A stretch of DNA of 64,000 nt from Pseudanabaena sp. FACHB-2040 (GTDB lineage Bacteria > Cyanobacteriota > Cyanobacteriia > Phormidesmidales > Phormidesmidaceae): contig NZ_JACJQO010000002.1 in assembly GCF_014696715.1 (NCBI RefSeq), positions 1 to 64,000 on the forward strand, in the 5' to 3' direction. The notes beneath the pieces were generated by a model. That model was not told where the DNA came from. It saw nothing but the letters and a program-made list of their open reading frames with translations, and did no database searches. This document shows positions 1 to 64,000 of the stretch, in pieces (the stretch's first letter is position 1; every line of letters starts with the position of its first letter). Made by a program: the position numbers and the translations under genes.

Positions 1-252
1 GGATGATTTTCTCCTAGTTGCTCTTCTACAATTTGCAAAGCACGGACATAAAGAGGTTCTGCCTCTCCATATCGTCCTGTATTTTTGTAGAGGCTTGCCA
101 AGTTGTTCAGACTGGTAGCAGTATCAGGATGATTTTCTCCTAGTTGCTCTTCTACAATTTGCAAAGCACGGACATAAAGAGGTTCTGCCTCTCTATATCG
201 TCCTGTACCTTGATAAAGGCCTGCCAAGTTATTCAGACTGGTAGCAGTATCA
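1..252 (-). repeat. Two 126-bp tandem repeats coding for TPR units
   Basis: Bases 1-126 and 127-252 are direct repeats of exactly 126 bp (42 codons), differing at only about eight positions, mostly in the middle of the unit. A third, more diverged unit begins at 253. The array continues past the left edge. Confidence 0.9.
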
Positions 253-1052
253 GGGTGGTTTGCTCCTAGTTGCTCCTCACAGATCGAGAGGGAGCTTTCA
301 CAGATATTTATTGCATTTTTGTAGAGGCCCTGTTTCCTTTTGCTACTGCTAAGATCGCGTAATAATGTAGTGATGTAACGCGAATTTTTTAGTCTTATGC
401 TTTTATAATTTGCTTGAGCGTCTTCAAAGAAGATTTCAGCTTCTTTATAATTCGCGTGCTTATACTGAATTAACCCGTTTAAATGAAGTAAAAAAGCACG
501 CCCAAACGTATCTAGCCTCTCAGCCTTCTTATGCTCTAAAAGGCTCTGAATTGCAGCTTGAAAGCGGTCTATTTGATAGTATGTCCACCAATCAATTGCT
601 CTATCTAGGAGACGTCCCGTTTGATGTCCTTCTTCATTAAGTACCTCGTGGTAAAAGAACTCAACATCTTCTTCGGGCGATGTCTTCAAATTAAAGAAAT
701 AATTAGCTGCTCGTTCAGATAGGATTAAAAACTCTTCTTGATTCTGTCCCCAAAGCTGACGTAGCAAAACTGTTCGAGTTAATTCATGAATGTTATACCC
801 GTGTTCTGGAAAATCTTCTACAAATGTCAGCGTTTTCAGCGCAGCATTAAGTTTTTCTGCTTGATCTGCCAGTTCTGGCCGTAACGCAGCCAGAATCCGG
901 CTATCGAAAAAATGTGGGATTGCCGCTGCCCAAAGCATAGAAACTAAGTCATCAGACATCTGACCCATTTGGAGTTCCAGCAAGATCCACTGCCGATCTA
1001 CTTCTGTCTCAGCTTGCTGTACCCGCTTTAGTAGATCTTCTATGCTTACCAC
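1..1052 (-). CDS. TPR protein, C-terminal half of a split STAND receptor (partial)
   Basis: Open on the minus strand from a GTG at 1052 to the window edge, so the C-terminus is missing. The first 230 or so residues are helical (starting VSIEDLLKRVQQ) and contain a stretch like the winged-helix region that follows the nucleotide-binding domain of STAND proteins (FFDSRILAALRPEL, NIHELTRTVLLRQL). From about residue 240 they pass into 42-residue TPR units of the kinesin-light-chain type (HPDTATSLNNLA, GRYxEAEPLYVRALQI). The GTG overlaps the stop of the upstream ATPase gene by 7 bases, which suggests translational coupling, or a frameshift in one larger gene. TPR arrays of this kind usually bind a protein ligand, so a sensor role is inferred. 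The start codon is uncertain. Confidence 0.75.
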   Translation of the reverse strand, partial: MVSIEDLLKRVQQAETEVDRQWILLELQMGQMSDDLVSMLWAAAIPHFFDSRILAALRPELADQAEKLNAALKTLTFVEDFPEHGYNIHELTRTVLLRQLWGQNQEEFLILSERAANYFFNLKTSPEEDVEFFYHEVLNEEGHQTGRLLDRAIDWWTYYQIDRFQAAIQSLLEHKKAERLDTFGRAFLLHLNGLIQYKHANYKEAEIFFEDAQANYKSIRLKNSRYITTLLRDLSSSKRKQGLYKNAINICESSLSICEEQLGANHPDTATSLNNLAGLYQGTGRYREAEPLYVRALQIVEEQLGENHPDTATSLNNLASLYKNTGRYGEAEPLYVRALQIVEEQLGENH

Positions 1053-1819
1053 TGTTCCGCTGCAATTGACAACATTTGATGAATGTTTGCTGGATGGCCT
1101 TTGCATCCTAGAGCAATTGCTTTAATTGCATCCTCTGATAACACTGCCTCCTCTAACAGCTCTGAACAGAACTTGCACCACGCTTCTATTTCAGAGATGG
1201 GTTTCAGTACAAAGTGTTCACAATCATCACCCCAAACTGAGTGATTTGAAGCAGGGACAAGTTGTCCGGCAATTACTGTTACTACATTTCTTAATCTCCC
1301 GACAGCTCGTAACCACTTGCTTTCAATCCAATTCCGCAGCAGCTCGCTGGCTGATTGATATGTATCAAGTGTAATTACAGTTCGATGCTCAAGTTTTGCC
1401 AAGTCATAAAAAAACGCTTTTTCCAATTCCTCAAGTCGGTATTCTTGAGTTTGAGGATCAACTCCTGAGTTAATTGCTATTGAAATACTCTTTTCTGCGG
1501 CAATATCATTCTCAGAAAAGTCAACGCCTCCTTGCACAAACAATCTGACCTTATTTCCAAAAGCTGGGAATTTATCATGCCCTAAGTCAGTTACAACTTC
1601 TGACAGAAAAGCGGCTATGCTGTTTACGCCCTTACAATCAAAGGGTACATATTTGACTTCGGAAGGACACTCCTGTCTAAATCGGTTGAGCAGAGATGTT
1701 TTTCCCATTCCTGATTCACCCTCAATAAGCATGATGCGGCAGTCGTAATTACCCTCTGCCATCTTCAAGAAGATATTGAGTTCTTTCGTTCTATTTGCTA
1801 AATTACGCAGTTTTGGCAT
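1046..1819 (-). CDS. STAND-type P-loop ATPase (nucleotide-binding half only)
   Basis: A 257-residue protein with a Walker A loop (GESGMGKTS, about residue 34), a Walker B strand ending in an acidic pair position (VITLDTY, about residue 148), a following strand typical of STAND/NB-ARC ATPases (RLRNVVTVIAGQ) and a GHPANI motif near the C-terminus matching the GxP motif of that class. It stops where the winged-helix and TPR part would be expected; these are supplied by the next gene, overlapping by 7 bases. Between Walker A and B lies an insertion with GNKVR and DFSENDI, also found in the neighbouring one-TM protein. STAND ATPases act as ligand-triggered switches in signalling and antiphage immunity; the role here is inferred. 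Confidence 0.8.
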   Translation of the reverse strand: MPKLRNLANRTKELNIFLKMAEGNYDCRIMLIEGESGMGKTSLLNRFRQECPSEVKYVPFDCKGVNSIAAFLSEVVTDLGHDKFPAFGNKVRLFVQGGVDFSENDIAAEKSISIAINSGVDPQTQEYRLEELEKAFFYDLAKLEHRTVITLDTYQSASELLRNWIESKWLRAVGRLRNVVTVIAGQLVPASNHSVWGDDCEHFVLKPISEIEAWCKFCSELLEEAVLSEDAIKAIALGCKGHPANIHQMLSIAAEQW

Positions 1820-1828
1820 GGAACGGCT

Positions 1829-2158
1829 TTACTGATCTTCCTCATCTAGGGCGTTATTTGACGGCTCATCGTAACCCAATTCCAGTTTTTGTTTGCCGTC
1901 TATGTCATTCTCTGAAAAATCAGTACGCTGCATTCGGTACTCGCCTTCACCCCGCAACTTATTTCCCTTAAAGACAACATTTACAGGTTTTTCATCCTGA
2001 ATGTCTTCTATTGCCTTCCCTTTGGCTTCCATCCTCGCTTGAATCGATCCTTCACGTCCATTGACGGAAAGCTCCAAAAGGCGATCACGGAAAACAAAAA
2101 CAACAATAAGCGCAACGAGTGCAATAATCCCTGCAACTACAACAACAGTTGTGTCCAT
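1829..2158 (-). CDS. Small one-TM protein with a DFSENDI element
   Basis: An ATG at 2158 gives 109 residues; an in-frame GTG at 2164 is an alternative. A single hydrophobic helix covers about residues 4-25 (VVVVAGIIALVALIVVFVF), followed by a basic stretch and a soluble tail. The tail has a beta-rich element: VVFKGNKLRGEGEY, then DFSENDIDGKQKLELG, ending in an acidic C-terminus. The GNKxR and DFSENDI parts match those inside the ATPase 9 bases downstream, so the two products may contact each other through this element. No enzymatic domain is recognised. It could be the membrane anchor or the membrane-acting effector of the cassette. Confidence 0.75.
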   Translation of the reverse strand: MDTTVVVVAGIIALVALIVVFVFRDRLLELSVNGREGSIQARMEAKGKAIEDIQDEKPVNVVFKGNKLRGEGEYRMQRTDFSENDIDGKQKLELGYDEPSNNALDEEDQ

Positions 2159-2635
2159 GCTCACATATCACAGTCTTGAGATAGTATGCGTACCATTATG
2201 GCTACCAGGCAACGCGACCGCAACATGGCTAAGCAGGGTAGACATCGCTCGCCGCATAGATAGAGTAGGATTGAAGATTTCCTGTATTACATTAGCAATC
2301 TGCGGCCTCAGTTTAAGAATCGGGTGGATACGATCGCACCTCTACTCATTTTTTGAAGTGTATTAATTCTTACTTGCCTTCAAGGATCAGATGAACTAAT
2401 ATCGTCTCTCATAGCTGCGTTTGGTCACTAGCCCGGATGCAGCTTGTCTTTCCCCGAAAACCTGGTCAACGCTATCGGCAGGCGCTTCCAACACCTACCG
2501 ACAGCTAACCCGACAACAGATTACAGCTGTTGCACGGGCTGCCTTATTTTAGGCTGCCTTGCCGCTCGCTCTTATGTCTGGGGCGACCCGCTTTTCGGGG
2601 ATTTCTTACCACTTGCGTTAAGGAATCCCCTTCAA
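2159..2635. other. Intergenic stretch with a spaced inverted repeat
   Basis: No convincing gene. A perfect 10-bp inverted repeat (TCCCCGAAAA at 2451 and TTTTCGGGGA at about 2593) brackets roughly 130 bp; this may be a decayed element or chance. A TTG at 2444 would extend the following gene through this region, but that extension looks non-protein-like. Confidence 0.4.
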
Positions 2636-2914
2636 ATGCTGCAAATTCAATACTTCCTGCCGTCTTCCTTTGTGGAGGCGGCACAGCCCCCTGTGCCTGT
2701 AACCCCTACAGCCCAGCCGAGGCGCAGACGGTTGCGCCTGTACCTAGTAGGCTCAGAGGCCGATACCCAAAGTGCGATTGATAGCCTGCATATCCTAGGC
2801 TATGCCGAGCGCATCGAGTGGAGCAGAGTAATCGACATCCCCGAAAATGGTCTGCTAATCCGGCCCGATCCCAACGACAAACTCCGCTATCTACAGCGCT
2901 ACCGCACGCCCTAA
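2636..2914 (+). CDS. Hypothetical protein, small alpha/beta C-terminal domain
   Basis: Not recognised with certainty. From ATG 2636 it gives 92 residues: a proline-rich N-terminal third, an arginine run (RRRRLRLYLVG) and a compact segment that reads as strand-helix-strand (LRLYLVGSEADTQSAIDSLH, then ILGYAERIEWSRVIDI). The last 65 residues look like a genuine small domain. An in-frame TTG at 2444 would add 64 residues, but that part is rich in Cys and Leu, overlaps an inverted repeat and has no clear ribosome binding site. Similar short domains occur in cyanobacterial hypothetical proteins as far as I remember. Confidence 0.5.
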   Translation: MLQIQYFLPSSFVEAAQPPVPVTPTAQPRRRRLRLYLVGSEADTQSAIDSLHILGYAERIEWSRVIDIPENGLLIRPDPNDKLRYLQRYRTP

Positions 2915-2993
2915 TCCCAACCTCCTCAAATCAGGCCATAACAATCTCTACTAGGGGCGCAGATCCCTGCGCCCAACACAGAATCTGAGACAG

Positions 2994-3224
2994 TCATTCC
3001 CCCGGCAGCTCATCCGTCATCGCCCAGATGATGCTCGTTCCGGCCATAACGGCTAAGACGAGTAGCAACATGGCTCGTTCAATCGGCCCAAGGGCGGCTA
3101 GCACCGTTCTCGGCGCAACAGAAGCTGCTATCGAAACCGCTGAGATAGGAATAGCCAAAAATAGCCATTGCTCCTCTGTCCAAGGTTTGCGAGGCATAAA
3201 AATAACAGAGCGCTGATACTGCAT
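2994..3224 (-). CDS. Hypothetical small membrane protein
   Basis: About 76 residues from ATG 3224 (a second ATG at 3197 gives the more typical N-terminus MPRKPWTEEQW). Two hydrophobic segments, LFLAIPISAVSIAASVA and AMLLLVLAVMAGTSIIWAM, are separated by a short loop with PRT and PIER, suggesting a two-helix membrane protein. No family recognised and no good Shine-Dalgarno sequence. It stands alone between a plus-strand hypothetical gene and the HU gene. Confidence 0.4.
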   Translation of the reverse strand: MQYQRSVIFMPRKPWTEEQWLFLAIPISAVSIAASVAPRTVLAALGPIERAMLLLVLAVMAGTSIIWAMTDELPGE

Positions 3225-3427
3225 TCTAGTGAGAGCCAACCCTGGGGCACCTCCGCCTAGTGAGCCATGCGGCTCTAGCGATAGAAAGGATTATGTCTCT
3301 AGCAGCGCCCAAGCTGAACTAAAATTGACCCATTAATTTTCACTGTAGCGCTCGCCTAATCCCGCAATTTCGGATCCATTTTCAAATTACCGACCTAATT
3401 TCGCTACTGATTTGTTTCAAAGCTCTT

Positions 3428-3477
3428 GAAACCCTGATTCTCTCGTGTTAAAACGGCTGAAACCCTCATTTTTTCGT
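3428..3477 (+). promoter_or_regulatory. 31-bp-spaced direct repeats in front of the HU gene
   Basis: GAAACCCTGATTCTCTCGT starts at 3428 and GAAACCCTCATTTTTTCGT at 3459, a spacing of 31 bp or about three helical turns. The second copy ends four bases before the HU start codon. Its 17-base core AACCCTGATTCTCTCGT recurs at 43448. This is either a regulatory site or part of a dispersed repeat. Confidence 0.5.
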
Positions 3478-3481
3478 CACC

Positions 3482-3757
3482 ATGAACAAAGCAGAATTGA
3501 TCGACAAAGTTGCTGAGAAAGCCAACGTTACTAAAAAGGAGGCTGATGCCCTAATCTCGGCCTTTACCGAATCCGTTGTGGAAGCCGTTGCCGAAGGGCA
3601 AAAGGTAACTCTGGTGGGCTTCGGCACGTTTGAGCCTCGGGCTCGGGCAGAGCGCGAAGGCCGCAACCCCAAAACAGGCGAAGCGATGAAGATCCCAGCT
3701 AGCACCGTCCCTGTCTTCAGCGCCGGAAAACTGTTTAAAGAGAAGGTAGGGAGCTAA
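3482..3757 (+). CDS. hup: Nucleoid-associated DNA-binding protein HU
   Basis: A 91-residue bacterial HU/IHF family protein of normal length. The N-terminal helix-turn-helix dimer interface (MNKAELIDKVAEKANVTKKE) is followed by the GFGTFEPRARAEREGRNPKTGE arm region with the conserved GRNP tip and a closing helix (FSAGKLFKEKV). HU bends and wraps DNA and organises the nucleoid as a dimer. The gene is monocistronic, ended by a strong hairpin 23 bases after the stop codon. The start ATG has no clear Shine-Dalgarno sequence; repeated motifs sit directly in front of it. Confidence 0.97.
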   Translation: MNKAELIDKVAEKANVTKKEADALISAFTESVVEAVAEGQKVTLVGFGTFEPRARAEREGRNPKTGEAMKIPASTVPVFSAGKLFKEKVGS

Positions 3758-3779
3758 ACACTTCCACTGATGCTTTAAT

Positions 3780-3818
3780 CCCCCCTGCTGTCCTAGATAG
3801 GCTGGCAGGGGGGATTTT
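3780..3818 (+). terminator. Rho-independent-type terminator after HU
   Basis: A nine-pair GC-rich stem (CCCCCCTGC at 3780 with GCAGGGGGG ending at 3813), a 16-base loop and a short ATTTTAA tail. It may also serve the convergent minus-strand gene. Confidence 0.85.
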
Positions 3819-3850
3819 AAGTGTGTACATCAACCGACCATCCGAATCTG

Positions 3851-4081
3851 CTAAAGAGCAATCTCATCCCAGTCATTGATACACATTATCCAAAGCAGCC
3901 GCCGCGCCTGCTCTTGGGCCTCTTTAGGCGTCAGATCAGGCATGGAGTTCTGAATCTTTTGGGTGATGAGCCTCTCCTTGCTAGACAGGAGGTTGCTTTC
4001 GGTTTTGAGCCTACGGTGCTCATCAAGCATTCCTTGAATGTAATCTTCCTTGGCTTGCTCGTCTGAGGCGGAGTTATCCAT
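3851..4081 (-). CDS. Hypothetical small helical protein
   Basis: 76 residues from ATG 4081, acidic and charged, predicted almost wholly helical (KEDYIQGMLDEHRRLKTE, then SSKERLITQKI). It contains a PDLTPKEAQEQARRLL stretch and an aromatic tail (WIMCINDWDEIAL). No signal peptide, membrane segment or known domain is seen. It converges on the HU terminator. No family recognised; reality is supported by codon composition and length only. Confidence 0.5.
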   Translation of the reverse strand: MDNSASDEQAKEDYIQGMLDEHRRLKTESNLLSSKERLITQKIQNSMPDLTPKEAQEQARRLLWIMCINDWDEIAL

Positions 4082-4205
4082 GTATGAGTGGATGAGTAGT
4101 GAATATAAGCGAAAATAGCTGTAAGTCAGAGTTAGCTTGCCGAGCCCCTAATCTGAGCTTTCTGACACCATTGCCACAACGCTTCGTGGCAATGGCAAGA
4201 CTGGG

Positions 4206-4451
4206 CTACTCTGCCTCTGCCTCCGCCTCTGCCTCTGCAACTACCTCAATAGTTACTGGGAAGGCTCCTCGAATCCAGTCGAGACTAACTGGGCTGTCGG
4301 TATCAAGCTGTAGCCATTTGACTGAGGGTAATTGAATGGCTAAGCACGGGAGAGACTTGATAATCTCTACCCGGTTCTCACGAGTACCGTCAGAGAGAAC
4401 TCGAACTAAATTAACAAGACCTTCTGGGTCATCAATGAAGAAAATTTGCAT
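4206..4451 (-). CDS. Hypothetical protein ending in an (Ala-Glu)n tail
   Basis: The ATG at 4451 is preceded by AGAAAGGAT, a reasonable ribosome binding site, so it is preferred over an upstream TTG at 4469. The 81-residue product begins MQIFFIDDPEGLVNLV and ends in five consecutive Ala-Glu pairs written in GCAGAG/GCGGAG hexamers directly before the stop. No membrane segment and no known domain is recognised. The tail length could vary by slippage of the 6-bp repeat. Confidence 0.5.
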   Translation of the reverse strand: MQIFFIDDPEGLVNLVRVLSDGTRENRVEIIKSLPCLAIQLPSVKWLQLDTDSPVSLDWIRGAFPVTIEVVAEAEAEAEAE

Positions 4452-4773
4452 TTTATCCTTTCTGAGCAAACGTGTATGAGGATATTGCAGGTTTAGCCAC
4501 CAATATCCTTTTATTTAGTGCAATTTCTCAGAGTACGGCCTAACCGACCAAACACGACCACAAGGTTTTGATTTTTATTAGAGCGTCACACGCTGGTCAT
4601 CTTCTGCAAATTCAAACTGAATTTTTTGCTGATGTATAAAACTCAGTAGAGTTTTGCTTTTCAGGGAACACGGTAGAATTGCGATCGCACCCCCTTTACC
4701 CTTCAACGTTTTGGAGGCAAAAGGCCTTTAAAGCCGCAAATCTTAGCCTTACCCGATTGGGGCTAACTTAGGG
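4452..4773. other. Intergenic stretch, no gene seen
   Basis: AT-rich spacer upstream of the minus-strand hypothetical gene ending at 4206 and downstream of the secreted-protein gene. It holds one HIP1 palindrome (4681) and no open frame or RNA gene that I can support. Confidence 0.5.
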
Positions 4774-5235
4774 CTAGGGCGTGTAAAGGTTAGGGCACAT
4801 CTCCTGAATAGACTGCAGCCCGTTATTAGGGCTGAGCTGATCCAAGGCGGCGGCTGGATTGCCCGGAGCAATTGTTGGAGCAGCATTATAGGCAGCAATA
4901 CTGGCCTCTTGGATGGCGTCATTGTGGGATCTTCCTCCACGCCGCGCATCACAATACCCATCTGCAAAGCCTGAGGCTATGGTTATGCCGCTCTCACCGC
5001 TTCCAGTCCCAGTAGATGGAAGGGTGCTATTTGAGGGAGCAGCCTCATTTGAGGGGGTGCCGGGCTGCGACGTTTGGGGTGCTGAAGGCGTTTGAGTTCC
5101 GCAGATCGTCCTCAGGTCAACCACACCACCCTGAGCATCGACCATATAACACAAGGAGTCGTAGGCCGCAGCAGGCGGTGTACTGGCGATTCCGGCTAAC
5201 AGAGCTGAGCCCAACGCAATTGGCAATAGTTTCAT
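4774..5235 (-). CDS. Secreted hypothetical protein with Pro/Ser/Thr linker
   Basis: From ATG 5235 (a GTG seven codons upstream is possible) the protein has 153 residues. Residues 1-24 form a signal peptide (MKLLPIALGSALLAGIAS, cleavage after PPAAA). Next comes a small domain with two cysteines (DSLCYMVDAQGG, LRTICG), then a Ser/Thr/Pro/Gly linker and a C-terminal part with two more cysteines (YCDARRGGRS, EMCPNLY). Four cysteines in an exported protein suggest disulfides. No known family recognised. Probably periplasmic or extracellular. Confidence 0.6.
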   Translation of the reverse strand: MKLLPIALGSALLAGIASTPPAAAYDSLCYMVDAQGGVVDLRTICGTQTPSAPQTSQPGTPSNEAAPSNSTLPSTGTGSGESGITIASGFADGYCDARRGGRSHNDAIQEASIAAYNAAPTIAPGNPAAALDQLSPNNGLQSIQEMCPNLYTP

Positions 5236-5433
5236 GAAGATAGGCTTTTGAATCACTACTTACAAAGACAGACGCCGTTAGCGTTCCCCGGAAAACACCC
5301 GAGATATCACGGAAGACATCGCTAGCCGGTTAACTTGAGGACTCGAGAAATCCTGTCAGCGGCTTACATCTCATCTGCCTGGGCTAAATCGCAGTTTGCA
5401 GAAGATTCAAATAATGATTTGCCTTTTCATCTA

Positions 5434-5459
5434 TGGGAGTCGTGAGGTGGGCACTCCCA
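5434..5459. terminator. Inverted repeat, weak terminator candidate
   Basis: TGGGAGT (5434-5440) pairs with ACTCCCA (5453-5459) around a 12-base loop, about 40 bases past the stop of the small gene at 5499. No T-run follows on either strand. Confidence 0.35.
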
Positions 5460-5498
5460 GACTTTGCACTAACGGCCTTTCCTGGCCTCGATAGAAAA

Positions 5499-5762
5499 TC
5501 AGGAGTCATCCTCAGGAGTCGCCTTGCGAGACTTGGGCCGACTCAGCAAAAACCACCAAACCTCCAGCCCAATTAGCCCCAATCCTCCGACTGTCACAGC
5601 GGTTTTTGCCCAGAGTGGTTGCTCAATTCGGCGAAAGCCACCTACTTCAACCGGAGTAGGCTGCGTTTCGTGATGGGGCATTTGGGCTGGGGTGCCGCTT
5701 GCCAGTCCTAGGAGCAGACCTAAACTGGCAAGGGTACTGACGATAAAAAGTTTGCGTTTCGT
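5499..5762 (-). CDS. Small membrane protein beside copA, apparent ACG start
   Basis: The frame is open from an in-frame TAA just upstream of 5762 and has no ATG, GTG or TTG before an internal ATG at 5681, yet the codons before that ATG form a perfect signal peptide (KRKLFIVSTLASLGLLLGLA, then SGTPAQ). An AGGAG ribosome binding site (5771-5775) lies 8 bases before the codon ACG at 5762, so translation probably begins there; ACG is one transition from ATG. The 87-residue product has a His-rich segment (PHHE), a TM helix (TVGGLGLIGLEVWWFLLS) and a short tail. I recall similar anchors at the front of cupredoxin-domain proteins next to cyanobacterial copA genes; no cupredoxin domain follows here. 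Confidence 0.6.
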   Translation of the reverse strand, partial: TKRKLFIVSTLASLGLLLGLASGTPAQMPHHETQPTPVEVGGFRRIEQPLWAKTAVTVGGLGLIGLEVWWFLLSRPKSRKATPEDDS

Positions 5763-5821
5763 AAGAGTATCTCCTAGTTATGGGGCAAGACCGACTTCAA
5801 GAGCAATGAGCTACGCAGCCA

Positions 5822-8077
5822 TTACCCCTGCAGCCGAGGCCGAAAGTTTCGCAGCCTCAGCGCATTGGTCACCACAGAAACCGAGCTAAAGGCCATCGCC
5901 GCTCCAGCAATAATCGGACTGAGCAGCCAGCCAAAGATGGGATAGAGAATCCCGGCTGCAATCGGAATGCCAGCAACGTTGTAAATAAAAGCAAAAAACA
6001 GGTTTTGCCGAATATTTTGCATGGTGGCGCGAGAGAGCTGAATGGCTGTAACAATGCCCTGCAAGTCACCAGAGATCAAAGTAATGTCGCTGGCGGCAAT
6101 GGCAACATCGGTGCCGGTGCCAATAGCCATGCCCACATCAGCTTGGGCCAGCGCCGGAGCATCGTTAATGCCATCGCCTACCATAGCCACCACCCGGCCC
6201 TCAGCCTGCAGGTGCTCGATCTGGGCAGCTTTTTGGTCGGGCCGCACTTCGGCAATCACCCGGCCAATGCCCACTTCGCGGGCAATTACTTCTGCTGTGC
6301 GGCGGTTGTCGCCGGTCAGCATCACCACTTCTAAATGCATCCGCTGCAGCGTGCGAATTGCCTGCAGTGAAGAAGGCTTAACCGCATCGGCAATGCCCAT
6401 GATGGCTTCTATCTGACCGTCTACGGCAATCCAAATAACGGTTCGGCCTAGGTCTTCTAATCGGTTCCACGGTTGCTGTAGAGCGCTTGTGTTTATCCCC
6501 AGTTCTCCCATCCAGCGCTGAGTGCCAATCTGCACGCGGTGGCCCGACACATCGCCCTGCACACCGCTACCTGCGATCGCTTCAAAGTCTTGGGCCTCGA
6601 TCAGGCTCACTTCCTGAGACTGGGCATATTGCACCACGGCTTCCGCCAGGGGATGCTCAGAGTTGCGTTCAACTGAACCTGCCAGCTGTAGCCACTTCAG
6701 TTCGCTGGCGGTGCCGTTGACGGTTACATAGTCGGTGACAACTGGCTTGCCCTGGGTAATTGTGCCGGTCTTATCCAGCACAATTGTTTGGATCTTGTGA
6801 GCCAGTTCTAGGCTGTCTGCGCCTTTGATTAAGATGCCGTTTTCTGCACCTTTGCCCGTTCCAACCATGATGGAGGTCGGGGTCGCTAGACCCAAGGCAC
6901 AGGGACAGGCAATAATCAGCACCCCGACCGTCGTTACTAGGGCCATCGTCACGTTGCCCATGATGTTGTACCAGATCACGAAGGTTGCGATCGCAATGCC
7001 AATCACTGCCGGCACAAACCAACCAGTCACTCGGTCAGCTAGCTTTTGAATTGGGGCTTTAGACCCTTGAGCCTGCTGCACCAGCTTGACGATCTGGGCC
7101 AAAAAGGTATCTTTACCCACGCGGGTTGCTCGAAATTTAAAGCTGCCAGTTTTATTAATCGTGGCTCCGATCACTTCATCACCGGGGCGTTTTTTGACCG
7201 GCACACTTTCTCCAGTCACCATCGATTCATCAATGGTCGATCCCCCTTCGACAATGCTGCCATCCACCGGGATTTTTTCACCCGGACGAACAACCACAAT
7301 GTCATTGAGCTGAACCGATTCAATCGGCACCTCCAACTCCTGACCCGATCGAATAATGCGAGCCGTGCGAGCCTGTAGCCCAATCAGCTTACGAATGGCG
7401 TCAGAGGTCTGCCCCTTGGCCCGGTTCTCCAGCAGTCGCCCCAGCAAAATTAAGGTGATCACCACCGCAGAAATTTCGTAATAGACGGCAGGCTCTAACC
7501 CCTGAGCTAGAAAAAAATCTGGAAGAAAAGTAGGCAGTAGGGAATAAAAAAAGGCGGCACTGGTTCCCAACGCAACCAGCGTATCCATCGTCGCGCTGCG
7601 GCGCTTGAAGGCTTTCCAGGCTCCGGTATAAAACGATTCACCGCTCCAAAACTGAATCGGAATTGTCAGCACCAGCTGCAGCCAAGGATTATGCAGCCAC
7701 CCCGGAATCCAGGGCAAAGGCAGCCCGGTCATCATCGGCAGCCCGCCAATCACTAAAATGCTGGTGACCACAGCGCCCAAAATCAGCCGTCGCTTGAGCT
7801 TGTTTAACTCAGCTGAGCGCGCCGATTGTTCAGCATCTGTTTCCCCCGTCACCATCTCTTGGTCTTGGAGGAAAAAGGCCGAATACCCCGCTTCTTCAAC
7901 CGCGTTTTGAATGTCTTCTGCGTTTGTTTTTTTAGCGTCGTACTCAACTAATGCTTGCTCTGCACCAAAGTTAACGCTGCACTCGCTGACGCCCGGAACC
8001 GCACGAATGGCCTCTTCGACGCTCCTAGCACAGGAGGCGCAGCTCATGCCTCGCAGTTTAAAGATTGTGCTTTCCAT
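5822..8077 (-). CDS. copA: Cu(I)-transporting P-type ATPase
   Basis: 751 residues from ATG 8077, chosen because the preceding in-frame codons are not typical and the N-terminal metal domain starts right here ([14 protein letters not shown]). Features in order: one heavy-metal-associated domain with GMSCASC, eight TM helices, actuator TGES, the metal-binding CPC in TM6 ([12 protein letters not shown]), DKTGTIT phosphorylation site, SEHPLA, and [10 protein letters not shown]. The last two TMs carry YN and MAFSSVSVV, the residues of Cu(I) specificity. It moves Cu(I) across the plasma or thylakoid membrane; export versus supply of plastocyanin (CtaA/PacS-like) cannot be told from sequence. A small membrane gene follows 59 bases downstream. 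Confidence 0.95.
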
Positions 8078-8473
8078 AATTCCATCCCGATGCCACACTG
8101 GCATGCTAAACCCTCCAGAGCAGTGGAGAGTCAAGGAGGCTGCTAGTCCACCAGTGAGAGCGGCGGGAGTGGGCTAAGTGCGATCGCACTCTGCTAAACG
8201 GGTAGCCTCAAAAAGTGCAGGCTGGCAGATCAGTGTCACATAGCTATAGCCATATGGGCTAGATTGGCCCTACCATAGCCACAAAATGTATTGGACCCCT
8301 GCTTTCCGGAGCCCTAACTAAAGCGGTGAAATTTATAATTTGGCCACTGAAATTAAGTCTGTTCCGGGACTTTCACGACTAGGGGTTGCTTTTTTGTCGA
8401 TGGCGTATAATTGCAAAACTTGCGACAGACCCTAGGCCCAAATCCCTTTAGTACCCGCAGTTAGATAGACACC
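8078..8473. promoter_or_regulatory. Divergent promoter region of copA and the PBP gene
   Basis: About 400 bp between divergent genes. A TATAAT box at 8406-8411 lies 63 bases before the PBP start; no well-placed -35 was found. A HIP1 site lies at 8182. I could not identify a copper-responsive operator. Confidence 0.45.
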
Positions 8474-10396
8474 GTGTCAACAACCATTCGGCGAACGCGA
8501 TCGCAGCCTCAGCCCATCCGGCGCTCCCCTAAACTTCTAAAATATATTCAGGATGTCGGCCAGATTACAGCTGCAACCCTGCTGGGCACCACCATGATTG
8601 CCAGTTCTGTGGTGGCTGGGGGACTGGTCGGACTGGCCATCAGCTTTCGCAACTTGCCAGATGTGCGGGTGCTGCGTAACTACGTCCCTAGCGAAACCAG
8701 CTACATCTACGACATCAAAGGCACCCTGCTCTACAGCCTGCACGACGAGGCCAACCGCGAGGTGGTGGACCTCAACGAAATCTCTCCCCACCTAAAGCGA
8801 GCAGTGCTGGGCATCGAAGATAGCTACTTCTACTCCCATAACGGCATCAACCCCAGCAGCGTCGGGCGGGCCGTGCTCGCCAACTTCCAGGCTGGCTCCA
8901 CCGTCGAAGGGGGTTCCACCGTCACCATGCAGCTGGTAAAAAACCTGTTTCTAACCCCAGAGCGAGCCATTAGCCGTAAGGTGGCTGAGGCAGTACTGGC
9001 CCTACGTCTAGAGCAAATTTTTGCCAAAGACGAAATCCTGGAAATGTATCTAAACCAGGTGTATTGGGGCCACAACAACTACGGAGTAGAAACGGCAGCC
9101 CAAACCTACTTCAATAAATCCGCCAAAGATCTCAATCTAGCCGAATCAGCGGTGATGGCCGGTCTGATTCAGGCCCCCGAAAACTACAGCCCCTTTGTTA
9201 ACTACGAGTTTACAAAGCAGCGGCAGGCCACTGTACTCAGCCGCATGCGGCAGCTGGGCTGGATTACGGCTGAAGAAGAAACCGCAGCCCGCAATCAGCC
9301 CTTGATGATTGGTGAAATTAAGTCCTTCCGCTCCAGCATCGCGCCCTACGTCACTGAGGCAGCTGTGCAGGAGCTAAAAGAGAAATTTGGCAATGAGTCG
9401 GTGCTCAAGGGCGGCATGCGGGTGCAGACGACAGTTGACCTAAACCTACAGCGTATCGCTGAAGAAACGGTCAGTCGCAACCATGCGGCTTTGCGCCAGC
9501 GGGGCCTCTATGCCGATCAAATGGCGCTAGTGGCGGTTGATCCGCGCACCCACTTTGTCAAAGCTATGGTCGGCGGTGTAGATCACACCACCAGCCAGTT
9601 CAACCGCGCTATTCAAGCCCATCGGCAGCCGGGGTCAGCCTTCAAGCCCTTTGTCTACTATGCCGGGTTTGCCTCAGGCCGTTACACGCCCGACAGCCTC
9701 ATTGCCGATACCCCCGTCAGCTACCCCGATGGCTACGAATACTACAGCCCCAAGAACTACGACAGCACCTTCATGGGGAATATCCCCATTCGTCGTGCCC
9801 TAGAAGTCTCCCGCAACGTTCCGGCTATTCGGCTGGGGCAGGCCGTTGGTATCAATCAGATTATCGAACTCTGCCGCACTTTGGGCATCAAGAGCCCTAT
9901 GGAGCCCGTCATTTCTCTACCGCTGGGCGCGGTCGATCTAACGCCTATGGAGATGGCTGGGGCCTATGCAACGTTTGCTAGCAATGGTTGGCACTCGCCA
10001 CCCACCTTCATCGTGCAAGTCACCGACAGCAGCGGCAACGTCATTCTAGACAACACCCCTCGACCTCAGCTAGTGCTCGATCCGTGGGCAGCAGCAGCAC
10101 TCAATGATGTTCTCCAGGGTGTCGTTACCCGAGGCACTGGGACGGCCGCTCAGATCGGCCGGCCTGCTGCTGGTAAAACTGGTACCACCGATGCTCAGCG
10201 AGATATCTGGTTTGTTGGGTACGTGCCGCAGTTAGCAACGGCAATTTGGGTCGGCAATGATAACTATAGCCCGTTAGGAGTAGGGGCTACAGGCGGTGGC
10301 TACGTAGCTCCCGTGTGGCGTGATTTCATGCAGCAAGCCTTGGCCGACGAGCCCGTAGAAGGGTTCCGCCCTCCCTCAGATTTCGTCAGGCCCTAA
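8474..10396 (+). CDS. Class A penicillin-binding protein (bifunctional PBP1A type)
   Basis: 640 residues from GTG 8474. An N-terminal cytoplasmic tail is followed by a TM helix (about residues 35-60), a GT51 glycosyltransferase domain with the catalytic EDSYFYSHNGI and EGGSTVTMQLVKN motifs, and a transpeptidase domain with SAFK (acyl-serine), SRN and KTGTT. It polymerises lipid II into glycan strands and cross-links the stem peptides in the periplasm. Length is normal for a cyanobacterial PBP1A-like enzyme without extra C-terminal domains. It is monocistronic and converges on the DUF1825 gene 31 bases away. Confidence 0.95.
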   Translation: MSTTIRRTRSQPQPIRRSPKLLKYIQDVGQITAATLLGTTMIASSVVAGGLVGLAISFRNLPDVRVLRNYVPSETSYIYDIKGTLLYSLHDEANREVVDLNEISPHLKRAVLGIEDSYFYSHNGINPSSVGRAVLANFQAGSTVEGGSTVTMQLVKNLFLTPERAISRKVAEAVLALRLEQIFAKDEILEMYLNQVYWGHNNYGVETAAQTYFNKSAKDLNLAESAVMAGLIQAPENYSPFVNYEFTKQRQATVLSRMRQLGWITAEEETAARNQPLMIGEIKSFRSSIAPYVTEAAVQELKEKFGNESVLKGGMRVQTTVDLNLQRIAEETVSRNHAALRQRGLYADQMALVAVDPRTHFVKAMVGGVDHTTSQFNRAIQAHRQPGSAFKPFVYYAGFASGRYTPDSLIADTPVSYPDGYEYYSPKNYDSTFMGNIPIRRALEVSRNVPAIRLGQAVGINQIIELCRTLGIKSPMEPVISLPLGAVDLTPMEMAGAYATFASNGWHSPPTFIVQVTDSSGNVILDNTPRPQLVLDPWAAAALNDVLQGVVTRGTGTAAQIGRPAAGKTGTTDAQRDIWFVGYVPQLATAIWVGNDNYSPLGVGATGGGYVAPVWRDFMQQALADEPVEGFRPPSDFVRP

Positions 10397-10427
10397 AGGT
10401 CATCAAACCCTAGCGATTTATCAAACC

Positions 10428-10745
10428 CTAGGAGTCGATTTCGGCTTTCATGCGCTCTAGGGTTTGATTCATTTGCTCAAACATTTTGTCCGGAGTCATA
10501 CCAAACTGGCCGAGTTGAGTTTTGAGCTGTTCTACAGTCATTTGAGCCGAAAAATCTTCAGACAGTTCAAATCGCTTCATGAAGATGCGATAACGGTCCA
10601 TAACCGATTCCATCTGCTCAATAAACAGCTTTTTTCCCTCTCGGTCAAATTTGCCATAGCCGCTTCCTAGCTGCGTCAGCGACTGGTAGTCCTGAAACAG
10701 CTGCATAGCTTCTCTTTGAACTAGCTCAGAATCAAAAAATCCCAT
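10428..10745 (-). CDS. DUF1825 family protein
   Basis: A 105-residue cytoplasmic protein beginning MGFFDSELVQREAMQLFQ. The stretch GKFDREGKKLFIEQME and the C-terminal MTVEQLKTQLGQFGMTP match what I remember as DUF1825, a family nearly universal in cyanobacteria and of unknown function. Mostly helical, no membrane segment or signal peptide. Its 3' end overlaps a short direct repeat (ATCAAACCCTAG at 10402 and 10420). Transcribed away from the J-domain gene upstream on the same strand, with a 100-base gap. Confidence 0.85.
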   Translation of the reverse strand: MGFFDSELVQREAMQLFQDYQSLTQLGSGYGKFDREGKKLFIEQMESVMDRYRIFMKRFELSEDFSAQMTVEQLKTQLGQFGMTPDKMFEQMNQTLERMKAEIDS

Positions 10746-10846
10746 TTCTCTTTTAGGTTTTTAACTCAATTAGTCGCTCTGTATCTACTAGCGTATTGAT
10801 TTCAGAGCCTTTGGCCAAGGAGAGAAAACCCTACTTTTAATTTGGG

Positions 10847-11767
10847 TTACCGTTTGGAAAAAAGACCGCCAAACAGTCTCCACCGCTTCTCATTTTTGGG
10901 GGGCTGAGCAGCAGAGGCCGGTCTGCTGAACTGAGAGTCGTCAATCTGCAGTTGACGCGCGTATTTTAGAGCAACTTCATTCTTGGGATTGAGCTTGAGC
11001 GCCTGCTTGAAGTGGACTTTGGCCATGCCGGAAAGCTGGCTGAGCAGATAGGCTTGTCCCAAAAGACAGTGATACGAACTGTTTTGGGGATCGATTTTGA
11101 CTGCATCTTTAAGCTCTTGGATGGCCGCTGAGAAATTGCGGTTTTTCAGGTACTCCTGGGCTCGCTTGGAATGGCGTTCCGCGTAGTTAGGGCTCGCACC
11201 GTCGTTGGTTGGGGCAGTAGGCGCAACAGCCGTGGTATTTACGCTAGAGGCAGCAACCAGTCCGCTCCGTTTTTCCCGAATGACCGGCTCACCCATCTTG
11301 CGGCGCAGATAGACGAGATTAAGCTCACTGATCTGCCGGGTAAGGGTTTCAAATGTTTCAGAACTGTCGTACTGGTTGGTGCTGAGGTCTAATAGGGCCT
11401 GCTCGTAGTAGATTTCGATCTCAGGTTCGGGAAGCTGCAGCAGCTTTTGGGCAGCCTCACAGGTAGCCTTTAAAGCGTCCTCTCGGGCCAATCGTCGTAC
11501 CTTGAATCGGAGGGTTGCCAAAACCTCGTTGCGGCCTTTGTCGCTTTTGAGCCGCTGGTAGGCAGGGTTGACCAACCGAGCCAGTACTTGACCGGCAAAT
11601 TCATTGATCCCAGTCTCTTGGCTAGCCTGAACATCGGGGTGCAGCAGTTTAGCAACTTGCCGGTAGCGCTTGAGAATACGGCGATCATCTGCCGCAAGGG
11701 AAACCCCCAGAACAGCGTAGGGATCAGAAAAGCGGAGCCAGTCTTGGGAAAAGGAGGGATGGGCCAT
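10847..11767 (-). CDS. J-domain protein with TPR repeats
   Basis: 306 residues. An N-terminal J domain (about residues 14-75: DPYAVLGVSLAADDRRILKR, with the HPD signature in LLHPDVQ) is the part that stimulates Hsp70/DnaK ATPase. A helical middle region follows, then about two TPR units near residues 205-275 (RAQEYLKNRNFSAAIQELKD, LNPKNEVALKYARQL) and a basic C-terminus. It has no zinc-finger or substrate domains of canonical DnaJ, so it is probably a specialised DnaK co-chaperone whose TPRs choose clients. Confidence 0.85.
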   Translation of the reverse strand: MAHPSFSQDWLRFSDPYAVLGVSLAADDRRILKRYRQVAKLLHPDVQASQETGINEFAGQVLARLVNPAYQRLKSDKGRNEVLATLRFKVRRLAREDALKATCEAAQKLLQLPEPEIEIYYEQALLDLSTNQYDSSETFETLTRQISELNLVYLRRKMGEPVIREKRSGLVAASSVNTTAVAPTAPTNDGASPNYAERHSKRAQEYLKNRNFSAAIQELKDAVKIDPQNSSYHCLLGQAYLLSQLSGMAKVHFKQALKLNPKNEVALKYARQLQIDDSQFSRPASAAQPPKNEKRWRLFGGLFSKR

Positions 11768-12068
11768 CCAGAGGGAAAGATGAGGGTACTTGGGAACTAA
11801 CTTAGGGGCGTCGGGGTAAGACGGTTTCAGTCATAGGCTCGGCAGAGGTCAAGAAAGGCGTATAAAAACATTAGTGACATCAGGGTTTATACGGAGACTC
11901 TAGCAAATCTCCTGTCTGAGCACCATAATCCTGTCTTCTTAAAAATTGGGAAAGCAGCAGGAACTTCCTAAGGAACTTCCTAAATAAAATTATGCTCCAC
12001 CGGTTCCCGTGTTGTTCTGGTTCATGGGGTTTATACTGACCGATTAAGGCGTTGTTGCTGAAATAGAT
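11768..12068. other. Divergent intergenic region, no gene seen
   Basis: About 300 bp between the J-domain gene and the TM2 gene, containing both promoters by position. No clear boxes, hairpins or open frames that I can support. Confidence 0.4.
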
Positions 12069-12452
12069 ATGGAAAGTCGGTTGCGAAATCGGCGTGTGGC
12101 AGCTTCTCTAGCCTTGCTCGGGGCGTTGATGCCAGGAGCTCTGCCGCTATCTGGGCTGCATAAGTTTTATATGGGGCAGCCCCTTTGGGGTATTGCTTAT
12201 CTTCTACTGGGTTGGACCCAGATTCCCAGAATTGCCTGTGCGATTGAGGGATTTTGGTACCTGAGCCAAAATGAAGCGGGCTTTAAAGCTCGCTTCGGCG
12301 GTACTGAGACGATCGCAATACCAGATAAGGCCGAACAGGTCAGTGCGATCGCAACCGCCCTGCGGGAACTCGATCAGCTGCGCCAGGAAGGGCTGATCTC
12401 AGAGCATGAGTTTGAGCAAAAGCGGCGCGTCCTGCTAGATCAGGTGGGTTAG
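12069..12452 (+). CDS. TM2 domain protein with C-terminal SHOCT-like helix
   Basis: 127 residues. The N-terminal half holds the TM2 pattern: a first helix (ASLALLGALMPGALPLSG), the LHKFYMGQPLWGI turn and a second helix (AYLLLGWTQIPRIACAIEGF). The C-terminal 35 residues (ALRELDQLRQEGLISEHEFE followed by a basic run) match the SHOCT oligomerisation motif. A membrane protein of unknown role. The helix-hairpin-helix gene follows 38 bases later and is probably co-transcribed. Confidence 0.8.
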   Translation: MESRLRNRRVAASLALLGALMPGALPLSGLHKFYMGQPLWGIAYLLLGWTQIPRIACAIEGFWYLSQNEAGFKARFGGTETIAIPDKAEQVSAIATALRELDQLRQEGLISEHEFEQKRRVLLDQVG

Positions 12453-12490
12453 CGGTAGGTTAGAAGTGGCCTAGAGAGTAGGTTAGATAA

Positions 12491-13039
12491 ATGTCGCTAG
12501 ACCAGCCCAAGAGCCCCTTCATCAAGCTCAGGGGGCAACTTAATCCGCTGCGCCAGCGGCTGCAGTCAGACCCCTATTGCCGCCTGCAGTCTTACCAAGA
12601 GGTGAAGCTGGCAGCCGAGCTAGGGTTTTGTCTAGACGTGAACCGAGCCACGGTGGACGACTGGCTGCGGCTGCCAGGACTGTCGATTCACCAGGCGCGA
12701 TCGCTAGTAAGCCTGAGTCACGCGGGAGTTGCATTTCACTGCTTAGAGGATGTAGCCGCTGCACTAGGGATGCCTCCAGCAGCGCTCACACCGCTTTTGC
12801 CGGTGCTAGATTTTCGCTACTACGACCCAGCCGAAGCAGCTGGTCTGGTGCCAGTGAGGGTGAATCAAGCCACGGTAGACGATCTTTGTCAGGTTCCCCG
12901 AATAGATCCGCAGACGGCCCGAGCCATTATCTACGATCGCAACTGGCGAGGCCCCTTTCAAAACGCTGCCGAGTTTCAGCAGCGGCTACATGTGCCGCCC
13001 GATTGGATGGCACATTTGATACACTACTTGCGCTTCTAA
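12491..13039 (+). CDS. Helix-hairpin-helix protein, ComEA-like repeats
   Basis: 182 residues with two helix-hairpin-helix units written almost alike: VNRATVDDWLRLPGLSIHQA (about residues 52-72) and VNQATVDDLCQVPRIDPQTA (about 124-144), each in the ComEA/UvrC-like form that binds the DNA backbone without sequence preference. Unlike ComEA there is no signal peptide or membrane anchor, so it is probably cytoplasmic. Downstream of the TM2 gene in the same direction. Function not known; DNA binding is inferred from the fold. Confidence 0.75.
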   Translation: MSLDQPKSPFIKLRGQLNPLRQRLQSDPYCRLQSYQEVKLAAELGFCLDVNRATVDDWLRLPGLSIHQARSLVSLSHAGVAFHCLEDVAAALGMPPAALTPLLPVLDFRYYDPAEAAGLVPVRVNQATVDDLCQVPRIDPQTARAIIYDRNWRGPFQNAAEFQQRLHVPPDWMAHLIHYLRF

Positions 13040-13125
13040 AAATTGCGAAAGCACCCCTTACCTTCTGTCCTCTGCCTTGTTGGGTCGCGCTACGCTTGAC
13101 GCCAACCTACAGTGCCTTTCATTCT

Positions 13126-14079
13126 TCACCTAAACCGACCCACAAACCGATCCGTCGCCTCAACTAGCTCATGAACAATCCCAGGCTCAGTGGCAGAGTG
13201 ACCAGCATCGGGAACCAGGATAAACTCGGCTTCAGGCCAGGCACGGTGCAGCTCCCAAGCGGTGATCGCGGGGCAGACAACATCGTAGCGACCCTGAACG
13301 ATAACGCCAGGAATATGGCGAATCGGCTCTACATTTTTGAGAAGCTGGTAGTCGGGCTCGAAAAAGCCTTGGTGAATAAAGTAGTGGCACTCGATTCGAG
13401 CAAAAGCCACCGCAAAATCATCACTGCCAAAGCGCTCGATTAGATCGGTGTCTGGAATAAGTTTGCTGGTGCTGGCCTCCCAGACAGACCAGGCGCGGGC
13501 AGCCTGAAGGCGGGTTGCCCGATCAGGACTGGTAAGGCGCTGATAGTAGGCTTTGACCAGGTCGTGCCGTTCCTCGGAGGGAATGGGCTCTAGGTAGCGT
13601 TCCCAGGCGTCGGGAAAGAGGTAGCTGGCCCCTTCTTGGTAAAACCACTGAATTTCCTTTTGCCGCAGGGTGAAGATGCCGCGCAGAATGAGCCCCTGAC
13701 AGCGATCGGGGTAGGTCTGGCTATAGGCCAGCGCCAGCGTGCTGCCCCAGCTGCCGCCAAAAACAGTCCAGCGCTCGATATTGAGGTGCGATCGCAGCTT
13801 TTCAATATCCTCCACCAGGTCCCAGGTAGTGTTTTCTTCCAGTTCAGCGTGAGGGCGACTAAGGCCGCAGCCCCGCTGATCAAATAGCACAATCCGCCAT
13901 CTCTGCGGGTCAAAAAACTGCCGATAGAGGGGAATAGTGCCGCCCCCAGGCCCCCCGTGGAGAAACACCACCGGCTGGCCTTGGGGGTTACCAGATTCTT
14001 CGAAGTAGAGGGTGTGGAGGCGGGAGACGGGAAGAAAACCAGTGCGGTAAGGGCTGATGGGGGGATAGAGCGATCGCAT
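13126..14079 (-). CDS. pip: Proline iminopeptidase
   Basis: 317 residues from ATG 14079; upstream in-frame codons are Cys/Trp-rich and unlike the family. Alpha/beta-hydrolase (peptidase S33) with the oxyanion loop HGGPGGG, the FDQRGCGLSRPH motif, the nucleophile elbow GGSWGS, an aspartate in GRYDVVCP and the histidine in GHSATEP. It removes N-terminal proline from peptides in the cytoplasm. Length matches the bacterial family (about 315). Converges on the helix-hairpin-helix gene. Confidence 0.95.
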   Translation of the reverse strand: MRSLYPPISPYRTGFLPVSRLHTLYFEESGNPQGQPVVFLHGGPGGGTIPLYRQFFDPQRWRIVLFDQRGCGLSRPHAELEENTTWDLVEDIEKLRSHLNIERWTVFGGSWGSTLALAYSQTYPDRCQGLILRGIFTLRQKEIQWFYQEGASYLFPDAWERYLEPIPSEERHDLVKAYYQRLTSPDRATRLQAARAWSVWEASTSKLIPDTDLIERFGSDDFAVAFARIECHYFIHQGFFEPDYQLLKNVEPIRHIPGVIVQGRYDVVCPAITAWELHRAWPEAEFILVPDAGHSATEPGIVHELVEATDRFVGRFR

Positions 14080-14254
14080 ATCTTGGGGGCACCTAAAGGA
14101 GCAGCCTTGGAAAATCCAAAAGATCCATAGACTACCGTCATTGTGGCAGCCATTGGCATAGGCTGTCACACTGGAATGCCCACCGCTGTTCCTTCTAGGG
14201 AACCTGCAACGACCTCTGACGGAAGCGTGTCAGACGAATCGGTTTGCGGAGGTC

Positions 14255-14353
14255 TTAGATCGGAGACTTTACCACGCACCACCTCCCAGTTTCAGGGTCG
14301 CGGTAGGTGACAAACGGGTTTTGCTTTAAAGGCTTATCGCAGGGTTTCGTCAT
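14255..14353 (-). CDS. Micro-ORF with NPFVTYRDPETGRW motif
   Basis: A 32-residue frame from ATG 14353 to TAA 14255: MTKPCDKPLKQ, then NPFVTYRDPETGRWCVV and a short end. The NPFxTYRDPxTGxWxVV pattern is one I recall from tiny cyanobacterial hypothetical proteins, and the composition is much more protein-like than chance. No Shine-Dalgarno sequence is evident. It lies 175 bases upstream of the pip start on the same strand, so it may share a transcript with pip. Function unknown. Confidence 0.55.
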   Translation of the reverse strand: MTKPCDKPLKQNPFVTYRDPETGRWCVVKSPI

Positions 14354-14890
14354 CGTTTAACAGGAAGTCTCGCCTGTCACTATCTTAGGAAGTGAAGCAA
14401 GTGTTTCCTGGTGACGCCCCCAGCGTTTTTTAGTGATAGATCTGGGCTCTAATAGTGACCCAAATCACATTTTTCTCTGCTTAGGATTTTGCCCTAGAGA
14501 TACTGTTGATTAAACTAAATTGTTTGTGGCTTGCTATCAAGAGGGTGGGTTCAGGTGAATCGGCTTTCTTGCTGCTTTTAACTGCTTATATTCTCGGTTG
14601 TTCAAGAGCGATCTGTATCAAGTTCTGACAAAGCTTTTGCCTACAACCGTAAAAGCTGTAAAAAGATTCCGTAGTCGCATAAGTTTCAAGCTCGACCTTG
14701 GACATGGCTCCTTACCCAGATTCTCCTCATAGCCGTGTGTCACCGTTCGCTCATATAGACGGGAAACAGTGTCACAAGGGGATCCGGCGTCACTTGGGGG
14801 TCGCTCACAGCGACGTCAGTCTGTTAATCTTCAATCATCGTTACATAATATTAAGAACGCCCCTGCCGTTTATAGATGAGGAGACTCCCG
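14354..14890. other. Intergenic region upstream of glgX
   Basis: About 540 bp. A short perfect hairpin (GTCGC-TCACA-GCGAC, 14800-14814) and several GTCAC repeats lie 80-150 bases before the glgX start; a GAGGAG ribosome binding site begins at about 14877. Open frames here overlap the glgX start and look like chance. Confidence 0.4.
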
Positions 14891-17029
<2,139 letters not shown>

Positions 17030-17043
17030 TCCGTTGAGGGGCC

Positions 17044-17406
17044 ATGTCGCTGATCTATGAGCGCATTTACGCCGTTGTCCGCCAGATTCCCCACGGTCAA
17101 GTCGCCACCTACGGGCAGGTCGCAGAGCTAGCGGGGTTAATTGGCAAGCCTCGGCTGGTGGGTTATGCCCTGTACCGGGTTGATATGGAGATGGGTGACA
17201 TTCCCTGGCATCGGGTGATCAACGCCAAGGGGGAGGTTTCTCGCTCGCCCCTGCGCAACGGGTCAGACTACGTGCAGCAGGCCCTGTTAGAAGACGAGGG
17301 TCTTGAGTTTAACCCAGAGGGCAAAGTTGACCTGGGGCGCTATCGGTGGCAGCCCTCACAGGCGCAGCTTGAGCAGGCAGTGATTTGGGCGGAGGGGATC
17401 GTTTAG
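17044..17406 (+). CDS. Alkyltransferase-like protein (ATL), Cys replaced by Trp
   Basis: 120 residues covering the DNA-binding domain of O6-alkylguanine-DNA alkyltransferases (IPHGQVATYGQVAELAG, GKPRLVGYALYR). The active-site PCHRV of true alkyltransferases reads PWHRV here, so it cannot accept an alkyl group. That substitution defines ATL proteins, which bind O6-alkylguanine and hand the lesion to nucleotide excision repair. Length fits ATLs. Possibly co-transcribed with glgX; the pairing has no evident functional meaning. A bidirectional terminator follows. Confidence 0.9.
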   Translation: MSLIYERIYAVVRQIPHGQVATYGQVAELAGLIGKPRLVGYALYRVDMEMGDIPWHRVINAKGEVSRSPLRNGSDYVQQALLEDEGLEFNPEGKVDLGRYRWQPSQAQLEQAVIWAEGIV

Positions 17407-17417
17407 AGGCAGCGTTT

Positions 17418-17454
17418 AAAGACCCCTGGATTCTTGAAGAACCCAGAGGTCTTT
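17418..17454. terminator. Bidirectional terminator between convergent genes
   Basis: AAAGACC (17418-17424) pairs with GGTCTTT (17448-17454), with an inner CTGG/CCAG stem. A/T ends on both sides make it usable from either strand (ATL gene and the minus-strand gene ending at 17457). Confidence 0.75.
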
Positions 17455-17456
17455 GG

Positions 17457-17819
17457 TTAATCAGAGTTATTTAGAGGCCGATGGTGAGAGCAGCGATCGC
17501 AAGGCCCCTGAGGATTCACAGCACAGCGCAGCAGCTCTGATCGAGCATTGTAGAGGCAGGTAATATCGCCAATCACCCACTGCCCGTCTAGTAAACTTTT
17601 CTCTTCGGGCACGTCAGACCTTTGAACGTAAAGCGTTGTTTGGTGCAGCTCATAGCGGCCCGACTTGAGATGATAGCGGTGCCGCCGTTCCAGCACCAGA
17701 TAGGTCTGCCCTTCAACCTCCAGGTAAGCCCCCGGCTGAGGGCTCCAGTCTAGAGACACGTGTCCCAAGCTAGCGTTGGGTTGGTTGAGGATGATTTCTG
17801 TGCGCTGATTCGACTCCAT
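17457..17819 (-). CDS. Cyanobacterial conserved protein, probably DUF6464
   Basis: 120 residues. The core YLEVEGQTYLVLERRHRYHL and the SGRYELHQTTLYVQ strand pattern match a cyanobacterial family I remember as DUF6464. Near the C-terminus there are four cysteines (ITCLYNARSELLRCAVNP, then CDRCSHH), which could bind a metal ion. No signal peptide or membrane segment. Function unknown; the family name is from memory and moderately sure. Confidence 0.65.
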   Translation of the reverse strand: MESNQRTEIILNQPNASLGHVSLDWSPQPGAYLEVEGQTYLVLERRHRYHLKSGRYELHQTTLYVQRSDVPEEKSLLDGQWVIGDITCLYNARSELLRCAVNPQGPCDRCSHHRPLNNSD

Positions 17820-17860
17820 GACAATGGCTAGAGGATGAATAAGGCTGTACAGTAGCCCTA

Positions 17861-17899
17861 AAAAACAAGTTCCTGACCGCAGTATGACCGGTCAGGAAC
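17861..17899 (-). terminator. Terminator downstream of fusA
   Basis: Read on the minus strand, GTTCCTGACC and GGTCAGGAAC (17899 down to 17869) form a 10-bp stem followed by TTGTTTTTT, a classic intrinsic terminator for the gene ending at 18028. Confidence 0.85.
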
Positions 17900-17974
17900 C
17901 GTGAGGGTACTCCCGCAGAGCTTATTTGTAGCTTTGCTCAGAAGACCAAAGATTAGGGCATCAATCGGACTAAC

Positions 17975-18007
17975 GCAATTGCCGCAGCACAAATCTGCGG
18001 CAATTGC
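17975..18007 (-). terminator. 13-bp perfect hairpin just after fusA
   Basis: GCAATTGCCGCAG (17975-17987) pairs perfectly with CTGCGGCAATTGC (17995-18007) around a 7-base loop, 21 bases past the fusA stop. It lacks a T-run, so it may protect the mRNA 3' end or act with the terminator at 17861. Confidence 0.6.
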
Positions 18008-18027
18008 AGTGAGTGGCCTACCCGACG

Positions 18028-20112
18028 CTACGCAGCCGCCTGGCGCTCCTTGGCCTCCTTGATCACCTCTTCTGCCACATTGGAGGGGCAGGGAGCGTAA
18101 TGAGAGAAGGACATCGAGAACTGGCCCCGACCCGAGGTCATGGTTCGCAGATCGCCAATGTAGCCAAACATCTCACTTAGAGGCACATCTGCCTTGATGC
18201 GAGCGCCCATTGGGCCGGTTTCCTGGGACTTGATCATGCCCCGGCGACGGTTAAGGTCGCCAATGACATCTCCCATGTAGTCATCAGGCGTGAACACGTC
18301 CACATTCATGATCGGCTCTAGCAGCTGCGGACCCGCCTTGGGCAGCGTTTGCCGGTAGGCAGCTCTGGCCGCGATTTCGAATGCGATCGCAGACGAGTCA
18401 ACCGGGTGGTAACCGCCATCCGTCAGCGTGATCTTCAGATCCACACAGGGGAAGCCAGCCAGTACACCCTTGTCGATGCTGGCCTCAAAGCCCTTCTGCA
18501 CAGCAGGCCAGAATTCACGAGGTACGGTACCGCCCGTCACCTTCGTTTCAAACTGGAAGCCGCTGCCGGGTTCGCCTGGCTCGATGATGTAGTCGATCTT
18601 GCCGTACTGGCCCGAACCACCCGACTGCTTCTTGTGGGTGTAGCTGTCTTCGAGGCGCTTGGTAACCGACTCGCGGTAGGCCACCTGAGGCTTGCCGACT
18701 TCTACCTCAACCCCGTGGGTACGCTTGAGGATGTCCACCTTAATATCCAGGTGCAGTTCACCCATTCCCTTAAGGATGGTTTCGCCGCTCTCCTCATCAG
18801 TTTCGACGTGGAAGGAAGGATCTTCCTGAACCATTTTGCTCAGGGCCATACCCATCTTCTCGTCTCCGCCCTTGGTCTTGGGCTTGACTGCAATGGAGAT
18901 CACCGGATCGGGGAAGACCATCGGCTCTAGAGTCGCCGGATTTTTGGGATCGCAGAGGGTGTGCCCCGTCTGGACGTTCTTCATACCGACAATGGCGATG
19001 ATGTCGCCTGCCTGCGCCGAGTCAATCTCTTCACGAGAGTTGGCGTGCATCTCTACCAGACGGCTGACCCGCTCAGTCTTGCCAGTAGCGGTATTGAGGA
19101 TGGTGTCACCCTTAGACAGCTTGCCAGAGTACAGGCGAGTGAAGGTGAGCGCCCCAAAGCGGTCGTCCATAATTTTGAACGCCAAAGCCCGCAGAGGCTT
19201 TTCAGGATCAACGTAGGCAAAGGTGCCGGTCTCATGGCCCTCTAGGTCTACCTCAGGCTGAGGCTTGACTTCGGTGGGGTTGGGCAGATAGTCCACAACC
19301 GCATCGAGAACAAGCTGCACGCCCTTGTTCTTAAACGAGGAGCCGCAGTAGGTCGGGAAAAAGGCCAGATCAATGGTGCCCTTGCGGATGCAGGCCTTGA
19401 TCTCGTCAATGGTCAGCTCTTCCCCTTCCAGGTACTTCTCCATCATGGTGTCGTCTTGCTCGACCGCCAGTTCAATCAGCGCCTCGCGGTAAGACTCGAC
19501 ATCGTCCACCATGTCGGCGGGCACGTCTTTGATCTCGTAGTTCATGGGGTCGCCAGAGTTGTCCCACACCCAAGCCTTACGGGTCAGTAGGTCAACAACA
19601 CCAGAAAACTGCTCTTCCACCCCAATCGGCAGCACCATCACTAGCGGCTTAGCTGCTAGTACGGTTTCAACCTGCTTGACCACGCGATAGAAGTCGGCCC
19701 CGGTACGGTCTAGCTTGTTGATATAGATAACGCGGGCAACTTTAGAGTCGTTGGCATAGCGCCAGTTAGTTTCAGATTGGGGCTCTACACCACCTGAGCC
19801 GCAGAACACGCCGATGCCGCCATCGAGCACCTTCAGGGAGCGGTAGACCTCAATCGTGAAGTCAACGTGACCAGGGGTATCGATGATGTTCAGCTGGTGG
19901 TCGTTCCAGAAACAGGAAGTAGCAGCGGACTGAATTGTAATACCCCGCTCTTGCTCCTGCTCCATAAAGTCGGTTGTGGCTGCACCTTCGTGAACCTCAC
20001 CGATCTTGTGGATCTTGCCGGTTAGCTTCAGGATTCTCTCAGTTGTGGTGGTCTTGCCCGCGTCTACGTGAGCGAAGATGCCAATATTGCGATAGCGAGT
20101 GAGGTCTTTCAT
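18028..20112 (-). CDS. fusA: Translation elongation factor G
   Basis: 694 residues, the usual EF-G length. GTPase motifs: [15 protein letters not shown] (G1), the RGITIQSA switch I region, DTPGHVDF (G3) and NKLD (G4), followed by domains II-V with GMGELHLDI in domain III. It drives tRNA-mRNA translocation on the ribosome. It stands alone rather than next to rpsL, rpsG and tuf, and its N-terminus ([13 protein letters not shown]) differs from the MARxxPLExxRNIGI form usual for the cyanobacterial str-operon copy. It may be a second EF-G paralogue. Two hairpins follow it. Confidence 0.9.
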
Positions 20113-20419
20113 ATCTGCTCTTTTGGATGAATTTCGACAAACCGTTGGTGACCACCTTCAAGCGTTACTCACAGGTTTAAAGACGCTAGCCACGCAACCA
20201 GCGCCATCGAACCTCTGTCACACTGAACATCGTTATACTATTTTATTATTTTTCACATTCGTTTAGAGTTTTTGCGCCAAACTTTAGTCTGCTCGGAGTT
20301 TTCAAATCAGGACCTCATAACGCCAAAGGCCCTGTTTCTTGGCAAAGCTAGGAGCGAAGCTAGAAAATTTAGGCTGTCGGGGCTTAAGACTGTGGTGAAA
20401 CCGATGTGATTAAAGGGAT
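20113..20419 (-). promoter_or_regulatory. Upstream region of fusA
   Basis: About 300 bp with an AT-rich core on the minus strand around 20230-20265 that holds TATAAC- and TAAAAT-like boxes. Placed correctly for the fusA promoter; exact boxes are not certain. No gene seen. Confidence 0.35.
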
Positions 20420-20923
20420 TTAAGTGTAGTGATTGAAGATAGCAGTTTGCCCAGCCTGATTAAAGGAAACGACCGAAAAGGCATCACGACGGTTGCCAGA
20501 TTCCATTCCAGGGGATCCTACGGGCATTCCGGGTACGGCAATCCCCACTACTTCTGGTCGTTCGGCAACTAGCCGCCGAATATCGTCTGCCGGGACATGG
20601 CCCTCAATCACATACCCTTCCACTTTAGCAGTATGGCAGGAGGTCAGATCAGCGGGAATCCCGTACTGCTGCTTGAGGGTCGCCATGTCTTCGTGAAGCT
20701 GGTCAGTGACTTGCAAGCCCTGGGTTTCGAGGTACTCAATCCACTGGTGACAGCAGCCGCAGGTAGGGTCGCGATAAACCGTGATGTCTAGTGGAGGTTG
20801 ATCTGGAGCGGAGGCAAGGCTGTTGGCTTTGGCCGCACTGATGCGCCCAGTTAAAGCACTGCCACCGACAACACCAGCTGCAATTGAACAAAGGCCAATC
20901 TGATTAAAGAGTCTACGCTTCAT
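20420..20923 (-). CDS. DUF411 metal-binding protein, exported
   Basis: 167 residues. An N-terminal signal (MKRRLFNQIGLCSIAAGVVGG, with a twin-arginine start that might suit Tat export) precedes a DUF411 domain: ITVYRDPTCGCCHQWIEYLE with the CGCC motif, SCHTAKVEGYVIEGHVP and GIAVPGMPVGSPGME. DUF411 proteins are often found with copper resistance genes; the CxCC and His-Met rich region may bind Cu(I). It is 12 kb from copA and not in an operon with it. Acts in the periplasm or lumen if exported. Confidence 0.85.
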   Translation of the reverse strand: MKRRLFNQIGLCSIAAGVVGGSALTGRISAAKANSLASAPDQPPLDITVYRDPTCGCCHQWIEYLETQGLQVTDQLHEDMATLKQQYGIPADLTSCHTAKVEGYVIEGHVPADDIRRLVAERPEVVGIAVPGMPVGSPGMESGNRRDAFSVVSFNQAGQTAIFNHYT

Positions 20924-21102
20924 AGTTAGCGTTTTAGGGTTACCAATATGGGAGTTTGGGTCGTTCTAGATTTTGGAGCGGGCAAGATTTGAATGGAGAT
21001 CTTAAACCCTATGCTGAGATCTTGCAAAGTCGTTTTTGAGGCAGCGGTTTCGGTCAGGAGTGCGATCGCATCTAACCAAAACCACCCCTTCTAAGGTAAT
21101 GG

Positions 21103-21465
21103 TTAAGTCAGTGAAGCTGAGCGCTGAATTCCCCACTTGCCCAGGCTAGCGCAGCGCTTGGGATCTAGTGAGTGCTGACTAAGTCCGGCAACCACAGCAG
21201 CCTGGATATAGGGAATGGCAAAAACGCTAAACTCAGTTTTTTGCTTTGGGTCAAAGGCTTCGAGAGCCGTCGTGAGTCCCTGGAAACCGGCTTCCTCAAG
21301 CGCTTGCCAAGCATTGCTGTAGTCTTGGCAAAGGCGACAGACTACCTTGCGAACTAGCCCGCTATTGAGCCTTACCAGCTGATCCCAGATCTTAGTAGAG
21401 GGGGTTTGGCGGTAGGTTAGCAGCAGCTCTAGCATTTTGGCATCGTAGGGTGCTTTGGTCTTCAT
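21103..21465 (-). CDS. Sigma-70 region 2-like protein without regions 3 and 4
   Basis: 120 residues from ATG 21465. RLNSGLVRKVVCRLC corresponds to sigma region 2.1, ALEEAGFQGLTTALEAFDPK to 2.2-2.3 and FSVFAIPYIQAAVVAGLS to 2.3-2.4. The sequence ends 24 residues later without a region 3 or 4, and the DNA past the stop does not code for them in any frame I could follow. Region 2 contacts the RNA polymerase clamp and the -10 element, so the protein could bind polymerase without directing -35 recognition. It is either a remnant or a stand-alone regulator. Confidence 0.6.
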   Translation of the reverse strand: MKTKAPYDAKMLELLLTYRQTPSTKIWDQLVRLNSGLVRKVVCRLCQDYSNAWQALEEAGFQGLTTALEAFDPKQKTEFSVFAIPYIQAAVVAGLSQHSLDPKRCASLGKWGIQRSASLT

Positions 21466-21816
21466 GCGCTGGTGGGTGGCCCCCGCCCCAATGAGTGATA
21501 TGCCCATTGTGAAAGACCCACCAGAATGTTAAACCCGTTGTTCCACGGGACTCTACGTGAATTTTGGGAGAACCTCCGGGTAACTACGGATAGACCCTTA
21601 GGATGAGCTTTGTCTTCTCTGCTCATTCCTATCGACAGAGGGGAATCTATCTTGTTTTTGCCAGTTTAGGAGGGATTTATAGCTGCTGTCATTGAGGAAA
21701 AGCACCTGGCTCTGATCGACTTGAGCCGTTCTGTTTTGACAAAACGGATGAAACCGAGAGTGCTGCACTCAATTAACGGCAGCTATAAAGCCAGTTGTGT
21801 TGTCTGAGGTGAAACA
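21466..21816. promoter_or_regulatory. Divergent region with a palindrome upstream of mscS
   Basis: GTTTTGACAAAAC, a 6+1+6 palindrome at about 21733-21745, lies some 70 bases before the MscS start and could be an operator. No gene seen. Confidence 0.35.
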
Positions 21817-23583
21817 ATGAAGTTTCCCCAATCTAAAATTAATCCTCGAAAAATCCGCTACAGAGCAATTGGCCTAGTTTTTGGGATCATTAGCTCAATA
21901 TTGCTGTCAGGATTGCTGACTCTGCCCAGTTGGGGACAAGTGCCCAGCCTGCCTCCAAATGTAGCTCAGTCTGCTGGCTTTCTAGCCGATGCTGCCTTCG
22001 ACGATCAGGCAATATTGACAGGTGAAGTCCGTTTAGATGGCCGCAGCTTGTTTGCGATCGCAGCTCCAGCCCTCGGTCAAGCGGGTCAGCTTGGTGCAAC
22101 AACCCCGATTGAGGAGCGGATTCAAGGCATTGAAAGAACGCTTGTTCAAGTTGCTAACAGCGAGTTCGATCCAGACGAACTTGAGGTCCGATCAGAAATA
22201 GACGAGAGCAGTAGGCTTCCGGTCATTACTATTAACGATCAGTACTTGATGACCGTGACTACCCTTGATGCCCAGCTACAGGTGCAAGAGCCTGAGCGAT
22301 GGGCTAATCAGCTCACTGGAATAATTCGTCAGTCCCTGATTAGAGCTCGCCAGGAACGGCAGCCTGAGTTTCTAACTCGTCAGGCCTTAATTGCCTCAGC
22401 AATTATCTTGGTAACGCTAATTTGTGGCTGGATTATTGCCTACTGGCAGGGCCTGTTTCAGGCCAGGAAAAAACAGCTAGAAATAGAAAACCCTCCCGAT
22501 ACAAGCACGCCTGCAGACATTGTCCGGGAACCTCTCTCTGATCCGATGGATCTAAGAAGAGGAGGCCTCAAACGGCATTACCAAAACCTCATTGATTTGA
22601 GAACCCGACTGCTGCAGATTGCTCAATTCAGCCTGTTTGCAGCTGCTCTATTTATTGTGCTGGGCTTGTTTCCCTACACCCGATGGCTTCAGCCCTTCCT
22701 ATTTTCCGCGCCTCTGCAGATTCTCCTCATTGGTATGGCAGTTTATTTGCTAATTCGATTTAGCGATATTCTGATTGACCGCTTTACCGGAGCATTTGCC
22801 CGTAGGAACCAGATCGATCCAGAAGCTTATCAGCGCATTTCTCTCCGGATTTCTACCTTTTCTAGAGTGCTTAAAAGTGGGGCTGGGGTGATCTGGTTGG
22901 TGATTGGTATTTTGGCAGCGTTGTCGGTCGTTGGGGTTGACCTCGTGCCGCTGCTAGCCGGGGCCGGAATTATCGGTTTGGCAATTTCCTTTGCCGCTCA
23001 AAGCTTGGTCAAAGACATGATCAACGGAGCCCTGATTCTATTTGAGGATCAGTATGCTGTAGGCGATGTGATTAACTTGGGGGAAGTCTCGGGCTTTGTA
23101 GAGAACATGAACCTGCGCATCACTCAGCTGCGAGACAGTGAAGGGCAGCTCATCACGGTGCCCAACAGCGCCATTGCCATTGTCCGCAACCTCTCCAAAG
23201 ACTGGTCCCGAGTCGATTTGTCAATTGACTTAGCCTACGGCACTAACCCGGATCACGCCCTGGCTGTAATTCGCAGCCTGTCTCAGGAGATCTACGCCGA
23301 TCCAGCATGGCGGGCCAAAATGCCTGAGCCGCCAGAGGTGCTTGGCATTGATGAAGTAGACCATACAGGCCTTCTCATTCGAGTCTGGATTAAGACACTG
23401 CCACTACAGCAGTGGAAAGTGGCCCGAGAGTTTCGCCGCCGCCTAGCCCATGTGTTGGAGCAGGAAGGTTTAGCCATCGGCATCCCTCAACAGTCTTTGT
23501 ATTTCAAAAGTTCCCAAAGCTTTGATACCGAATGGCAGGACCGCCATCACGAAGGCCCTCTAGAGAGCGTGACGAGGGAGTAA
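21817..23583 (+). CDS. MscS-family mechanosensitive channel
   Basis: 588 residues, larger than E. coli MscS (286). An N-terminal signal peptide or first TM (about residues 15-38) is followed by a periplasmic region of about 150 residues, a TM near residue 190, a basic linker, then further TMs from about residue 265. The pore helix and beta domain are clear: PLLAGAGIIGLAISFAAQSL, FEDQYAVGDVINLGEVSGFV and TVPNSAIAIVRNLSKDW. It opens under membrane tension to release solutes during osmotic downshock. Monocistronic as far as visible. Confidence 0.93.
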   Translation: MKFPQSKINPRKIRYRAIGLVFGIISSILLSGLLTLPSWGQVPSLPPNVAQSAGFLADAAFDDQAILTGEVRLDGRSLFAIAAPALGQAGQLGATTPIEERIQGIERTLVQVANSEFDPDELEVRSEIDESSRLPVITINDQYLMTVTTLDAQLQVQEPERWANQLTGIIRQSLIRARQERQPEFLTRQALIASAIILVTLICGWIIAYWQGLFQARKKQLEIENPPDTSTPADIVREPLSDPMDLRRGGLKRHYQNLIDLRTRLLQIAQFSLFAAALFIVLGLFPYTRWLQPFLFSAPLQILLIGMAVYLLIRFSDILIDRFTGAFARRNQIDPEAYQRISLRISTFSRVLKSGAGVIWLVIGILAALSVVGVDLVPLLAGAGIIGLAISFAAQSLVKDMINGALILFEDQYAVGDVINLGEVSGFVENMNLRITQLRDSEGQLITVPNSAIAIVRNLSKDWSRVDLSIDLAYGTNPDHALAVIRSLSQEIYADPAWRAKMPEPPEVLGIDEVDHTGLLIRVWIKTLPLQQWKVAREFRRRLAHVLEQEGLAIGIPQQSLYFKSSQSFDTEWQDRHHEGPLESVTRE

Positions 23584-23757
23584 GCAGCCCCTAATTTACT
23601 GGACTCATTAGCCCACGTCATCGGAGGGCAGCTAAGTCAGATGGAATGCCAGATAGAATGATTGGGCAATCTGGGCAGACGTGTGAGTTGAGCGAGTTTG
23701 CTAGCCGCGTCTGGTATCTGTTACTGGCTATCTGAATATCTATTTGAGTGGGGCAGG

Positions 23758-24069
23758 ATGGGCGACAGGGATTTTTATTCGGGGCTGATCCGGCTGCATA
23801 TTCTTCACCATGCCGTTCGTGAACCCATCTTTGGCCTGGGGATTATTGAAGAGTTAGGCCGCCACGGATATAAGCTCAGCCCCGGCACTCTCTATCCCAT
23901 CCTGCATAGCCTGGAGCGAAAAGGCTATCTCTACTCGTTCGAGGAGCGCTCTGGCAGACAAAAGCGTAAGTTTTATCGGGCCACTGCCAACGGACAAGCA
24001 GCCTTAGAAGACGCTAAAGACAAGGTAAGAGAGCTATTTGGAGAGCTGTTTGAAGCCGACCCTTCCTGA
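23758..24069 (+). CDS. PadR-family transcriptional regulator
   Basis: 103 residues from ATG 23758 (a longer TTG start at 23698 gives an atypical hydrophobic N-terminus). The winged-helix pattern is clear: LIRLHILHHAVREPIFGLGI, EELGRHGYKLSPGTLYPIL with the family's PGTLYP motif, then the wing RSGRQKRKFYRAT and a short C-terminal dimer helix. A dimeric DNA-binding repressor, probably one of the ligand-sensing subfamily-2 types given its length. Targets not evident; the gene stands alone. Confidence 0.88.
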   Translation: MGDRDFYSGLIRLHILHHAVREPIFGLGIIEELGRHGYKLSPGTLYPILHSLERKGYLYSFEERSGRQKRKFYRATANGQAALEDAKDKVRELFGELFEADPS

Positions 24070-24444
24070 GCGGGTCTTTCCTACCAGGAGTTACCGAAGG
24101 GACTTTAGAGAAATCTCACACTGAAGCAGCTTTTCTGTCGAACTGGGAGTACACCATAACTTTGTCAAAGGTGCAAAAAAAATCGATCAAGCTGTACCGA
24201 AGCAGATTAGGAATGCGATAAAGCCAGCAAAAGGAAATTTGTGCTAGCCAATTTGAAGGTTAAGTAACTCAACACAAGCTACCTCTGTTAGCTGACCTTA
24301 AATACCTCTCAAGTAAGGCGTTTTTTAACTGATTTGTGCCTGACCTTAAGGTGCTATTTTGTATCAAAATCTACCGTTGGATTCTTCCAGTTTTCAAATT
24401 TCTTGTGTTTTAGTAAAACAGATAACACAATTGGTTAAAAATCA
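24070..24444. promoter_or_regulatory. Upstream region of the cyanophycinase gene
   Basis: 375 bp without a gene. CTGACCTTAA occurs at 24292 and again at 24340, the second overlapping the palindrome CCTTAAGG. These may be binding sites for control of the cyanophycinase gene. Confidence 0.35.
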
Positions 24445-25299
24445 ATGGCTCCTGAGCAAACCCAAACGGTTGAAAGTGAAGCTGCACCGGAGAATATTGC
24501 CCTGCCTGAAACCCATGGCCAACTGGTAATTATTGGCGGGGCAGAGGACAAAGAAGGGGAGTGCAAAATTCTGCGGGAATTTGTGCGGCGGGCAGGGGGT
24601 GTACAGGCCCGTATTGCTGTTATGACGGTGGCGACAGGCTTGCCCGGCGAGGTGGGTGAGCAGTATATCAACATTTTCGAGCGGCTGGGCGTGGAACGGG
24701 TAGAGGTGGTTGATACAGCCCACCCCGACGATGCCCGCAGTCAAAGCGCTCTAGAGGCTGTGCAGCAGGCCACGGGAGTCTTTTTTACTGGAGGTAATCA
24801 GGCCCGAATTACGGAGTTGATCAAAGACACCGAACTCGATGCCATGCTGCATCGGCGGTTTGCTGAGGGCATTGTTATTGCTGGCACCAGTGCTGGGGCT
24901 GCAATGATGCCGGACATGATGATTGTTGAGGGAGAAGCAGAAACCAGCCCGCGACCAGACGTGGTGAATATGGACCGCGGTATGGGTTTCTTGCCTGGCG
25001 TTGTGATCGACCAGCACTTTGCCCAGCGAGGCCGGTTGGGGCGGTTGCTATCGGCTGCGGCTCAACAGCCCGTTGTAATCGGCTTTGGCATTGATGAAAA
25101 TACTGCGATCGCAGTCAACGGCAGCGAGCTGGAGGTCATCGGCGAAGGCGCAGTCACCATTGTTGACATGGCTAACGTGACCCACAACAACGTGGATGAA
25201 CTGCTCAGAGATGAGCCGCTAGCCCTCTGTGGCGTCAAGCTGCACATTCTGCCTCACGGCTACAAATTTGATCTCAAAACTCGCTCCTGCGTTTGTTGA
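24445..25299 (+). CDS. cphB: Cyanophycinase
   Basis: 284 residues, peptidase family S51. LVIIGGAEDKEGECKILREF at the start, FFTGGNQARITELI and the nucleophile serine in GTSAGAAMM, then DQHFAQRGRLGRL. It cuts cyanophycin (multi-L-arginyl-poly-aspartate) into beta-Asp-Arg dipeptides in the cytoplasm, releasing stored nitrogen. In many cyanobacteria cphA (cyanophycin synthetase) follows directly; here a DUF4327 gene and an aldo/keto reductase gene follow instead. Confidence 0.95.
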   Translation: MAPEQTQTVESEAAPENIALPETHGQLVIIGGAEDKEGECKILREFVRRAGGVQARIAVMTVATGLPGEVGEQYINIFERLGVERVEVVDTAHPDDARSQSALEAVQQATGVFFTGGNQARITELIKDTELDAMLHRRFAEGIVIAGTSAGAAMMPDMMIVEGEAETSPRPDVVNMDRGMGFLPGVVIDQHFAQRGRLGRLLSAAAQQPVVIGFGIDENTAIAVNGSELEVIGEGAVTIVDMANVTHNNVDELLRDEPLALCGVKLHILPHGYKFDLKTRSCVC

Positions 25300-25372
25300 T
25301 GGCTTGATGCTACTGCTATCAGCGCCATCATGAGAGGGGCAAGGCCCAAAACACCCTTCGTAAAATCTGACT

Positions 25373-25582
25373 ATGCGCTACACGCTTGGTTTTATTCAAG
25401 ACGAAGTTCGAGAGCTAGTGCAGCGGGGCGTGGTTAATCGCCGCCAGCCAATCTACACCCTCTACCGCTACATCCCAGCCTGCGACTGGCCTAATTTTCA
25501 GCAAGAATTGGAGGATAATGACTACCTTTTGCGAGATCGCATTGGCGATCTGCTCCTGCCCGAAACCTGGGATAACGACTAA
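25373..25582 (+). CDS. DUF4327 family protein
   Basis: 69 residues: GFIQDEVRELVQRGVVNRRQ, PIYTLYRYIP and YLLRDRIGDLLLPETWDND match the cyanobacterial DUF4327 family as I remember it. Cytoplasmic, no known function. It lies 73 bases after the cyanophycinase gene in the same direction and ends 4 bases before the convergent aldo/keto reductase gene. Confidence 0.85.
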   Translation: MRYTLGFIQDEVRELVQRGVVNRRQPIYTLYRYIPACDWPNFQQELEDNDYLLRDRIGDLLLPETWDND

Positions 25583-25586
25583 ACGC

Positions 25587-26420
25587 CTACAGCATCTCCA
25601 GGGCGATGGGCTGAGCGGGTGGGGGAAAAGCCTCATCTAGCGCCGCTAGATCCTCAGGGCTGAGCTGTATTTTCAGGGCAGCCTGGTTCTCCTCGACGTG
25701 AGCCAGGCTGCTCGCTTTAGGAATAACAATCACATTGTCTTGGTGCAGTAGCCATGCGATCGCAAGTTGAGCCGCACTCACGCCCTTTTGCTGCGCCAGC
25801 GCCTGCAGGGGTCGGTGCTTGAGCAGTCGTCCTTGTTCTACTGGAGAGTAAGCCATGACAGGGATCTGTCGCTGGCGGCACCAGGGCAATAAATCCCACT
25901 CGATGCCCCGGCGCATCAGGTTGTAGAGCACCTGGTTGGTTGCGATCGCGTCGCCCCCTGGCAGGGCAGTAGCCTTTTCCAGATCCTTCACATCAAAGTT
26001 ACTCACCCCAAAAGCTCGAATCTTGCCTGCCTGTTTCAGCGTTTCGAAGGCTTCCAAGGTTTCGCTGAGGGGCACCGAGCCGCGCCAGTGGAGCAGATAC
26101 AAGTCTAAATAGTCGGTCTGGAGCCTTTGCAGAGAGCGCTCACAGGCTGCGATCGCACGTTCGTGTGTGGCGTTGTGAGGATAGACCTTGCTAACTAAGA
26201 AAACGTCGGAACGACGACCGGCAATCGCTTCCGCAATGACTGTTTCAGCTTCGCCTTGACCATACATTTCAGCGGTATCGATTAAGGTCATCCCCAAATC
26301 CAGACCGTGACGCAAAGCAGCAACCTCCTCCTGGCGAAATCGAGCCGACTCACCCATTTTCCAGGTTCCCAACCCCAGCACCGGTATCAGCTGTCCTGAG
26401 GGTAAACGGAGCGTTCGCAT
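25587..26420 (-). CDS. Aldo/keto reductase
   Basis: 277 residues from ATG 26420, where the family start (LRLPSGQLIPVLGLGTWKMG) begins; the upstream ATG adds an unlikely 19 residues. A TIM-barrel NADPH-dependent reductase with catalytic Asp in LIDTAEMYG, Tyr in EMYG, Lys in FLVSKVYP and His in LYLLHWRG; the cofactor end is VIVIPKASS. It reduces aldehydes and ketones; the true substrate is not predictable. Confidence 0.93.
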   Translation of the reverse strand: MRTLRLPSGQLIPVLGLGTWKMGESARFRQEEVAALRHGLDLGMTLIDTAEMYGQGEAETVIAEAIAGRRSDVFLVSKVYPHNATHERAIAACERSLQRLQTDYLDLYLLHWRGSVPLSETLEAFETLKQAGKIRAFGVSNFDVKDLEKATALPGGDAIATNQVLYNLMRRGIEWDLLPWCRQRQIPVMAYSPVEQGRLLKHRPLQALAQQKGVSAAQLAIAWLLHQDNVIVIPKASSLAHVEENQAALKIQLSPEDLAALDEAFPPPAQPIALEML

Positions 26421-26489
26421 AGATAGTTCTCGGTTCTCTAAGCCCATATATTGCCAGATATCGGTTAAATCGAACATCTACCTGGGGCG

Positions 26490-26729
26490 TTGCAGTTAGC
26501 CTGCCCAATTGAGGCCTCTACTTCTCTTCCGTTTACCCTGCCCTCAAACTCGTATCAACTTTATGAATCTGGGGATACAACGTGGATCTACAGAGAACAG
26601 ATTGCCATTATTGAGGGAGAGTCAGTTGCAGTCATAGATTCGACAAGCTGCCCCGATTCCCTTCAGGGCATGCGTTCGGCTGGTCAGCAGCAAAATTTAC
26701 TCCTTGCAGGCAAGGAACTTTTCATTTAA
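26490..26729 (+). CDS. Possible short hypothetical protein or gene remnant
   Basis: 79 codons from a TTG at 26490. The composition looks protein-like (YQLYESGDTTWIYREQIAII, then EGESVAVIDSTSC) but there is no clear ribosome binding site, membrane segment or known domain. It starts divergently from the aldo/keto reductase. It could be a fragment of a larger ancestral gene. Confidence 0.3.
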   Translation: MQLACPIEASTSLPFTLPSNSYQLYESGDTTWIYREQIAIIEGESVAVIDSTSCPDSLQGMRSAGQQQNLLLAGKELFI

Positions 26730-26845
26730 TTCGTCGGTCACCCTAGAAATGTGTTCCCATAATCCCTTTGGGACATCCCTAACACACCGGCTCGCGCTAC
26801 GTCCTTTGTCCCTCAAATCCGTTCAGCCAATAGATGGTGATCTAA

Positions 26846-27088
26846 ATGATTGAAGGCCCCGAATCGTTTACTTGCCACTACGTCTATGTCAATGCCACCA
26901 GCAAGGTCCAGGTGATCCGCGTTGCCAATGTACCTGATTGGCATTTTGAGCGCGTTGCCTTTCCGGGGCAGCGACTTCTGATTGAGGCCAAACCCGAAGC
27001 CGTTGTGGAAATCTATATTAACGAAAGAGCTAGCTCTGTGTTGAAAGAGCGAATCCCCAGTGAAGATCTACAGTGCGTCTGGCTGTAG
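26846..27088 (+). CDS. DUF1830 family protein
   Basis: 80 residues: CHYVYVNATSKVQVIRVANV, PDWHFERVAFPGQRLLIEA and AVVEIYINERASSVLKERIP match the cyanobacterial DUF1830 family. Small beta-rich cytoplasmic protein of unknown function. A strong hairpin downstream ends the transcript against the convergent exbD. Confidence 0.85.
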   Translation: MIEGPESFTCHYVYVNATSKVQVIRVANVPDWHFERVAFPGQRLLIEAKPEAVVEIYINERASSVLKERIPSEDLQCVWL

Positions 27089-27158
27089 TTTGGATTTTGC
27101 AGGTCCTGCAGGTCTTGCAGAGTAAAATGCCTCGATGTAGGGTCAACACCTAGTCAGC

Positions 27159-27191
27159 AAACCCCAGGGTTCCAACAGAGCCCTGGGGTTT
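27159..27191. terminator. Bidirectional terminator between DUF1830 gene and exbD
   Basis: AAACCCCAGGG (27159-27169) pairs perfectly with CCCTGGGGTTT (27181-27191); loop of 11 bases. A/T ends on both sides allow use from either strand. Confidence 0.8.
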
Positions 27192-27241
27192 GAAGTCTCT
27201 ACTGGCTAGCCACAGCTCGACAAAGGTCTGCTCTCCCGCTA

Positions 27242-27919
27242 CTAATTTTCTGGGGCCAGAGGGGCTGACGGCTGAGCTTCAGGATTGCTCGGGGAAAGGG
27301 GATCGCCTGTAGGGAACTGAGGCTGATTCAAGGGCTGCTGCTGCTCTCCAAAAGGCAACAGCGGCGCATTAGGATCGACAGGCGCTAGGGGGCTGCCTGG
27401 AGCTGGCTGTAGGGGGAACAAATCGCCTTCCTGCTGGCCCGGTTGACCGGGTTGGATAGGTTGACCGGACTGCGTGCCGTCTGGCTGACCTCGATCCCTT
27501 GGTAGGGTTGCCAGGGCCACACGATCGCCGCCAACCGAGCGCAGCAGGTCAAGCACTGTCACGACATCTTCATAGCGAGCATCGCGAGAGGCATAGAGCA
27601 CGATCAGGCCATTGGGGGCTGCCTGCTGGTGCTGCAGCAGCACATCGTAGAGCAGGTCCAGCGTCACCGGCTGCTGATCGAGATAGACCTGACCAATGGC
27701 GTCAATGCTGACATAGAGCCGATCGGGAATGGCTTGGCCGGTTCCTGGAACGGGTTGTCCGGTCTGGGCCGCAGGCAGATCTAGGTCAATTGCCTGCTGC
27801 TGGGTCAGGCCCACCGCCGCCAAAATGAAAAAGGTGAGAATACAGAAGATAACGTCAATCAAAGGCACCAGTTCAAGCCGCACGTCCTCTGTGGAGGTTT
27901 CTAGTAAATCGAGCTTCAT
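27242..27919 (-). CDS. exbD: ExbD/TolR-family biopolymer transport protein
   Basis: 225 residues. One TM helix with the proton-carrying aspartate (ELVPLIDVIFCILTFFILAA) and a periplasmic ExbD/TolR domain (YVSIDAIGQVYLDQQPV, VVTVLDLLRSVGGDRVALAT). The last 75 residues form an unusual Pro/Gln/Gly-rich tail (QSGQPIQPGQPGQQ). With ExbB it forms a proton-driven motor. The start overlaps the exbB stop by 4 bases (ATGA). No TonB gene is in the window. Confidence 0.92.
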   Translation of the reverse strand: MKLDLLETSTEDVRLELVPLIDVIFCILTFFILAAVGLTQQQAIDLDLPAAQTGQPVPGTGQAIPDRLYVSIDAIGQVYLDQQPVTLDLLYDVLLQHQQAAPNGLIVLYASRDARYEDVVTVLDLLRSVGGDRVALATLPRDRGQPDGTQSGQPIQPGQPGQQEGDLFPLQPAPGSPLAPVDPNAPLLPFGEQQQPLNQPQFPTGDPLSPSNPEAQPSAPLAPEN

Positions 27920-28593
27920 AGGGGTCTAGCCTCCGAGGGCGGCACGGCCACAGGGGTAATCGCGGGGCGCTTAGACCAGTCTTGGCGGTAGAGCAGCTCT
28001 AGCTCACTGCCCGACTGGCGAAACACCTTTGCCTGACCAAACACAAAACCCGAAAACAGTCGATAAAAAGCCAGGCTCGTAATAGCAATCACAAGGCCCA
28101 TCGCCGTGCTGATCAGGGCTTCGGCAATGCCCAGAGAGGCACCAGCTGTGGCATTGCCTCGACCCAGGTCGCTAAAGCCAATTGAGCCTAGAGAATTAAT
28201 TAGACCGACGACAGTACCAAACAGGCCCAGCAAGGGCGATAGCGCAATCACGGCTTCGAGGATTTTCTCACCTTTACGCATGGTGGAAAGCTCTTCGTTG
28301 GCCGAGGTTTCCAGAGCCAAGCGAAAGACCTCGGGATCAGGCTCTTGCAGCTTCAGCCCAGAGTAGAGAAAACGCCCCATCGGCAGCCCACTGGAGCGCT
28401 GGGAAATTTCGGTAGCGGCGTTCCAGTCACGTCGAGCCGCCTCTAAAACCCGACCTGCTACTTCTCGCTCCCGCGTCAAAATCCTGGACCAGAACCAGAT
28501 GCGCTCGATAATAGTTCCCAAAGCCAGAATCGACAAAAAGAGAAGGGGCCACATGGCAATGCCGCCACGAGCAAAGAGTTCAGGAATATTCAA
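27916..28593 (-). CDS. exbB: ExbB/TolQ/MotA-family proton channel protein
   Basis: 225 residues with three TM helices: about residues 12-32 (MWPLLFLSILALGTIIERIW), about 115-140 (AVIALSPLLGLFGTVVGLIN) and about 160-185 (EALISTAMGLVIAITSLAFY). The GLFGTVxG motif is the family hallmark. With ExbD it makes the proton-motive-force-driven energising complex of outer-membrane transport or envelope maintenance. First gene of a two-gene operon; a tandem repeat lies 80 bases upstream. Confidence 0.93.
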   Translation of the reverse strand: MNIPELFARGGIAMWPLLFLSILALGTIIERIWFWSRILTREREVAGRVLEAARRDWNAATEISQRSSGLPMGRFLYSGLKLQEPDPEVFRLALETSANEELSTMRKGEKILEAVIALSPLLGLFGTVVGLINSLGSIGFSDLGRGNATAGASLGIAEALISTAMGLVIAITSLAFYRLFSGFVFGQAKVFRQSGSELELLYRQDWSKRPAITPVAVPPSEARPL

Positions 28594-28675
28594 GGCAAAC
28601 CTCCTAACGCCACATCCGCTGCACTAACATAATTCGCTGCATTCACTTAGCATCAGCCAGCATGAGCATAACAAT

Positions 28676-28711
28676 TCTAGAAAGTTTGGGATCTAGAAAG
28701 TTTGAGATCTA
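28676..28711. repeat. 16-bp tandem repeat upstream of exbB
   Basis: TCTAGAAAGTTTGGGA, TCTAGAAAGTTTGAGA and a final TCTA, in direct tandem. It lies 83-118 bases before the exbB start, in a position suitable for a regulatory site. Confidence 0.8.
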
Positions 28712-28780
28712 TCGCATCACGAGCAGCCATTTTATCAAAACGCTCGATTGATAGGCCCATTCGGCTTTTTTAGAACTTTT

Positions 28781-30010
28781 CTAAACACTGGAAATAGACG
28801 CGCTCTGTTGGGCCTGCCGCTCCTGTAGCAAGTTGAAAATTTCCTCGGCGGCGCGATCGCACACCCCCGGTTCCCCCAGGGCCTGCCGCATCCTGGCGTA
28901 ACCTGCCAGCATAGTCTGCCGGGGGGCTGCCTCGGTTAGCAACTCCAGCGCCTGTGCCACAATTGCCTCTGGGGTGGCCTGCCACTGCAGCAGTTCTGGC
29001 ACAACCGGCTGCATCTCTACCAGGTTGACGGGCGAGGCAAAAGGCAGATCGAGCTTTAGCAGGTGCCGTGCTACCCAAGCTGACACGGGGTTGAGCTTGT
29101 AGAAGACAACCTGGGGTACATTCATCAGGGCGATCTCTAGGTTGGCGGTGCCAGACTTAGTAATGGCCAAATCCGCAGCTGCGATCGCATCTTGGGTAAG
29201 ACCATCAACAACCTGAGCCTGCAGCCCATACTGCTGGCAAGCCTGCTCAAAAATTGGGCGAAATCGGGGTGACGACACCGGCATCAAAAACTGCACCTCT
29301 GGCAGCTGGGCCTGCAGGAGCTGAGCCGCCTGACAAATAGTCGGCAGCATGTACTTCACCTCCTGGCTACGAGAGGCGGGCAACAGGGTGACAACCCGAG
29401 CCGTCGGGTCTAGTCCCAACGATTGCCGAGCTGCTGCTTGGTCGGGTGGGGTTGGGAAGCGATCGACTAAAGGATGCCCTACCCAACTGACCCTAGCTCC
29501 CAATTTTTCAAAGTAGCTGGCCTCTGCCGGAAAAATAGCCAGCATCCGATCAGAATTAGCGACCAGAGTCTGCGAGTCCTTTTGGCTAAAAGCCCAAACC
29601 CACTGCTGCGGTGCGATGTAGTAAACCACAGGCAGCGCAGGCTGCCTCTGACGCAAAAACTTGCCGATCACCAGGTTGGGATTCATATAGTCAATCAGAA
29701 TCGCCAAATCGGGCGGCTGACGTTCCAGCACCTCTCGGGCACTACGCTGAATTCGCAGAGTCGGCAGCAGGTAGGGCAGCGCCTCAAAAAGGCCCACTGA
29801 GCCAATGGCTGTGGTGTCGGCGATCAAAGTGGCTCCGGCAGCAGCCATGCGCTCTCCCCCCAACGCCACAATTTCGACCTCAAGCTGTCGTCGGGCTGCC
29901 TGCCGCTGCAGCGCTGCTACCAGCAACGCCCCCTGCAAATCCCCTGAGACTTCCCCAGTGCTGATAAACAGCCGAACGGATCGCGTCTTACCCTGCACGT
30001 TCAAACTCAC
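28781..30010 (-). CDS. lpxB: Lipid-A-disaccharide synthase
   Basis: 409 residues, GT19 family, with FISTGEVSGDLQGALL at the start, VIDYMNP-like LIDYMNPNLVIGKFLRQ, YYIAPQQWVWAF, WVGHPLVDRFP and the SGTANLEIAL motif near residue 285. It joins UDP-2,3-diacylglucosamine and lipid X to give the lipid A disaccharide, at the inner membrane. Last gene of the envelope cluster, 3 bases after lpxA. Confidence 0.95.
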   Translation of the reverse strand: MSLNVQGKTRSVRLFISTGEVSGDLQGALLVAALQRQAARRQLEVEIVALGGERMAAAGATLIADTTAIGSVGLFEALPYLLPTLRIQRSAREVLERQPPDLAILIDYMNPNLVIGKFLRQRQPALPVVYYIAPQQWVWAFSQKDSQTLVANSDRMLAIFPAEASYFEKLGARVSWVGHPLVDRFPTPPDQAAARQSLGLDPTARVVTLLPASRSQEVKYMLPTICQAAQLLQAQLPEVQFLMPVSSPRFRPIFEQACQQYGLQAQVVDGLTQDAIAAADLAITKSGTANLEIALMNVPQVVFYKLNPVSAWVARHLLKLDLPFASPVNLVEMQPVVPELLQWQATPEAIVAQALELLTEAAPRQTMLAGYARMRQALGEPGVCDRAAEEIFNLLQERQAQQSASISSV

Positions 30011-30013
30011 CGG

Positions 30014-30859
30014 CTAGTCCTCACGATCTGAGGCCTTTTTGCCGCCAACTCTGCCGGGAAGGCTGCCCCGGCGCTTTCCGCCAGCATGGGAAGCTTTGAG
30101 AAACTGCCGCAGATGAGACACATGCTCGTTTCCCCCGATCTGCTCGATCTGCTCAAGGGCCATTTCGAAGGGCAGATCAGAGCGGTATAGCAGGCGAAAA
30201 GCCTGTTTCAACTCCTGAAAAAGTCGGCCTCCATCACTATGAGTCAACCCGGCTCGGCGCAAACCTACCAGGTTTAGCCCCCGCACTCGGCCAGGGTTGC
30301 CTTCAACAATGGTGTAGGGCGGTACGTCGCGATCAATGCGGCTCATGCCGCCGACCATCGCGTAACAGCCAATGTGGACAAACTGATGGACGCCCAACAC
30401 GCCCCCAATCACTGCATTTGACTCGACCTCAACATGACCGGCCAGAGCAACCGCATTGGCAATCACAATATTGCTGCCTACGACGCAGTTGTGCGCTACG
30501 TGGACATAGGCCATCAGCAAATTGTTGTCGCCCACGAGAGTCGCTTCGCCTGCTCCCGTAGCCCGGTTGATGGTGACGTATTCGCGGATCAGGTTGTTGT
30601 CGCCAATTTTGACCTGGCTCATCGAGCCATCGTATTTGCGATCTTGGCTTTCCATGCCGATCGTGGCTCCCGGAAAAATCCGGTTCTGAGCCCCAATTTC
30701 AGTATCACCATCAATTACCACGTGAGCCCCAATTTCGCTGTCAGGGCCAATGGTCACTTTCTCGCCGATGACGGCATAGGGGCCAACCTTAACGCTGGGA
30801 TGCAGCCTGGCACCAGAATGAATCACCGCCGTTGGATGAATAAGCGTAGTCAAAGTCAT
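30014..30859 (-). CDS. lpxA: UDP-N-acetylglucosamine acyltransferase
   Basis: 281 residues from ATG 30859; a TTG at 30874 is possible because GGAGG is only one base before the ATG. A left-handed beta helix of hexapeptide repeats (IHPTAVIHSGARLHPSVKVG) is followed by a C-terminal helical part. The catalytic histidine sits in AYVHVAHNCVVG, and the GNP loop in VEGNPGRVRG. It transfers a 3-hydroxyacyl chain to UDP-GlcNAc, the first step of lipid A synthesis. The C-terminus has a basic extension (GGKRRGSLPGRVGGKK) longer than usual. Confidence 0.95.
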   Translation of the reverse strand: MTLTTLIHPTAVIHSGARLHPSVKVGPYAVIGEKVTIGPDSEIGAHVVIDGDTEIGAQNRIFPGATIGMESQDRKYDGSMSQVKIGDNNLIREYVTINRATGAGEATLVGDNNLLMAYVHVAHNCVVGSNIVIANAVALAGHVEVESNAVIGGVLGVHQFVHIGCYAMVGGMSRIDRDVPPYTIVEGNPGRVRGLNLVGLRRAGLTHSDGGRLFQELKQAFRLLYRSDLPFEMALEQIEQIGGNEHVSHLRQFLKASHAGGKRRGSLPGRVGGKKASDRED

Positions 30860-30929
30860 GCCTCCGGAAACCAACGCAATAGCTGGAATGCAGGAAAATA
30901 CAGAGGTTCTGGTAGGAGCTGCAAGGACA

Positions 30930-31484
30930 TTAATCCACCACCGAAAACATCAACTCCCCTTCGCAAACAAGCTGACCATCTACCTCAGCTCGACCCTGCA
31001 TTTTGCCAAATTTTAGGCGCTTGATCGCCAGCAATTCTACGGTCATGATTAGCTGGTCCCCCGGGACAACTGGGCGGCGAAACCGCACCTTGTCAATCCC
31101 GGCGAACACACAGAGACCGTTCACGCCCGGAATTTGTGTCAGCACAATGCCCCCCACCTGGGCCATCGCTTCTACAATCAGCACCCCAGGCATGATGGGC
31201 CGGCCGGGGAAATGCCCCTGAAACTGCGGCTCGTTGAACGTAACGTTTTTAATCCCAACCGCTCGCTGGCCAGGAACGTAGTCAATAATGCGATCAACCA
31301 GCGCAAATGGGTAGCGGTGAGGCAGCAGTGCCTGGATCTCCTCGGCTGAAAAGGTCTGCTTCACGGTCTCTGCCTCGCTTGAGTCGAGCAGATCGGGTTC
31401 TGGTGCGACAACAGCAGGGCCGACGGCCTGGACAGTTGAGTTTGAAGAGTTCACGTTTACCACGGTCTCAATTCCCACTTGCAT
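30930..31484 (-). CDS. fabZ: 3-hydroxyacyl-ACP dehydratase FabZ
   Basis: 184 residues: an N-terminal extension of about 40 residues, then the hotdog domain with catalytic His in [12 protein letters not shown] and Glu in [14 protein letters not shown], plus [13 protein letters not shown]. It dehydrates 3-hydroxyacyl-ACP in fatty acid synthesis; its place beside lpxA balances the use of 3-hydroxyacyl-ACP for lipid A against membrane lipids. Lies between lpxC and lpxA, 78 bases after lpxC. Confidence 0.95.
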
Positions 31485-31562
31485 TGAAGGCGCAGCTTAG
31501 GGAGAAAGGCCCTCACTGCGTTTAAATGATTCTCCCACTAGATGGTCATCCTATGATGGTCC

Positions 31563-32465
31563 TTAAGTTGGCGATAGGGCCTTTTGCAGGGTTTTTGCCA
31601 ACTCTACATGCAGTCGGTGGCTGGCTTTATAGGCCAAAATATGGGCCAGGGGCACCCGCCCCAGCAGGCTCATGTCGCCAATTAAATCTAGCAACTTGTG
31701 GCGGGCCGGTTCGTTGGGAAACCGCAGGGGGGGGTTGAGCCAGCCCTCCTCCCCACAAACCAGCGCATTGTCGAGGCTGCCGCCTTTGATCAGGCCTTGC
31801 GATCGCAAGTAGTCAATCTGGTGTGCCAAGCCAAAGGTGCGGGCCGGGGCCACTACCTCAGCAAACAGCTCTGCTGCAGCCGGGTCGGCAGACCAGCTGT
31901 GCCACTGGTTGCCAATGGCCGTCACTTCAAAGTCAATGCCATAGGTATAGCGGGGTGTGGGCGACGGCAGCGCCGCCACAAAAGCATCGCCATCATAAAT
32001 CCAGACCGGGCTGCTAACTTGAAAAGCCCGCTTAGGCGCATCCTGTACCGCCAGTCCAGCGGCCTCAATCGCCTCTACCCAACCGCTGGCAGATCCATCT
32101 AGCAAAGGCACTTCCGGCCCGTCAATGGTGATGCAGACATTGTCTATCCCCATCCCGGTCAGAGCTGCCAGCAGGTGCTCTACAGTCCGCACTGCCGCCT
32201 CACCGCTGACCAGTTCAGTAGACAGCAGAGTCTGCTGAACAGCCTCTGGACGAGCTGCAACGGTCGGTCTTCCTGGCAGATCAGTTCTAACAAAGCAACG
32301 GCCACTATCTGCCGCCGCCGGTTCCAGCCGCACCTGGACAGCTTGACCAGAGTGCAGCCCCACCCCCTGTCGTTCAACCGCTTGAGCCAGCGTCTGCTGC
32401 GGCTGCTCTAGATCTATCGCTGTTAGGGCAGGTAGTGTGGCTGGACGAGTGATTGCTTGAGCCAT
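31563..32465 (-). CDS. lpxC: UDP-3-O-acyl-N-acetylglucosamine deacetylase
   Basis: 300 residues. A GVGLHSG motif at the start, the first zinc histidine in VEHLLAAL, and the second His plus Asp in [16 protein letters not shown]. It removes the acetyl group from UDP-3-O-acyl-GlcNAc, the committed step of lipid A synthesis. Its ATG overlaps the bamA stop by one base (TAATG), showing tight translational coupling. Confidence 0.95.
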
Positions 32466-34747
32466 TAGAAACGCTCCCCGATACCAAAGTGCAGTCGCCC
32501 ACCCCCGTCAATCCTGAGACCATAGTCAATCCGTAGGGGGCCCAGCGGCGTTTGAATCCGCAAGCCTGCGCCATAACCCAGGCCGCTGCCAGGCTTACCT
32601 CGTGAGGGACCCGGTGCCCCCGGCACGCCAAACCCACTGCCCAGGTCAGTCCCGGCATCGACAAAGAGCGCACCACCTAGGAAGGAGAACAGCGGGAAGC
32701 GGTACTCCACGGTGGCCTGAGCATAGCTGCGGCCACTGCCCACCCCGCCCTCGTCATAGCCGCGCAAAGAGTTAGTACCGCCCAGGGCAAACGCTTCATA
32801 GGGTGGCAGCTCACCCACAATAGTACCGACCTGAATGTTAAACGCCAGTGCCTGTGGTCCCTCATTAAAGTTGATAAAGCTTACCGGGATGTACTGACTG
32901 TATCCCAACCGCAGCCGGTTCAAGAAGATGCTGCCACCGCCCAAAGGCACCGATTGTTCGGTAGAGAAACGCAGTAGACTGCCGCTTGTGGGGTTAAGGG
33001 CATCATTACGGAGATCTCTGGACGTACTGAAGTTCACCGTCCAAAGATCGTCAGAACCGCCACCGCCTTCTACAGCAGACTGGGTTAGGGGGTTACCAGC
33101 TGCATCAACGTTGGCGAGGGTACCGCCTAATTCGCGAGCAGAGACATTTTGATACTGGGTGCCCAGGGAGGCAGACCAGCCATTGGCCAGGGGCCGACTG
33201 AAGGAGATGCCGGTGCCAATCCGACGCACTCGGATCTCGTCACCGTTAGCCAGAAGAATTGGGTTGGGGCCACCGTCAAAGTTTAGGTTGATCGAGCGGC
33301 GGGCAAAGGCGTCCACCGTATAAGAGGTTCGGAACGGATCGCCACCAATCCAGGGGTCGGTAAAGGAGACATCAAACAGCAAATCCCGGCTGCTGAGTTG
33401 GGCTTCGGCAGACAGCTTCTGATTGTTGCCGCCGAAGTTGTCCTGCCGGTAGCTGACTGTACCAAACAAATCCCCGGTAAAGTTAAAGCCCAGGCCCGCT
33501 CCAACGGAGCCGGTGTTGCGTTCAATTACGTTGACGACCATATCTACCTGGCGGGGGTCGGTCTGCCCCGGTTCCAGTGAGAGACGGACATCATCGAAAA
33601 TACCCAGACCAAAGACTCGCTGCAGATCGCGCTCGACCTGCTGCTGGTTAAAGACTTGTCCAGGCTGGGTGGCAAACTCACGGGTAATAATAAAGTCGCG
33701 GGTTCTGCCGGTGACGGGTTCGCCTTCCTCGTTGACCAGTTCCCCCTCGGCAGTAAGGAACCGCACCCGGATATTTTCGACTACACCCTCGGCCACTTCC
33801 AGGGTAACGGTGCCGTCATCCGATACCTGGGGCGCAGCGACAACCTGAGCCAAAACAAAGCCGTTGTTTTGATACCACTCATTCAGGGCCAGAATGCCGT
33901 CCTGAAAATCAATCAGGTTGATGATGCTGCCGTATTGGGGCGAGAAAATCTCATCGACAACCTCTTGGGGCAAAGCGTTGTTACCTGTCACCTGCACAGA
34001 CTGCAACACTGGGTTTGGCTGCACCAAAAAGGTCACCCTCACTCCCAGTGGCGTATCTTCAGGTAGCGCCCGCACGTTCGAGAAAAAGCCGGTGGCAAAA
34101 ATACTGTTGATGTCTTGCTGCAGCTGGGTTCGGGTGGTGGTGCGACCAGGGCTAGTTGAGATCGCGTTATAAACCGCTCTCTCCAGTTCTGGGGTCAGCT
34201 CTTGCCCAGGAGGAGTCACCACCTCAAGTTCAGCCACCAACACGCGAGGTTCTTCAGGGGCCTGCTGGGTTGTTCCTGCTGGCGGAGTGGTCGGTGGGGT
34301 AGCTGGGTCAGGCGTCGGCGTCGGCACCGCTGGATCAATCGGCTCAGTCGGCTCAGCTGGCTCCACCTCGGGAGCAACCGGCACCGTAGGTGGAGCAGGC
34401 GTAGCTGGATCGTCAGGGCTACTAGGAACGATGTCTGTAGGGTTTGCAGGCCCCTGAGCAAAGACATCTATTGGCAGTTGAGCTGCCCCTGAAGACAGCT
34501 GCTCAGCTGGGGTAGGCATTTGTAAATCTGTCGCTGCCGGTTGAGCGACAGGTGCAACCCCTACGGCCGCAGGTAAATTATTGGGAGTCAGCCACGCCGG
34601 TACAGCCTCTACGGCATCAGCAACCTGCGTATCTGCATTCCCTTCCAAAGGAGAGCCTTCCGGCAGCAGTTCCCCCTTAGCCTGGGGAGTCAACCCTAAT
34701 ATTCCAGAAACCGCGACAACCGCAATCAAAGTTGGAGAAAGGCGCAT
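32465..34747 (-). CDS. bamA: Outer membrane assembly factor BamA/Omp85
   Basis: 760 residues. A signal peptide ([19 protein letters not shown]) and a long Pro/Thr/Val-rich linker (to about residue 165) precede three POTRA domains (about 165-410, beginning [13 protein letters not shown]) and a 16-stranded barrel with the [16 protein letters not shown] motif that seals the lid loop. It inserts beta-barrel proteins into the outer membrane. Three POTRAs and a Pro-rich front are typical of cyanobacterial Omp85 relatives of chloroplast Toc75. Joined to the lpx genes downstream. Confidence 0.93.
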
Positions 34748-34871
34748 TAGCTCACACCTGTATCAAGACATTCACACCACAAAAGGCCCTATCCCCTGCA
34801 GCTAAGCATGCCACAAGATGAGGAACCCCACGCTTCCCACGAATCGGACAAATTCTACCGCATCACCGGAT

Positions 34872-35606
34872 TCAAAAACTGGCAGCGTGCGCCAGAACCC
34901 GATCCAACACCCTTTGATAAGCTTCTTCTACCTGGCCCAAATCTTGCCGGAAGCGATCTTTGTCCAAAACTCGCTGGGTTTCATCCTCAGCTGCCTGATC
35001 CCAAAGACGGCAAGTATCGGGGCTGATTTCGTCGGCTAGCAGCAACAAGCCCTGGGCATCTACGCCAAACTCCAGCTTGAAATCCACCAGAGTAATGCCG
35101 CAGTCTGCAAAGAAATCAGTCAAATAACGATCCACTTCTAAAGCAAGACGTTTGAGTTCGATAACCTGTTCCGGCGTTGCCAGGTCTAGGAGCCGTAGCC
35201 GCTCATCGGTCAGCAGTGGATCCCCAAGCCCATCATTCTTGTAGTAAAACTCCACCAGAGGAGGGTTAAGCGCCAGTCCGAGCGGCAGCCCAGTTTGCTT
35301 GCACAAACTTCCGGCAGCCAGATTACGCACCACCACCTCAAGGGGAATAATCTTAACAGCCCGCACCCGCATCTCCCGCTCGCTCGGCGTATCGATCCAG
35401 TGGGTAGGCACCCCTCTGGCTTCTAGCAGCTGAAATAGGTGGGTTGAAATAGCACAATTAATCCGACCCTTGTTACCAATCTGCCCGCGCTTCTGGGCAT
35501 TAAAAGCTGTCGCATCATCCTTAAAATACGTCAGCAGAACATCCGGGTCATCCGTCGGATAAATAATCTTAGCCTTCCCCTCGTATAGCTTGGGGCGATC
35601 GGTCAT
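34872..35606 (-). CDS. purC: SAICAR synthetase
   Basis: 244 residues: KLYEGKAKIIYPTDDPDVLL, AFNAQKRGQIGNKGRIN and LVDFKLEFGVDAQGLLLLAD match PurC. It condenses CAIR with aspartate in purine synthesis in the cytoplasm, an ATP-using step. First gene upstream of bamA with a 124-base gap; a purC-bamA-lpx order also occurs in other cyanobacteria as I remember, though no functional link is known. Confidence 0.95.
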   Translation of the reverse strand: MTDRPKLYEGKAKIIYPTDDPDVLLTYFKDDATAFNAQKRGQIGNKGRINCAISTHLFQLLEARGVPTHWIDTPSEREMRVRAVKIIPLEVVVRNLAAGSLCKQTGLPLGLALNPPLVEFYYKNDGLGDPLLTDERLRLLDLATPEQVIELKRLALEVDRYLTDFFADCGITLVDFKLEFGVDAQGLLLLADEISPDTCRLWDQAAEDETQRVLDKDRFRQDLGQVEEAYQRVLDRVLAHAASF

Positions 35607-35721
35607 GGAAAGGTTGCCCTCCCTGAAAGCAGCCTAATCATCTTAAGCCGGATTGCCACAGGCATAGCGAGGGAACAGACCAGTCTAGGGAAGTGGCTAC
35701 CGGAGGGCACCTCTCCGCGTC

Positions 35722-38268
35722 TTATTTAGTCGTCATAATATGCACCCCATCCCAATTCTCAGGCGGTGGGCTAATTAAATATTCCTGAGCTCGGTTGATG
35801 TGAACCGCTACGGCCCGATCGCCGGGATGCAGCTTTTCGGCTTCCCGAAACAGTTTAATAGCTGGCTCAAATCGCATGCCGGTGTAGGCTGAGCGGGCAG
35901 CGCTGTAGAGTTCCATAAACTCTTTGGTTTGAGGATCGAGCGGGTTGTCTTTGTGGTCGACCAGTTCATAGAGATTCACGGGCTGCATTTTGCCCTTAAC
36001 CCGGATGCGGTCTAGCTCGCGCACCCAGATCAGGTTTTGGCACAGCTCGTAGGTATGCTCGCTGAGCACAATGTCGCAGCCGTATTCCTTAGTCGCTCCT
36101 TCTAGGCGAGAACTCAGGTTGACGCCATCGCCAATCACGGTGTACTCCATCTTGCGCTGGGAACCAATGTTGCCAGAGACCACTTCACCGGAGCTAATGC
36201 CGATACCAATACGAATTTCGGGCTGATTTTGCAGCACCCGTTCGGTGTTGAAGCGCACCAGCCGTTGTCGCATATCGAGGGCAGCCTGAACTGCCGCCCA
36301 GGCATGATTTTTCAGCGGCAGCGGGGCTCCAAAGACTGCCATCAGGGCGTCACCGATGAACTTGTCCAGCGTGCCTTCAAAGTTGAACACCGCTTCGACC
36401 ATCGTCTCGAAGTAGGCGTTGAGCATCTCCACTACTTTGTCGGCTTCCAAATTTTCAGTGAGGGTGGTGTAGCCTCGAATATCGGAGAACAAAACGGTCA
36501 CCTCTCGCCGTTCTCCCTTCATCAGCAAATCGTCGCCTAGGGCCATGACACGCTCAGCAACGCCGGGAGTCATGTAGCGGTAAAGAGTTGTCTTCATCCG
36601 CTTTTCCTGGCTAATGTCTTCTATTACTAGCAGTCCGCCTCGCACGCCGCCCTCTGGGTTAGTTAGAGGATTGACCGTGAGATTGATGCTGCGCTCTAAC
36701 AGCTGCACTTGGTCGAGGGAGTGGGGCGGCAAGGTGGAAGAGACTTCACCCCAGGGCCAAAAGCGGCCGGCTTGATTGCGATCGGGCATCATCAGGGTGC
36801 ATTCATAGACGCTGCCGTTGTTTGGATTAGCGGCTAGGATGCCGACTCGCAGGGTTTGCTCCGGTACATAGTGTCGGGCTCCGGTGGTGAGGCTATCTTC
36901 TAGTCGAAACTGTAACTTCTCTAGGGGGATGACATCCCAAACGTAGCGGTTGAGCAGCCTAGCTTCCCAGCGTTCCTTGAGGTCGCGGTTGATCTCATCC
37001 TTGAGGGGACAGCCCAGCAGTTCGATAGCGGCGTCGTTGATAGTGACAATGCGACCCTCTAGATCGGTGGAGATGACGGCATCAGAAAGGCTCTGAAGAA
37101 TGTCTTTTTGATACTGCTTTTCGACCAGCACCTTCTCAAACAGCTTGGCATTTTCCAGGGCGATGCCCGCTTGGATGTTGAAAGCTCGCATAAATTCTTC
37201 GTCGGAGCTGGTGAAGCTGCCCTGCTGCTTGTTGATCAGCTGGGTAACTGCAATCAGCTTGCTGGAAGAATCGTAGACCGGCATACAGAGAATGGTGCGG
37301 GTAGCGTAACCCGTAAGCTTGTCGGCATCGGGGTTGAAGCGCGGGTCTTGGTAGGCATCTGGAATGTTGAGGGTTTCTCCGGTGGTGGCGACGTAGCCCA
37401 CAATGCCTGAATCAGAGGGGCTGCGCAGCTCTACTAAAGATTTGCCGTCGCCCGATTTCACTTTAGACCAGAGTTCATTGCTGTTTTCGTCGATTAGCCA
37501 GAGGGTGCTGCGGTCGGCCTGCATTAGCAGGCGGGCCTCTTCCATAACGGACTGTAGGGTTTTCTCGAGGTCCAAGCTCTGCTCTAGGGAGGAAATGGCT
37601 TTGAGCAGAGAGGAGACGCCCTTCTGGTTACGGGCTGCAATGTAAAAGGAATTGCAGCTCTCTAAAATGACCCCAATGGAGGCGGCAAACTCGCGGAAGC
37701 TGTGTTCGTCTTGGGTATCGAAGGGGAGATCGCTCTGTTTGTTGAGTAGTTGGACAACGGCAACGGTGTTGCCAGCTTTGTTTGAAACCGGCATGCAAAG
37801 GATGTTGCGGGTGTGGTAGCCGGTTTTTTGATCGTGGCTGGGGTCGAAGCGCTCATCGGCATAGGCATCGGCAATGTTAAGGCATTCTCCGGTTGTAGCG
37901 ACATGTCCAGCGATGCCTTTGCCCATGGGCACCCGCAGTTCTAAGAAGCGCTCCCCATCCCCTTGAGCAATTTTGGACCAAAGCTCCTGCTTTTCAGTAT
38001 CCACCATAAAAATAGTGGTGCGTTCAGCCTGCAGGATCTGACCAATCTTGAGGGTAAAAGCTTCCAGGATCTGCTCCAACATGGTCTCTAGAGACTCATT
38101 GTTGATCATGTCGATGGCCCGGAGGAAATGCTCAAACTCCCGCGTAATTTGGTCGAGCAGGTCGATGAATTGAGGGGTGGGTAAGTCTCGAACGCGGTTG
38201 GTAAGCGTGCTCTGCTGATTAACTTGGGACAGAGCGGCAAGCATGTTTCTAGGGGTCTGGGTGGCCAT
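35722..38268 (-). CDS. CyaB-type adenylate cyclase (GAF-GAF-PAS-cyclase)
   Basis: 848 residues. Domain order: helical start, GAF1 (about 60-210), GAF2 (about 245-390), PAS (about 395-560), class III cyclase (about 590-770) and a short TPR-like tail (MRFEPAIKLFREAEKLHPGD). Both GAFs carry an NKFDE-type motif (NKQSDLPFDTQDE, NKQQGSFTSSDE), needed for cyclic nucleotide binding. The cyclase has metal aspartates in FSDIRGYT and FIGDALMAVFG, the adenine-specifying lysine in LDKFIGD, and VIGDGVNLSSRLE. Order and length match Anabaena CyaB1/CyaB2, which are activated by cAMP. Likely cytoplasmic, single gene. Confidence 0.92.
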   Translation of the reverse strand: MATQTPRNMLAALSQVNQQSTLTNRVRDLPTPQFIDLLDQITREFEHFLRAIDMINNESLETMLEQILEAFTLKIGQILQAERTTIFMVDTEKQELWSKIAQGDGERFLELRVPMGKGIAGHVATTGECLNIADAYADERFDPSHDQKTGYHTRNILCMPVSNKAGNTVAVVQLLNKQSDLPFDTQDEHSFREFAASIGVILESCNSFYIAARNQKGVSSLLKAISSLEQSLDLEKTLQSVMEEARLLMQADRSTLWLIDENSNELWSKVKSGDGKSLVELRSPSDSGIVGYVATTGETLNIPDAYQDPRFNPDADKLTGYATRTILCMPVYDSSSKLIAVTQLINKQQGSFTSSDEEFMRAFNIQAGIALENAKLFEKVLVEKQYQKDILQSLSDAVISTDLEGRIVTINDAAIELLGCPLKDEINRDLKERWEARLLNRYVWDVIPLEKLQFRLEDSLTTGARHYVPEQTLRVGILAANPNNGSVYECTLMMPDRNQAGRFWPWGEVSSTLPPHSLDQVQLLERSINLTVNPLTNPEGGVRGGLLVIEDISQEKRMKTTLYRYMTPGVAERVMALGDDLLMKGERREVTVLFSDIRGYTTLTENLEADKVVEMLNAYFETMVEAVFNFEGTLDKFIGDALMAVFGAPLPLKNHAWAAVQAALDMRQRLVRFNTERVLQNQPEIRIGIGISSGEVVSGNIGSQRKMEYTVIGDGVNLSSRLEGATKEYGCDIVLSEHTYELCQNLIWVRELDRIRVKGKMQPVNLYELVDHKDNPLDPQTKEFMELYSAARSAYTGMRFEPAIKLFREAEKLHPGDRAVAVHINRAQEYLISPPPENWDGVHIMTTK

Positions 38269-38527
38269 GTATGTCCCTGCTCAGGAATGGCGTGGGTGGG
38301 ATCGAGGTAAGCAGGCGGAGCGGCTTTCCACTCTCATCCTTACTGTCATAACCTACCCAAATCCGGGTAGGGTGGTCTGCACCTAAGTCTTCAGTTAGAT
38401 AGATGGCGGGTGGTTAACCCTACTCCCAAAAGGACTAAATACCTACTACTCTAACCCCTTAACCGATTTGTCAGGTCGGAAAAGGGGCCGAGCTATAGTT
38501 TTTTCTAAATATCACCCCCCACCTAGC

Positions 38528-40123
38528 TTAAGGGGCAGCCTGATCCGCTGCAGTATCCATTTTTTCAGGTTTGAGTAGGGGAAATGCGATCGCATCTCGA
38601 ATACTGGCGCAATCGGTTAGCAGCATCACCAGCCGGTCGATGCCAATCCCCAGTCCTCCAGTCGGCGGCATGCCGTATTCCAGGGCGGTGAGAAAGTCCT
38701 CATCCACGCTGTGTGCCTCCAGATCTCCAGCCGCTTTTTTGGCTGCCTGCAGCTCCAACCGCTGCCGCTGGTCAATCGGATCGGTCAACTCCGAGAAGCT
38801 GTTGGCCGTCTCTCGACCCACAATAAACATCTCAAAGCGCTCTACCAGGCCGGGCTTACTGCGATGGGGTTTCGCCAGAGGCGAAATCTCCACTGGGTAG
38901 TCAATGATAAAGGTGGGCTGAATTAGCGTTTCCTCCACCGCCTGCTCAAAGCCCTCGTTCAGCAGCCTGCCGATGCTGTCGCAGTCATCGACCCCAGTTA
39001 ACCCAGCAGCTTTGGCCGCAGCCTTAGCCTCTTCTAAAACAGTGAACTGGCTGAAGTCTACCCCTGTTTTCTCCTGCACCGCCTCATGCATAGTGATGCG
39101 CCGCCAGGGTGGTGTCAGATCGATGGTTTCGCCCTGGTAAGTAATTTGCAGCGTGCCCAGCACGTCTTTAGCAGCAGTGGCAATGATGGTCTCAGTTAGA
39201 TCCATCATGTCGCTATAGTCAGCGTAAGCCTGGTAGACCTCAATCGAGGTAAATTCTGGGTTGTGCTTGGTAGAAATGCCCTCATTGCGAAAGATTCGGC
39301 CCATTTCAAAAACCTTCTCAAACCCGCCCACGATCAGCCGCTTCAGGTGCAGCTCCGTGGCGATCCGCAAGTAGAGCTGCATATCTAGCGTGTTGTGATA
39401 GGTGATGAAGGGCCGGGCATCCGCGCCGCCTGCCTCGGTCTGCAAAACCGGGGTCTCAATTTCGATAAAGCCCTGCTGATCGAGATAGCGGCGGATCGAG
39501 GCGGTAATCAGCGCCCGCTTGCGAAAGGTGTCGCGCACCTCCGGATTCACGATCAGATCGACGTAGCGCTGACGATAGCGCTTGGCCACATCAGTTAGGC
39601 CGTGCCACTTGTCGGGCAAAGGCAGCAGCGACTTGGTCAGCAGCGCATACTCCCGCACCTTGACTGAAAGTTCGCCCTTTTCTGTGCGCTTGATAATGCC
39701 CTTAACGCCAATAATGTCACCGACGTCAGTAAGGGATTTGAGGTGTTCAAAGGCATCCGCATCGGTCTCAGCCATGCCGGAGGCGATCTCTTTCTTGTCT
39801 AAATACAGCTGAATGAGGCCCGTTTCATCCTGCAGGGTAAAAAAGGCCAGCTTGCCAAACACTCGCCGGGCCAAAATCCGTCCGGCAAGAGACACCTCCG
39901 TCTCGACTTCTTGGCCAGCTACAATATCAGTGTATTTCTCCTGCAGCTCTGCTGCGTGGTGGGTGATCTCCCAGCGGTAGGCGTAGGGATTGAGGCCGAG
40001 CTGCTTCAGGTCTTCTACTTTCTGAAGACGAATGGCGCGGATTTCGTCGCGGGAAGAGCCGCTGCTATCAGAGGGACGGTTCGCGTCAGAAGCCATGTTC
40101 GGATGGGTGCTGTCAGAATTCAC
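38528..40123 (-). CDS. lysS: Lysyl-tRNA synthetase, class II
   Basis: 531 residues from GTG 40123 (a GAGAG lies just before; ATG 40096 is an alternative). An OB-fold anticodon domain ([20 protein letters not shown]) is followed by the class II core: motif 1 near [16 protein letters not shown], motif 2 [13 protein letters not shown] with [14 protein letters not shown], and motif 3 [13 protein letters not shown]. It charges tRNA-Lys in the cytoplasm. The N-terminal tail of about 25 Ser/Asp-rich residues is longer than in E. coli. Confidence 0.95.
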
Positions 40124-40256
40124 AAGCTCTCATTATAAAGAGACATCAGGCAATTAAGTTTATTTAAGGGCGTGATGGATTAATCCGATAGAATCGCCTA
40201 TATTTTCGATGCTCGTAAGGCTTTTTCCGTAAGTCAGGGACAGATGCCGGTTCACT

Positions 40257-41759
40257 ATGAATTTCCCTTTCATCCTCGATCTCGCCCTTGGTCTAGTTTT
40301 TACCTATCTAATACTCAGCCTGCTGGCTAGTGAAATTCAGGAAATCATTGGGGCACTGCTGCAGTGGCGGGCCGAGCACCTAAAGCGCTCCATCGAGGTG
40401 CTGCTAGCGGGCAATGATGAGCAGAGTGAGGCGGCAGCTCGCGATTTTGCCGATGCGCTCTATGAAAGCCCCTGGATCAAAGGGCTTAACCAAGAGGCTA
40501 GAGGCAAGATTGCCCGCAGTTTTCGGGGCATCTGCCACCTAATTGGCCGCATCTACCGGACGCTGACGGGCACCCGCAATGTTTTTGGCGATCGCACCAG
40601 CGGCCCCTCCTACATTCCGTCTGAAGCTTTTGCCAATAGCATTATGGATCGGCTGCAGCTAGGGGCAGCAGGGCAGGTTCTAATTGAAACCCGGCTGAAG
40701 CAGTTTGTGGAGGAGCGGGTGCTGCTGCCGGTTAACCACGTCTTAGAGGATCTGCGGGCTAGCACCGCCAATGAATTTCTACTCAACAGTGACCTCAGGC
40801 AGTTTGAGCAAACGGTCAATCAGATTCTGACGGATTTTTATGAGAAGCGAGTGCAGCTGTCGGAAACTATAGACCGCCTAGTGATTCAGCTAGAAGACTT
40901 TTCTGAGGTGGCCCGGCAGGTGTTGCCGGAAAACCATCACCTATCAGAAACCTTTTTGCGCCGGTTGGACTATATTCACCGCAGCGTTGCCAACAACCCC
41001 ACAGAGAAGCTGGTCTTGCTGAAAAAGCTGCAGCCCACGATGGCAGAGCTGATCGGAATTTTTGAGGACGGCAGCGTTTGCTACAAAGAATTTGCTGCTC
41101 TGGCTAGCCGAGGCAACCCTCGTGCCAGAGCCTTGCTCAATCAGGTCAAAGGACAGGTGATTACCCCAGCGTTGCGGTCGGCCATGATCACCATTGCTAA
41201 CAAGGTGGAGACGACAGCGGATGCAGCCGAAAATCGGGTAGATGAGTTTGGGCGAGAGCTGGAAAAGTGGTTTGACCGAGGCATGGAGCGGGCTACCGGG
41301 GTCTATAAGCGTAATGCTAAGGCTGTAGGGCTGCTGATTGGCCTGTCTATTGCAATCTCTTTGAATGCCGACACTTTTAATATTGCAACTCGCCTAGCGA
41401 CCGATCCGGCCATCCGCAATACCATTACTCAGGCAGCCACCCAGGCAGCAATGACGACTGACAACACCGCCACCGGGAATTTAAAGGAGGAACTGGAAAG
41501 CTTACAGATTGCCGTTAACGGAAGTCTTAACCAGCTACCTTTTCCTATTGGCTACGGGCCAGTGGTGCGAGAACAGCAGCGGCTGGGCGAGGCAAACTGG
41601 CCGATCCCCTTTATTCCCCGGCGGCTGTTTGGCTGGCTGATCAGCGCTCTGGCGATTTCAATGGGAGCCACCTTCTGGTTTGACTTGCTGAAACGGGTAG
41701 TGAACGTGCGCGCCACAGGCGGCAAGGAGGGCCAAAATGCCGATCCCTATCAGCGGTGA
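40257..41759 (+). CDS. Membrane protein of unknown function with long helical domain
   Basis: 500 residues. TM helix at residues 5-25 (FILDLALGLVFTYLILSLLA), a long cytoplasmic or periplasmic helical region of about 330 residues with coiled-coil character (QTVNQILTDFYEKRVQLSET), then two TMs near residues 360-378 (AVGLLIGLSIAISLNADTF) and 460-480 (LFGWLISALAISMGATFWF). I recall similar proteins, starting with the same TM motif, in many cyanobacteria and proteobacteria, but with no known role. A peptidoglycan hydrolase gene starts 9 bases after its stop, so the pair is one operon. Confidence 0.7.
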   Translation: MNFPFILDLALGLVFTYLILSLLASEIQEIIGALLQWRAEHLKRSIEVLLAGNDEQSEAAARDFADALYESPWIKGLNQEARGKIARSFRGICHLIGRIYRTLTGTRNVFGDRTSGPSYIPSEAFANSIMDRLQLGAAGQVLIETRLKQFVEERVLLPVNHVLEDLRASTANEFLLNSDLRQFEQTVNQILTDFYEKRVQLSETIDRLVIQLEDFSEVARQVLPENHHLSETFLRRLDYIHRSVANNPTEKLVLLKKLQPTMAELIGIFEDGSVCYKEFAALASRGNPRARALLNQVKGQVITPALRSAMITIANKVETTADAAENRVDEFGRELEKWFDRGMERATGVYKRNAKAVGLLIGLSIAISLNADTFNIATRLATDPAIRNTITQAATQAAMTTDNTATGNLKEELESLQIAVNGSLNQLPFPIGYGPVVREQQRLGEANWPIPFIPRRLFGWLISALAISMGATFWFDLLKRVVNVRATGGKEGQNADPYQR

Positions 41760-41768
41760 TCAGCCATT

Positions 41769-42506
41769 ATGGTGACTCTGGCAGACCTGCGACAGGCTTT
41801 GGCCTCCTCTTTAGAAACGCCTGCTGAGTTTATCTGTCAAACAGCACTTAACCTCTACAAATCGCCACAGCAGGAAAGTCTGGTGACGCAGGCAGCGGCA
41901 GGGCGGCATTTGCGGCCCATCGCCATTCCACAGGAGCCTGAGGAAATGTTGGCGGCGATTGAGGTGTGTCTGTGTGAGGACGACTATCCGGGCTGGCTTG
42001 CGATCGCAGATCTCCCCCACCTCCAGCCTGCTCCAACCCCTTACCAACCTACCCCCCTAACTCGCGCAGCCATCCAAGCCAGGCTTCCAGCCGTCATTGA
42101 CTTTACCCAGGCAGCCATGGCCCAGCCCAACCAATATCTTTGGGGTGGCACCATTGGTCCTAATTACGACTGCTCAGGGCTGATGCAGACTGCCTTTGCC
42201 GCAGCAGGCATTCGCCTGCCGCGAGATGCCTACCAGCAGGAAGCCTTTACTCAGCCAATTGCCCTGACAAACCTGCAGCCCGGCGATCTAATCTTCTTCG
42301 GCACCGCCGAGCGCACCACTCACGTTGCCCTATATCTCGGCCAAGGGCGCTACATTCACAGCTCCGGCAAAGACCAGGGCCGCAACGGCATTGGTCTAGA
42401 CTCAATTAGCGACCTCACTGACCCGGTGAGCCTGACCTACCACCAGCAGATCAAGGGAGCCGGACGGGTAATGTCTAGTTACTTGCCTGCGATCGCATCC
42501 CCCTGA
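41769..42506 (+). CDS. NlpC/P60 peptidoglycan endopeptidase with SH3 domain
   Basis: 245 residues. An N-terminal bacterial SH3-like domain (about residues 15-80) and a C-terminal NlpC/P60 domain with Cys in YDCSGLMQTAFAAAG, His in THVALYLG and the third polar residue in YIHSSG. Same architecture as the structurally known Anabaena and Nostoc gamma-D-glutamyl-L-diamino acid endopeptidases. It cuts stem peptides of peptidoglycan, probably for recycling. No signal peptide is visible. Operon with the membrane protein upstream. Confidence 0.92.
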   Translation: MVTLADLRQALASSLETPAEFICQTALNLYKSPQQESLVTQAAAGRHLRPIAIPQEPEEMLAAIEVCLCEDDYPGWLAIADLPHLQPAPTPYQPTPLTRAAIQARLPAVIDFTQAAMAQPNQYLWGGTIGPNYDCSGLMQTAFAAAGIRLPRDAYQQEAFTQPIALTNLQPGDLIFFGTAERTTHVALYLGQGRYIHSSGKDQGRNGIGLDSISDLTDPVSLTYHQQIKGAGRVMSSYLPAIASP

Positions 42507-42550
42507 ATCCTCTCTCAATATTCAGGCTAAGCGGCTCCCCGCCCCTGCCC

Positions 42551-43018
42551 CTAAGATTTACTCAAAAATCGCACCAGCAGATCCTTCGCCGGTTCAACCA
42601 TCGCCCAGGTGCCGTCAGTCTGTTTTCGCAGGGTGGCAAAAGCCACCACTTCCCCCGAGCCAATCGAGTCACCCTGGCGCTGCTCCCCAAGTTGGGGCTT
42701 TCTCAAGCCGCAGATCCGAAACAGGTAGGCAGGCACTTCAGGGCTAGACAAAATCACGCACTGGGAGTCGAAGCCCTCTTCTGGCTGCACTCGGCCATTA
42801 AAAGGCATATAGATGGCTTTGCCCCGCACATCTACCGCAATATCGCCGAGGCCGCCCCGCACGGAGTAGCCGACCACGTCATCGCCTGGCCGCACTGCCC
42901 AATTCTGATAGAGATTAAGCTTGCGAGGCGCTTCTGCTGCTGGCCTGTTCCAGCACCCCTGGCTGAACAAAACTATTAGCCCTAAAGCCAGCCTATAAAT
43001 TAACCGAGGTAAAGCCAT
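42551..43018 (-). CDS. Hypothetical lipoprotein
   Basis: 155 residues from ATG 43018. A signal peptide with lipobox (LALGLIVLFSQGC) predicts lipid attachment at the cysteine. The mature part is beta-rich (WAVRPGDDVVGYSVRGGLGD, AIYMPFNGRVQPEEG) with DSQCVILSSPEVPAYLFRIC, possibly a disulfide. The GxV-rich layout resembles small barrel domains, such as lipoyl-like or M23-associated folds, but no family is recognised. Convergent with the NlpC/P60 gene. Confidence 0.6.
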   Translation of the reverse strand: MALPRLIYRLALGLIVLFSQGCWNRPAAEAPRKLNLYQNWAVRPGDDVVGYSVRGGLGDIAVDVRGKAIYMPFNGRVQPEEGFDSQCVILSSPEVPAYLFRICGLRKPQLGEQRQGDSIGSGEVVAFATLRKQTDGTWAMVEPAKDLLVRFLSKS

Positions 43019-43285
43019 AGTCTGCCAACACCCTTTCAATAAGCCTTCTACGGGCCCTCTCAAAGTCACCCCCGCTTATAGTACATTTATACTATAACGA
43101 GCGGCAAAGTTTAGTATTCTGCTGGCAAAAACTCCACAAAGACCCTCTTTAAACCCTGCAGCCGAAATCCTAGCAACCTCTTTAGATCCGCAAATGGATT
43201 CCTGAAGGCCTCAGATCGAGGTATTTTGCTTGTCAAAGTGCCTAAGCAAAAACCTTTTACAAAACTTTTTAATTGGGTTGTTTTT

Positions 43286-43335
43286 TCCCCAGGCAATCCC
43301 CAGATTCTCCCCAGAGATTGGGCTGTTTTCCCCAG
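43286..43335. repeat. Helically phased TCCCCAG heptamers
   Basis: TCCCCAG occurs at 43286, 43297, 43308 and 43329: steps of 11, 11 and 21 bases, so all four copies face the same side of the helix. Suitable for cooperative binding by a regulator. Confidence 0.65.
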
Positions 43336-43447
43336 AGGAAAAACGAACTTTGGCGATCCCAGCGACTTCTGTGGATTTCAGAAATTAACTGAAATTCTAG
43401 GGTTTTAGAGGCCTAAGAATGGCTTAGTTCAATACAGCTACAGCTAG

Positions 43448-43464
43448 AACCCTGATTCTCTCGT
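43448..43464 (+). repeat. Second copy of the HU-upstream motif
   Basis: AACCCTGATTCTCTCGT is identical to 3430-3446. A few bases later GTTTCAGCCG (43471) is the reverse complement of CGGCTGAAAC found next to the HU copy (about 3454). Confidence 0.6.
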
Positions 43465-43518
43465 TCCCTGTTTCAGCCGCTAACAAATCTGATGATTTTT
43501 GCAAGATTGACAGGTTTG

Positions 43519-43615
43519 GGTGCCCTAGGCACAATGATGCGACTACCTAAAGCAGCGCCTCGGCCATTCTGATCAACTCTGCCCACGCCCCTAACATCAT
43601 TGGGCCTAGGGCACC
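43519..43615. repeat. Long inverted repeat, 21-bp arms
   Basis: Arm 43519-43539 (GGTGCCCTAGGC then ACAATGATG) pairs with 43595-43615 with one mismatch; the loop is 55 bases. It ends 63 bases before the DUF2811 start. It could be a transcript hairpin, an operator pair, or a MITE-like element. Confidence 0.8.
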
Positions 43616-43678
43616 TACAGAAGCTGAACGGCGCAGTTTTTGGTGTCAATTTAGCGGATTGTGTTGCGAGGAGATTTT

Positions 43679-43879
43679 ATGACGTCCCGAGTTAGTCTGC
43701 TGGTAGAAATTCCTGAAGAGCTTAACGAAGCCCTCCAAGTTTACTTAGATACCTGTTCGACCTGGAGCCAGCATCGAGTGTTTTGTGCAGCCCTATCGCT
43801 GTTTCTGATGCAAAATGGCCAGAACGATCGCCAGGTCAACCGGATTTATCTAGATGCTCTGTTTGACTACGTTGCATAG
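43679..43879 (+). CDS. DUF2811 family protein
   Basis: 66 residues; ATG 43679 follows GAGGAG by 5 bases. SLLVEIPEELNEALQVYLDT, HRVFCAALSLFLMQNG and the closing VNRIYLDALFDYV match the cyanobacterial DUF2811 family. Small cytoplasmic helical protein of unknown function, perhaps ribbon-helix-helix-like. Its upstream region is unusually structured, which suggests regulation. Confidence 0.85.
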   Translation: MTSRVSLLVEIPEELNEALQVYLDTCSTWSQHRVFCAALSLFLMQNGQNDRQVNRIYLDALFDYVA

Positions 43880-43949
43880 CTGTTTCTTAGGCAGAAAATG
43901 CGCTCGGTAGTTTCACTGTGGCTACCGGTTAAATGGCGACGCCATGCTT

Positions 43950-43974
43950 AGGAAATCAAAGGATTTCCTGGGAG
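43950..43974 (+). promoter_or_regulatory. Hairpin abutting the ribosome binding site
   Basis: AGGAAATC (43950-43957) pairs with GATTTCCT (43962-43969) around a 4-base loop, and the GGGAG ribosome binding site (43970-43974) begins at the next base, 6 bases before ATG 43981. It may expose or hide the ribosome binding site. Confidence 0.55.
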
Positions 43975-43980
43975 TACCCT

Positions 43981-44451
43981 ATGCAATTTGCTTCGATAGG
44001 ACGGAGATTATCTGTTCGCGCTCTAGCCTGTGCGGCTCTGGTTAGCGGCACTGTTTTACTGTTTCCCCTGGCCGGAGTCGCGCAAGATGGCTACTACGTT
44101 CGCCAGGTGCAAAGCCGCCTGATGAACTTGGCCAGCCGGATGGGTTATGAGCCGGTAGCCGATCCCTATGTCAGCCTGTTAGGGCGAGACACCTACGACT
44201 CTACGACCTACTACCTGGAGGCCGGCATTTCCTACCTGGTCATGGCCACTTGTGACGAAGACTGTCTCGACCTGGACCTGGAGCTTTATGACGCCGAGGG
44301 AAATCTGCTGACCTACGACGATGCTGTTGATCCAACGCCAATGGTGACCTTTACACCTGAGGTCAGCGGCCCCTACACCGTAGACATAATCATGTATTCC
44401 TGTTCGGTAGACTCTTGCTATCAGGCCGTAGATGTGTTTGTAGAACCCTAA
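43981..44451 (+). CDS. Secreted protein with PPC-like beta domain
   Basis: 156 residues from ATG 43981 (GGGAG ribosome binding site). A signal peptide (residues 1-34, with RALACAALVSGTVLLFPLA and a cut after GVAQ) precedes a single beta-sandwich: YLEAGISYLVMATCDEDCLD, LDLELYDAEGNLLTYDD and FTPEVSGPYTVDIIMYSC. This is the layout of bacterial pre-peptidase C-terminal domains. Two CxxxC pairs (CDEDC, CSVDSC-like) could form disulfides. Periplasmic or secreted; function unknown. Confidence 0.65.
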   Translation: MQFASIGRRLSVRALACAALVSGTVLLFPLAGVAQDGYYVRQVQSRLMNLASRMGYEPVADPYVSLLGRDTYDSTTYYLEAGISYLVMATCDEDCLDLDLELYDAEGNLLTYDDAVDPTPMVTFTPEVSGPYTVDIIMYSCSVDSCYQAVDVFVEP

Positions 44452-44533
44452 CTGAGCAATTGGACTGCCCTTAGACGGTCGAAAACAAGCTGACTGGCGC
44501 GTTAAGATCACCAACGTCAGTCAGCAAGTATTC

Positions 44534-45514
44534 ATGGTCACAGAAGCGTCACCCTCTTCCTTTGAGCGGCAGTCTTTGGCAGCCGCGGTCGAGCCCGAAA
44601 TCGTGCTCGATGCCCGAAATCTGAGCAAGCGGTATCGCCAGAAAAAGTATGTCTTTGAGGCCGTCAGCGGGGTTTCTTTGGCCCTGCGAGCAGGCGAAAT
44701 TTTAGCGTTTTTAGGGCCTAATGGAGCCGGTAAAACGACCACGATTAAGATGATCGCGGGTTTAGTGCGGCCTGATGAAGGCCAGGTCAGAATTTTGGGA
44801 GAAGACCCCCATCGCACGCCAATGGCTCTGAAGCGGGTAGGCGCAGTGCTAGAGGGCAACCGCAACACCTACTGGCGCTTAACGGCCCAGGAAAACCTAG
44901 AATATTTTGGGGTACTCAAGGGCATGTCTGGGCGAGAGGCGCGGCGGCGGGGGCGAGAACTGCTAGCTCGGTTTGACTTAGGCGAAAAGCAGCATACCCC
45001 GGTGCAGCAGCTTTCTCGGGGGATGCAGCAAAAGCTTGCGATCGCAGTTGCCCTAATCCATCAGCCCCAGCTACTGCTGCTAGATGAACCCACCTTGGGC
45101 CTAGACGTAGAAGCAGGAGAAGCCGTAAAAGACTTGGTGCGCAGCATTGCCGCCGATGGCTGCGCTATCTTGCTAACCACCCACCAGCTCGATGTGGCCG
45201 AAGAGCTGTCAAACCGGGTTGCGATTATGCGGCAAGGCCGTTTGATTGCCGAAAAGCCCACTCAAGAACTCATCCGTGAGTTCTCTGGCTCGGCCTATCG
45301 GATTAAATTTGAGGGAGAACTAGACGAGCGGCAGAGAGTTGCGATCGCAGCGCTCAACGGCAGCCTCGAAGGCAGTCAAATTCACATCGCCTGCTCTGCT
45401 GACGACCTGTACCGCCTGTTCGATGCCCTGCGCCCCTGCCCCATTTTAGAAGTGCAGCGAGACCAGGCCGATTTGACCCAGGTGTTTTTGCGGCTGGTGC
45501 GGGGAGATGGGTAG
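44534..45514 (+). CDS. ABC transporter ATP-binding protein (ABC-2 type), orphan
   Basis: 326 residues. Walker A GPNGAGKTT, a Q-loop (VLEGNRNTYWRL), signature LSRGMQQKLAIA, Walker B LLLLDEPTLGLD and H-loop TTHQLDVAEEL. The C-terminal 90 residues match DrrA-like exporters that work with ABC-2 permeases. No permease gene follows: the next gene is murQ on the other strand. The partner is elsewhere or lost. The substrate could be a lipid, antibiotic or polysaccharide. Confidence 0.9.
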   Translation: MVTEASPSSFERQSLAAAVEPEIVLDARNLSKRYRQKKYVFEAVSGVSLALRAGEILAFLGPNGAGKTTTIKMIAGLVRPDEGQVRILGEDPHRTPMALKRVGAVLEGNRNTYWRLTAQENLEYFGVLKGMSGREARRRGRELLARFDLGEKQHTPVQQLSRGMQQKLAIAVALIHQPQLLLLDEPTLGLDVEAGEAVKDLVRSIAADGCAILLTTHQLDVAEELSNRVAIMRQGRLIAEKPTQELIREFSGSAYRIKFEGELDERQRVAIAALNGSLEGSQIHIACSADDLYRLFDALRPCPILEVQRDQADLTQVFLRLVRGDG

Positions 45515-45519
45515 GGAAA

Positions 45520-45575
45520 GAGGATAGGGGAGGTCTTCCTTCTCCATGTCTCCCACTCCCACATCTCCTATCCTC
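45520..45575. terminator. Inverted repeat between convergent genes
   Basis: GAGGATAGGGGA (45520-45531) pairs with TCTCCTATCCTC (45564-45575) with one G-T-type mismatch, between the ABC gene and murQ. No T-run, but placed where a terminator is expected. Confidence 0.5.
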
Positions 45576-45590
45576 CTCGCCCATGTCTTC

Positions 45591-46511
45591 CTACCCCTTC
45601 AAAGCCTCCCGCAGCTGCCCATTACTAGCAGCCAGCTTAGCCTCAGCGGCCTCGGCCTCCAACCCACTCCAGTGCATCATGAGGGCCAGCTTGACTCGCT
45701 GACCGCTGCGCTGGAGCAGGTCAGCAGCTTCAGCCCGGTCTAGCTCAGTCAGGTCGCAAAGAATTCGCAGAGCGCGATCGCGCAGTTTAACGTTGGTCAC
45801 CGAAACATCCACCATGCGGTTGCCATAGACCTTGCCAAGCTGGATCATGGCTCCGGTGGAGAGAATGTTGAGAGCCATCTTAGTGACAGTGCCCGCCTTG
45901 AGACGAGTCGATCCGGCAACGATTTCCGGGCCAACCAGCAGCCGGATATCGACATCAACCGCTATGGGCACCTGCTCAGCCGGAACGCAGGCGATAAAAA
46001 TGGTGGTAGCTCCGCGCTGGCGAGCAGCAGCCAAAGCGCCTTGCACATAGGGGGTAGTGCCGCCAGCGGTAATGCCAACGACGACATCTAGCTCATTCAC
46101 CTGACGTTCGGCCAGAGCAGCGGCTCCATCTTCAGCGATGTCTTCTAAGCCTTCGGAGCTGCGAACCAGGGCCCCGGCTCCACCGGCAATAATGCCCTGC
46201 ACTAGCTCCGGCGGGGTGCAGAAAGTGGGAGGGCATTCCGAGGCATCTAAAACGCCTAGGCGACCGCTAGTGCCTGCCCCAATGTAGAAAAGTCGCCCTC
46301 CTTGGCGCAGGGCTGCGGCAGTGCGTTCAATGGCGGCGGCTAGGGGAGCGCGAGCAGTTGCGATCGCATCCAGCGTGCGCTGATCCTCCCGATTGAACAA
46401 ATCCACCAGTTCCAAGGCGCTCATTTGGTCAAGCCCTTGACTGTGGGGATTAGCCTGTTCCGTCAAAAGATGGCCCCGGTCAGTCGGATCGGCAGAGGAG
46501 GAAGGGTTCAC
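45591..46511 (-). CDS. murQ: N-acetylmuramic acid 6-phosphate etherase
   Basis: 306 residues, SIS family. FYIGAGTSGRLGVLDASECP and the GITAGGTTPYVQGAL sugar-phosphate loops, followed by STGAMIQLGKVYGNRMVDV. It splits the lactyl ether of MurNAc-6-phosphate to give GlcNAc-6-phosphate during peptidoglycan recycling in the cytoplasm. No MurP or AnmK gene nearby, so the source of MurNAc-6-phosphate is not shown here. Confidence 0.95.
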   Translation of the reverse strand: MNPSSSADPTDRGHLLTEQANPHSQGLDQMSALELVDLFNREDQRTLDAIATARAPLAAAIERTAAALRQGGRLFYIGAGTSGRLGVLDASECPPTFCTPPELVQGIIAGGAGALVRSSEGLEDIAEDGAAALAERQVNELDVVVGITAGGTTPYVQGALAAARQRGATTIFIACVPAEQVPIAVDVDIRLLVGPEIVAGSTRLKAGTVTKMALNILSTGAMIQLGKVYGNRMVDVSVTNVKLRDRALRILCDLTELDRAEAADLLQRSGQRVKLALMMHWSGLEAEAAEAKLAASNGQLREALKG

Positions 46512-46552
46512 AGCACGGCTCCCGTGTATTTTCCGTTCCCAATCATAGGGGA

Positions 46553-47605
46553 TTAGCGGACAAATCGAATGCTGAGAGGATAGCGGAAACGTTTGCCGTC
46601 AGAAGCTTTGACAGCAGCAACAATAATGCAAACCGCTTCAAAAAAGGCCAGCGGCACCACCAGCAAAAAGCCCACCAGCAGAAACATCAAAGCAAAGGTG
46701 GCCAGCCAATAGAGCGTGCAGGAGATCTGGAAGTTAAGGGCTTCCTGAGCGTTGTGACGGAGGTAGCGGGAAGTTTTGCCCTTAACCAGCAACAGGGCCA
46801 GGGGGGCCACAATTCGCCAGGGCAGCAAAAAACTGCTGGTCCAAAGAAAGGGCAGGCCAATCCAGGTGATGCCTAGCCAGCTTAAGTAGCTTAACAGAGG
46901 CGCTAGGTGGGCCAGGATGACTAGGGCGGTGTCGGAGAGGTAGGAGGGCTCTGGGGGAGGGGGAGCAGGGGAGAGGGGTGGAGGGGTGGAGGGGTGGAGG
47001 GAGGGGCGTGGAGAGGGGGGGTTAGTCGGAGGGGGGGTGGGTTCTGGGGAGGGGGTAGTTACGAGTTCGGAGAGAGGTTCGGAGAGAGGTTTTGGCGGGA
47101 GTTCAGTTATAGAGTCTGAAGGAGACTCGATTAAGAGGGCTGAGGGGGGAAGTGTTGTGAGTTCGGAAGCGGGTTCGGGAAGAGGTTCAGGGAGAGGTTT
47201 TGGCGGGAGTTCTGGAGGAAGTTCGGTTATAGATTCTGGGAGAGGTTCGGAGGGAGGATCGATTAAGGGTTCTGAGCGGGGCTCGCTCGGGGAGAGGGGG
47301 TCGAGGATGGGATTAAGGCTGAAGATTTCGACCCAGTCTGGCTGGTTTTGGTGGGGGCGGCAGGCGTAGAGGCGAATCGCTGCAATATTGCGGTTTACTA
47401 TCAGCCGCTCGAAACCCTGGCGCAGGTTGGGCACCAAAACACTAGCTGGGGGTAGGTTCTCGCCCTGCAACCAAATTTCTAGGTAATCGCCCTGCCATGC
47501 GGCCTGGGCAGTGATACCCCGCGCAGCTAGGGAGTTGCTGATCAGCTGGGCAATGGCGTCGGCGTTGCCCCGGCGAGCCAGAACAATCAGGTCAGACTGG
47601 GTCAT
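46553..47605 (-). CDS. DUF4870-type membrane protein with long Pro/Glu-rich linker
   Basis: 350 residues. Residues 1-95 are a small alpha/beta domain (LIVLARRGNADAIAQLI, ITAQAAWQGDYLEIWLQG) repeated in some cyanobacterial proteins. Residues about 110-235 are low-complexity Pro/Glu/Ser/Leu repeats (PPELPPKPLPEPLPEP). The C-terminal 115 residues hold three TM helices with the DUF4870 pattern (YLRHNAQEALNFQISCTLYW). The domain function is unknown. The DUF3110 gene is 5 bases upstream, so the two are co-transcribed. Confidence 0.75.
   Translation of the reverse strand: MTQSDLIVLARRGNADAIAQLISNSLAARGITAQAAWQGDYLEIWLQGENLPPASVLVPNLRQGFERLIVNRNIAAIRLYACRPHQNQPDWVEIFSLNPILDPLSPSEPRSEPLIDPPSEPLPESITELPPELPPKPLPEPLPEPASELTTLPPSALLIESPSDSITELPPKPLSEPLSELVTTPSPEPTPPPTNPPSPRPSLHPSTPPPLSPAPPPPEPSYLSDTALVILAHLAPLLSYLSWLGITWIGLPFLWTSSFLLPWRIVAPLALLLVKGKTSRYLRHNAQEALNFQISCTLYWLATFALMFLLVGFLLVVPLAFFEAVCIIVAAVKASDGKRFRYPLSIRFVR
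46930..47040. other. G-run-rich segment, quadruplex-prone
   Basis: The plus strand carries many runs of three to seven G separated by one to seven bases (for example GGAGGGGTGGAGGG). It is the complement of the Pro-rich linker codons of the DUF4870 gene. G-quadruplex formation on the non-template side is plausible by sequence only. Confidence 0.5.
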
Positions 47606-47610
47606 AACGG

Positions 47611-48021
47611 CTAGAGCAGCTTTTCTAGCTGCTGGCGGATCCGGTCGAGTTCGCTTTGGGGTAAGTTGGCTTCGTCGTCGCTAGGGGAGGCGGAACCAGA
47701 GGGGAGATTGGGTGCATCGTCAGGCGGATTGTCAGGATCCCAGTCGGTCTGATCTACATTACTTTCTGGTGGCGTGGCCAGAGCCCCTTGAGGCACCTGC
47801 TTGCATTCGTATCCTGCCTCTTGGCAAAACTCCTGAATTTCGTCAAATTCAAAGCTTTCCACGGTTGCGGGCGGAAAATCTTGGGCCTCTAACATCAGGC
47901 CAAAGCGGGTAGCGTCATCCTCATCCTCAAACATGAGGACAATGTTGCGATCTTCGACCTTGAGGGTGTGAATGCCCTCGTTTTCAGTGCGGGCATTGAA
48001 CAACAGCACGTACACAAGCAT
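47611..48021 (-). CDS. DUF3110 family protein
   Basis: 136 residues from ATG 48021, preceded by GGAGAG; upstream in-frame codons do not fit the family. LVYVLLFNARTENEGIHTLK, NIVLMFEDEDDATRFGLMLE and FPPATVESFEFDEIQEFCQ match DUF3110, a cyanobacterial and plastid family. The C-terminal half is a Pro/Asp/Ser-rich tail ending in a short helix (LDRIRQQLEKLL). Function unknown. Followed 5 bases later by the DUF4870 gene. Confidence 0.85.
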   Translation of the reverse strand: MLVYVLLFNARTENEGIHTLKVEDRNIVLMFEDEDDATRFGLMLEAQDFPPATVESFEFDEIQEFCQEAGYECKQVPQGALATPPESNVDQTDWDPDNPPDDAPNLPSGSASPSDDEANLPQSELDRIRQQLEKLL

Positions 48022-48242
48022 TCGTTTAGGCTCTCTCCGGGGGCGCAGCGATGAAGGTGTCTCTTTGTCGTCAAGGCTACACCAAAACTCAAGCACCTCG
48101 GTGAGGTCAACAGCGAACCTTTCACTAACCCGCTCGTCTGTTTTTTATTAGAGGTAACAAATTACAGTTGAGAAATGAATTGTTATCCACCACTCGGCAG
48201 AAATTTCACTACCATTGATCTGGTCTGTGGTTTGAGCTTCTC

Positions 48243-51200
48243 ATGACGAACCCCCAACAGTCTGAGCCAGAGCGCCCTACTAGGCGGAGACGGCGGCGCT
48301 TGATTAAAGTTGGCCTTACCCTTGGCTCAGTGCTGGTCTTGACTGGTGCGGGAGCCGTCTGGTGGGGCTGGATATTTTTGAATGAGCGGTTTTCTCCTTG
48401 GGCCTCGGCTGAGCTGTCTAAGGCGTTAAAGCGCCCGGTCAATGTTGGCGAGATCGAAGGGCTGACCTTTTCGGGAATTCGCATTGGCCCTTCTAGCATT
48501 CCCCCGATTCCTACTGAGACAGATTCGCTGGCCCTGGAATCGGTTGAGGTGCGCTTTAACCTGCTGGATTTACTGCGGCGAGAGCTTAATCTGGACGTGG
48601 TGCTGGAGAACGCTGAGGGCTACTTTGAGCAGAATGCTGAGCTGGAGTGGATTGACGTTGACTTTGAGACGCTGCAGCCAGAGCGGGACCGAGAGCCTAT
48701 CATTGAAGTCAAACCGGGAACCATTGGGCTACGAGACAGTAGGCTTACCCTGACACCTTACAGCGAACCGGATCTGCCGAGGGTCACGGTGAGGCTGCAG
48801 AACGTTCAGGCCGACGTTGACTTTATTGCACCTGAGGTAGAGGTTCGGGCGGGGGGAGGCGCACCTGAGGTGCAGGCTCAGCAGATTGATTTTGATGCTA
48901 CTGCCGATTCAGCAGTGCGGGGCAGCCTTGCGATCGCAGGCTCCATACTGCTGCCCCCGGCCCCTGAGGATGGGGAGACTAGCCTGTTGCCGCCCGATCT
49001 ACCCCGCCCGCTGGTTCAGATCTCTTCATGGATTGAGCGCTTTGATCAGGTGGGGCGTGCCTGGGCGCTACCCTCAGCCCTAGCCCAGACGCAGAATACT
49101 GATGAAGAGCAGAATACTGATGAAGAGCAGAATGATGCTGAAGATGAGTACGATCCAACCGTTGATCGGCGGGTGCGGCTCAATATTCGGGCACAGGATG
49201 CCCAAGCGCCTGAAATTGCCGCCATTGTCTTTTCTCTGTTTGAAGACAAGCCCCCTATCACCATTACCAAGGGCGACGTCAGCGGTAATGTAGTGATCGA
49301 TGTGCTGCCCAACGAGCGGCCCTTAGTGACTGGGACGGGTCGTGTGGCTGATGGGGCGGTCGTCGTCAAGGGACTACCGTTACCGATCGAAAGTATTACT
49401 GGACTGGGTCGCTTTCAGGGTCGTTCCCTAGCGCTCGATCCCACCAGTTTTAGCTTCGGTGAGGTGACGGCAACGGCCCAGGGTCTTGTTGACTTTATCG
49501 ATGGCTATGCGCTGACAGGCCGGGTCAACCCCTTCACAGTGGCCCAGATTAGCGAGCTGTTTGAGTTCACAACGCCGGTGCCGGTTGAAGGGGCTTTTGC
49601 CGCTACCTTTAACCTGACTGGCCCCTTGGGCAACCCAAACGTGTCTGCCAACCTGGCTTCCCAAGGGGTGACTACCCTTGACCGGGTGCAGCTGGCGGCG
49701 CTAGGAGCAGATATTTCCTTTAGCCCTGAGGCCCTGGTGATCGACAGCTTCCGGGCCGTTCCGCTAGAGGGCGGCGAGCTGGTGGGCAGCGGTCGCTATA
49801 CCCGTGGCGAAACCGGCATTTTGACCCTAACAGCCCAGGGGCGCGATCTGCCAGGAGATGCCCTGGGTCGGCCCTATGGTTTGCCCGAGGCGATTACCCT
49901 AGGGCCAGTCTTTTTAGAGGCTGGTATTTCTGGCCCCATTGATCGCCTGCAGGGGGCAGCCAGCTGGCGCGCTCCGGCAGGTGACTATCCAGCTCGGGGC
50001 GATATTGCGATCGCAGGCAACACCCTACGCTTCACAGATACCTTTGTCCAGGTAGGCGGCGGCACCATCAGCGGCGACGGCGTCTTGGCCAACAGAGTTT
50101 GGAACGCTTCACTTCAGGCTAGGGGCATTCAGGTAGGTCGCTTCACCCCCCGGCTAGATGGGGTTGTCTCTGGCAGCTTTGATCTGGCTGGCGACCTGCG
50201 TACCCCCGGCTTAGAGAATATCCAGGGGCAAGGTGATGCAGTGGTCGCCCTGACAGGTGGCACTCTGATCGGCACCGCAGCGCTGAGCGGCGGCAACTGG
50301 AATACGGCTTTCCAGGCTAGAGACGTGCAGCTCAACCAGTTTCTGCCAGAGGCCACCGGCACCGCCAGCGGTGACTTCCAGCTGGCGGGCAGCTTAGCCG
50401 ATCTCAGCCCCGAAGGCATTCGCGGCGAGGGCGATGCAGTCTTTGCTCTAGCAGGCGGCAGCGTCACCGGTCAAGGCCAGCTCAGCAACGGTGCCTGGAA
50501 CGCCACAGTCCAGGGAAGCAACGTGCAGCTCGGTCAGTTCTCCCCAACGCTCCAGGGAACAGCTGGCGGGCAGTTTGCCCTCTCTGGCGACCTCAATAAC
50601 CTCACGCTAGCAGGCATTCGCGGTCAGGGCGACCTGCAGCTATCCGACGGTTTAGCTACCGTAGCACCCCGATTTCCCCAGCTCGCTGCAGTGCAAGAAC
50701 CTCTCATCGGCACAGTCGCCTGGAGCGGCAGCCAGCTGCAGATTCAGGAAGCTCGCAGCGCTGGTCTGCTGATTAGCGGGACAGTTACACCACAGCTTAC
50801 GGGTCCCGGCACCCCCACCCTCGGCAGCATAGACCTAGCTCTACAGGCGCGCGAGTTTAACCTAGCGGCTCTACCTGTGCCCAATCAGGTGCCAGTTAGC
50901 GGGCTAGCCAGCTTTGACGGACGCTTGAGCGGCAGCTTAGCTAACTTAAACCTGGTAGGCGATGCCCGTCTGGCAGATCTGGCGGTTAGCAACCTAAGAT
51001 TTGAGCCGCTGCTGGCGGGCCCAGTAGCCTGGTCAACAGCCCAGGGAGGCGACATTAACCTACAGGGCACACAAGATACCCTGCAGGTGACCTACGCAGA
51101 CAACCGCAATCTGTCCTTTAACATTCGAGCCGGAGAATCAGTAGCCTTTGGCGGCGTCGAAAACAGCATCTTGCGGGCTGACGTACAGCAGTTTCCCTTG

Positions 51201-53885
51201 GATATTCTCAACCTGCCGCCAGGCGGTATAGCTGGGCTCGGTACCGTGCGGGGCACCGTTCAAACCGCCACCGTTACAGGTAATCTCGATCAAGCTAGCC
51301 TGTCTGGCAACGTTGACATCAGCAATCTGAGCCTGGGCTACATCAGCCTGGATCGTTTCCGAGGTCAGTTGGCCTATGCCGACGAAACTCTGGCGCTAAC
51401 TGGCGGCAGATTCCAAGTTGAAGAGGGCGAGTATCTAGTAACGGGTCGCTTTAGCCAGAGAGGCGAACCTCAGCTGGTGGCCGAGGTAACGGCTCAAAAT
51501 GCTGAAATTCAGGACATCCTGACAACCCTGCAGTTCTTCGAGCTAGCAGACTTTGAGCGCGGCTTGCGATCGCCCGACTGGTTCCGTGCCTATACCCCTG
51601 AAGAAATTGCCACCGCTCTGCCCACCAGCCCCACCGGCGATACCACCGCCCCTCTGTGGGAGCAGCTGCGGCGCTTGTCTGAGCTGCTGGAATTAGAGGA
51701 CATCATTGCCACACAAGAAGAAGCGTCTCCCCTGCCGCCTCTGGAAGAACTGGCGGGTAAGTTCTCAGGCAACCTGTCAATCTCAGGCTCTCTACCTGCA
51801 GACTTTACGGTTGGATTTGATCTAGCCGGACAAAACTGGACTTGGGGAAACACCTACCAAGTAGATCAGATACTCGCTACAGGGCGCTATGCCGATGGCG
51901 TTTTGAGACTCGACCCGGCACGGTTTGCGTCTAACGTGGCTACTAACGAAGGGGAACTCACACCAGCATCCCTCACCCTAAGCGGCGAGATTGGCCTCAA
52001 CGCCCAAGACCAAACCCCTCGCACTCTCAGCGCCATTGCTCAAAATGTACCCTTGAGCAGCCTTCGCCAGCCCTTACGCCTACCCCCCAGCATCGAAGGG
52101 CGGCTGAATGCAGATACTGCCCTCACCGGTTCGCTGGCCAATCCTCAGCTGCGGGGTGTTCTTTCCCTCGCCGATGCCACGATTAACAACAACCCGGTTC
52201 AGTCTGCCCAGGCCCGGTTTATCTACCAAGATGCCCGCCTCAACTTAGAGAGCGCCTTGGTGGTAGACAACCCCGAAGATCCCCTCACTCTGGTCGCCAG
52301 TGTGCCCTACCGTCTGCCCTTTGCCCAGCAGCAGGCGCTTTCTCCCGACCTAGCCATCGACATCAATGTGCGGGACGAGGGCATTGGGCTGCTGAACTTG
52401 TTTAATCGAGAGGTCGCCTGGGAATCAGGTCAAGGCACCGTCAACCTAACCGTACGGGGCAGATGGGGAGACGGCCAAGCCGTCCCCGAGATCCAGACGT
52501 TGGCTGGATTTGCCACCTTTGAGGAGGCTACAGTACGCGCTCAAATCTTGCCCGAACCCCTGACCAACCTCAACGGACAAGTGCGCTTCGAGGGGGACCG
52601 AATCATTGTTGACCAGCTCGCCGGACAGTTTAGCCAGGGTGAAGTTATAGCCCGAGGAGCACTCCCTCTACTCAATCCAATCGTCAGCAATTTCCCTGCC
52701 CCAATCGAGGGAGCCGAGTTAACGCCTGTAGAGTTTCCGACGGCTGTCGACGTTTCTGATGTCCCTTTGACCGTAGATGCTCAAAATGTTCGGCTGAACT
52801 TCAAGGGTATTTACGATGGGCGGGTAGATGGCCGCATTCAGGTAGGCGGCAGCGTCTTCCTATTTGGCACACTGATCAATGGTCCTGTAGTGCTGTCTGA
52901 GGGCCAGCTATCGCTGCCTGACCCAACTGTGGCCGATGCAACGACGATAGCTCAAACAACAGCCACCCGAACGACCCAGGGAAATTTCCAGCTGCCGCCA
53001 CCAGCCTTTGACGACCTAGAACTGCTGTTGGCTGAGAACGTTCGGATTGCAGTTGGCGGTGTGGTTGACGTGGCCGCTGAGGGTGGAGTGACCATTAATG
53101 GTATTTTCCCAGCCGTTCGGCCTGAAGGTCGAATTCGTCTACCCTCAGGCCGAATCAGCCTGGTTACCACTAGTTTTCGGCTGACAGGTGACGACAACTA
53201 CGCCGAGTTCCGGCCAAATCTAGGGCTAGACCCCTACCTACGAGCGACGCTACAAACAGCAGTGCCTGCGAGTTCGGGTAGCACTACTTTGGTGCAGTCA
53301 TCTCCCTTCCCTCGCAACGAAGTCCCAGACTTTCAGGGCAACCGCTTGGGGTTGAACCAGGGTGGCATTGAAACCGTGCGGATTCGGGCCCAGGTAGACG
53401 GTCCAGCCAGTCAGGTAGCCCAGCTCCGGGGTGTGACGCTGACCAGCACACCGACCCGTTCCGAGGGAGAGATCGTCACTCTCATCAGTGGCGGTTTCTT
53501 GACCGCACTGGAATCGACTTTAGGCAGTGTGGGCGGCACCGGAGACGGCTTCCAGGGCCTTATCGCACTGGCTGGAACGGCGCTGCTCAACAACGTTCAG
53601 GACCTCTTGGGTACAGCTCTGAACCTGACAGAGCTACGGCTATTTTCAACCACACCGCCTGGGGGACAAGGCACCGGCACGGCGCTGGACTTTGGGGGAG
53701 AAGTTGGCTTTGCTCTTTCTCCCACCATTTCACTCTCGGTTCAGAAGGTTTTTACCAACGTTACCCCGGCTCAGTTTAATGTGCGCTACCGCATCAACGA
53801 CCAGTTCCTATTGCGGGGAACCACCAGCTACGAAAACTTCCGGGAAAACTCTGGGTTACTGTTAGAGTATGAATCGCGCTTTTAG
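48243..53885 (+). CDS. tamB: TamB/TIC236-family translocation protein
   Basis: 1880 residues. A basic N-terminus and signal-anchor TM (about residues 22-43: VGLTLGSVLVLTGAGAVWWG) are followed by a very long beta-taco of repeated strands (GEGDAVFALAGGSVTGQGQL and look-alikes) and the C-terminal TamB (DUF490) domain ending FNVRYRINDQFLLRGTTSYE. It spans the periplasm and helps lipid transport or outer-membrane protein assembly with an Omp85 partner; plastid TIC236 is the homologue. A duplicated 18-bp unit codes QNTDEEQNTDEE (about residue 285). Precedes lepB by about 50 bases. Confidence 0.93.
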   Translation: MTNPQQSEPERPTRRRRRRLIKVGLTLGSVLVLTGAGAVWWGWIFLNERFSPWASAELSKALKRPVNVGEIEGLTFSGIRIGPSSIPPIPTETDSLALESVEVRFNLLDLLRRELNLDVVLENAEGYFEQNAELEWIDVDFETLQPERDREPIIEVKPGTIGLRDSRLTLTPYSEPDLPRVTVRLQNVQADVDFIAPEVEVRAGGGAPEVQAQQIDFDATADSAVRGSLAIAGSILLPPAPEDGETSLLPPDLPRPLVQISSWIERFDQVGRAWALPSALAQTQNTDEEQNTDEEQNDAEDEYDPTVDRRVRLNIRAQDAQAPEIAAIVFSLFEDKPPITITKGDVSGNVVIDVLPNERPLVTGTGRVADGAVVVKGLPLPIESITGLGRFQGRSLALDPTSFSFGEVTATAQGLVDFIDGYALTGRVNPFTVAQISELFEFTTPVPVEGAFAATFNLTGPLGNPNVSANLASQGVTTLDRVQLAALGADISFSPEALVIDSFRAVPLEGGELVGSGRYTRGETGILTLTAQGRDLPGDALGRPYGLPEAITLGPVFLEAGISGPIDRLQGAASWRAPAGDYPARGDIAIAGNTLRFTDTFVQVGGGTISGDGVLANRVWNASLQARGIQVGRFTPRLDGVVSGSFDLAGDLRTPGLENIQGQGDAVVALTGGTLIGTAALSGGNWNTAFQARDVQLNQFLPEATGTASGDFQLAGSLADLSPEGIRGEGDAVFALAGGSVTGQGQLSNGAWNATVQGSNVQLGQFSPTLQGTAGGQFALSGDLNNLTLAGIRGQGDLQLSDGLATVAPRFPQLAAVQEPLIGTVAWSGSQLQIQEARSAGLLISGTVTPQLTGPGTPTLGSIDLALQAREFNLAALPVPNQVPVSGLASFDGRLSGSLANLNLVGDARLADLAVSNLRFEPLLAGPVAWSTAQGGDINLQGTQDTLQVTYADNRNLSFNIRAGESVAFGGVENSILRADVQQFPLDILNLPPGGIAGLGTVRGTVQTATVTGNLDQASLSGNVDISNLSLGYISLDRFRGQLAYADETLALTGGRFQVEEGEYLVTGRFSQRGEPQLVAEVTAQNAEIQDILTTLQFFELADFERGLRSPDWFRAYTPEEIATALPTSPTGDTTAPLWEQLRRLSELLELEDIIATQEEASPLPPLEELAGKFSGNLSISGSLPADFTVGFDLAGQNWTWGNTYQVDQILATGRYADGVLRLDPARFASNVATNEGELTPASLTLSGEIGLNAQDQTPRTLSAIAQNVPLSSLRQPLRLPPSIEGRLNADTALTGSLANPQLRGVLSLADATINNNPVQSAQARFIYQDARLNLESALVVDNPEDPLTLVASVPYRLPFAQQQALSPDLAIDINVRDEGIGLLNLFNREVAWESGQGTVNLTVRGRWGDGQAVPEIQTLAGFATFEEATVRAQILPEPLTNLNGQVRFEGDRIIVDQLAGQFSQGEVIARGALPLLNPIVSNFPAPIEGAELTPVEFPTAVDVSDVPLTVDAQNVRLNFKGIYDGRVDGRIQVGGSVFLFGTLINGPVVLSEGQLSLPDPTVADATTIAQTTATRTTQGNFQLPPPAFDDLELLLAENVRIAVGGVVDVAAEGGVTINGIFPAVRPEGRIRLPSGRISLVTTSFRLTGDDNYAEFRPNLGLDPYLRATLQTAVPASSGSTTLVQSSPFPRNEVPDFQGNRLGLNQGGIETVRIRAQVDGPASQVAQLRGVTLTSTPTRSEGEIVTLISGGFLTALESTLGSVGGTGDGFQGLIALAGTALLNNVQDLLGTALNLTELRLFSTTPPGGQGTGTALDFGGEVGFALSPTISLSVQKVFTNVTPAQFNVRYRINDQFLLRGTTSYENFRENSGLLLEYESRF

Positions 53886-53935
53886 ATGACCTCAAAGGCT
53901 GGCTTAAAAGCGATACGGCAGATTTTCAGGTGGTT

Positions 53936-54565
53936 ATGGTTTCTGATCCCCAGTCTCCCAAGACTAAATCCGATGGGCCTGCGTCCTCTCCGGTACTCCC
54001 TGTAGACCCATCCCCTCAAAAGTCTCGCTGGCGACAGCTATGGGACAGCCAACAGGAAAATCTTCGAATTTTAGTCATCGCGCTGGTGATTGCGCTGCTG
54101 GTGAGGGTTTTTGTTGCAGAACCTCGTTTTATCCCGTCTAACTCAATGGAGCCAACGCTGCACATTGGTGATCGCCTGATTGTGGAAAAAGTGTCTTATC
54201 GGCTGCACTCACCGCAGCGGGGCGATATCGTGGTTTTTAATCCACCTCCTCAGCTAACGGCTCTCGGATATGATTTCCGGCAAGCTTTCATCAAGCGAGT
54301 GATCGGATCTCCAGGCCAGACAATTAGGGTGAGCCAAGGGCAAGTCATAGTCAATGGTCAGGCCCTTGACGAAAGCTACACGCTAGAAGCGCCCCAGTAC
54401 GAAATGCTGCCTGTTACCGTACCGGAAGGCTATGTCTTCGTCATGGGAGACAACCGCAACGATAGTAACGACTCCCATGTTTGGGGCGTTTTACCCCAAG
54501 ACAACATTATTGGCCGGGCCACCTTCCGGTTTTGGCCTGTAGATCGCTTTGGGGAAGTAGGGTGA
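53936..54565 (+). CDS. lepB: Signal peptidase I
   Basis: 209 residues from ATG 53936 (AGG five bases before; a GTG at 53930 is an alternative). A Ser/Pro-rich N-terminus, one TM helix (about residues 45-62: LVIALVIALLVRVFVAEP), the catalytic serine in PSNSMEPTL, lysine in IKRVIG and the GDNRNDSNDSHVWG box. It cleaves signal peptides of exported proteins on the outer face of the plasma or thylakoid membrane. Normal length for cyanobacterial LepB. Converges on the exonuclease gene with a 10-base gap. Confidence 0.95.
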   Translation: MVSDPQSPKTKSDGPASSPVLPVDPSPQKSRWRQLWDSQQENLRILVIALVIALLVRVFVAEPRFIPSNSMEPTLHIGDRLIVEKVSYRLHSPQRGDIVVFNPPPQLTALGYDFRQAFIKRVIGSPGQTIRVSQGQVIVNGQALDESYTLEAPQYEMLPVTVPEGYVFVMGDNRNDSNDSHVWGVLPQDNIIGRATFRFWPVDRFGEVG

Positions 54566-54575
54566 GGAGTAGAGG

Positions 54576-55568
54576 CTAAATATCCCCCTCTCCCTCAAAC
54601 AGCGTTTCCAGCGGTAGCGCATTGATCTGGCAAACTTCCTGCAGGTAGCGAGAGAGAATTTCAGTTTGACCGTGGGTCACGTAGACAGTCTTAGCTCCAG
54701 TCTGCTTCACGGTCTGAATCAGGCTAGGCCAGTCGGCATGGTCAGAAAGCACAAAGCCTCGTTCGTAGCCTCGGCGGCGACGGGCTCCCCGCACGGCCAT
54801 CCACCCAGAGGCAAAAGCTGTCTGAGGCCGCTCAAACCGCTTCATCCAAGTAGAGCGGTGGCCTGAAGGCGGCGACAGCACTAAGTCTCCCTGGTAACTG
54901 TGGGAGCGCGGCATTTCTGAAGTTGGAATGGTAGGCAGCATCCGGACTCCGGCCTGTCGGTAAACCTCGGTCAGAGTCTGAATCGCGCCGTGAACGTACA
55001 CGGGGCGGTCAGTGAACTGGGTTAACTCGCTTAAAACGCGTTGAGCTTTGCCAAAGGCATAGCAAAACAAGATAGAGGGCCGACTAGGGTCCCCCTGCCA
55101 CCACTCATAGATTTGTCGGGCTGTTTCGGTTCCGGATTCCCAGCGGTAAAGGGGTAGACCAAAGGTCGCCTCGGTAATAAAGGTGCTGCAGGGAACTACC
55201 TCAAACGGCGTGCAGGACGGATCGGCGCAGCGCTTGTAATCACCCGACACAACCCAAACTTCGTCGCCCAACTCTACCCGAATCTGAGCCGACCCCAGCA
55301 CATGCCCCGCTGAATGAAAAGAGACCCAGGTGTTGCCCAGCTTCAGCTTTTCGCCGTAGGTTACGCCCTGCAGCGCTAGATTTTCCCCCAGCCGCTTCTT
55401 TAAGATTCCTTTAGAAATGCTGGTAGCCACATATCGTTCTGAACCAGAACGGGCGTGGTCTGAGTGGGCGTGAGTGATTAGGGCTGTCTCTACAGGCTGC
55501 CAGGGATCAATAAAAAAGTTTCCGGCCTCGCAGTAGAGCCCTTCCGAACGGACAGTAATCAGAGGCAT
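54576..55568 (-). CDS. MBL-fold DNA exonuclease, ligase-associated type
   Basis: 330 residues. The metallo-beta-lactamase motif HAHSDHA (residues 33-39), further metal ligands in SAGHVLGSAQ and SGDYKRCADP, then FCYAFGKAQRVLSEL and a final DHADW/HGQTE part of beta-CASP-like nucleases. It matches the exonuclease that in many bacteria sits with an ATP-dependent DNA ligase and an Lhr helicase; neither is next to it here. Inferred to act in DNA repair in the cytoplasm. Confidence 0.85.
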   Translation of the reverse strand: MPLITVRSEGLYCEAGNFFIDPWQPVETALITHAHSDHARSGSERYVATSISKGILKKRLGENLALQGVTYGEKLKLGNTWVSFHSAGHVLGSAQIRVELGDEVWVVSGDYKRCADPSCTPFEVVPCSTFITEATFGLPLYRWESGTETARQIYEWWQGDPSRPSILFCYAFGKAQRVLSELTQFTDRPVYVHGAIQTLTEVYRQAGVRMLPTIPTSEMPRSHSYQGDLVLSPPSGHRSTWMKRFERPQTAFASGWMAVRGARRRRGYERGFVLSDHADWPSLIQTVKQTGAKTVYVTHGQTEILSRYLQEVCQINALPLETLFEGEGDI

Positions 55569-55962
55569 TTTGAGATTGAGGAACTAGCTTTGCTCCAGCC
55601 TAGTGCCCACCATGCTTTTCCTGCAGGAAAGCGTTGCTCTGGGCTATCCCATTCTCACTTAATCATGTAGCAGATAGCAGGCAATCTTAAATTCAGCCCA
55701 AGGAATCCACATTCTTTGCAAAAACTTTAAACAAATACAAGTTTTGTAAATTCCTTGGTAAGAGGCTTCGTCGGTACTGAAGCTTTATGTGAATTTCACA
55801 TTAACTTTCCACAGGGAACTTACTACAGGAGAACCGCAATCTTACATTTAGGGAGCGCAATTTTTGTAGAAGTTAAACTTCTGCGAGCTCTTCAAAAGAT
55901 TTAGCGAAGTCATCCGTTGATTGGCTTTCTTCAAGCTATTGAGTTGTTAGGAGCTGAAAGTT
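55569..55962. other. AT-rich intergenic region upstream of galE
   Basis: Nearly 400 bp, AT-rich, between divergent genes. It includes the ribosome binding site AGGAG at about 55949-55953. No gene, hairpin or sure promoter boxes seen. Confidence 0.4.
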
Positions 55963-56964
55963 GTGAGTAATTCTAGCCAGCCAATTATTCTAGTAACCGG
56001 GGGAGCGGGCTACATTGGCTCCCACACAGTTCTTTGCCTGGAGCAGGCTGGCTACCGGGTGATTGTTCTAGATAACTTGGTCTATGGACACCAGGATGTA
56101 GTGGAGTCCGCTTTGGAAGCGAAGCTGATAGTAGGGGATATTTGCGATCGCACCCTCCTCGACCAGATCTTTCAAACCTACCCCATTGCCGCCGTTATTC
56201 ACTTCGCTGCCTACGCCTACGTTGGAGAGTCGGTCCAAAACCCAGCCAAGTACTACCGCAATAATGTGATGGGCACCCTGACGCTGTTAGAAGCGATGGT
56301 AGCTGCCTCGGTTAAACGCCTAGTCTTTTCCTCGACCTGCGCCACCTACGGAGTACCCCAGCAGGTACCCATTCCCGAAACCCACCCCCAGGCTCCCATC
56401 AACCCTTACGGTCAGAGCAAGCTGATGGTCGAGCACATGTTGCGCGACTTTGATAAAGCTTACGACTTTAGATCAGTCTGCTTCCGCTACTTCAATGCGG
56501 CGGGTGCTGACCCCGAAGGTCGCCTGGGCGAAGACCACAACCCCGAGACCCACCTTATTCCCCTAGCCCTACTGACAGCGCTGGGTCAGCGAGAATCATT
56601 ATCTATCTTCGGCACTGACTACCCAACACCCGACGGTACCTGCGTTCGAGACTACATTCACGTAGCCGACCTGGCCAGCGCCCACGTGCTAGGTCTGGAA
56701 TATCTACTCAAGGGTGGTAACAGCGATATCTTTAACCTGGGCAATGGCGATGGTTTTTCGGTACGGCAGGTAATCGATGCCGCAGAAAAAGTGACTGGTC
56801 AAACTTTCAATGTGGTTGAGATCGATCGCCGCCCAGGAGATCCGCCAGCTCTAGTGGGCAGCAGCGATCGGGCCAGGAAGATTCTAGGATGGCAGCCTCA
56901 GTACGCTGATTTGATCACGATGATGCAGCATGCTTGGCAATGGCACCAAAAACGCCATGAGTAG
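55963..56964 (+). CDS. galE: UDP-glucose 4-epimerase
   Basis: 333 residues from GTG 55963, nine bases after AGGAG. Rossmann motif GGAGYIGSHTV, catalytic SSTCATYG with Tyr-Lys in NPYGQSKLMVE, and RYFNAAGADPEGRLGEDHNP. It interconverts UDP-glucose and UDP-galactose, a precursor for surface polysaccharides. It opens a plus-strand series of glycosyltransferase and exporter genes, 120 bases before the next gene. Confidence 0.95.
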   Translation: MSNSSQPIILVTGGAGYIGSHTVLCLEQAGYRVIVLDNLVYGHQDVVESALEAKLIVGDICDRTLLDQIFQTYPIAAVIHFAAYAYVGESVQNPAKYYRNNVMGTLTLLEAMVAASVKRLVFSSTCATYGVPQQVPIPETHPQAPINPYGQSKLMVEHMLRDFDKAYDFRSVCFRYFNAAGADPEGRLGEDHNPETHLIPLALLTALGQRESLSIFGTDYPTPDGTCVRDYIHVADLASAHVLGLEYLLKGGNSDIFNLGNGDGFSVRQVIDAAEKVTGQTFNVVEIDRRPGDPPALVGSSDRARKILGWQPQYADLITMMQHAWQWHQKRHE

Positions 56965-57084
56965 TCCATACTGAGAATTTTTTGTCTCATGAGCATTTGA
57001 AACGCTTAAATAATGCCCAGCTTTAACTATGCAAGAGTGGGCATCTCTAAATGCTTTGTATGAATACAATCCAGGGTTAAAACT

Positions 57085-58203
57085 GTGATCGAAAAGAACA
57101 AGGAGCACGCCATCTCCTCATCTACGACATCACCTTTAGTCTCGGTGATAATTCCGGCCTATAATGCCGCTGCCTTCATTGACAAAACGCTTCAATCTGC
57201 ATTGAAACAGACACACACTCATATTGAGGTGCTCGTAATAGACGATGGTTCTGAGGATGAGACGCCTTCAATTGTTCAGTTTTATGCAGAGCGAGACTGT
57301 CGCGTTCGTCTGCTAAGACAAGCAAACCAGGGAGTAGCATCCGCTCGAAACTTGGGAATTCAAAATGCCAAAGGCCAATTTATCGCTCCCCTTGATGCAG
57401 ATGATATTTGGCTGCCACAGAATTTAGAAAAAAAATTAGAACAATTTGCCGAACATCCTTTGTCTGTTGGAGTGGTCTACTCATGGTCTTTTGATATTGA
57501 CAAAACAGACAATTCGACTGGAGCGTTTTGCGCTTCCTCTATTGAAGGAAAAGTCCACAAAACCCTTTTATGTCATTACTTTCTAGGTAATGCCAGTGCC
57601 TCTTTGATTCGCCGTGAATGTTTTGATGAAGTAGGACATTATGACAACCAATTTTTAAGTCAAGGTGCACAGGGATGCGAAGATTGGGACCTGTATTTAA
57701 GAATTGCTGAGAACTATCAGTTTCGTGTTGTTCCAATTTTTTTAGTAGGTTATCGAAAGACTGCCGAGAGCATGTCAACCGACTTTAATAGAATGGCAAA
57801 CTCTCACTCGATAATGATCTCGAAGATGATGATGAGGCATCCAGAGATTTCTCGCCTAGCGTACCGGCTTTCTAGCAGTAGCCTATATCTATATTTTGCT
57901 CGGCAAAATGAAGCTCTCAAAAATTATTCCCGTTCCTTATTTTGGCTTTGGAGAGCATTCCAAGTAGATCCCCTTACACCCCTTTGGCGACCAGGTTTTT
58001 ACTTCGTACTGCTTAAAAGCATAGCTAAACTTGGTATTCAGGTGATGGTCTCAGACAATAGTTTTTCTGGAGATATTCATAGGCAACCCTGGAAAGATAT
58101 AGCTCCAACCAATAAAATTCGTACCCTCACAGTTCAGCCAATCAATCTTTGGTTTAAGCTCCGCGTTAGCTACTTGTTACACCGCTCATTATCAGTTTTG
58201 TAG
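57085..58203 (+). CDS. Family 2 glycosyltransferase
   Basis: 372 residues from GTG 57085. GT-A fold: VSVIIPAYNAAAFIDKTLQS, LVIDDGSEDETP, GVASARNLGIQNAKG and the metal site LDADDIW, with the acceptor-side motif GCEDWDLYLRIAE near residue 200. The C-terminal 130 residues are helical and basic. It adds one sugar to a growing surface polysaccharide on the inner face of the membrane. Next gene starts 17 bases after the stop. Codon use is visibly AT-richer than in the core. Confidence 0.9.
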   Translation: MIEKNKEHAISSSTTSPLVSVIIPAYNAAAFIDKTLQSALKQTHTHIEVLVIDDGSEDETPSIVQFYAERDCRVRLLRQANQGVASARNLGIQNAKGQFIAPLDADDIWLPQNLEKKLEQFAEHPLSVGVVYSWSFDIDKTDNSTGAFCASSIEGKVHKTLLCHYFLGNASASLIRRECFDEVGHYDNQFLSQGAQGCEDWDLYLRIAENYQFRVVPIFLVGYRKTAESMSTDFNRMANSHSIMISKMMMRHPEISRLAYRLSSSSLYLYFARQNEALKNYSRSLFWLWRAFQVDPLTPLWRPGFYFVLLKSIAKLGIQVMVSDNSFSGDIHRQPWKDIAPTNKIRTLTVQPINLWFKLRVSYLLHRSLSVL

Positions 58204-58220
58204 GAAGTTTCGTCGCACCT

Positions 58221-60896
58221 ATGCTGTATCCCATTAAAGTAGTTGATATTGAATTGAGCCGTACGATACCGGGTTTTTCGGGCCTAGATGTTTATCTGCA
58301 ATTACTGGCGCTTGTCCGTTTACACGGTAAACCAATTGGATATGTTCAGGCTCCTATCACAGCAGGAAACTGTTCTTCAGAAACCCTCAGTCGGCTTATC
58401 TTAGAACAACACGGCGACGCTATCATCCATCAACTGCTAGTCAATGGCTTAGCTGCGCCCTCTCCACCCAATGGGCTTCAAATGGAGGACTTACTCAGCG
58501 CTCCTTCAGCAAGTTATGAGGGCCCCTGGCCACTAGTAACCGTTGCGGTTTGTACTCGCGATCGCCCTGCCGATATTGACCTTTGCCTTGAGGGAATTAG
58601 CCGCTTAGATTACCCTAATTTAGATGTTTTAGTGGTAGATAATGCGCCTACTAACAGCGCCACTCAAGACTTGGTGAAAAGTAAATATCCTCATGTTCGC
58701 TATTGTTGTGAACCTCGACCAGGCCTGGACTGGGCACGTAATCGGGCCATTTATGAAGCCAAGGGAGAATTTATTGCTTATACCGACGATGATGTGGTGG
58801 TCGATCCAGGTTGGGTGAGTGCGATCGCAAAACACTTCTGCGAGAATCCAGAAGTAATGGCCATTACAGGCTTAATTGTACCCTATGAATTAGAAGCAGA
58901 AGCACAAGTCTTGTTTGAGATGTGTGGGGGCTTCGGTAAAGGCTTTCAACAGAAGAGATTTTATGTGAAACGAGGCAATAAGCTCCCGTGGTGGTTCTTG
59001 GGGACAGGAAACTGCGGGGCTGGCGCTAATATGGCCTATCGACGCAAAGTCTTTAGTGAAATTGGCTACTTTGATCCTGCGTTAGATGTTGGAACAGTTA
59101 CCAACGGCGGTGGTGATCAAGAAATGTTTTTCCGAGTCATCAAAGAAGGCCATCCACTTGTATATGAGCCGAACGCTGTTGTCTTCCATCGTCACCGCAG
59201 AGACTATGCCAGACTACGTTACCAACTCTCTGGCAACGGGGGCGCATATTCTTATATGCACGCAGGCATTCGCAGGTATCCAGACGAGCTGCTTTCGTTC
59301 CTAAAGCTGGGAATCATTTGGTTTTTGTCCTGGCACCTACGTCGTTTAATAATCTCTTTAATTTACCCAGCTCGTTACCCAAGAGACTTGATTCTGGCTG
59401 AACTGCAGGGTTGCTTCATGGGACTGAACCGCTATCCTAAAGCTCAGAAAGCTGCAACTCAGGTTGAAAAGGACTTTGGCCCAATTATCCTGCCAGGCCA
59501 AGAGTCGGCTTCTATTTCTGAAGAAAGCAGCCATGAACGGCGAACAGAAACTGCTGTGCGTACAGTTGAGTTGTCACAGCCTATTCCATCTTTAAATGAT
59601 GTAGTTGATTATCCCTGTGTTCGTGTTGTCATTCTACGAAACAATACGCTGCTTGGCAGTGTAGACATCTTTAATCTGCATCAGGTTGTTAGTGCCGATA
59701 GGCTTAGAGAAGCTATTGTTGAAGCTCTTGGCTTTAAGTTACTTAATTTAGCTCCTACTCCCGGTATATACGCGAGAGCAGGTTACACAAGCTATGATAC
59801 AAGTCAAATATTTTCAACTCTGTACGAGCACTATTGCCAATCAAGTCAGGAAGACAATAGTGAAAAGAATGAGGTTGCTTGGATAAAGCAAAAACTTGTA
59901 TCAATTATCATTGCCACCTGCAAGCAGGTAGATACTTTAAAGGATTTTCTAACCCAACTTCACCATCTGCCAACCCAAACAGAACTTGAAGTCATTGTAG
60001 TGGCTAATGACTCTACTTCAGACTTAGAGAGCGCCATTCAGTCTGACTTTCCAAACACCTTAGTAATTACTGAGAATAGTAGTAACTCAGCCAGTATTTA
60101 CAATGCAGGAATCAAGGCAAGTAGAGGAGATATCGTTCTCCTGACCAACGATAGGGTTAACCTCTCTTCCGAATGGCTAGAGGCCTTGGTTGAGCCTTTT
60201 GAGAACGCTGATGTTATGGCGGTTACTGGCGCTACGCTGCCATCAGCTGTTAACCCACTTACTCAAGAACTACTAAACCGCTCTACTTTTCCAGATTGGT
60301 ATCTCAAACCTTTCTGTGCTACTGGGAACTGGTTTGAGTCATCATTCTATAAGCCATCCCCAATTGAGTGGCTAGGCGGCATCCCTAACATAGCTTTTCG
60401 CTCTAAGATTTTTACCCATCCCTGCATTCAATTAATGGATGAAGCTCTAGGCGATAAGGATTTATCAGCAGGAGGAGCTGAGGATACCTATCATCTGTAC
60501 AAAATTCTTAAACTAGGTTACACAGTTCTACATGAGCCCAAAGCTTATCTCTGGGATAAGAATCTAGATAATGTAAAACTCCTCCAACAAAAGCTATACA
60601 AGCATGGAAAAAACCATGCCGCTTTTCACTTAAAAGTTTGGTTGAAAGATGGTGACTGGCGAGGGCTAATACATCTTTTGCTTGCTCTACCCTTGTTTCA
60701 TCTGAGGCAAGTAAAAGAAGTTCTGCTGCATCGCAAAAGCCACAAAATATCTCTCGTTCTTGTGGAAATTTTGGGAAATATCAATGGTGTTTTCTCTACG
60801 CTGAAAACGCATTTCTTGCGCTCCGAGAAAAGATCAGGAGCTGTTCCAATTTCCTCAAGCAGCCACATTGTTAATTCTAGTGCAGGCAAAAGCTAG
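58221..60896 (+). CDS. Two-domain family 2 glycosyltransferase, tandem duplicated
   Basis: 891 residues in a repeated plan: accessory module (about 1-85: LVRLHGKPIGYVQAPITAGN), GT2 domain 1 (about 110-400: VAVCTRDRPADIDLCLEGIS, ENPEV-type core and metal site TDDDVVVDPGW), a second accessory module (about 470-520: VRVVILRNNTLLGSVDIFNL) and GT2 domain 2 (about 555-800: SIIIATCKQVDTLKDFLTQL). In domain 2 the metal site reads TNDRVNLSSEW, so the DxD is lost and the domain may be inactive or act as a scaffold. Part of the surface polysaccharide cluster. Confidence 0.9.
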   Translation: MLYPIKVVDIELSRTIPGFSGLDVYLQLLALVRLHGKPIGYVQAPITAGNCSSETLSRLILEQHGDAIIHQLLVNGLAAPSPPNGLQMEDLLSAPSASYEGPWPLVTVAVCTRDRPADIDLCLEGISRLDYPNLDVLVVDNAPTNSATQDLVKSKYPHVRYCCEPRPGLDWARNRAIYEAKGEFIAYTDDDVVVDPGWVSAIAKHFCENPEVMAITGLIVPYELEAEAQVLFEMCGGFGKGFQQKRFYVKRGNKLPWWFLGTGNCGAGANMAYRRKVFSEIGYFDPALDVGTVTNGGGDQEMFFRVIKEGHPLVYEPNAVVFHRHRRDYARLRYQLSGNGGAYSYMHAGIRRYPDELLSFLKLGIIWFLSWHLRRLIISLIYPARYPRDLILAELQGCFMGLNRYPKAQKAATQVEKDFGPIILPGQESASISEESSHERRTETAVRTVELSQPIPSLNDVVDYPCVRVVILRNNTLLGSVDIFNLHQVVSADRLREAIVEALGFKLLNLAPTPGIYARAGYTSYDTSQIFSTLYEHYCQSSQEDNSEKNEVAWIKQKLVSIIIATCKQVDTLKDFLTQLHHLPTQTELEVIVVANDSTSDLESAIQSDFPNTLVITENSSNSASIYNAGIKASRGDIVLLTNDRVNLSSEWLEALVEPFENADVMAVTGATLPSAVNPLTQELLNRSTFPDWYLKPFCATGNWFESSFYKPSPIEWLGGIPNIAFRSKIFTHPCIQLMDEALGDKDLSAGGAEDTYHLYKILKLGYTVLHEPKAYLWDKNLDNVKLLQQKLYKHGKNHAAFHLKVWLKDGDWRGLIHLLLALPLFHLRQVKEVLLHRKSHKISLVLVEILGNINGVFSTLKTHFLRSEKRSGAVPISSSSHIVNSSAGKS

Positions 60897-60985
60897 CAAA
60901 AGAATTACATGTAGCTTTAGATTTGAAGTCTGATTTCAAGATGAAGTTTTTTGAGCACTAGGCAAACAGTTTCTCTTTGAAGCAA

Positions 60986-61762
60986 ATGTATAGATTTGGG
61001 CAGCGATTCGATTACTTTCAAGACTTACTATACACCTTAATTTCTAGAGAGATGCAGTTGCTGTATAAGCGCTCTGCTTTAGGAATAGCGTGGACACTAC
61101 TTAATCCTTTACTACAATTAGCTGTTTTTGTATTCGTGTTTCAGCTAATTTTGCCCATTGACATGCCGCACTATACCTCTTTTGTTTTTACAGGGTTACT
61201 AGTATGGACATGGTTTCAAAACTCTCTGTTTCAGGCAACAGGGGTAATTATCGATAGCGCCGCACTCATTAGGCAACCAGGCTTCCCAATTACAGTTTTG
61301 CCAGTAGTCATTACTGCTACTGGCTTAGTTCATTTTGTTTTAGCTCTACCAGTTTTAATCGTATTTTTGATGTTAGATGGTGTACATCTGACACCTTATG
61401 TAATGTTTCTCCCTGTTTTGCAGCTATTACAGATGGTCTTTACAGTTGGATTAGCCTATCTGTTAGCAGCTTTGAACGTGAGCTTTCGAGATGTTCAGCA
61501 CACGCTTGGGGTAGTGCTTCAACTCCTCTTCTACGTGACGCCTATTTTTTACAACATTAGTAATGTGCCCTCCCGATATAAGATTCTCTATGAACTCAAC
61601 CCACTGGTTCACATTGTGACAGGTTATCGAGCTATCTTGCTTGATGGTGCTTCCCCCAACTGGCATTCACTGCTCTTGTTAGGGCTGTTCACTGCTGTCA
61701 CGCTACCCTTTGGTTACAAAATCTTTAAGCGTCAGAGCTTTCGTTTCGTTGAAGAGCTTTGA
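60986..61762 (+). CDS. wzm: ABC-2 polysaccharide export permease, Wzm type
   Basis: 258 residues from ATG 60986 (a TTG three codons earlier is possible). An amphipathic N-terminus (DLLYTLISREMQLLYKRSAL) with the LGIAWTLLNPLLQL motif is followed by six TM helices, and FYNISNVPSRYKILYELNPL near the end. It forms the membrane channel for a lipid-linked polysaccharide, powered by the ATPase encoded two genes later. The gene between is a glycosyltransferase. Confidence 0.92.
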   Translation: MYRFGQRFDYFQDLLYTLISREMQLLYKRSALGIAWTLLNPLLQLAVFVFVFQLILPIDMPHYTSFVFTGLLVWTWFQNSLFQATGVIIDSAALIRQPGFPITVLPVVITATGLVHFVLALPVLIVFLMLDGVHLTPYVMFLPVLQLLQMVFTVGLAYLLAALNVSFRDVQHTLGVVLQLLFYVTPIFYNISNVPSRYKILYELNPLVHIVTGYRAILLDGASPNWHSLLLLGLFTAVTLPFGYKIFKRQSFRFVEEL

Positions 61763-61807
61763 TTGTACTTTGCTTTTTATCCTTCGTAAAACTCGAAAAA
61801 ATTAATC

Positions 61808-62896
61808 ATGCTGAATCAGAAAATATTCTATGTCGGGCTGCGTTATCAGCATCATGCACTTCATTCTGGGTATGAAGGGTATGGCCGTTATTTAGGCGAT
61901 TTTCTTCGACCTCCTGTTAATTTTCGCTGGACATTAGGACCTATTGGTTGGCCCCTAACTATTTTTATTAATGTAGTAACTGGGCACTTATGGTACTCCC
62001 TGGGTGCTTTTTTCACAGAAGTGGCAACGCTATGGCACATGTTGCTGCACAGAAAATCTGTTTATCATGTTCTATATGGAGACTCAGATTTATGGCTTTT
62101 GCCCTTCTTTAAAGGCTGGACTAGAACCAGAAACCTATTGATTGCTTCTTTTCACCAACCTTCGCCGCATCTTAAAGAGCTTGGTGCTATTGAAAGAATT
62201 GCAAAAAATTTGGATGGGGTTGTTCTTGTTTCTGAGGCGCAGCGTCCGTATTTTGAGGAAATACTCGATAGACAGCGCGTTTTCGTTGTCCCTCATGGGA
62301 TTGATACGGATTTTTTCTGCCCCTCTAATAACAAAGCTGACCAGCCAACCTGCATTACTGTAGGTTCTCATCTGCGTGACTTCAAAACATTAAAGGAAGC
62401 TATGCAGCTGGTTTGGCAGGTTAATCCTCAGGTGCGATTTATTGCTGTTGGAACACGCAACAATAAAAAGTGTTTCTTTGATGGTTTAGAGGATGAGAGA
62501 ATTCAATTCCTTGAAGGACTAAGCGATGAAGACCTAAAAGCAGCCTATCAAAAAGCCCACTTAGCTGTATTTTCCTTTCAGGAGGCCACCGCAAACAATG
62601 CATTGCTGGAAGCAATGGCGTCAGGCTTGCCAGTTGTAGCTACAAACACTGGTGGTATTCCTGAATATGTAGATAGTGAGACTGGTGTTTTGTGCGAACA
62701 GGGTAGCCCAGAAGCACTTGCAGAGGGAATGCTCAAGGTTCTAAGCAATCCGGACTATCAAGCTAAACTGTCTAAAGCAGCTCGTACAAAGGCTCTCAGA
62801 TATAACTATGCTTCTACTGCAAAACAAATGTCTGAAGTTTATAGAAAGGTTGCCCAACTGCACAAGGTTGGTAGTGAAGTCTTACTTCAAGGTTAG
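61808..62896 (+). CDS. Family 4 glycosyltransferase
   Basis: 362 residues. GT-B fold: N-terminal half with GYEGYGRYLGDF, C-terminal half with VPHGIDTDFFCP, FIAVGTRNNKKCFFDGLED and the nucleotide-sugar site EATANNALLEAMASGLPVVA plus TNTGGIPEYVDSETG. It transfers a sugar, retaining configuration, to the polysaccharide or its lipid carrier. It lies between the exporter permease and ATPase genes, so it belongs to the same cluster. Confidence 0.92.
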   Translation: MLNQKIFYVGLRYQHHALHSGYEGYGRYLGDFLRPPVNFRWTLGPIGWPLTIFINVVTGHLWYSLGAFFTEVATLWHMLLHRKSVYHVLYGDSDLWLLPFFKGWTRTRNLLIASFHQPSPHLKELGAIERIAKNLDGVVLVSEAQRPYFEEILDRQRVFVVPHGIDTDFFCPSNNKADQPTCITVGSHLRDFKTLKEAMQLVWQVNPQVRFIAVGTRNNKKCFFDGLEDERIQFLEGLSDEDLKAAYQKAHLAVFSFQEATANNALLEAMASGLPVVATNTGGIPEYVDSETGVLCEQGSPEALAEGMLKVLSNPDYQAKLSKAARTKALRYNYASTAKQMSEVYRKVAQLHKVGSEVLLQG

Positions 62897-62971
62897 TCTA
62901 AATGCAGGGGTCTAGCACTAGTTTCTTTTGTCCAATCTGCTTGAGATTTAGATGTGTGCGAGGTTACATGA

Positions 62972-64000
62972 ATGAATAACGAGATTGTTGTTCATAATCT
63001 TGGGAAGTACTTTAGCCAGTACCATACTCATAAACCTGCCACCATTATGGAAGCCGCTCTAGGTGGAGTGCGGCGGATGCATCCTGTTCGTCAGTTCTGG
63101 GCTTTGCGTCATATCAGCTTCACGGTTGGACCTGGTGAAATGTTGGGCGTTATTGGCCATAACGGAGCAGGCAAGTCCACGCTGCTGAGGCTTTTAGGTG
63201 GGGTAGGGCGACCCGACGAAGGACAGATCCGTATGAGAGGTCGGATTGGAGCCTTGTTAGAACTAGGTGCCGGTTTCCACGGAGATTTGTCGGGGCGGGA
63301 GAATGTTTTTGTAATGGCAGTTGTAGCTGGATTAACTCGCCGGGAAGTAGCAAAACGATTTGACTCAATTGTCGAGTTTTCTGAACTGCACGAATTTATT
63401 GATAATCCGGTGCGGACTTATAGCACTGGTATGCAGATGCGGCTAGCATTTTCAGTTGCTGTTCACACAGATCCAGGCACATTACTAGTTGATGAGTTTC
63501 TCTCCGTTGGTGACTTAGCCTTTCAATCTAAATGTTTAAATCAAATCGCTGAACTTAAGCGCCAGGGGTGTGCGATTGTTTTGATATCTCACGATACTGC
63601 CCAAGTTGAGCAAATGTGCGATCGCGTCTTGTGGTTGCGGCAGGGGCAGGCAGTTGCCTATGGAACGGTTCCTGTTGTGGTTGGTCAGTATGTGACTGAA
63701 ATGCGTACTGAAACGCTGCAGCGTACCCCTCAGCGGCCGCCTCAGCTTACCCGCTCCGGCCAGGAACTCAAGGTGAACGAAAATCGCTTTGGCTCTCAAG
63801 AAGTCGAGATCCTTGATGTGCAATTGTTACCTGGGGATCATATTGACGGAGGCGACCCACTTTGTGTTGAAATTACTTATAACGCTCCCAATAAAATGGA
63901 ATCCGTTATCTTCTCTATTTCAATTAATCGAGAAGATGATGTTGTGTGCTTGGATGAAAATACACAAAACATAGGGCCTCGGCTCCCTCTTGAGCAGGGG
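62972..64000 (+). CDS. wzt: Polysaccharide exporter ATPase, Wzt type (partial)
   Basis: Open from ATG 62972 to the window edge (343 codons), so the C-terminus is missing. GAGG lies 8 bases before the start; an ATG four bases earlier would give only a three-codon frame (Met-Asn-Glu-stop). Walker A GHNGAGKSTLL, signature YSTGMQMRLAFSVA, Walker B LLVDEFLSVGD and H-loop ISHDTAQVEQM. The C-terminal region after residue 260 (FGSQEVEILDVQLLPG) begins a Wzt-like substrate-binding beta domain that recognises the end of the glycan. Pairs with the permease gene at 60986. Confidence 0.93.
   Translation, partial: MNNEIVVHNLGKYFSQYHTHKPATIMEAALGGVRRMHPVRQFWALRHISFTVGPGEMLGVIGHNGAGKSTLLRLLGGVGRPDEGQIRMRGRIGALLELGAGFHGDLSGRENVFVMAVVAGLTRREVAKRFDSIVEFSELHEFIDNPVRTYSTGMQMRLAFSVAVHTDPGTLLVDEFLSVGDLAFQSKCLNQIAELKRQGCAIVLISHDTAQVEQMCDRVLWLRQGQAVAYGTVPVVVGQYVTEMRTETLQRTPQRPPQLTRSGQELKVNENRFGSQEVEILDVQLLPGDHIDGGDPLCVEITYNAPNKMESVIFSISINREDDVVCLDENTQNIGPRLPLEQG

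What the first reader, a model, noticed from the sequence alone, without database searches (positions are those of the whole stretch)
5499..5775. copA neighbour appears to start at ACG
A complete signal peptide sits between an in-frame stop and the first ATG, with no ATG, GTG or TTG available. A well-spaced AGGAG lies 8 bases before ACG, followed by KRKLF, which would read MKRKLF with one T-to-C change. Either a true rare start codon keeps expression low, or the start was lost by mutation. The protein looks like the membrane anchor of copper cupredoxin proteins without the cupredoxin domain (this comparison is from memory).
Basis: partly seen in the sequence, partly recalled or inferred. Interest (0 to 1): 0.55.

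Follow-up and report, generated by a model that had tools for sequence, protein, structure and literature searches.

The report
Copper gene with lost start codon
In a cyanobacterium, a small membrane-protein gene beside a copper-export pump reads ACG where its relatives read ATG as the start signal, most likely a recent mutation that weakens or silences it, although weak use of the unusual start or a sequencing mistake cannot be excluded.

Summary
On the minus strand (5777-5499) a frame has no ATG, GTG or TTG between its upstream stop and the internal ATG 5681, and AGGAG lies 8 bases before ACG 5762. The only other genome held of the genus carries the orthologue in the same place after copA, with ATG aligned to this ACG. 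A full-length paralogue in the same genome also has ATG there. Of 72 other distinct homologues read, 70 have an ATG and 2 only GTG or TTG. The frame evolved under purifying selection (dN/dS about 0.2) without excess change in this lineage, so the change is recent or the gene still works.

The protein is the two-helix membrane anchor of a CupA-like copper chaperone without its cupredoxin domain; the paralogue's cupredoxin matches pneumococcal CupA. Anchor-only versions recur behind copA in other cyanobacteria.

Best reading: a recent ATG-to-ACG substitution that strongly reduces or abolishes translation. Weak true ACG initiation and sequence error stay open: no second genome of this species, reads or peptides were available.

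The parts
5499..5762 (-). anchor-only CupA-like gene, read from ACG: 87 residues, signal-type helix plus a second membrane helix
5760..5762 (-). ACG at the place of the start codon (ATG in the congener and in the own paralogue)
5771..5775 (-). AGGAG, Shine-Dalgarno-like, 8 bases before the ACG
5778..5780 (-). in-frame stop TAA upstream
5679..5681 (-). first in-frame ATG, an internal Met of the (G)TPAQM segment; no AGGAG at normal spacing
5541..5603 (-). second hydrophobic segment (residues 54-74), strongly conserved (IEQPLW...GLGLIGLEVWWF)
5822..8077 (-). copA, copper-translocating P-type ATPase with one HMA domain, 59 bases before the ACG on the same strand (ATG start shared with the congener)

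Best explanation
The gene is the membrane anchor of a CupA-like copper chaperone whose cupredoxin domain was lost, sitting behind copA. Its ancestral ATG start was changed to ACG by one recent T-to-C transition in the lineage of this genome, after it split from its congener. The ribosome-binding site, signal helix and reading frame are otherwise intact, so the transcript should still bind ribosomes, but ACG should start translation only very poorly, so the allele is a strong down-mutation or an incipient pseudogene. Loss may be tolerated because the genome keeps a full-length paralogue beside a MerR-type regulator. Shown: the ACG, the ATG in relatives, past purifying selection, copA adjacency, the paralogue. 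Inferred: direction and recency of the change, poor translation, tolerance through the paralogue.
For: The congener ATG aligns to the ACG without a gap in syntenic DNA. The own paralogue has ATG at the same aligned residue, 6 bases after its own AGGAG. Of 72 other distinct homologues read, 70 have ATG and 2 only GTG or TTG before the conserved part; none lacks all three. In the stretches of the window compared with the congener, 27 of 28 genes with both N-termini covered share a canonical start codon at the same aligned place; this gene is the exception (36 rows, 6 cut off at a contig end of the congener and 2 doubtful rows set aside). dN/dS to the congener is 0.20 over codons 2-87 (Fisher P 6.5e-8), and amino-acid changes are not in excess on this lineage: 11 against 11, 3 ties, the start residue included. 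Neutral drift over 40% or more of the branch is disfavoured (P 0.026; at 30% P is 0.056).
Against: No frameshift, stop or excess of amino-acid changes shows decay yet, which equally fits a gene still translated from ACG. The AGGAG and the A-rich codons after the ACG are intact. dN/dS here (0.23) is second highest among the 28 genes compared, so constraint was loose but present. Only one assembly of this species was available, so sequence error is not excluded.
Confidence: 0.56

Rival explanations
1. ACG is a true but weak start. The strong AGGAG and spacing let initiator tRNA start at ACG at low rate, so that little of the anchor is made relative to CopA, and the gene stays under selection.
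For: AGGAG-N8-ACG is well placed. The frame shows past purifying selection including the signal helix (dN/dS 0.17 for codons 2-26) and no lineage-specific excess of changes. A passage in PMC9845219 reports that petA with its AUG changed to ACG among other codons altered cytochrome f levels in Chlamydomonas chloroplasts.
Against: No other homologue read uses ACG (0 of 72), so it is not a conserved control device. No other gene of the 28 compared has a non-canonical start. From memory, ACG initiates far below AUG in E. coli; the measuring paper (Hecht 2017) was not held. Selection estimates cover the whole species split and cannot see what happened after the change.
Confidence: 0.22
2. The base at 5762-5760 is a sequencing or assembly error and the genome really has ATG.
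For: A single-base difference from the congener, the paralogue and nearly all relatives. No reads and only one assembly of the species could be looked at.
Against: The assembly is 99.95% complete in 44 contigs, and the other 27 compared genes of the window have shared canonical starts, so there is no sign of poor base quality. From general knowledge, short-read consensus errors are rarer than true start-codon changes in dispensable genes (inference).
Confidence: 0.18
3. Translation begins at the internal ATG 5681 or another codon and gives a 60-residue protein with one helix.
For: ATG 5681 is the first canonical start in the frame.
Against: No AGGAG at normal spacing. The product would lack the signal-type helix, which is conserved and under selection. 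Met at this place is an internal residue of the TPAQM segment in homologues that start upstream. No ATT or ATA lies near the AGGAG, and the ATC codon is about 23 bases from it.
Confidence: 0.04

Closest known systems
CupA of Streptococcus pneumoniae (membrane-attached cupredoxin copper chaperone of the cop operon; PDB 4f2e, 2mry)
   Same: Family placement: the own full-length paralogue matches CupA over the cupredoxin domain (E 1.3e-23), with Cys then CGMNM at the places of C74 and C111-x-M113-x-M115 (residues named in passages of PMC5646241; the alignment is). The gene sits beside copA in 68 of 73 distinct homologue loci, window included, as cupA lies in the pneumococcal copper-export operon.
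   Different: The window protein has no cupredoxin domain and no copper site. The cyanobacterial anchor has two hydrophobic segments; CupA has one short leader (first 22 residues; passage). Its start codon reads ACG.
Genes with rare non-AUG starts (for example ATT in infC or pcnB of E. coli, from memory) and ACG starts of plant plastid genes restored by C-to-U editing (passage in PMC9845219)
   Same: A codon one base away from ATG stands where the start is expected.
   Different: No conservation of ACG among relatives, and no evidence of mRNA editing or of initiation at this codon.
Start-lost incipient pseudogenes of bacteria
   Same: One disabling change in an otherwise intact frame whose relatives are intact.
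   Different: No second disabling change yet; weak translation is not excluded.

Membership tests
CupA-type copper chaperone | cupredoxin domain with a Cys / CxMxM Cu(I) site | tested here: not met
   No Pfam hit and no solved-structure hit for the window protein. No cupredoxin remnant downstream: the one hit better than E 0.5 (12 residues, E 1.8e-4) covers the shared linker at the end of the anchor. The paralogue L031 does meet it.
CupA-type copper chaperone | N-terminal membrane attachment | tested here: met
   Two hydrophobic segments by Kyte-Doolittle, aligned with the anchor of full-length homologues. Topology itself was not tested.
CupA-type copper chaperone | encoded with the copper exporter copA | tested here: met
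   59 bases after copA on the same strand; so placed in 68 of 73 distinct homologue loci.
Functional gene with ACG start | ribosome-binding site at normal spacing from ACG, with no other start available | tested here: met
   AGGAG-N8-ACG, no ATG, GTG or TTG in frame.
Functional gene with ACG start | ACG kept in relatives | tested here: not met
   0 of 72 other distinct homologues read; congener has ATG. No second isolate of the same species was available.
Functional gene with ACG start | protein shown to begin at this codon | not testable with these tools
   needs N-terminal peptides or initiation-site ribosome profiling
Pseudogene | loss of purifying selection after the disabling change | tested here: inconclusive
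   No lineage excess (11 v 11); only drift over roughly a third or more of the branch is disfavoured.

The most novel reading that the evidence does not exclude
The cell really translates this anchor from ACG. A strong AGGAG compensates a start codon with a mismatch in the middle base, setting anchor level far below CopA from one transcript; in the boldest form the ACG is turned to AUG in the mRNA, as in plant plastids. Either would be, to my knowledge, a very rare case in a free-living bacterium (the editing form has no supporting evidence here).
Probability: 0.2. Interest if true: 0.55.

Novelty: new variant of a known kind. Interest (0 to 1): 0.3.

Why it matters
If ACG is used, it is a clean natural test of how far a strong ribosome-binding site can rescue a start codon with a middle-base mismatch, in a gene whose normal ATG form and ATG paralogue are known. 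If it is a start loss, it is an ordinary mutation, but it exposes a neglected small protein: an anchor without copper site that recurs behind copA in cyanobacteria and stays under selection, which suggests that the CupA anchor has a role of its own beside CopA.

Tried and rejected
Cupredoxin remnant after the stop: not found in the window or in the congener. Internal start at 5681: judged unlikely. A second isolate of the species: the genus holds only this genome and one other; the family holds 63 genomes; the genome-contig scan gave 17 relatives and may leave out the window's own genome by its own notice. Papers: eight of the ten searches concerned start codons or start loss and two CupA. For papers I saw listings with abstract beginnings, and passages of PMC9845219, PMC11497404, PMC5646241, PMC13339759 and PMC5622118; no paper was read whole. 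In those listings I noticed no bacterial gene shown to start at ACG, which is no proof that none is published. A special initiator tRNA was not looked for. Structure prediction was not run.

I then fetched 18 matches that had not been read. Sixteen could be read; one (L110) is the same contig as L048. Of the 15 new ones 13 have ATG, L115 has only GTG before its hydrophobic stretch, and L104 has only GTG/TTG, no copA and an unrecognisable N-terminus. Two (L108, L117) gave no hit in my search and stay unread. The count is now 72, with 70 ATG.

Full report
What is there. On the minus strand a stop-to-stop frame runs from 5777 to 5499. Its upstream stop is TAA at 5780-5778 and it has no ATG, GTG or TTG before ATG 5681. 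AGGAG at 5775-5771 lies 8 bases before ACG 5762-5760; a complete AGGAG so placed is found for 744 of 127934 positions of the window. Read from the ACG, the protein has 87 residues with two hydrophobic segments, residues 3-25 and 54-74. The gene follows copA (5822-8077, start by comparison with the congener; I gave it from 8053, eight residues short) by 59 bases on the same strand. copA is a copper-type P-type ATPase by NCBIfam and Pfam.

Where the start should be. The genus has one other genome, G001, 78% complete in 680 contigs. Its contig C503 is collinear with the window from about 3000 to 14950. There the orthologue stands behind copA, and its ATG aligns to the ACG without a gap (M RHKRFIVSILASLG against T KRKLFIVSTLASLG). 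The own genome has a second, full-length copy on contig C8 (L031) behind a MerR-type regulator, with ATG at the same aligned residue and AGGAG six bases before it.

Other relatives. After removing three exact duplicates, 58 distinct loci including the window were read first: by script 55 have ATG before the middle of the signal helix, and two more (L024, L048), missed because of a shorter N-terminus, have it on inspection. Sixteen could be read and one was a duplicate; of 15, 13 have ATG, one has GTG only (L115) and one has GTG/TTG only, with an atypical N-terminus and no copA (L104). Two remain unread. So 72 of 72 other distinct homologues read have a canonical start, 70 of them ATG. copA lies before the gene on the same strand in 54 of the first 58 (the others are L031 and three loci under 1900 bases long) and in 14 of the 15 new ones.

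Window control. Frames of the window were compared with nine congener contigs. Of 36 rows kept as coding (dS above 0.25 and dN/dS under 0.35), six are cut off at a contig end of the congener, and I set aside one doubtful 51-codon overlap and one paralogue with dS 3.08. Of the 28 left, by my reading of the table, 27 share a canonical start at the same aligned place near the N-terminus; only this gene does not. The filter selects for constrained frames, so decayed genes elsewhere would be missed.

Selection. Over codons 2-87 against the congener dS is 0.83, dN 0.168, dN/dS 0.20 (Fisher P 6.5e-8); for codons 2-26 it is 0.17 (P 0.003). Of 25 residue differences, polarised by 16 other homologues, 11 are odd in this genome, 11 in the congener and 3 tie; the start residue is one of the 25. 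A simple calculation without the start residue disfavours neutral drift over 40% or more of this branch (P 0.026), and is borderline at 30% (P 0.056). So the change is young or the gene still works; these data cannot tell which.

What the protein is. The paralogue's cupredoxin domain hits Pfam Cupredoxin_1 (E 3e-24) and CupA of Streptococcus pneumoniae (2mry/4f2e, E 1.3e-23) and a relative (4f2f) in solved structures. The CupA copper ligands C74, C111, M113 and M115 (passages of PMC5646241) fall on Cys and CGMNM in that alignment. The window protein lacks this domain: no Pfam or solved-structure hit and no remnant after its stop. It is therefore an anchor-only derivative and not a member of the chaperone family by its defining site. 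No Pfam model covered the anchor in the window or in three anchor-only homologues at the gathering score (one sub-threshold signal-peptide hit), and one NCBIfam search of the window protein gave only a sub-threshold hit.

Anchor-only forms recur. 17 of the first 58 loci, the window included, lack a cupredoxin, and so do 9 of the 15 new ones. On a tree of 53 CopA C-termini the label needs 11 changes, at least 6 forced by well-supported branches, though the bootstrap had not settled. In 12 anchor-only genomes searched for the paralogue's cupredoxin, this genome has it; of the other 11, 9 have no match and 2 (G001, G056) have weak matches (29-31%) in frames of about 340 residues, a kind also present in this genome. 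Two other anchor-only pairs with usable estimates have dN/dS 0.21 and 0.24; a third pair is saturated at synonymous sites.

Mechanism. Inferred from CupA (PMC5646241 passages): the full-length protein hands Cu(I) to CopA at the membrane. If the first helix is a signal or N-in helix, the second would leave the C-terminus in the cytosol (positive residues after it), fitting CupA; this topology is inference. The anchor alone can bind no copper by the CupA site, so its kept sequence suggests contact with CopA or the membrane (inference). With ACG, the expectation is strongly reduced initiation. A passage of PMC11497404 gives AUG, GUG and UUG as 82%, 14% and 4% of starts in 69 genomes; [quoted passage not shown] The size of the ACG effect is from memory.

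Verdict. Real observation; most likely a recent start-codon change in a small accessory gene, with weak use or sequence error not excluded. Interest is modest; the recurring anchor-only protein behind copA may be worth more than the start codon.

Noticed in passing
window 5499-5762; L002, L012, L018-L021, L028, L029, L034, L044, L048, L049, L055, L060-L062, L106, L107, L109, L111-L116: Anchor-only CupA-like proteins without copper site recur behind copA in cyanobacteria (17 of 58 loci, 9 of 15 more), apparently lost the cupredoxin several times, and stay under selection in the pairs that could be estimated.
   Followed up: partly
L031 (G000:C8), 895-2073: The same genome has a full-length CupA-like protein behind a MerR-type regulator and away from copA within the 3.2 kb read; in several filamentous relatives copA, the chaperone and the MerR gene are together.
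   Followed up: partly
window 5820-5822 (-) and L002 about 1828-1830 (-): copA's stop overlaps an ATG in both species. In the congener that ATG is in frame with the anchor gene and open up to it, giving a possible coupled, extended start; in the window it meets a stop after three codons.
   Followed up: no
window 4774-5238 (-): Next gene downstream: 154 residues with a signal-type N-terminus, kept in the congener (dN/dS 0.18), no Pfam hit and only a sub-threshold NCBIfam hit.
   Followed up: no
L104 (G022:C17): A third CupA-like copy without copA nearby whose N-terminus is unrecognisable and has no ATG before the anchor helix; it may be a decayed or rearranged copy.
   Followed up: no
L097, L098, L099: Weakly similar cupredoxin domains (29-31%) in frames of about 340 residues in three genomes, this one included; identity not examined.
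   Followed up: no
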